Below, piece by piece: positions 1 through 32,362 of a stretch of 32,362 nucleotides of DNA; positions within the stretch are counted from its first letter, which is position 1; the number at the start of each line of letters is the position of its first letter. The translations under genes were made by a program, and so were the position numbers. The notes under the pieces were generated by a model. The model ran no database searches. It was not told the DNA's origin and was given only the letters and a program-made list of their open reading frames with translations. The stretch is taken from NCBI GenBank assembly GCA_003246765.1, contig QKDA01000034.1, forward strand, positions 1 through 32,362, in the 5' to 3' direction. Origin of the DNA: Spirochaetales bacterium. GTDB lineage: Bacteria > Spirochaetota > Spirochaetia > Treponematales > Treponemataceae.

Positions 1-2112
1 GCGCCGGGAAAAGGCTATGGTTTCCCTCAAGGCGTCCTCGTTCCGGTCTTCCTCCAGGGCGCGCCGGACCGCCTCCACCACGTTGGCCTTGTTTCCCATC
101 CGCTTGCGCTCCCGCTCGTACACCGCCTGCATGTTGGCGGAAAAACGGGCTATGAGCTTCGCGATCCGACCCTCGAGGACCGTGGGACTGCCGCTGACGT
201 ACTGGTAAAACTCGTCGGGTTTGCCCAAAAGGTTCGCCATGGCGAGGGCGTACTGCCGCCGCTGGGTGGGCTTTTTCGCCTTTAAGAGGTTCGGGAATAT
301 TTCCTCCGCTGCCTCGAATACCCCGAGCCGGGCCGCCGCCGCGGAGCTTATCTGCCTCATGCGCTCGGTCTGGCTTTCCCTCAGGAAGCGCATCACCTCC
401 GGGATCGACTCCTCGTCCCCAATGTCCGCCAGGGCCTCCAGGCACGCCTTCTGGAGTTCCGGGTTCTGCTCCCACAGGCAGCCCACCAGGGCCCCTACGG
501 CCTTGCGGTCCCCGATCTTGCCGAGGGACCGGGCGCAGGCGATGCGGATGTCCGAGTCCGCGTCCAGGAGCCGCAGGATGAGGGCGTCCACCGAGGCGGC
601 GGAGGGAATGCGACCCAGGGCCCGGGCCGCCTCTTCCTGGACCGCCGCGGCGGGGTCGTCCAGCCGCTCGATAATGTCCTTCAGGGCTAGCCGGCCGCCC
701 TTGGCCCCCAAGCCCCGCAGGACATCGGCGTTGGACTCGATGGACCTGGAGCGGCCCATGGTGGTAAGGGCCCGGAAGGTGCCGATGATCTGGGGGTTCG
801 CGAGCTGCCCGAGAACGAAGGAGAACCGCTCCCCGGAGCCTTCCTTGATGTGGGCCACCGCCAGGGCGCACAGGCTCCCCAAAACGATCGCCAGGAGCTG
901 GACTACGTGGAAGTTCTTGAAGACGAAGGGCCCCATGGGCATGCTGAAACCCGCGAGGGCGTCGCTCAAAAGGCCTCCCGCCAGGGAGCCCGGCGCCGAA
1001 ACGAGGCCCACGATGGCGAGATACCAGGCCACGTAGGAAACCCGGTTCTTTTCCGGCACCAGGGAGAGCATCATCTGGTTGGAGCCCTCCCAGAAGGCCG
1101 GCGCCAGGAGCCCGAGGCCGATGGCGATAAGGGGCAGCACGATGAAGTAGTTCCCCGGGGTCAGGAAAAGGAATCCCAGCCAGGGGAGCACCAGGAGAGT
1201 CCCCGCGATGACCACCGGCCGCCGGCCCCAGCGGTCCATGATAGCCCCCCAAAAAGGGGCCACCAGCACCCAGATAAACTGGGTGAGCATGCTCATGATG
1301 CCGAGCCAGGTGTTCGGCGCCCCGATTCTCTGGGGGTTCACGATGTAGGGCGACTGAAAGGGGCCTATGAGGTTCATGGAGAAGATGGCGAGGCCCACCG
1401 CCACGGAATAGAACACGAAGTTCCTGTTCTTCAGGGGCTCCACGATCATGTCCGGGTCAAAGGCGGGAAGGTCCTCTTTCGGCGGTTCCGGGTTGAGGAG
1501 CTGTATGAGGATGTCGAAGAGCCCCGCCGCGGCGCCAATGGAAATAAGAATGCCGAAGGTCACGAGAACCTTGTCCCGGGGCACCAGGTCGAGAATCGTG
1601 CTGGCGGCGAAAAACCAGAGAATGTTCACGATCTGGAGGATGGAAGAGCGCTTCATGAAAAAGCTTCCCCGCATCCGCTCGGGCACGATATCCGCCACCC
1701 AGCCCCACCAGCAGGCGCTGGAGGCGTTGGCGAAGACCCAGGAGAGCCCCATGGCCGCGATGATGATCACGATGCCCCTGCTCGCGGAGCCTCCCCGGGC
1801 TACGTAAAAGGCGACGAAGGCGATAACCGCCGTGAGGGAGCGGTGAACCACGTGGCCGATGATAAACACCGGCTTTTGCCGGCCGATCTTGCCCCAGAGG
1901 AAAATTCCGAGAATCTGGAAAACCCCCGTGAGCTGGATTATCGCCACCAGAAGGCCGAGCTGGGCGGAGGTCGCCCCGAGCCAGTTCTGGAAAAAGACGG
2001 TGAAAAGGGGCTGGATGGCGCAAACCAGCTGCCATACGATGGAGGCGGCCCCCGAGAGGATGACGATGTCCATGGCCCGGGTAAGCTGGGTTTGCGATAA
2101 TTGTTTCTGCAT
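1..2112 (-). CDS. MFS-type transporter with C-terminal HEAT repeats (3' end cut off by the window)
   Basis: Reading the minus strand from ATG at 2112 gives 704 codons with no stop before the window edge, so the C-terminus is missing. Residues 1 to about 440 are very hydrophobic, with about a dozen membrane segments. The loop near residue 280 (FWGAIMDRWGRRP) has the DRxGRR pattern of the major facilitator superfamily. From about residue 450 the protein becomes soluble and shows helical HEAT-type repeats (for example DDPAAAVQEEAARALGRI, then DADSDIRIACARSLGKIGD, then QNPELQKACLEALADIGDE). The start is supported by a GAGGGG ribosome site directly upstream. The substrate cannot be read from sequence. 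A cytosolic HEAT tail suggests protein contact or regulation, which is inference. It is transcribed away from the toxin-antitoxin pair. Confidence 0.8.
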   Translation of the reverse strand, partial: MQKQLSQTQLTRAMDIVILSGAASIVWQLVCAIQPLFTVFFQNWLGATSAQLGLLVAIIQLTGVFQILGIFLWGKIGRQKPVFIIGHVVHRSLTAVIAFVAFYVARGGSASRGIVIIIAAMGLSWVFANASSACWWGWVADIVPERMRGSFFMKRSSILQIVNILWFFAASTILDLVPRDKVLVTFGILISIGAAAGLFDILIQLLNPEPPKEDLPAFDPDMIVEPLKNRNFVFYSVAVGLAIFSMNLIGPFQSPYIVNPQRIGAPNTWLGIMSMLTQFIWVLVAPFWGAIMDRWGRRPVVIAGTLLVLPWLGFLFLTPGNYFIVLPLIAIGLGLLAPAFWEGSNQMMLSLVPEKNRVSYVAWYLAIVGLVSAPGSLAGGLLSDALAGFSMPMGPFVFKNFHVVQLLAIVLGSLCALAVAHIKEGSGERFSFVLGQLANPQIIGTFRALTTMGRSRSIESNADVLRGLGAKGGRLALKDIIERLDDPAAAVQEEAARALGRIPSAASVDALILRLLDADSDIRIACARSLGKIGDRKAVGALVGCLWEQNPELQKACLEALADIGDEESIPEVMRFLRESQTERMRQISSAAAARLGVFEAAEEIFPNLLKAKKPTQRRQYALAMANLLGKPDEFYQYVSGSPTVLEGRIAKLIARFSANMQAVYERERKRMGNKANVVEAVRRALEEDRNEDALRETIAFSRR

Positions 2113-2218
2113 ACCCCTCAATTGATAGCACTTGGGCGGGGGAATGAAAAGGGGGGTAGACGCGGAAGGCTCTAAGGGGGGCGGAGGCGCCAAGGCCGCA
2201 GCGGCGGCCAGGGAGCTC

Positions 2219-2247
2219 TTGCAGGGGCCGTAAAAAGGTCGTAGTAT
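2219..2247 (+). promoter_or_regulatory. Putative promoter of the antitoxin-toxin pair, spaced for leaderless mRNA
   Basis: TTGCAG (2219-2224) and TAGTAT (2242-2247) are separated by 17 bp. The -10 box ends 6 nt before the ATG at 2254, so the start site would fall at or next to the start codon. No Shine-Dalgarno sequence lies at normal distance. Match to consensus is moderate. Confidence 0.35.
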
Positions 2248-2253
2248 GGTCAT

Positions 2254-2496
2254 ATGGAGACTATTTCCGTTTCTTCGCTAAAAACCCATCTGAGCGCCGA
2301 ACTCAGGCGCATTGAGGCCGGGGCGGAATTGACCGTGATGGACCATAAACGCCCCGTAGCGCGGCTGGTTCCCGTATCGGAAGTGCCCTGGGTGGCCCGT
2401 TCCGCCAGCGCCCGGTACGTACCGGCCCCCTTGCCCCCCCTTATTGGGCGGGTTTCCGACGAACTGCTTGCAGCGGAGCGGGAAGACTCATGGTAG
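2254..2496 (+). CDS. Phd/YefM-family antitoxin
   Basis: An 80-residue protein with the usual antitoxin layout. The N-terminal half (METISVSSLKTHLSAELRRI, then a Gly-Ala-Glu turn and RPVARLVP near residues 30-41) matches the Phd/YefM DNA-binding fold, which binds its own promoter as a dimer. The C-terminal 35 residues are Pro/Ala-rich and presumably wrap around and neutralise the toxin. The stop overlaps the start of the PIN gene by 7 bp, a coupling typical of type II toxin-antitoxin operons. ATG at 2254 is the only sensible start; it lacks a ribosome site but has a -10-like box 6 nt upstream. Family identity is firm; the autoregulatory role is inferred from the family. Confidence 0.85.
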   Translation: METISVSSLKTHLSAELRRIEAGAELTVMDHKRPVARLVPVSEVPWVARSASARYVPAPLPPLIGRVSDELLAAEREDSW

Positions 2497-2912
2497 CCTA
2501 TCTTGACTCCTCGGTAGTCCTCAGGCATATCCTCAACGGCGACATGGCGATCTCCGCCGCCTTTGGGCATGACTCGGTGATCTCGAGCGAGCTTTTGGAG
2601 ATCGAATGCCGAAGGGTACTGCACCGGTGCCGGCTTCAGGGGGAACTGGACGATGGGGGGCTGTATACGGCCATTACGCGGCTTGAGGCGGTCTTGGCGG
2701 GAATTACGCTTTTCGTGATTGACGATGAGGTTAAAAAACTGGCCATGGAGCCCTTCCCCATGGCGATAAAAACCCTGGACGCCCTTCACCTTGCCACGGT
2801 CCTGGTCTGGAAACGGCGGAATCCCGGGGAACCCCTGGTTCTGTACTCTACCGACGCCGCCATGAACCGCACCGCTTACGCCCTCGGGGTTTCCTCCGCG
2901 CTTCTCGCTTGA
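2490..2912 (+). CDS. PIN-domain toxin (VapC-like ribonuclease)
   Basis: A 140-residue PIN domain protein. The acidic residues that hold the catalytic metal are visible: Asp6 in the opening YLDSS strand, a Glu in the ISSELLEIE helix (residues 34-39), Asp97 in TLDALHLA, and Asp122 in YSTDAAM. Length and layout match VapC-type single-domain toxins, which cleave RNA (often tRNA or rRNA) when freed from antitoxin. It overlaps the Phd/YefM antitoxin gene by 7 bp, so the two are translated together. All key residues are present, so the toxin looks intact. The RNA target cannot be predicted. It converges with pyrE. Confidence 0.88.
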   Translation: MVAYLDSSVVLRHILNGDMAISAAFGHDSVISSELLEIECRRVLHRCRLQGELDDGGLYTAITRLEAVLAGITLFVIDDEVKKLAMEPFPMAIKTLDALHLATVLVWKRRNPGEPLVLYSTDAAMNRTAYALGVSSALLA

Positions 2913-2978
2913 CCGATTCCGCAGGTATATCCGCCCTTGCAGGGAATCTCTGGCCGGCCGCTCCGGCGCTGGAATCGC

Positions 2979-3034
2979 GCCCCGGAAGGCGCGTTCTGCG
3001 TCCCCCCGGGGCCGTTTCAACAGGCTTTTTTTTT
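2979..3034 (+). terminator. Possible terminator of the toxin-antitoxin operon
   Basis: A GC stem (GCCCCGG at 2979-2985 with CCGGGGC at 3006-3012) is followed, 13 nt later, by nine T residues (3026-3034) that run into the pyrE stop codon. The gap between stem and T-run is longer than in a classical intrinsic terminator. Confidence 0.3.
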
Positions 3035-3635
3035 AGTTGAATACCTTTCTGGAACCCGGTTTTTCCGCCGGGGTTTTACCTTCCTTGCAGAGCTCGCACT
3101 CGGAGGCGTCCCAGAGGACCGCGGGCTGCCTGAGGGCGGCGTAGAGGGGCCAGGGGAAGGGATCTTCCGCGTCCGCCGGGCGCCGGTCCACCACGCAAAT
3201 GGAGGCCACCACGACGCCCCCCATCTCGCGGATGCGCTCCGCCGTTTCCAGGGTGGACTTGCCCGTGGTCACCACGTCCTCGGCGATCACGATGCGCTCT
3301 CCCGGCTTGATCTCGAAGCCCCGGCGGAGGGTCATGACCCCGTCGTCGTTCCGCTCGGTGAAGAAGGCGGGCACCTTAAGCTGCCTGCCGAGCTCGTAGG
3401 CCACCACGATGCCACCCATGGCGGGTCCGATCACCGAGTCTACCGCGAGATTACCCGCGCTTATTTGCGCGAGGATTCGCCCCGCGGGTCCCGCGATGAC
3501 CTCGGCGGCCCTGTCCGGGTACTGAAGGAGCCGGGCGCACTGAAAGTACTGGGACGAGTGCTTTCCCGAGGAAAGGAGAAAGTGGCCCGTGAGCATGGCC
3601 CTGCATTCGGTGAGAATCGAGACGACGTCCGTCAT
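3033..3635 (-). CDS. pyrE: Orotate phosphoribosyltransferase
   Basis: A 200-residue enzyme that joins orotate to PRPP to give OMP, the fifth step of pyrimidine synthesis. The PRPP-binding loop is clear at residues 116-127 (VIAEDVVTTGKS). The N-terminal GHFLLSSGKHSSQYFQCARL segment and the C-terminal ECELCKEGKTPAEKPGSR tail are typical of the long PyrE type found in thermophiles, cyanobacteria and many anaerobes, rather than the shorter enterobacterial form. ATG at 3635 has a good GGAGG about 5 nt upstream. No other pyrimidine gene is near. It lies 90 bp downstream of the RlmM-like gene on the same strand but seems to have its own promoter in that gap. Confidence 0.95.
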   Translation of the reverse strand: MTDVVSILTECRAMLTGHFLLSSGKHSSQYFQCARLLQYPDRAAEVIAGPAGRILAQISAGNLAVDSVIGPAMGGIVVAYELGRQLKVPAFFTERNDDGVMTLRRGFEIKPGERIVIAEDVVTTGKSTLETAERIREMGGVVVASICVVDRRPADAEDPFPWPLYAALRQPAVLWDASECELCKEGKTPAEKPGSRKVFN

Positions 3636-3686
3636 AAAGAACCTCCGGCGGTTTATACGCTTCCGCCAACGCGTAAGTTGGCGCTG

Positions 3687-3716
3687 AGTATATACCGGAG
3701 GTACCCTTTCGGTGAA
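3687..3716 (-). promoter_or_regulatory. Putative pyrE promoter with leader hairpin
   Basis: On the minus strand TTCACC (3716-3711) and TATACT (3692-3687) are 18 bp apart. The short leader that follows contains an inverted repeat, CGCCAAC/GTTGGCG (3664-3683), just upstream of the ribosome site. The ribosome-site segment CCGGAGGT (minus strand, 3648-3641) also has a perfect 8-base complement at 3702-3695. Confidence 0.35.
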
Positions 3717-3725
3717 GCGGGGGGG

Positions 3726-4772
3726 CTAGAGCTTGATCCAGGTGAGCTCGTGCTTGTTCGCCCCGAGGTGGACCACGGCGCTTCCGGGGACGGCGGCGAA
3801 GCGGCGGGTGGTTTCGTGGTCCGCCTCGCCCTGCATCTTGACGGTGCAGACGAAGCGGGAGCACAGGCCCGAGTCGAGCCATTTTTCCACCCATTCCAGG
3901 AGCCGCGGGGGGTAGCAGATCACGTCGGAGAACACCCAGTCCTGGGGGCCGAAGTCCGCCGGGGAAAGGGTGAAGGCGTCGTGCTTGAGGAACTTGACGT
4001 TGCCCTTGGCCATGAGGGAGGGGTGAAGCTCCGAGCGGTCGATGGCGGTGACCGAGGCGCCGAGGCGGTCGAGCACCCAGGTCCAGCCCCCGGGACAGGC
4101 CCCGGCGTCCACGCAGCGGCTTTCAGGCCCCGGGAGTATGGAGGGGGCATCCGCGGCGCCGGCGTCGGTTTGCCCCGCCGCGGCGCCTTCGGCGCCGGCC
4201 TTGCGGTGGAGCCAGTCCGCCAGGGTGAGGGCTTCGTAAAGCTTGAGGTAGGCCCGGCTCGGCGGATTCACGTGGTCTTCCTCGAAGTTGGCGTTTCCCG
4301 CGGGAAAGGGGCTCGAGGTTTCAGCCGAGGCGAAGAGGGTATGCTCGTCCAGGAGGCTCCACATGCCCATGGGCGCCAGGGGCACCTGCCGGGGGAAGGA
4401 TTTTGGCTTCAGGTTGACGTAGGGGAGTTTTTCCTTGATGAGCTCCGCCCGGCGGAAGGCCGCCACGGGGTAGTGGGCCCAGTTCCGCTGGATTCCCCGC
4501 AGGATGTCGGCGGCCTCTTTTATGGACTCGAAATCGGCGACGAAGGGGCGGGAGAGGCGGTTTTGGTGCCAGTAGGCTTCCGGGGCGGGGCCTTCGCGGT
4601 ACACGAGGTCGCCGAAGGCGGCGGCGCCGCCGTTTTTTGCCCTGAGAAGCCGTTCGCGGGGGGGGAGGGAGGCGTTAGCGCCGGCTGCGGCGGGATCAAG
4701 TCCCAGTTCCGCGTAAAGGTCAGCGATGAAGCCGGGGGCGGCAAGCCAGGCGGTGCCGGGAAGTTCCGTCAC
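3726..4772 (-). CDS. RlmM-like (RrmJ/FtsJ-fold) 23S rRNA 2'-O-ribose methyltransferase
   Basis: A 348-residue protein if started at GTG 4772. SAM-binding motif I is VDAGACPGGWTWVL (residues 221-234), nearly the same as in RlmM, which methylates C2498 of 23S rRNA. The K-D-K-E catalytic set of this family is visible: Lys177 (SRAYLKL), Asp283 (VFSDVI), Lys312 (CTVKM) and Glu342 (NKHELTW). An Ala/Gly-rich insert (about residues 191-210) precedes motif I, and the N-terminal 170 residues would be the RNA-binding part. The frame is open further upstream, but that would overlap the PilZ gene. GTG 4772 sits 5 nt after the PilZ stop with AAGAGG before it, so the two genes look translationally linked. 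Exact rRNA target is inferred from similarity. Confidence 0.82.
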   Translation of the reverse strand: MTELPGTAWLAAPGFIADLYAELGLDPAAAGANASLPPRERLLRAKNGGAAAFGDLVYREGPAPEAYWHQNRLSRPFVADFESIKEAADILRGIQRNWAHYPVAAFRRAELIKEKLPYVNLKPKSFPRQVPLAPMGMWSLLDEHTLFASAETSSPFPAGNANFEEDHVNPPSRAYLKLYEALTLADWLHRKAGAEGAAAGQTDAGAADAPSILPGPESRCVDAGACPGGWTWVLDRLGASVTAIDRSELHPSLMAKGNVKFLKHDAFTLSPADFGPQDWVFSDVICYPPRLLEWVEKWLDSGLCSRFVCTVKMQGEADHETTRRFAAVPGSAVVHLGANKHELTWIKL

Positions 4773-4777
4773 CCCCG

Positions 4778-5131
4778 TTACGCCTCTTGCAGGGCGGCGG
4801 TCTCGAATTCGCAGAGCACGTCTATATAGCGCTGATGGGAGCGGATGCCCGGGGAATGGAGGATGGAAAAGCCGATGTCCACGGAACAGGAGTGTTCCTG
4901 AACCCACTCGGGGCGGACCATGAGCTCGAATTCCCCGATGCCCGAGCGGCAGGCGGGATGCACGGTCATGAGATATTCCTTGTCCGTGTCGACCTCGAAG
5001 GCGTGGGAAAACCGGACCCTGCAGCCCGTCTTGCTCACGTCCTCAAGCACCCCCGGCAATTGGCTCAAACCGTCGATCCTGGCGCGCGCGAAGTCGCGAT
5101 ACCGCGGCATCTGCCTGTTCTCATTACCCAT
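4778..5131 (-). CDS. PilZ-domain protein (probable c-di-GMP receptor)
   Basis: A 117-residue single-domain protein. The PilZ signature is present: a basic stretch RYRDFARARIDG (residues 10-21, RxxxR type) and about 10 residues later EDVSKTGCRVRF (D/NxSxxG). These are the residues that hold cyclic di-GMP. There is no output domain, so it would act by binding a partner. The downstream RlmM-like gene follows after 5 nt, which suggests one transcript. ATG 5131 has no clear ribosome site; an internal ATG at codon 8 (5110) is an alternative. Promoter elements just upstream overlap those of the divergent lipoprotein gene. Confidence 0.85.
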   Translation of the reverse strand: MGNENRQMPRYRDFARARIDGLSQLPGVLEDVSKTGCRVRFSHAFEVDTDKEYLMTVHPACRSGIGEFELMVRPEWVQEHSCSVDIGFSILHSPGIRSHQRYIDVLCEFETAALQEA

Positions 5132-5140
5132 ATACCGAGC

Positions 5141-5169
5141 AGAATCACCCTTTTCCCGGGATTTGTCAA
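5141..5169 (-). promoter_or_regulatory. Putative promoter of the PilZ-methyltransferase unit
   Basis: On the minus strand TTGACA (5169-5164, perfect consensus) is followed after 17 bp by a weak -10, GATTCT (5146-5141). Its -35 overlaps the -35 of the divergent lipoprotein promoter. Confidence 0.4.
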
Positions 5170-5191
5170 GCGAGAACCTTTGGGGTATACT
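5163..5191 (+). promoter_or_regulatory. Promoter of the lipoprotein gene
   Basis: TTGTCA (5163-5168), a 17-bp spacer and TATACT (5186-5191) form a good sigma-70-type promoter. Transcription would start near 5198, giving a short leader with the AAGGGGG ribosome site (5201-5207) before ATG 5214. Confidence 0.6.
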
Positions 5192-5213
5192 TCACGTCGA
5201 AAGGGGGAATGCC

Positions 5214-6419
5214 ATGAAAACCAGGCTTTCGGCGAGAATTCTCGCGGCGGCGGCGGCGCCTCTCGCGCTTTCGGTCCTTTCCCTCACCACCTGCGACCTT
5301 TTTACCTATAAACGCCCCTTTCCCGACGCCTATTACGAGAATAATTTCATAGCGGATATAGGATTTGACGAAAACGTCTGCGTCGACGGACCTGCTACGG
5401 TGTGGGTTGACCCCGTGGCGGTCCCTCCCGTCGCGATATATCCCGACATCGACGGAAAGCCCGTTCCGGTCACGGGCAGCTGGGACTTGGCCTACCGGTA
5501 CGACGAGGGGTGGGAGGGCTTCAATTATATAACCGTTTCGGATACCGCCCCAACCGCCTCCGCTTACGGCGGGGCTACCGGGCTTGACCCGAACGCACCG
5601 GTATACCGCGTAGAGGTGGTGAATCTGGTCCAGGGGGGGAATTTCGAGCTCAATGAAGGCGCGCGATTTTCGGGTACAGGCTCCTGGGCCTGGCAACAGA
5701 CCGCTAACCCGCTATTCGGGTCCGGAAGCCAGAGAATCGATTTGGATACCGGAGAATCGGTAACCTATACGAGCGCCGCCGTAGCCGGTTTAGCGGGTTT
5801 CTCGACGAACGCAACCTACAACCTCTTTTTCCGTTACAATTGCAACGCATCCAGTGTAAAAGTCGTTATCGACGCCCTGGACGCATTCCTTACCCTGAAT
5901 CCGACGGGCTCTTCGGTGAAGGGCGCGGTAAAATACACGATCAATAACGGCTATATCACGGCGCCAGAGGTGGAAGTCCTCCCCATCGACGCTACTTCCG
6001 ACGTGTCGGGCTTTTTTATAGATAACTTTCGGGTTGGCCGAAAGGGTAACATGGAACTCCGCCTCTATCTAAAAACAAGTGAGACGAATCCGGAAATGGT
6101 GCCCGGCACCTATTCCTTCTCGGTGTGGGCGTACCCCGACCCGACCGCGCGCGATTACGATAACCCCTATAAATTGGACATGTTTCGGGTGAAAATGGCC
6201 GCGTGCGCCGGAACCACCTTCCTTTCTACCACGACCGCGGTGTACGCCGAGACCCTCGGCTGGCAAAAGCTTACCGCGACGCTCAAGCCCGGCGCTTTGA
6301 GCTTTCCGGACGGAACACCCGACCCGGTGCTCGCCCTGATTATTGACCTCAATGAATCCAGGCCCGGAAGCGTGCTTCTCGCCCAACCGGAACTTCGCTT
6401 CTATCCCGACGGACTTTAA
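5214..6419 (+). CDS. Putative exported lipoprotein with two carbohydrate-binding-like beta domains
   Basis: A 401-residue protein of unknown function. The start MKTRLS has AAGGGGG 6 nt upstream; the open frame extends further 5' but only across the promoter. The N-terminus has a basic head, an Ala/Leu-rich core and LSLTTC near residue 26, a relaxed lipobox of the kind accepted in spirochaetes, so the mature protein is probably lipid-anchored at Cys26. Two beta-rich halves follow. Each ends in a phrase typical of jelly-roll carbohydrate-binding modules: FFIDNFRVG near residue 270, and a GTYSFSVWAY...KLDMFRVKM...LALIIDL block near the C-terminus. The opening VNLVQGGNFEL of the first half also fits that fold. 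No catalytic motif is seen. It converges with the giant surface-protein gene, and a joint cell-surface role is only a guess. Confidence 0.75.
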   Translation: MKTRLSARILAAAAAPLALSVLSLTTCDLFTYKRPFPDAYYENNFIADIGFDENVCVDGPATVWVDPVAVPPVAIYPDIDGKPVPVTGSWDLAYRYDEGWEGFNYITVSDTAPTASAYGGATGLDPNAPVYRVEVVNLVQGGNFELNEGARFSGTGSWAWQQTANPLFGSGSQRIDLDTGESVTYTSAAVAGLAGFSTNATYNLFFRYNCNASSVKVVIDALDAFLTLNPTGSSVKGAVKYTINNGYITAPEVEVLPIDATSDVSGFFIDNFRVGRKGNMELRLYLKTSETNPEMVPGTYSFSVWAYPDPTARDYDNPYKLDMFRVKMAACAGTTFLSTTTAVYAETLGWQKLTATLKPGALSFPDGTPDPVLALIIDLNESRPGSVLLAQPELRFYPDGL

Positions 6420-6447
6420 AAAAAACCCGAACCCCTTGGGGTTCGGG
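6418..6447 (-). terminator. Rho-independent terminator of the giant surface-protein gene
   Basis: A perfect 10-bp stem (CCCGAACCCC at 6426-6435 with GGGGTTCGGG at 6438-6447, 2-nt tip) is followed on the minus strand by eight T residues (6425-6418). The T-run overlaps the stop of the convergent lipoprotein gene. On the plus strand no T-run follows, so it works mainly for the minus-strand gene. Confidence 0.85.
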
Positions 6448-6476
6448 CCATCCTTACCGGTCGAACCGGTCGGAGA

Positions 6477-9400
6477 TCATTCCTTAATCACCATTACCTT
6501 TCTGATCTCGTCCATTCCGGGGCCCACGACCCGAATGAAGTAGATGCCCCGTGCCACGGGATTCCCCGCCACGTTGGTACCGTCCCAGAAGTAGGAATAG
6601 GTTCCTCCTCCCTTCAGTCCCCGCTCCAGCACCCGCACGACGTTTCCGTCCAGGGTGAATACCTGGATTACCAGGTTACCGGCCTTGGGCAGTTCGACCT
6701 GCACGATGGTCTTTTCGCGTTTGCCCGAATCGATCACGTTATTGAGGATCGTCACGCCGCCGCGCTGGGCCTTGGTCTCGGAGATCGAGAAGCTCCACGG
6801 CGCGATGGAGGTAATGTCCGATTCGTCGCTGAGTCTTGCGCAGAAGAGGCCTTCATATTGCATGAGCAGCTCGACCTTGGCGCCCGGCCGTACCTCCGGG
6901 TCCGATTCGGGTATGAGGAAGTTGCGGAGGAGCCGCGTGGTGCCCGCGTCGGTTATAAGAATCGGGCTAAGGTTTCGGGCCTCCTGGTTTCCCGATTGGT
7001 TAAAGCCCGAAAGCACCGAGGGCAGCCAGAGCCTGAGCGAGAGGCCGGTCGCGTCGTTAAAGGTCTTGGGCATGGTTTCGACGGCGGGGTTAACGTCGTA
7101 GAACAGCGACAGCGCGCCTGGGGCGGTCGGGAGACTAATCCGGGTCGCGATGGTTATGTCCTTGTCCAATAGGCGGCCGGAGCCGTCGAAGTCGCCGGAG
7201 CGGAGCGCGCCCGATGATCCGCCGAGCAAACCGGGCTGGTTTACCCCGTCGGAGCCGTAGAGAATTCCCGCAAGGCCTATGCCTATGTCGGTAAGTCGAT
7301 GCGTATCTCCTACCACGGCCGAATTCCCGAGTTCGTCCACGAAATACGAGGTTTCATAGTCGATTCCCGTATCCGGGTCAGTGATTATTGTGCCAGTTCC
7401 CGCGACCTCTATACCGCTCGCCGGGTTGACGAGATCGGCTGCAGCCACGGCTTGGTCCAGTCGGTAAAGGAGCGCCCGGTTCCCCGCGGAAACCGTTGGC
7501 GTGCCCGTTAGGGTCACGGGCGTGCCCGAGAGGGTTACGGTGAGTCCCGTGGCCACGTCGGCGGGGTCCGCGATCGAGAGGCGCTTCGAAAAGAGCACGT
7601 ACAGGTCGTTACGGTTCGCGCCCGCCAAGCTTAAGGTCATGCGGGGCGGGGTGCGGTCCACGCAGGCGATCCGCGAGAAGGGGCTTAAAAGGTTTCCCGC
7701 GAGGTCGGTCACGTAACCCGTTACCGCGGGCGAGTCCGCATTGTAGGAAACCGTTATGGAGCTGCCCGCCAACTGGGTGCCCGAGCCGCCCATGCCCGTC
7801 CAGAAGAGCCGGAAATAGGGGTCGCCCGCAACGTTTTGGTTGGCGACGGGCGCGAGCAGGTTGGTAGTTACGTTGGTACTGAACGTGTCCGGGGGTATCG
7901 CCATGGCAACATTATTGTTAAAGACCCTGAAGGCGCCCACGGCGGCGTTCAGCGAGCTTTCGCGGATGCCTCCCCGGGTGCTTACCGTACCGGCCGCGTT
8001 CAACGGCCGGGCGCCGCCGAAGGATTCAGGCGCCGTCGCCGAGGCTTGTCCGTAAATCGGCCTGCCTACGTCCGAGGAGGGATACCATCCGTTTCTGGAA
8101 TACCAGGCATGGGGGTCCGCCGCGGTATAGGCCACGGCGTTATCGAAAAAGTGCATTTCAAGCTTATCGATGAGACCGCCGCTCGAGTCGGGTACCGCCT
8201 CGTAGGCGGCGATCGGGTCGCTCCACGCGTCGCCCGCCATGCGGAGGGCGGCGGGCGCGGGGCCGACGGTGTCCCAACTACCGTAAAAGGAAACTCCCGT
8301 CGGATTGGTGGAATCGGAGGTGGAAACCGTTACGATCGCCCTCGGATAGGTGGCCGAACCGAAACTTTCAATGCCATTCGTCGCCGCGGATGTATCTGCG
8401 ATGGCCAGCGAGGCGGAGGAGTCGGTTACCGCGCCGGTCGGCGTAACGGCTCCCGCGATATAGCCGGGCCAGTACCATCGGTAGTCCGTCGCCCCGAGGC
8501 CCGCCGCGTCTTGGGCAAAACCGGCTATGGATACGCGGATTCGGTGCGTCTGCGCCCCGTAGGATCCGGTACCGTCCCGCGAGAAGAACCGGTAGAGAGC
8601 GTGAACGTCCGAGCTCGCGGCGCCCGCGTTGGTGCCGTAGGCGCGTTCTCCCGCGCTGAGGCTGCCGGAGGCTATGGCGCCGAATCCCGCGACGTCGAGT
8701 CCGGGCCCGGAGGCGGTAATCGCGCCCTCGCCGGCCATGGCTCTCACGTTCACGTCGGAGTCTGCCACGTTCGGTATCGTCACCTGTTCGGACCATTGGA
8801 ATTCAATGAAGTTATGCGAGTCATACGGCCTTTGCGCGGCGTTGTCGTCGGCGTAGTCGTGGGTTTCCTGGCCGGTAAAAACCGCGACCAAAACCGGGGC
8901 ACAGCGGTCGGCCACCGCGGTATAGGTCGCCCCGGCGGCAGCGTTGCTCGCCGCGACGGAGGGCGTGGCGGAGTAGTAATGCCCGATCCTGTTCTTACGC
9001 GCGTCCCGGAGGGTCTGATAGAGCCCGCCGAGGGCTTTCGGGAGGTTAACGTAGGGGATGGCGGAGCGATGGCTCGCGGCGGTCGCGCCGCGGCCCCGGT
9101 CGGTGCTCTGGGCGTCGCCCGCAGAAATACCGGTCGCGTCGGTATTCCACGTATCGGCGGAGGTTTGCAGGTAGAAAACGGTTAGGTCGCCGGCTCCGTC
9201 CGTGGTGGTCGCACAGTCCCTGTCGGTGAAGGAACCGGTGAATGACGCGAGGGCGCCGCCGTCCCAGTAGCGGATATTCGCCAGCGCGGCGCTTATCTCG
9301 TTATTCGTGTTCTCTATCGCCTCGCTCGCCTCCACGCGGATCACGTTGTCGTACACCGTATATGTTCCAGCCTGCACGATCGTCGGCCGGGTGAAATCGA

Positions 9401-12400
9401 CGCCCGAGTTGCCCGCTCCGGAACAGCCTTCCGCCGCAGCAAGCCACGCGAAAGAGCCTGAAGGAGACGCTGTCAGGTTCACGGTTACCGTGCAATTGTC
9501 TATGGTCGCGTTATATGCTTCCGCGAAGGAATCGGTCGCGTTGGCGTTGTCGGGGATCGACAGGGTCCATGCTCCGCTTGCGTTGAGGTCAACGCCGTTA
9601 TCGTAGAAGTTACCCTCCGGGGCGAGGGTCGTTCCCGCGAGATCGCCCAAGGCTCCGGTATAGGTCGCGGGGAACGCGGACGCGTCGGGGTACGCCGCCG
9701 CGAGCGCGGCGAGGGAAGGCGGGTTAACGATGGCCGCCGTCCTCTGCGCGTTGATATAGGCGTACAAATTGCCGACTCCGGTCGCCGCGTCCGCGTACAT
9801 GGTCGCGGGATTCCCGTTCAGGAGGACTATGTCCCCTCCCGTCGCGAGTGAGGGTATGGTTGCCGTGGCGGCGAAGCTTACCGTGCCGTTATAGAGCGCG
9901 GCGGAACCAGCCACGTTTATGCCCGAAGAGAAGGTTATCGCCTTACCGGTTGCGGCGATATGGAGGTCTCCATTGAAGGAAATGACGTTGTCGGCGCCGT
10001 TTCTTCCGAAAGCCATCGTCCCGGTAGTGCCGTAAAGGTACACGTCGGTCGCGAAGGTGATCGTTCCCCCGTTGGTTATAACGCCGCCCGCCAGCTGGTT
10101 CAGCCCCGTACCGTTTTGAGAGAAATTTCCGGCGGTAAGGGTTATATCGGCGTCTTCCGCGGTGAGGAAGAGGTCGGAGTTGGTGATAGAGACGGCGCCC
10201 GCCGAACTTACCGCCCCATTAAAGGTGAGTCGCCGTCCCGAAAAGGACAGACCGCCGGTATTTACCGTTCGGTTGAAGACGGTGAGGCCCGTCGTTACGT
10301 TCGCGGCGGATTGTGCGAAGTCCGTTACGAAGACCTGCCCGTTAAGGGTAACGGCGTTTCCGTTCAGGATATTTAAGGCGGAGGGCATATGGGTTCCCGC
10401 GTTTCCTCCGATTCGTGCGTTTCCGTCGCCGATTGAGGTTCCGAACGAAATATTCCCGTTCGTTCCCGCGTTAAGGTTGAGATCGTACGCGCCATCGGCA
10501 GTTTCATTTACGGTAGCCGTGTTTTGGAAAGATATGTCGGCGCCGGCCGTCGAACCGCCCGTGGTATCGAGCGTAACCGCGTTCGTTAGGGTTATGGGCC
10601 CGGCTAAGGCGATTTGATCTGACGTCGTCACTATTTCCGCCCCGAGAAGGATAGTCCCCGTTGTGACATCCTGGGTAAACGCGCCGTCGAGGGCGCAATC
10701 GGCCGTGTCCGGCAGAAGCAGCGTCCCTGTATTGGAAATGCGCATGATTCCGCTGCCCGTCGTGGTAACCGGCAGGTAAAAGGCGAAGTTCCGCCCGTTG
10801 AGGTCAATGCCCGCCGCGTCATTGGTATTCACGAGGCGGTTGAAAACGGTCGTTCCGGTCGTTGCGTTCGAGGATGTTTGGGCGATCGACGCGGCGTAGA
10901 CTTGGCCGTTGAAGGTTACGGCGTTTGCGTTTTCGATGCTGAGCGCGCCGATCCTTCCTGCGCCGGCGGCTCCGCCGATCCTCGCGCTCGCGTCGGCGTT
11001 GGTCGCGCCGAAGGTAATATCGCCGCTTCCTCCCGCGTTCAGGAGAAGATCGTATGGTCCAGGGGCCATCGCGTCGGAGACGGTAGCCGCGTCGGCGAAG
11101 TTTATATCGTTACCGGTGGCCCCCGTATACACACGCACGTTACCCGTTAGTTCCACGGGCGTGTTGAAATCGACCGTATCGTTTGAGGTGGCGATGTCTC
11201 CCGCGATCTGGACCGAACCCGTGCCCGATTCCGTGAAGGACCCGTCTAGGACAAGGTCGGCGGTCGCCGTATCGGTAAGGCTTGTCGCGTCATAGATGGA
11301 CAAAACCCCAGAATGGGTAATATTGACAGCCCCTCCGTTTGCGGTTGAGATTCCCTCTTGGAAACTAACATCTCCAGAGCTAGTAATCGTCAAATTTTGG
11401 AAGGCTTTCTCCGTCGCGCGCGCACCGGCGGGATCTCCACCCACGTTTCCAGTGAATAGAATCGTTCCCGTTCCCGTATCGATTTCGAGACTGTTGGTTC
11501 CTGCCGCGATTCCGCCTGCGTCGTCCTCGTCGAGGGTCGATGCGAATGTGATGTCTCCGTTTCCGGTATTGATGGAAATGGAATTCCCTACCGTCGGGCG
11601 CAGCCTGACTGCCTGATTGTAAACGATATTGTCGCCATTCGTATCTATATCGTGCGTTAGGTATATAGTACCCCCGCCTCCGTAAATATCGGTGATAATC
11701 GGACCGGTAACGCTTACCGTACCCAGATAAATCGCCCCTCCGACTCCCGTGAGCCATACGCCTTGCGGGGCCCTGCCCGTTACGTCGACCCTTGTCGTCG
11801 GTGAAACGTTTATCTCTATGGGCAGGGTCGGTGTGCTCGGAAGTGTCCCTGCCCCGATGCGAGTGCCGTTCGCTGCGTCGGTCGTTAGCGTGATTTGACC
11901 CGTCGACGAAATATGGCCGAATCCGCTTGCCTGGGCTGCCTCGATTCGTAAATAGGAATTTAGATTGACGGTCGAGTCAGCGTTATCGATGGCAGGGGCA
12001 GTTACTGCATTGTCGAGCGCGATGTAACCCGTCGCCGCGTCGCTATTCGCGGTTATGGGTACTCCTCCACCGGTGTTGGCGCCCGAGAAGTCGGCGGTAC
12101 GGAACGTGATCGCGCCGGATTGAACCATCGATTCGCCGATGATGAGCGTTCCGATTATCGCTCCTGCCGTTAAGCTCGCGATTTCGCTATCGTCAAGATT
12201 CCAATGGGCCGCGTTACCCGAGTCGAAACCGACGTTCATGAGAGTCGATGCCGTCGCCGTATAAAGATTGAGCGTATTGGTTCCCAGATTCCAGCTTCCA
12301 AAGGTTGCGCCCAACGGATTGAGATCGATATCGCTCGCGCGTATGGTGAGGTTGTAGCTTGCGGTGGATGAATCGACGTTGCCATACACGTTCACGTTAG

Positions 12401-13598
12401 TATTCGAGAATAAGGTGGTCGCCGCGGAAGTCGTTATCGCCCTCGGTGTGGCGACAGTTCCTGCCTGCCAGGTTTGAGCTCCCGTCGTCCGGTACCATGA
12501 GCCGAGAAGGTTTACCCCTCCGGTCGTCGCCGCCGTTACCGAAACGGAGACGGCTCCGGCTGAGGTCCCTACTGCGCCAACGTCATCCAGGCTTACCGTA
12601 TTCCCCGTGATAGTCAATCCAGAAAGGGGTACCGAGACGCCGATAGGGTCATTGAGCGTAACCGCGCTCGCGTTTCCGGTTATCGTTAAGGTATTCGCGT
12701 TGGCCGCTTCGTCATTTATAGCGTTAAACGTAAGCGTATTGGCGGCATTTCCCGTCGTCTGGACGATCGTGGCATTCTCTTGCAGGATAACGGGTCTCGT
12801 TACGGTCAAATTAGCCGTGGATTGCGTGATTATATTGCCCGTTCCCGAGGGATAATTTAGATAAACCGTTCCCGCAGGCGAAAGCGTGATATTCCCCGTG
12901 CCAGTGCTTATCGGCCCGGAAAGAACGAGATCTCCTGCTTGGGTAGTTATGCTGACAAGGTCGTCGCTGGTCGTGACGGCTCCGTACGTTAGGGCCCCGA
13001 GAGTCAGGTTGTTGATACCATCTAGATAAACCGCACCGCCGGCGTTGATTTCAACATCGTCTTGATTGGCGACGAATTGAACCCTGTTGGCCGCCGTCCC
13101 GACGGGTCCCGCGGTAGCGATCGTGATTTTCCCCGTAGTTGCGAGTTCGGCAACCGTTGCGCTGGTCGTCTGCGTTACGAGGATTCCAGTGGCGCCCGCA
13201 TTGAGATTGATCGCCCCTGCGCCGCCTGTTGCAAGCGCGGCGGAAGGCGTCCCTCCCGTATCGTCGTCTAGCGCGATCGAACCGGTAGTATTGAAGCTTT
13301 GCGCGGCGGCGGCGCTTGTCCCGTGCGCCTGCGCCGTTTGAATCGAGATATTTCCGGATTGTTGGTTTGGCGCTAAGGCTTTTCCCACGGTGATGCTTAC
13401 GGCGTTCCGTATAGCCTGCCATTCCGCGTCGCTGATTTGCATCGTGCCGGTTCCGGCGAAACCGACGTCGATCGTTTCGGCGCCGGTTCGGGTATAGATG
13501 AAGAGGTTGCCGGTGGTGTTTAAATTGATCGTTGCCGTATCGATTTGAAGATCGTTGGCGTTCATTACTATATTCGTCGTGCTGCTTATCGTTCCCAA
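6477..13598 (-). CDS. Giant repeat-rich secreted surface protein, main C-terminal part
   Basis: 2,373 residues from ATG 13598, but the frame is open without a stop to about 13970, so this ATG is probably not the true start. Together with the fragments at 13970-14343 and 14304-15233 it forms one protein of about 2,918 residues. From the N-terminus to about residue 1,300 it is built of short Thr/Asn/Gly/Ala-rich beta-strand repeats (phrases like NAVTLNGQV, GDITFASTL), as in filamentous-haemagglutinin-type beta-helices. The region from about residue 1,350 is less repetitive. The last 75 residues (VIQVFTLDGNVVRVLERG...YSYFWDGTNVAGNPVARGIYFIRV...VMVIKE) form a FlgD-Ig-like domain of the kind found at the C-terminus of exported proteins. 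There is no autotransporter barrel. An adhesin or cell-envelope role is likely but unproven. A strong terminator follows. Confidence 0.8.
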   Translation of the reverse strand: MGTISSTTNIVMNANDLQIDTATINLNTTGNLFIYTRTGAETIDVGFAGTGTMQISDAEWQAIRNAVSITVGKALAPNQQSGNISIQTAQAHGTSAAAAQSFNTTGSIALDDDTGGTPSAALATGGAGAINLNAGATGILVTQTTSATVAELATTGKITIATAGPVGTAANRVQFVANQDDVEINAGGAVYLDGINNLTLGALTYGAVTTSDDLVSITTQAGDLVLSGPISTGTGNITLSPAGTVYLNYPSGTGNIITQSTANLTVTRPVILQENATIVQTTGNAANTLTFNAINDEAANANTLTITGNASAVTLNDPIGVSVPLSGLTITGNTVSLDDVGAVGTSAGAVSVSVTAATTGGVNLLGSWYRTTGAQTWQAGTVATPRAITTSAATTLFSNTNVNVYGNVDSSTASYNLTIRASDIDLNPLGATFGSWNLGTNTLNLYTATASTLMNVGFDSGNAAHWNLDDSEIASLTAGAIIGTLIIGESMVQSGAITFRTADFSGANTGGGVPITANSDAATGYIALDNAVTAPAIDNADSTVNLNSYLRIEAAQASGFGHISSTGQITLTTDAANGTRIGAGTLPSTPTLPIEINVSPTTRVDVTGRAPQGVWLTGVGGAIYLGTVSVTGPIITDIYGGGGTIYLTHDIDTNGDNIVYNQAVRLRPTVGNSISINTGNGDITFASTLDEDDAGGIAAGTNSLEIDTGTGTILFTGNVGGDPAGARATEKAFQNLTITSSGDVSFQEGISTANGGAVNITHSGVLSIYDATSLTDTATADLVLDGSFTESGTGSVQIAGDIATSNDTVDFNTPVELTGNVRVYTGATGNDINFADAATVSDAMAPGPYDLLLNAGGSGDITFGATNADASARIGGAAGAGRIGALSIENANAVTFNGQVYAASIAQTSSNATTGTTVFNRLVNTNDAAGIDLNGRNFAFYLPVTTTGSGIMRISNTGTLLLPDTADCALDGAFTQDVTTGTILLGAEIVTTSDQIALAGPITLTNAVTLDTTGGSTAGADISFQNTATVNETADGAYDLNLNAGTNGNISFGTSIGDGNARIGGNAGTHMPSALNILNGNAVTLNGQVFVTDFAQSAANVTTGLTVFNRTVNTGGLSFSGRRLTFNGAVSSAGAVSITNSDLFLTAEDADITLTAGNFSQNGTGLNQLAGGVITNGGTITFATDVYLYGTTGTMAFGRNGADNVISFNGDLHIAATGKAITFSSGINVAGSAALYNGTVSFAATATIPSLATGGDIVLLNGNPATMYADAATGVGNLYAYINAQRTAAIVNPPSLAALAAAYPDASAFPATYTGALGDLAGTTLAPEGNFYDNGVDLNASGAWTLSIPDNANATDSFAEAYNATIDNCTVTVNLTASPSGSFAWLAAAEGCSGAGNSGVDFTRPTIVQAGTYTVYDNVIRVEASEAIENTNNEISAALANIRYWDGGALASFTGSFTDRDCATTTDGAGDLTVFYLQTSADTWNTDATGISAGDAQSTDRGRGATAASHRSAIPYVNLPKALGGLYQTLRDARKNRIGHYYSATPSVAASNAAAGATYTAVADRCAPVLVAVFTGQETHDYADDNAAQRPYDSHNFIEFQWSEQVTIPNVADSDVNVRAMAGEGAITASGPGLDVAGFGAIASGSLSAGERAYGTNAGAASSDVHALYRFFSRDGTGSYGAQTHRIRVSIAGFAQDAAGLGATDYRWYWPGYIAGAVTPTGAVTDSSASLAIADTSAATNGIESFGSATYPRAIVTVSTSDSTNPTGVSFYGSWDTVGPAPAALRMAGDAWSDPIAAYEAVPDSSGGLIDKLEMHFFDNAVAYTAADPHAWYSRNGWYPSSDVGRPIYGQASATAPESFGGARPLNAAGTVSTRGGIRESSLNAAVGAFRVFNNNVAMAIPPDTFSTNVTTNLLAPVANQNVAGDPYFRLFWTGMGGSGTQLAGSSITVSYNADSPAVTGYVTDLAGNLLSPFSRIACVDRTPPRMTLSLAGANRNDLYVLFSKRLSIADPADVATGLTVTLSGTPVTLTGTPTVSAGNRALLYRLDQAVAAADLVNPASGIEVAGTGTIITDPDTGIDYETSYFVDELGNSAVVGDTHRLTDIGIGLAGILYGSDGVNQPGLLGGSSGALRSGDFDGSGRLLDKDITIATRISLPTAPGALSLFYDVNPAVETMPKTFNDATGLSLRLWLPSVLSGFNQSGNQEARNLSPILITDAGTTRLLRNFLIPESDPEVRPGAKVELLMQYEGLFCARLSDESDITSIAPWSFSISETKAQRGGVTILNNVIDSGKREKTIVQVELPKAGNLVIQVFTLDGNVVRVLERGLKGGGTYSYFWDGTNVAGNPVARGIYFIRVVGPGMDEIRKVMVIKE
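10255..11102 (-). repeat. Two diverged copies of a 189-codon coding repeat
   Basis: Segments at about 10255-10535 and 10822-11102 match at a constant offset of 567 bp. At the protein level both carry the order 'N-A-V-T-x-NGQV', 'TVFNR-VNT' and 'ARIGG'. The offset is a multiple of three, so the frame is kept. These are older, diverged duplications compared with the near-identical ones further upstream in the gene. Confidence 0.6.
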
Positions 13599-13713
13599 GG
13601 CAATAATGGTACCGCCCGTCGTGCATGATAGCGTTATATTTGACGATCCACCTGCCGTAACAGCGTTCGTAGTGAGATTTGCGTTGTCGCTGGAAAGCGT
13701 GATTGCTCCTGAA

Positions 13714-13931
13714 GCGGTGGTGACGGTCGTGAAGGAGACGGCGCCGCCGCCTGATTGGTCGAAGGTGATGGAGCCTGTCCCGGTGGTGAGGGAATTGACG
13801 GCGACCGCGGCAACGTTCGTGTTATTGATATCGATGTTTCCGCCCGTCGAGTCGGCGGTAACGGTAGTCGCGGCGAGGTTGAGCGCGGTCGCGTTACCGA
13901 TGCCTGAGACGGCATTGAGGTCGACCGTGGT
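13714..13931 (-). repeat. 218-bp near-identical direct repeat, copy B
   Basis: It matches 14124-14341 over 218 bp with only two differences seen by eye (13746 and 13812). The copy offset is 410 bp, which is not a multiple of three. It codes for the block starting TTVDLNAVSGIGNATALN. This copy is in the same frame as the main C-terminal part. Confidence 0.85.
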
Positions 13932-13969
13932 GGCGGTGACGGTACCCGCGCCGTTGAGACGGAGTTGAC

Positions 13970-14343
13970 CTGAACCTGGTCTCCGGCTGCGGTGACCGTG
14001 CCGGTAAGCACGACGGAACCCGCGGTCGTGGTGGTGAGGGTTACGTTATTCGCCCCGCCCGCGGTAACGGCGGTAGCGACGGTGAGGTTGTTTCCTGCGT
14101 CAGTGAGAATTACCGCTCCGTCCGCGGTGGTGACGGTCGTGAAGGAGACGGCGCCACCGCCTGATTGGTCGAAGGTGATGGAGCCTGTCCCGGTGGTGAG
14201 GGAATTGACGGCGACCGCGGCAGCGTTCGTGTTATTGATATCGATGTTTCCGCCCGTCGAGTCGGCGGTAACGGTAGTCGCGGCGAGGTTGAGCGCGGTC
14301 GCGTTACCGATGCCTGAGACGGCATTGAGGTCGACCGTGGTTT
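13970..14343 (-). pseudogene. Out-of-frame middle segment of the giant surface protein
   Basis: Between these positions the coding sense lies in a different frame from both flanks. The frame that reads TTVDLNAV...TGTGSITFDQSGGGAVSFTTV, which matches the in-frame repeat copy downstream, is open from 14401 to 13634. At about 14341-14343 one A too many on the coding strand (AAA in place of AA) shifts the reading out of the N-terminal frame. At about 13965-13970 one base is missing, which restores it. Without correction the N-terminal part stops at 14304. Either the gene is broken in this genome or these are two errors in the sequence. Confidence 0.7.
14124..14341 (-). repeat. 218-bp near-identical direct repeat, copy A
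   Basis: Partner of 13714-13931. Identity stops exactly at 14341, the position of the first frameshift. The coincidence of repeat edge and frameshift suggests a recombination or assembly junction at this point. Confidence 0.85.
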
Positions 14344-15233
14344 GTAGATGCCGTAAGTGTAAGTATTCCTGTAATAGAAAAACGTATGGCGCCTGCAGCA
14401 AGTGTTACTGTAGCAGCAGTAATTGTAGAATTACTTCCTGAAGATATTTGCCCTCCGGAAATATTCAATGTCCCGAGCGCTGTAAACCCTGTAGTTTGGA
14501 GATCCGTTCCCAATCCGCTTACAGTAATGTTCTGATAATTAATGCCCCAAAGAGGAGATACGGGGCCTCCTCCCAAATACTCGACGACGCTTGTCCCGCC
14601 GTTGACGACGCTGCCGGCCGCCAGGGTTGAAGTATCGGAGAACTGTACGGTACCGTTATTCGTGAAGGCTCCCACGACGGTAACGGCGTCGCCGGAGAGA
14701 TTGAGGGTAGCCGGGGCGCCGACAGTGAGGGCCTGGTAAGTTCCACCCCAGATATCGGTGCACGTACCGGTCGTATACTCGACGACGCTTGTCCCGCCGT
14801 TGACGACGCTGCCGGCCGCCAGGGTTGAAGTATCGGAGAACTGTACGGTACCGTTATTCGTGAAGGTCCCCGCGACGGTAACGGCGTCGCCGGAGAGATT
14901 GAGGGTTCCGTTGATAACGGTAAGCGTATTTGTTGTAAGATTTCCCCCCAACGTGATATTTGCTGCAGGGTCATTAATCGTCAGTGTTGCCAGTGTAGCA
15001 GGGAGATTAATAAAAGTGATCGTAAAACCACCAATAGTCGCCGTATCTAGCCCGTCCGGATACCCGTTCAGTCCGTCATCCGCGGAAGCGAGGGCAGGAG
15101 TCCAGTTCGCGGGGTTCGTCCATGATCCGTCACCTCCGCCCCCGTTCCAGGTGAAATCGTCCCCCCACGCCCCCATCCCGAAGGCCATGACTGCCCCAAC
15201 GAGTATATATCGAAGAAAACGAGTGTTTTTCAT
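14304..15233 (-). CDS. Giant repeat-rich secreted surface protein, N-terminal fragment with signal peptide
   Basis: Starts at ATG 15233 with AGGAG 9 nt upstream. A Sec signal peptide (MKNTRFLRYILVGAVMAFG, cut probably after GAWG near residue 24) leads into DDFTWNGGGGDGSWTNPANW, a beginning often seen in bacterial beta-helix surface proteins. Two copies of a 66-residue unit follow (each containing FTNNGTVQFSDTSTLAAG and NGGTSVVEY). The last true codons lie at about 14344; after that the frame reads a nonsense tail and stops at 14304. It shares the frame (modulo 3) with the main part at 6477-13598, so two opposite single-base shifts separate them. I read this as the first 300 residues of one long protein. 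Confidence 0.78.
   Translation of the reverse strand: MKNTRFLRYILVGAVMAFGMGAWGDDFTWNGGGGDGSWTNPANWTPALASADDGLNGYPDGLDTATIGGFTITFINLPATLATLTINDPAANITLGGNLTTNTLTVINGTLNLSGDAVTVAGTFTNNGTVQFSDTSTLAAGSVVNGGTSVVEYTTGTCTDIWGGTYQALTVGAPATLNLSGDAVTVVGAFTNNGTVQFSDTSTLAAGSVVNGGTSVVEYLGGGPVSPLWGINYQNITVSGLGTDLQTTGFTALGTLNISGGQISSGSNSTITAATVTLAAGAIRFSITGILTLTASTNHGRPQCRLRHR
14578..14708 (-). repeat. 131-bp direct repeat, downstream copy
   Basis: It matches 14776-14906 with three differences, all within a 10-bp patch. The offset is 198 bp (66 codons), so the frame is kept. Confidence 0.88.
14776..14906 (-). repeat. 131-bp direct repeat, upstream copy
   Basis: Partner of 14578-14708. It encodes the first of two copies of the unit FTNNGTVQFSDTSTLAAG...NGGTSVVEY in the N-terminal part of the giant surface protein. 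Confidence 0.88.
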
Positions 15234-15254
15234 GTGCCGGAACTCCTGTCTACC

Positions 15255-15284
15255 ATTATATGCCCCAAAATCCCCTAAAACCAA
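15255..15284 (-). promoter_or_regulatory. Promoter of the giant surface-protein gene
   Basis: On the minus strand a perfect TATAAT (15260-15255) lies 18 bp from TTGGTT (15284-15279). The start site would be near 15248, leaving a short leader with the AGGAG ribosome site before ATG 15233. Confidence 0.5.
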
Positions 15285-15380
15285 ATTCGCGTGCTATATC
15301 GGGGAAAAAGGGTATATTCCGTTTCAAGTTTCGGCAGAAATGAGGCGGCGGTTAAGGTGAATGACCTCGGGGCTTGTCGC

Positions 15381-16490
15381 TTACGGGATGGGCGCAATCC
15401 GGTACGCGGTGCTCCGGCCCCCGGCCTCGCCTTTTTCGAGGAGTCCCGACGCCAGGAGGGCCGCAATGTCGCGCCCCGCGGTGTCCTGGGAGCATTTCGC
15501 CAGGCTTGCCCACTTGGAGCTCGTCATGTTCCCCTCGAAGCCGTCGAGCATGTGCTCCAGCATGTTTCTTTGTCGTTCATTGAGCATACACCGGTTCGCC
15601 CGCTCCCAGAAAATTGAACGCTCCCGAACCGACTTCAAGGCGTCTTCCGCCTGCGCAATCGCCGCGGAAAGCCGCTCCACGTACCAAACCAGCCATTCCG
15701 TGAGGTTTCCCCTCCCTTTTTGGGTTTCTTCCAGGAGTCGGTAGTAGTTTTTCCGGTCTTTTCGGATCTGGGCAGACATGCTGTAAGAGCGCGCCTCCCC
15801 CGGTTCTCCCCTGGCGAGGGCCATATCGGCGATCGCCCGGGCAATTCGGCCGTTTCCGTCCTCAAAGGGATGGATCGTCACGAAACGGAAATGGGCGAGG
15901 GCGCTGGTGATAACGGGGTCGTTCCGCGGGTCCCGGCTTTCAAACCACGCGAGAAAGGATTCAATTTCAGCGGGTATCCGCTCTGCCGGCGGCGCCTCGA
16001 AGTGTATTTTTTCCCGCCCCATGGATCCCGAAATGACGCGCATCCGGCCCTCGCGGTCATCCCTCCATTCCCCGGTCCGGATGCGGTTAATCCCCGACCT
16101 TCCCTCGGGGAACAGAAGCCGGTGCCATCGAAAAAGGCGTTCCTCCGTCAGGGCCTCCTCGGGGTTGGCTGCCGCGTCGAGGGTCATTTCGACTACCCCG
16201 TCCACGTACCGGTCCGCGGGCAGGAGGGCGCCTATATCAAGTCCCAGGTGCCGGGCCACCGATGACCGCACGTCCTCACGCCCGTAGTATTCGCCCTCGA
16301 TCTCCCCGGAGGCCTGAATTTCCGCGGTTACCGCCTCCAGGGCGGATTCCCTGGTTTTTTCCAGGCCGTAGAGCTCGAGCTGAGCCGAAAGCCGTCCCCG
16401 GGCCACCCGGATTCTGCGCAGCGGCTCCGCGATCTCCCCGTCATCCCAGGTAAAATGTGTCCATTTGTCCTGTTCCCAGATATAAGCCAT
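15381..16490 (-). CDS. Fic-family AMP-transferase (DUF4172-Fic-winged helix) with built-in inhibitory motif
   Basis: 369 residues from ATG 16490. The N-terminus MAYIWEQDKWTHFTWDD is the usual opening of the DUF4172 domain, which is why I chose this start over ATG 16538, whose extra 16 codons read across an operator. The inhibitory motif SxxxEG is at residues 61-66 (SGEIEG), so activity is probably kept off by the protein itself. The catalytic motif is HPFEDGNGRIAR (residues 207-218) with catalytic His207 and all usual residues. The C-terminal 70 residues form a winged helix (about residues 300-365). Family members transfer AMP from ATP to target proteins. Targets are unknown. The ATG has no ribosome site but TATACT lies 6 nt upstream. 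It may bind its own palindromic promoter; that part is inference. Confidence 0.9.
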   Translation of the reverse strand: MAYIWEQDKWTHFTWDDGEIAEPLRRIRVARGRLSAQLELYGLEKTRESALEAVTAEIQASGEIEGEYYGREDVRSSVARHLGLDIGALLPADRYVDGVVEMTLDAAANPEEALTEERLFRWHRLLFPEGRSGINRIRTGEWRDDREGRMRVISGSMGREKIHFEAPPAERIPAEIESFLAWFESRDPRNDPVITSALAHFRFVTIHPFEDGNGRIARAIADMALARGEPGEARSYSMSAQIRKDRKNYYRLLEETQKGRGNLTEWLVWYVERLSAAIAQAEDALKSVRERSIFWERANRCMLNERQRNMLEHMLDGFEGNMTSSKWASLAKCSQDTAGRDIAALLASGLLEKGEAGGRSTAYRIAPIP

Positions 16491-16496
16491 GGGAGC

Positions 16497-16525
16497 AGTA
16501 TACGCCGGCTGCGGAGAATATTCCA
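16497..16525 (-). promoter_or_regulatory. Putative fic promoter, spaced for leaderless mRNA
   Basis: On the minus strand TATACT (16502-16497) ends 6 nt before ATG 16490. TGGAAT (16525-16520) lies 17 bp upstream as a weak -35. The first palindrome covers the -35 and most of the spacer, the classical place for a repressor site. Confidence 0.4.
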
Positions 16526-16571
16526 GTATTCTCCGCATAATCTGCGGAGAATAACCCTCTTAATCTCCGCA
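16510..16571. promoter_or_regulatory. Double palindromic operator upstream of fic
   Basis: Four half-sites occur in alternating orientation: TGCGGAGAATA (16510-16520), TATTCTCCGCA (16527-16537), TGCGGAGAATA (16543-16553) and TAATCTCCGCA (16561-16571, one change). The first pair is a perfect 11-bp palindrome with a 6-bp spacer. The second has a 7-bp spacer. The two dyads are about 33 bp apart, roughly three helical turns. It fills the gap between the NusG-II gene stop and the fic start. Confidence 0.75.
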
Positions 16572-16582
16572 TCCGCCCCTGC

Positions 16583-16969
16583 TTAGTAGACGATGGCGTC
16601 CAGTCCGCCGTCCGCATCCGGGTCTCCGGCTACGCGGATCATGATCTCGTTCGGCAGGCAGGCGCTCCATTCCCCCTTTCGGGAGATTCCCGGGGCGGCA
16701 ACGCAGGTTTGGTTGGGGCAGGGGGATTCGATGATGTGGGCTTCGCCGTCGTGAATCTCCACCAAGGTTTCTCCCAGGGGGCCTTTCACGCTGACGGTGC
16801 GGTCGGTGTCTAGGCCGTATACCCACCTTCCCCCGGGAGCCTCGATCTCCAGGTGAACCGAGGCCGCGCGGCCTCCGTAGACCGCGAAACCCGCCGCGGC
16901 TGCGGCCGCGGCGGCAAGGACGATGATGGGAACGTCAAAAACCTTAAGGCCGAAAGAGGGTCTCCTCAT
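16583..16969 (-). CDS. NusG-domain-II membrane-anchored protein
   Basis: 128 residues from ATG 16969. This start overlaps the stop of the serine acetyltransferase gene in an ATGA arrangement, so translation is coupled. A hydrophobic, Ala-rich segment (about residues 9-31, [24 protein letters not shown]) anchors the protein. The rest is a small beta domain with the signature [16 protein letters not shown]...[10 protein letters not shown], typical of the stand-alone NusG-domain-II family. Two or three conserved cysteines sit in the motif. The family has no well-defined biochemical role; it is common in spirochaetes and Firmicutes, often near FMN-binding or redox genes. Here it closes a three-gene unit. 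Function is unknown. Confidence 0.8.
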
Positions 16970-17823
16970 TGGGTCACATTGTAGATCCGGCTGCCCGGGG
17001 GAACTGACTCGGTTATCCAGGTGTTGCCCCCGATCACCGACCCTTCCCCTATGACCGTTTCTCCCCCGAGAATCGTCGCCCCCGCGTAGATCGTCACCCC
17101 GTTCTCGATCGTGGGATGCCTTTTCTTGTCCGCCATGACCTTTTTGACGCTCAGGGCGCCCAGGGTCACGCCCTGGTATATCTTCACCCTTGACCCGATC
17201 ACGCAGGTTTCCCCGATGACCACCCCGGTCCCGTGATCGATAAAGCATTCCTCCCCGATAGAGGCCCCGGGGTGAATATCGATGCCCGTGCGGCCGTGAA
17301 TGTACTCGCTCATGATCCTGGGGATGATGGGGACCCCCTTTTTATGGAGGAAATGGGCGATGCGGTGCACCAGCAGGGCCGAGAGGCCGGGGTAGGAGAG
17401 GAGCACCTCCTCGGCGCTTCTTGCCGCGGGGTCGCCCTCCAGGGCTGCCTTCGCGTCGGAGAACAGTATCCTGCGGATTTCTGGAATCTCCTCGATCAGG
17501 GCAAGCACGATCTGTTCGGCGTACTTGTAGCAGCCCGTTCCCTCACGGTTGGCGATCATGCAGATATAGGTGATCGACTTCGTCACCTCGATCGAGAGGT
17601 TTCTCACGACCCGGTGAACCCTCTCCCCGGTGGCGAAGCGCAGGGTATGCCGGTCAAGGTTGAAATCTTCCCTAAATCCGGGAAAGATGATGTTCTCGAG
17701 GTCTTCCAGGACGGAGACGACGCTTTCCCGGTTCGGGAAATTCTGCACGTCCGCGAGGTTGATGCCTCCCTGGCTGTCGTAACTGTCGAGGATTCTCTCG
17801 ATGCTCTCGTCAAGGCTGCTCAT
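16966..17823 (-). CDS. cysE: Serine O-acetyltransferase (EpsC-type)
   Basis: 285 residues. It transfers acetyl from acetyl-CoA to serine, giving O-acetylserine for cysteine synthesis. The N-terminal 170 residues are helical. The left-handed beta-helix of hexapeptide repeats begins at about residue 180 with [30 protein letters not shown] and continues through [21 protein letters not shown]. The Asp/His pairs in DIHPGA and IDHGTG are those used for catalysis. The long N-terminal region puts it with the EpsC type rather than enterobacterial CysE. The start overlaps the patatin gene by 14 bp, and its stop overlaps the NusG-II gene. No cysteine synthase gene is next to it. Confidence 0.92.
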
Positions 17824-18718
17824 GGTTAAGTCCTTTGCGTTCCTTCCGGGCCATTACGGCGCGGTTTATAATGCCCGCGGCTCCTCGGGCGAAAAATGCT
17901 TCCAGATAGTCGCGGTTTTCCATCATCCGCCTGTAACCGAAGCGAATTTGCTCTTCCGGGCGGGCGAAGTCGAAGACCCCCCGGTCGTTGTCCATATTGA
18001 CGGAGGCGGTGGGCACGTCTGCGGGTTCGGGCTTTCTCCCGTTCACCGCGCAGTCCAGGGACCGCATCACCACGTCGAAGGAGGTTCGCAGGGTATCCTT
18101 GCCTACCTCGGAGAAGTTACCGAGATACACCGCCAGCACGTTTCGTATCCCCCGGGCCCTGGGTATCCACACGGGGGTATTGTGGCACAGGTATCCGTCC
18201 GCCAACAGCATGCCGTCTACCCTAAAGGGGGAAAAAACCCCCGGAAAGGAGCTTGAGGCCCGTATGGCGTCCGCTATGAGCCCCCTGGCGGGGACTACTT
18301 CGCTTCCGTTGGTCAGGTCCGTGGCGTTGCACGCGAAGGGAATCGCGGTTTCTTCAAAGCTTTTCCCCTTGGTGAGCTCCACGAGAAGCTTATAAAGCTT
18401 CGCCCCGGAGTCGATTCCGTCTTCCCCAAAGAGATTCCGGATGCCGTGCCCGATCCGGTAGAGCCTGCTGAAGGGCATCCAGGGCATAAAGTCGTCTCCC
18501 TCGGAAAGACATCGGGTCACGTCGAAGGAATCGCCGAACCACTCCTTCATGGCGGCAACGGACATGCCTGAGGCATAGAGCCCACCCACAATGGCTCCCA
18601 TGGAGCATCCGGCAATCATGTCGGGCCGGGGGGAGCCGATTTCTTCCAGCGCCTGGAGGGCCCCTATGTGCGCGAGCCCCCGGGCGCCTCCGCCCGAAAG
18701 TACGAGTGCCCATTTCAT
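17810..18718 (-). CDS. Patatin-like phospholipase
   Basis: 302 residues. All patatin motifs are present: oxyanion hole GGGARG (residues 9-14), nucleophile elbow GCSMG with Ser39, and the dyad aspartate in LLADGYL (Asp174). Family members hydrolyse acyl chains from lipids. No signal peptide is seen, so it should act in the cytosol or at the inner membrane face, like the RssA group of short patatins. The gene leads a unit with cysE and the NusG-II gene, overlapping cysE by 14 bp. ATG 18718 has no ribosome site; a -10-like TATATT ends 6 nt before it. Confidence 0.92.
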
Positions 18719-18724
18719 GCTATC

Positions 18725-18730
18725 AATATA
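18725..18730 (-). promoter_or_regulatory. Putative -10 box of the patatin-cysE unit, spaced for leaderless mRNA
   Basis: TATATT on the minus strand ends 6 nt before ATG 18718. No convincing -35 is seen. There is no ribosome site. Confidence 0.3.
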
Positions 18731-18789
18731 GCCATAGCCCGGCGGTTGTACCAGAGCAAAAAAAACGTTCCGCGAGGCTTATGTGTCCC

Positions 18790-18818
18790 TTGACAAAACG
18801 GAGGGGGTCTGTTATTTT
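18790..18818 (+). promoter_or_regulatory. Promoter of the tRNA-Thr - rpmG - secE - nusG unit
   Basis: TTGACA (18790-18795, perfect), 17-bp spacer, TATTTT (18813-18818). Transcription would start near 18825, about 30 nt before tRNA-Thr. Confidence 0.75.
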
Positions 18819-18856
18819 AGGCGAGCATCTTCGAGAGCCGTCGCGCTCCGTGTTAT

Positions 18857-18929
18857 GCTCCTGTAGCTCAGTCGGCAGAGCGCAACCATGGTAAGGTTGA
18901 GGTCAGCGGTTCGATCCCGCTCGGGAGCT
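18857..18929 (+). tRNA. tRNA-Thr (anticodon GGT)
   Basis: A 73-nt cloverleaf. The acceptor stem GCTCCTG pairs with CGGGAGC (one G-T pair); discriminator T at 18929. D-stem GCTC/GAGC, anticodon stem CAACC/GGTTG with loop ATGGTAA, so the anticodon is GGT. T-arm AGCGG/CCGCT with loop TTCGATC. The CCA end is not encoded. Confidence 0.95.
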
Positions 18930-18992
18930 CTATAATCCTTGAAGCCCGCCTGGCGCGCGCTTACGGGTTTTCCACTATATAAGGGGAACGTT

Positions 18993-19163
18993 ATGGCCAA
19001 GAAAACAGCGGTTGAACTCATCGCGCTCCAGTGCAGCGAATGCAAGCGCAAGAATTATACCACTAAGAAGAACCGGAAGAACATGCAGGGCAAGCTTGAA
19101 CTCAACAAGTACTGTCCTTTTGACCGAAAGCATACGCTTCACAAGGAAACCAAGGTCAAGTAA
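18993..19163 (+). CDS. rpmG: 50S ribosomal protein L33
   Basis: 56 residues starting [20 protein letters not shown], with CxxC (residues 14-17) and a second Cys in [13 protein letters not shown]. This is close to the zinc-ribbon form of L33; the second half has one Cys (YCPFDRKH) where the full zinc type has CxxC, so zinc binding may be lost. ATG 18993 has AAGGGGAA upstream. The in-frame ATG at 18939 has no ribosome site and lies just after the tRNA, so I reject it. The gene lies between tRNA-Thr and tRNA-Trp, the usual treponemal layout. Confidence 0.95.
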
Positions 19164-19178
19164 TCCGTTCTTGAACGA

Positions 19179-19210
19179 AGCTTCCGGCTGCGCCGGAAGC
19201 TCTTTGGTCT
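19179..19210 (+). terminator. Hairpin after rpmG, possible partial terminator
   Basis: A perfect 10-bp stem, AGCTTCCGGC (19179-19188) and GCCGGAAGCT (19192-19201), with a 3-nt loop, followed by a weak T-rich tail (CTTTGGTCTTT). A second stem (19230-19252, CGCGAGGCCC/GGGTTTCGCG) follows without T-run. It may set the level of transcript reaching tRNA-Trp and secE, or serve in processing. Confidence 0.5.
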
Positions 19211-19297
19211 TTATGGGCCGTGTGCCCGTCGCGAGGCCCTTTGGGTTTCGCGGGGATAGTCAAGGGGTTTCTGGTCAGGAGACTTCTTGATTCTCCT

Positions 19298-19370
19298 AGG
19301 TCAGTAGCTCTAATGGTAGAGCGTCGGTCTCCAAAACCGAATGTTGCGGGTTCGAGTCCTGCCTGGCCTG
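19298..19370 (+). tRNA. tRNA-Trp (anticodon CCA)
   Basis: A 73-nt cloverleaf. The acceptor AGGTCAG pairs with CTGGCCT; discriminator G at 19370. D-stem GCTC/GAGC, anticodon stem TCGGT/ACCGA with loop CTCCAAA, giving CCA. T-arm GCGGG/CCTGC with loop TTCGAGT. CCA is not encoded. tRNA-Trp directly before secE is a common bacterial arrangement. Confidence 0.96.
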
Positions 19371-19435
19371 TATATCGCGGCGCTGTCCCGGTGACGATCC
19401 GCGATTTCGAAATCTGTCAATGAATGGGGATAGTC

Positions 19436-19615
19436 ATGTCGAAAATCGTCCAATTTTTCAAGGAAAGCGTCGCCGAGCTCCGCAAGGTTGTATGGCCGAC
19501 CCGCGATGACGTGATTTCTTCCGTTAAGGTCGTTGCCGTATCCACCGTTATCATCGCTGCCGTTCTCGGGGTTCTCGACGCCGTTCTCGTCGCCGGGATC
19601 AATCTCGTTTTCTAG
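19436..19615 (+). CDS. secE: Preprotein translocase subunit SecE
   Basis: 59 residues from ATG 19436. It is a single-span SecE: an amphipathic N-terminal part with the family phrase FFKESVAELRKVVWPTRDDV (residues 7-26), then one membrane helix (VVAVSTVIIAAVLGVLDAVL). It clamps SecY in the protein-export channel. ATG 19436 has GGGGA at 5 nt and is preferred over ATG 19424, which lacks a ribosome site. nusG follows after 9 nt. Confidence 0.95.
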   Translation: MSKIVQFFKESVAELRKVVWPTRDDVISSVKVVAVSTVIIAAVLGVLDAVLVAGINLVF

Positions 19616-19624
19616 GCGGAGCCG

Positions 19625-20182
19625 ATGGCAAAAGGCTGGTACATCCTTCATACCTATTCCGGGTATGAGAACAAGATCGAAAAGACCATTCGTTCCCTCA
19701 TCGACACCGGCGATATTTCCGCCGAGGTGGTTACCGATATCAAGGTGCCCGTGGAGGAAGTAGTCGAGATCAAGGACGGGAAGAAGCGGAACGTCACGAA
19801 GAAGTTCCTTCCCGGCTATATTCTCATCGAGATGGACCTGCCCGATCTGGGGTGGAAGATAACCTGCTCCGCGATCCGCAAGATACAGGGCGTTACCGGT
19901 TTCGTCGGTACCCCGGGCAACATGAAGCCCCAGCCCATCAGCCAGGACGAGGCCAAGTCCATCCTTCAGAAGACCGGCGAGATCAAGGGCGAGAAGGCTC
20001 CCCGGGTCAAGCAGAACTTCGCGGTGGGCGAGACGGTCAAGATTATCGACGGTCCCTTCGATTCGTTCACGGGTGCCATTGAGGAAGTCAACCTGGAGCG
20101 CAACAAGCTGCGCGTCATGGTAGGCATTTTCGGCCGGGCTACTCCGGTCGAAGTGGATCTCTTACAGGTAGAAAAGATCTAG
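19625..20182 (+). CDS. nusG: Transcription termination/antitermination factor NusG
   Basis: 185 residues. The N-terminal NGN domain (GWYILHTYSGYENKIEKTI...) contacts RNA polymerase. The C-terminal KOW domain (FAVGETVKIIDGPFDSFTGAIEEV near residue 132 onward) contacts Rho or ribosomal protein S10. Length and motifs are normal. It follows secE by 9 nt. A clear intrinsic terminator lies 14 nt after its stop, so part of the transcription ends here and does not reach rplK. Confidence 0.97.
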   Translation: MAKGWYILHTYSGYENKIEKTIRSLIDTGDISAEVVTDIKVPVEEVVEIKDGKKRNVTKKFLPGYILIEMDLPDLGWKITCSAIRKIQGVTGFVGTPGNMKPQPISQDEAKSILQKTGEIKGEKAPRVKQNFAVGETVKIIDGPFDSFTGAIEEVNLERNKLRVMVGIFGRATPVEVDLLQVEKI

Positions 20183-20195
20183 CGTGTCAGACAGG

Positions 20196-20225
20196 GCGTT
20201 TTGCCGGAATGGCGAAACGCTTTTT
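20196..20225 (+). terminator. Intrinsic terminator between nusG and rplK
   Basis: GCGTTTTGCC (20196-20205) pairs with GGCGAAACGC (20211-20220), with one G-T pair and a 5-nt loop, followed by TTTTT (20221-20225). Confidence 0.8.
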
Positions 20226-20234
20226 GTTCTTACA

Positions 20235-20345
20235 TATGGGAGAGGTTGAAAACCGGAGGTTTTCAACTTGGAGAATCCGTGGCTTCGCCCCGAATTCTCC
20301 AGGCTGAGTATTCGGTTGGATCAAATCCGAACGTCGTTCGGGGGC
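20235..20345 (+). promoter_or_regulatory. Structured leader of the rplK-rplA-rplJ genes
   Basis: At least three hairpins lie between the terminator and rplK: GTTGAAAAC/GTTTTCAAC (20245-20267), GGAGAAT/ATTCTCC (20270-20300) enclosing a GC-rich part, and CCGAA/TTCGG near 20326-20341. In many bacteria L1 binds the leader of the L11 operon and shuts off its translation; this would be the place for such a site, but I cannot show the L1-binding sequence. No convincing promoter is seen here. Confidence 0.45.
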
Positions 20346-20372
20346 CTCGTTAACACCACATAGGAGAAATCT

Positions 20373-20804
20373 ATGGCAAAGAAAAAGATCACAGCCATGA
20401 TCAAGCTTCAGTGCCCGGCTGGAAAGGCAACCCCTGCCCCTCCCGTCGGTCCCGCGCTTGGTCCCCACGGCGTGAGCGCGCCCCAGTTCGTCACCCAGTT
20501 CAACGACAAGACGAAGGGCATGGAACCCGGGCTCATCATCCCGGTCGTCATCACCGTCTATTCGGACAAGACCTTCACCTTCATCCTGAAGACCCCGCCC
20601 GCGTCGGTCCTCATCAAGAAGGCCTGCAATATCCAGAAGGGTTCCGCGAAGCCCCATACGGACAAGGTCGCGGTACTGTCCAAGGCCAAGCTCGAGGAAA
20701 TCGCGAAGACCAAGATGCCCGACATCAACGCGAACGACATCGAGGCCGCGAAAAATATCATCGCCGGTACTGCCCGCAGTATGGGCGTAGAGGTGGAGCG
20801 ATAA
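20373..20804 (+). CDS. rplK: 50S ribosomal protein L11
   Basis: 143 residues, full length. The N-terminal domain has [23 protein letters not shown], the proline-rich stretch that contacts elongation factors and thiostrepton-type drugs. The C-terminal domain ([29 protein letters not shown]) binds the GTPase-associated region of 23S rRNA. The start follows AGGAG. rplA begins 1 nt after the stop. Confidence 0.98.
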
Positions 20805-20805
20805 C

Positions 20806-21486
20806 ATGAAGCACGGAAAGAAATATCGCGAGGCCCTCGCCAAATACGACACCGCCGCCGTTTATGCCCTTCCCAAGGCCATCGATCTCGTGAAGGAGCT
20901 CAAGTTCGCCAAGTTCGACGAAACCGTCGAGATTCACGTGAACCTCAAGCTCGGCAAGAGCCAGACCGTCCGCGACACCGTCGTTCTTCCCCACCAGTTC
21001 AGGGGCGAGAAGAAGGTGCTGGTATTCTGCAAGGAAGACCGCGTCCAGGAAGCCCTTTCCGCCGGAGCCGCCTTCGCGGGCGCCGACGAGTACATCGAGA
21101 AGGTGAAGGGCGGCTGGCTCGACTTCGACATCGCCGTGGCTACCCCGGACATGATGAAGGACGTCGGACGCCTCGGTATGGTGCTCGGCCGCAAGGGCCT
21201 TATGCCCAATCCCAAGACCGGTACCGTCACCAACGACATCGTCGCCGCCATCAACGAGCTCAAGAAGGGCCGCGTTGAGTTCCGCGCCGACAAGACCGGC
21301 GTCATTCACCTCGCGGTGGGCAAGGTTTCCATGGACGGCGCGAAAATCGTCGAGAACATCGAAGCCTTCCTCGTGGAGATGAACCGCAAGAAGCCTTCCG
21401 ACGCCAAGATGGACTTCGTTCAGTCCGTTTCCGTGAGCTCCACCATGGGCCCCGGCGTCTGGGTGGACTACAAGGTAGGAGAGTAA
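20806..21486 (+). CDS. rplA: 50S ribosomal protein L1
   Basis: 226 residues, normal length. The signature GRKGLMPNPKTGTVT is present near residue 127. It builds the L1 stalk that moves the E-site tRNA, and in many bacteria represses its own operon by binding the rplK leader. It is 1 nt behind rplK and 3 nt before rplJ, so these three genes form a tight unit. Confidence 0.98.
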   Translation: MKHGKKYREALAKYDTAAVYALPKAIDLVKELKFAKFDETVEIHVNLKLGKSQTVRDTVVLPHQFRGEKKVLVFCKEDRVQEALSAGAAFAGADEYIEKVKGGWLDFDIAVATPDMMKDVGRLGMVLGRKGLMPNPKTGTVTNDIVAAINELKKGRVEFRADKTGVIHLAVGKVSMDGAKIVENIEAFLVEMNRKKPSDAKMDFVQSVSVSSTMGPGVWVDYKVGE

Positions 21487-21489
21487 ACC

Positions 21490-21996
21490 ATGGCTATCAA
21501 GGCAAAGAAACTCCAGCCCGCCAAGACCCAGGCCATCGCCGACGTGAAGGACCTGATCGGCGGCGTGAACGACTACATCTTCACCGAATACCGCGGCCTC
21601 ACCGTGGAGCAGATCACCGCCCTCCGCGGCCAGCTCCGCGCCAAGGGAGCGACCTACAAGGTAGTGAAGAACAACTTCGCCCGCATCGCGTTCGAGCAGC
21701 TCGAGAAGGCGGACGTTTCCAACTATCTCGTGGGCCCCACCGCGGTCGCCCTGGCTTCCACGGAGGCCAACTCCATCGCCAAGGTCCTTTTCGACTTCGC
21801 GAAGGAGACCCCCGCCCTGGTGATAAAGGGCGCCCTGATCGACGGCGAGATCTACGATGCCGCCAAGATCGAGGCGTTCTCCAAGCTCCCGGGCAAGCTC
21901 GAGCTCATCTCGATGCTCATGTCCGCCATGCAGGCGACCACGTCCAAGCTGGCGCGCACCCTGCAGGCAGTGGCCGACAAGAAGGCCGAAGCGTAA
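21490..21996 (+). CDS. rplJ: 50S ribosomal protein L10
   Basis: 168 residues. The N-terminal rRNA-binding domain (YIFTEYRGLTVEQITALRGQLR, then VVKNNFARIAF) is clear, and the C-terminal helix that carries L7/L12 dimers is present (ELISMLMSAMQATTSKLARTLQAVADKKAEA). The usual L10 leader cannot lie in front, because only 3 nt separate it from rplA. An unusually long structured spacer lies after it, before rplL. Confidence 0.97.
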   Translation: MAIKAKKLQPAKTQAIADVKDLIGGVNDYIFTEYRGLTVEQITALRGQLRAKGATYKVVKNNFARIAFEQLEKADVSNYLVGPTAVALASTEANSIAKVLFDFAKETPALVIKGALIDGEIYDAAKIEAFSKLPGKLELISMLMSAMQATTSKLARTLQAVADKKAEA

Positions 21997-22165
21997 GAAG
22001 TCATGGCCCAGGCTTCAAGGACTGGCGGACGCGAAGCGGACGTCAGGACCGAGCTGTCGTCCTGGACATGCGATAAATAGCCGGATGCCGCCAGTATGGA
22101 CGGCGGCCGGCAACGCAGCCCCTTATGGGCCAGCGTGAAAGAACACCTTTTTAGGAGAAGATAAT
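21997..22165 (+). promoter_or_regulatory. 169-nt structured spacer between rplJ and rplL
   Basis: No reading frame here looks like a gene. Several hairpins can be drawn: CAGGAC/GTCCTG (22044-22064), GCCGCC/GGCGGC (22087-22107) and GCCC/GGGC (22118-22130). No T-run terminator and no clear promoter were seen. The spacer ends with AGGAG before the rplL ATG. It could tune the L12:L10 ratio, which must be about 4:1 to 6:1 in the ribosome; that is inference. Confidence 0.45.
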
Positions 22166-22546
22166 ATGGCAGCGCTTACCAACGAACAGATTCTGGACGC
22201 GATCGCGGAGATGACCGTCCTCGAGGTTTCCGAGCTCGTAAAGGCTATGGAAGAGAAATTCGGCGTGACCGCCGCGGCCCCCGTCGCCGTGATGGCCGGC
22301 GGAGCCGCCGCTCCCGCCGCCGAAGAGCAGACCGAATTCAACGTGACCCTCAAGGGCCTTTCCGCCGACGACAAGAAGATCGCCGTCATCAAGGAAGTGC
22401 GCACCGTTACCGGTCTCGGCCTGAAGGAAGCGAAGGACCTCGTCGAGGGCGCCCCGAAGCTCCTCAAGGAAGCCGTTTCCAAGGAAGAGGCCGCCAAGAT
22501 CAAGGACGCGATCACCGCTGCCGGCGGTATCGTCGAGATTGCCTGA
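22166..22546 (+). CDS. rplL: 50S ribosomal protein L7/L12
   Basis: 126 residues. N-terminal dimerisation helices ([31 protein letters not shown]), an Ala-rich hinge (about residues 36-54), and the C-terminal domain with [27 protein letters not shown] that recruits translation factors. TTTTTAGGAG gives a strong ribosome site. Two terminator-like hairpins follow it. Confidence 0.98.
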
Positions 22547-22556
22547 TCTTGACAGC

Positions 22557-22605
22557 GGAATCCGCCCCCTTACCGGGGCGGGTTCCCTATTTCTTATTTG
22601 ATTTT
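22557..22605 (+). terminator. First terminator-like hairpin between rplL and rpoB
   Basis: GGAATCCGCCCC (22557-22568) pairs with GGGGCGGGTTCC (22575-22586), one G-T pair, 6-nt loop, followed by a T-rich but interrupted tail ending in TTTTT at 22602-22606. It is comparable in place to the rplL-rpoB attenuator of E. coli. Confidence 0.6.
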
Positions 22606-22611
22606 TCCCGC

Positions 22612-22644
22612 AAGGTTCCGGCGGTTTTCCGCGGGGGCCTTTTT
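22612..22644 (+). terminator. Second terminator-like hairpin between rplL and rpoB
   Basis: AAGGTTCCGGCGG (22612-22624) pairs with CCGCGGGGGCCTT (22629-22641), allowing two G-T pairs and one mismatch, with a TTTT loop and TTTTT at 22640-22644. Confidence 0.6.
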
Positions 22645-22660
22645 GTAGTCTATGGATGTT

Positions 22661-22689
22661 TTGAAGCATTTGCGCGTTAGGTGTAAAAT
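22661..22689 (+). promoter_or_regulatory. Promoter in front of rpoBC
   Basis: TTGAAG (22661-22666), 17-bp spacer, TAAAAT (22684-22689). It lies just after the double terminator, so rpoBC can be transcribed independently of the ribosomal protein genes. Confidence 0.6.
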
Positions 22690-22730
22690 GATCAGGATAT
22701 CTCAAGTTTTCTGTCATTAGGGGGTATGGG

Positions 22731-26234
<3,504 letters not shown>

Positions 26235-26244
26235 GGATTAAAGA

Positions 26245-30470
<4,226 letters not shown>

Positions 30471-30474
<4 letters not shown>

Positions 30475-30500
30475 CAGGTTTGCGGGACATCAGTTATCAT
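30471..30500 (+). promoter_or_regulatory. Promoter of rpsL-rpsG
   Basis: TTGACA (30471-30476, overlapping the rpoC stop), 18-bp spacer, TATCAT (30495-30500). An 88-nt gap separates rpoC from rpsL. Confidence 0.6.
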
Positions 30501-30562
30501 GCTCCCGCTATAACTGCATTTCATCCGGGGTGCTGACCGGATTAGAATAGGAGACAAGGCTA

Positions 30563-30937
30563 ATGCCTACAATTAACCAGTTGATAAAGCAGGGTCGCAA
30601 ATCCGTGGCGAACCGGACCAAGAGTCCGGCTCTCCAGGCTTGCCCCCAGCGCCGCGGAGTGTGCACCCGCGTGATGACCGTTACCCCGAAGAAGCCGAAC
30701 TCGGCTCTCCGGAAGGTCGCGCGCGTTCGCCTCTCGAACGGCATTGAGGTTACCGCGTATATCCCCGGTATCGGTCACAATCTCCAGGAACACTCCGTCG
30801 TGCTTATCCGCGGCGGCCGCGTCAAGGACCTTCCTGGTGTTCGCTATCACATCATTCGCGGTACCAAAGATACCCTCGGCGTCGCGGACCGCAAGAGGAG
30901 CCGTTCCAAGTACGGCGCCAAGCGGCCCAAGGCATAA
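30563..30937 (+). CDS. rpsL: 30S ribosomal protein S12
   Basis: 124 residues. It has the conserved decoding-site loops [11 protein letters not shown] and [26 protein letters not shown]. The lysines whose change gives streptomycin resistance are both in their wild-type form. The start follows AATAGGAGACAAGG. rpsG follows after 12 nt. Confidence 0.98.
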
Positions 30938-30949
30938 GGAGGCTGAAAA

Positions 30950-31420
30950 ATGGGAAGAAAGAACAAATCCATCGATCGGCCTATCGCGCCGGATCCCAAG
31001 TACCACAGCGTGGTGGTGTCCAAGTTCGTCAGCCGCATGATGCTCGACGGCAAGAAGGCCACCAGCGTCAGGATCATCTATGACGCCATGGACAAGATTC
31101 GCGAGAAGACCGACAAGGAGCCTCTCGAGGTGTTCCTGAAGGCCCTCGACAACGTGAAGCCCATGGTAGAGGTTAAGAGCCGCCGCGTCGGCGGTGCCAC
31201 CTATCAGGTGCCCATCGAGATCCGCGAGAGCCGCCGCGAAGCCCTCGGCATGCGCTGGGTCATCAACGCCGCCCGCTCCCGCTCCGGCCATGAAATGGCC
31301 GAACGCCTGGCAGCCGAGCTTGTGGACGCATTCAACAGCACCGGTACCGCCTTCAAGAAGAAGGAAGATACCCACAAGATGGCCGACGCCAACAAGGCCT
31401 TCGCCCACTACCGCTGGTAA
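30950..31420 (+). CDS. rpsG: 30S ribosomal protein S7
   Basis: 156 residues, normal length. It binds the 3' major domain of 16S rRNA and nucleates head assembly. Family motifs: [24 protein letters not shown] and [29 protein letters not shown]. The ribosome site is AAGGAGG. A strong terminator follows, so the rpsL-rpsG unit ends here; fusA does not follow as it does in E. coli. Confidence 0.98.
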
Positions 31421-31427
31421 AACGGCG

Positions 31428-31454
31428 AAAAACCTCCCGAAAGGGAGGTTTTTT
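31428..31454 (+). terminator. Intrinsic terminator after rpsG
   Basis: CCTCCC (31433-31438), GAAA loop, GGGAGG (31443-31448), extended by A-T pairs, and TTTTTT (31449-31454). Confidence 0.92.
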
Positions 31455-31486
31455 CTTATAGTACGGGGTCTGGGGCGTTTGGCCCC

Positions 31487-31515
31487 TTGACTATTTTTCC
31501 GTCAACCGGTATAAA
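31487..31515 (+). promoter_or_regulatory. Promoter of the structured RNA upstream of tuf
   Basis: TTGACT (31487-31492), 17-bp spacer, TATAAA (31510-31515): five of six matches in each box. Start would be near 31522. A GGGGC/GCCCC stem (31472-31486) lies just upstream. Confidence 0.65.
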
Positions 31516-31521
31516 CAAGTA

Positions 31522-31830
31522 CCTTGAAGTATCTCTCCGATCGGTGAGATAACTTCGGTGTTCTTTGAGAGTCCAGGGCGCAGCCGTAAAGCCTGAGGCA
31601 TTTGAGCCTCCCGCAGGTGTGCGCGACCCTTGGTACGGACATCGGGTGTCGTTGACAGCCGATTTTTAGACGGTTGGTATCAGGGGTGCAGTGGATCGGG
31701 CGCGTTATGCGCCCGCAGCTTCCTAAGCGGAAGCCCTCATCTGGATACCAAACCAGTCATCGGTGGCGAATGCCGGCGGTGATGATCAGGTGGTACCGGC
31801 AGAGTCGTTCGAAAACCTATGAACGGCGCG
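31522..31830 (+). ncRNA. Candidate structured RNA, family not recognised
   Basis: A dense series of hairpins begins right at the predicted start site. Stem 1: GAAGTATCTC (31526-31535) with GAGATAACTTC (31546-31556, one bulged A). Stem 2: CCAGGG-CGCA (31573-31582) with TGCG...CCCTTGG (31620-31633), enclosing GAGGC/GCCTC (31595-31610). Stem 3: ATCGGGTGTC/GACAGCCGAT (31641-31663, one G-G mismatch) followed by T residues to 31667. Stem 4: GGTTGGTATC (31672-31681) with GATACCAAACC (31744-31754), enclosing GGGCGC/GCGCCC (31698-31714) and GCTTCC/GGAAGC (31718-31734). Stem 5: TGCCGG/CCGGCA (31770-31801). Stem 6: GTCGTTC/GAACGGC (31804-31826). It could be a stand-alone RNA or a long tuf leader. I do not recognise tmRNA, RNase P RNA, 6S, SRP RNA or a standard riboswitch in it. 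31831-31940 shows only small stems. Confidence 0.45.
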
Positions 31831-31946
31831 TAAATGCTACAGTCCTCGCGGACTCCCCTCTGATTATCCCCATCGACACGTCATTGGTCTCTGTGCATAC
31901 GCGTTCGGGTATTACCTCCGTTCCTGGTTCAGGTACGGGGTTTACT

Positions 31947-31952
31947 TATAAT
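31947..31952 (+). promoter_or_regulatory. Putative -10 box of a tuf-proximal promoter
   Basis: A perfect TATAAT 48 nt before the tuf ATG; the -35 region (around 31924-31929) is poor. A second TATAAT at 31979-31984 is too close to the ribosome site to be useful. Confidence 0.35.
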
Positions 31953-32000
31953 GCGGGAAATATTTTTTATCGCTTGCCTATAATCTTTCAGGAGGATCAA

Positions 32001-32362
<362 letters not shown>

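Follow-up and report, generated by a model that had tools for sequence, protein, structure and literature searches.

What occupies the 580 nt between rpsG and tuf, the gene for elongation factor Tu (EF-Tu), in this Spirochaetales genome, and does it act on the gene that follows it? Few bacterial proteins are as abundant as EF-Tu, and the coupling of its synthesis to ribosome synthesis is little known outside a few model species. In the window, by which we mean the whole 32,362-nt stretch of DNA analysed, the rpsG stop codon lies at 31418-31420 and the tuf ATG at 32001-32003, with no conserved frame in the gap. The contig end cuts tuf (32001-32362), which was identified from its sequence and an in-frame protein search and is preceded by a Shine-Dalgarno sequence, AGGAGGA, at 31990-31996; the features described below from promoter P1 to tuf all lie on the + strand. 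A preliminary description had placed in this gap a highly structured RNA with its own promoter, either a new small RNA or a long EF-Tu leader. Comparison of related sequences makes it well supported that the RNA is a structured 5' leader of tuf, about 480 nt in length.

The promoter described after rpsG, which we term promoter P1 (31487-31515), is present as TTGACT at 31487-31492 and TATAAA at 31510-31515 with 17 bp between them, a spacing kept in relatives. The pattern TTG-N20-TATAA occurs upstream of the RNA at 74 of 107 family loci, compared to 0-15 loci for any other spacing from 8 to 35, and this sharp peak makes promoter P1 credible. A consensus promoter scan of the window did not list it among its calls because the scan accepts nothing but T as the final base of the -10 element. 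Hexamer scores barely differ from those of mononucleotide-shuffled sequences (8.53 vs 8.27), and we prefer the spacing test because its separation is clearer. A TATAAT just before tuf (31947-31952) had also been described as the gene's own promoter; the sequence is there, but it lacks a good -35 element, and the 17-bp spacing appears before tuf at only 7 of 105 loci. That count is still the peak, with 0-3 loci at other spacings, and leaves room for a second promoter in a few relatives, but as the main tuf promoter it is unsupported when set against the frequency of promoter P1-type spacing upstream of the RNA. A terminator-like site follows rpsG at 39 of 74 loci. Between rpsG and the leader promoter, several near-perfect palindromic hairpins resembling REP-type elements were seen in L002 and L003, from the genus relatives G006 and G003.

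Does the gap encode an RNA structure or a protein? The sequence 31510-31955 folds with a minimum free energy (MFE) of -181.8 kcal/mol compared to -154.3 +/- 6.1 in a set of 100 dinucleotide-shuffled sequences (z -4.49; 0/100 as low), and the - strand gives z -2.96, so that the RNA is indeed highly structured as first described. The earlier view that no protein frame fits also held. Reading back from the tuf start, the in-phase frame stays open for 115 codons in the window, which raised the possibility of an N-terminal EF-Tu extension through the leader, but it is closed in the seven genus relatives (10-49 codons); over 105 loci its median length is 12 codons, with at least 60 in 7.

The predicted RNA begins with a P1 hairpin of variable sequence (31526-31556), seen in the MFE fold only, followed by a mostly unpaired box, CGGTGTTCTTTGAGAGTCC (31556-31574), that is nearly invariant in eight genus sequences and whose anchor pattern is found at 87 of 107 loci. 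Next come the P2 domain (31578-31624) with CCGTAAA at 31584-31590, its CGTAAA being present in 86 of the 87 anchored sequences, and a long helix, P3 (31627-31686), formed by CCCTTGGTAC and GTATCAGGGG and capped by a GTT-triloop hairpin at 31646-31658. Two variable hairpins, CGGGCGC/GCGCCCG and GCTTCC/GGAAGC (31697-31733), again come from the MFE fold only. The core (31748-31793) consists of CCAAACCAG, P5 (31757-31764/31775-31782), TGATCA and GGTGG. P6, a hairpin whose loop begins GA (31804-31827), lies inside P7 (31783-31868), in which the TGATCAGG region would pair with TCTGATTATC (31859-31868). Closest to tuf, a possible hairpin P8 (31899-31955; ACGCGTT...AATGCG), which holds the TATAAT, was recognized by eye in genus relatives and is absent from the consensus fold that the eight genus sequences give for this stretch; in 42 other family sequences, a hairpin in this position covaries.

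We then asked whether the RNA belongs to a known class. A search of 31500-31960 with Rfam 15 gave no match at E up to 10, the T-box model (RF00230, which we take to be the T-box leader) included; the listed matches cluster around the rpsG terminator, and the only match in the window to reach its gathering score is a tRNA at 19298-19370. Five family and eleven outside-family loci searched at E up to 1, again with RF00230 included, yielded nothing relevant except a sub-threshold TD-2 RNA (RF03162) in L176. This best TD-2 match (L176 1374-1460, +) scores 36.1 bits against a gathering score of 48.7, with none in the window, and the RNA thus falls outside that family; the match sits just upstream of the core, in hairpin-rich sequence after rpsG. 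A genome of another family, f5, has a partial tmRNA match (L183 3444-3567, -; 44.3 bits, E 1.2e-14, gathering score 47) no more than about 3 kb away from its leader. The initial impression that the region matches no common RNA family was therefore upheld, in relatives as in the window.

Mimicry of 23S rRNA was considered as well. GAUAGGUGG presumably resembles, over a short length, the L1-stalk region of 23S, short enough for chance. Our covariance model of the core, R3, gave nothing convincing against partial 23S regions of genomes G030 and G028 (best E 0.98 at a 23S locus), and we therefore see no sign of rRNA mimicry in these regions. A phage link was likewise set aside: blastn against a phage collection returned no match to the region, and one exact 19-mer in a viral contig that lacks tuf and is unmatched by R3 (E up to 1) was taken as chance.

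How widely is the RNA distributed? DNA similarity found the region in 8 of 12 genus genomes, the genome itself counted. Model R1, which represents the 5' domain and was built from the genus alone, matched 4 of 146 order genomes, all four in the family, and model R2 matched 135 of 195 family genomes, with two matches each in G198 and G206, one of those in G206 at a contig start. R3, built from 69 sequences and used in an order-wide search of 291 genomes, matched 104 of 118 family genomes. We searched for the EF-Tu N-terminus in 17 genomes without a match, namely the 14 of the family and three from the genus, and it was missing in 11 of the 17 (8 of the 14). The 14 thus comprise eight whose assemblies lack the start of tuf, four in which R3 with filters off does match upstream of tuf (E 1.4e-7, 1.9e-6, 1.6e-5 and 4.1e-4), and two with diverged leaders. 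In these two, L234 (E 0.18) and L233 (E 3.6), the core is badly diverged, and 5'-domain and P6-like sequence before tuf is kept as judged by eye. G030, which we take to be Treponema pallidum Nichols, keeps the core and is missing the 5' domain. In another genome (G131), two adjoining R3 matches upstream of tuf (L238 1168-1319; E 0.005 and 4.1e-4) may reflect a large P5 insertion or a duplicated core. An exact core 19-mer is found in 12 stretches of named genomes, including uncultured Spirochaetales, Treponema vincentii, T. putidum and Brucepastera parasyntrophica; ten of these match R3 strongly and the same ten carry tuf, and the remaining two, L222 and L227 (R3 E 0.14 in L227), do neither and were treated as chance.

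Pairing is conserved in these relatives, with compensatory changes supporting P2, P5 and P6. For the core we used a plain MAFFT alignment that was not fitted to the structure (A5, 69 sequences), reached by reducing 107 loci to 94, 77 and finally 69 through the removal of 13 odd or cut cores, of near-identical sequences and of 8 with odd P6 ends. In this alignment 96.9% of cells are paired compared to 84.3 +/- 0.5% after shuffling, and double changes number 195 compared to 58.6, a value reached in 0 of 500 shuffles; the figures describe typical members, since the 38 excluded loci of the 107 include the least typical cores. Compensatory changes occur at 7 of 8 pairs in P5 and at 7 of 7 in P6. 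The CCARACC/GGUGG pairs hardly vary and so provide no test of themselves. Across P2 (69 aligned family sequences), its inner hairpin and the GUY-triloop hairpin that caps P3, 90.5% of cells are paired compared to 66.7% shuffled, with 316 double changes compared to 97.6, figures that are flattered because the structure was predicted from the same alignment.

For the two longer helices we compared each sequence's own pairing with that of swapped partners, retaining some rows in which the anchor was misplaced (L001 and L094 among those for P7). P3 scored 7.26 compared to 6.24 +/- 0.19 (50 sequences) and P7 scored 6.29 compared to 5.84 +/- 0.09 (104 loci), which lends the predicted P7 pairing modest support. 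The invariant core, covered in the window by the R3 match at 31743-31827, is predicted to be an irregular hairpin, CCARACC/GGUGG capped by P5, in the order outer helix, AA bulge, ACC/GGU, internal loop and P5. The outer helix beside CC/GG differs between families and pairs in the examples read by eye, and several family members are unpaired there. Nearer tuf, a second block, TGTGT.TGCGAA...TTCTGGCTTAAAGTGCA.CACA, is nearly invariant at 50 loci (L072 among them), where it sits about 50-120 nt ahead of the gene. It forms a covarying hairpin just 5' of the Shine-Dalgarno sequence in the group with GGCTTAAAGTGC before tuf (50 loci, 42 aligned; double changes 66 compared to 17.6 shuffled).

Is the RNA a separate transcript, or part of the tuf message? 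In the family, 105 of 107 loci have tuf downstream in the same orientation, with 164-331 nt between it and the core, and the other two sequences reach contig ends 98 nt (L070) and 84 nt (L087) after the core. By in-frame protein search, tuf identities are 84-100% within the family. The promoter P1 spacing, the tuf-proximal hairpin, the Shine-Dalgarno openness and the bases after GGTGG were scored with tuf starts placed one base too far downstream, with no material effect on the outcome. The gene rpsG was found upstream at 74 of 107 loci, and in the genus relative G010 a 466-codon ORF on the opposite strand (L220 2961-4361, +) separates rpsG from the RNA, which stays with tuf. Downstream, the order read in G006, the nearest relative, is tuf followed by rpsJ, rplC, rplD, rplW, rplB and rpsS.

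A small RNA acting in trans and merely neighboring tuf could account for the promoter and the compact structure, and also for terminator-like sites, which occur between core and tuf at 9 of 105 loci compared to a shuffled mean of 2.2 and a largest value of 6. Such an RNA would be expected to end in its own terminator and to be unlinked to any one target. Instead, the RNA adjoins tuf wherever tuf can be scored, even when rpsG is not adjacent, most loci carry no terminator-like site before tuf, and some family members have a covarying hairpin that extends nearly to the Shine-Dalgarno sequence. In the window, a consensus scan of 31400-32050 gave no terminator-like sites; the scan is insensitive, since the rpsG terminator hairpin also went unlisted. 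The stem at 31641-31663, proposed earlier as an attenuator or the 3' end of a small RNA on account of its T-run, covaries, but the T-run is absent from the seven aligned relatives, and we dropped both proposals. Of the two alternatives first raised, then, the EF-Tu leader is favored by tuf linkage, the upstream promoter and the scarcity of terminators, and the free small RNA, which we now regard as highly improbable, is not. What we find is an RNA of conserved structure ahead of a translation operon, and from the promoter and terminator patterns we infer that it lies in the 5' UTR.

The strongest single check on this linkage comes from outside the family, because R3 holds no tuf sequence. R3 gave weak matches in two other families of the class, ten in f5 and four in f13 (E 2.6e-4 to 0.01), and when fetched blind to context all 14 of 14 proved to sit upstream of tuf in the same orientation, at a distance of 152-275 nt, with tuf identities of 83-93%. 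A sequence rule, CCAAACC...AGGTGG upstream of tuf, picked out further loci in f6 (3/3), f8 (1/1), f9 (1/1) and one more f5 genome (1/1), and none in f4 (0/1), f7 (0/3) or genomes outside the class (0/20). With filters off, R3 backs only L197 of f9 among these (E 0.007; L189-L192 E 0.49 to 4.1, L196 unlisted), and presence in f6 and f8 therefore stands on the rule. In f6, the P5 loop of L190 and L192 carries GCCGTCGGC or GCCGTTGGC triloop hairpins, and L192 also TTTGAGAG; they recall 5'-domain elements of Treponemataceae, though from another order. By eye, promoter-like sequence lies between motif and tuf in f6, and in f9 together with a terminator-like hairpin, so in these two families the motif may act on read-through mRNA, and in f6 it would be confined to such mRNA. 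From these sequence comparisons, the predicted leader RNA is conserved across Treponemataceae and traceable in other families of the class Spirochaetia.

What might the leader do? Its conserved structure, strict position before tuf and conserved upstream promoter lead us, by comparison, to regard it as a tuf leader, and it probably helps set the amount of translation machinery. We consider it reasonably likely that it acts in cis on tuf and the S10 operon, in feedback by an operon product. A transcript from promoter P1 would run through the leader into the tuf-rpsJ-rplC-rplD... (S10) operon mRNA, and the unbound leader would be ON. In excess, an operon product, which we infer to be an S10-operon ribosomal protein or EF-Tu, would bind the invariant core; the bound core, via P7 and the tuf-proximal hairpins, would then reduce translation of tuf or destabilize its mRNA. 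In this scheme the 5' P2-P3 domain would have been added at the level of the family, with G030 an example without it.

All 34 leaders sampled from 103 loci fold better than their own shuffles, and their Shine-Dalgarno sequences are more open than when the sequence upstream is shuffled (mean 0.51 compared to 0.31; higher in 26 of 34). An open Shine-Dalgarno sequence in most loci fits a leader that is ON by default. It would also suit a constitutive stabilizer or translation enhancer that shields the tuf message or leaves the ribosome site accessible but senses nothing, as would the hairpins that flank the Shine-Dalgarno sequence in several lineages. We judge this role unlikely, given that invariant bases on both core strands and conserved unpaired boxes appear to exceed the needs of stability. 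In the window the Shine-Dalgarno sequence is mostly paired (0.29 open compared to 0.18 shuffled), and in f5 it seems, by eye, to lie inside a small hairpin. Several points count against the feedback leader: terminator-like sites exceed those in shuffles, f6 has its promoter-like sequence downstream of the motif, the cores of L233 and L234 have diverged, P7 has modest support, P8 was recognized in the genus by eye, the Shine-Dalgarno sequence of the window is mostly paired, and the G030 Shine-Dalgarno sequence is no more open than its shuffles (0.32 compared to 0.35).

The complex fold and nearly invariant unpaired boxes could alternatively belong to a ligand riboswitch or T-box-like sensor that responds to a small molecule or to uncharged tRNA and so has direct control of EF-Tu supply. 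The NCCA end of a tRNA could pair with GGUGGN, which offers a UGGN-like strand with variable N. Yet the two bases after GGTGG are TT in 41 loci, TA in 21, TG in 19, AT in 9 and others in 17 (n=107), so that the base after N is not fixed as A, and pairing with CCARACC accounts for GGUGG just as well. With no conserved terminator/antiterminator and no Rfam match over the RNA, a sensor of this kind seems quite unlikely. In its boldest form, which we hold only tentatively and think rather unlikely, the RNA would be a new sensor class that monitors translation itself, through uncharged tRNA ends, free EF-Tu or the EF-Tu:aa-tRNA pool. Much of Spirochaetia would use it to adjust how much EF-Tu and ribosomal protein is made, and the syphilis agent would have a minimal version. 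A leader RNA conserved in this way makes EF-Tu control testable in vitro, including for species that are hard to manipulate, and it fills a gap in the RNA catalogues for spirochaetes.

Among titles and abstract openings in the open-licence PubMed Central literature (supplements and most subscription papers lie outside this set), we found no description of a spirochaete tuf leader, and the word tuf is absent from the main texts, supplements aside, of PMC8040213, PMC11109978, PMC8632094, PMC7160235, PMC2864571, PMC6429828 and PMC12223175. The first of these describes candidate structured RNAs of Treponema that lie upstream of the L7/L12 and L20 genes; like our RNA they are candidate leaders of translation genes, and they differ in the genes concerned. 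The spirochaete leader shares with T-box leaders a long multi-hairpin 5' architecture and a UGGN-like strand beside a helix, and differs in its variable base after N, the lack of a terminator/antiterminator pair and of an Rfam match. Feedback control of translation operons is familiar from E. coli, where L4 regulates the S10-operon leader and S7 the str operon (rpsL-rpsG region). The control proposed here would be of this type but would use a different RNA. As in str/S7 control, the RNA lies among translation genes and adjoins rpsG; unlike it, the RNA follows tuf when an ORF splits off rpsG, and it has no Rfam counterpart. The S10/L4 leader differs in its first gene and is likewise unmatched through Rfam; both are structured leaders of a translation-machinery operon, with tuf at the head of the S10 operon in G006.
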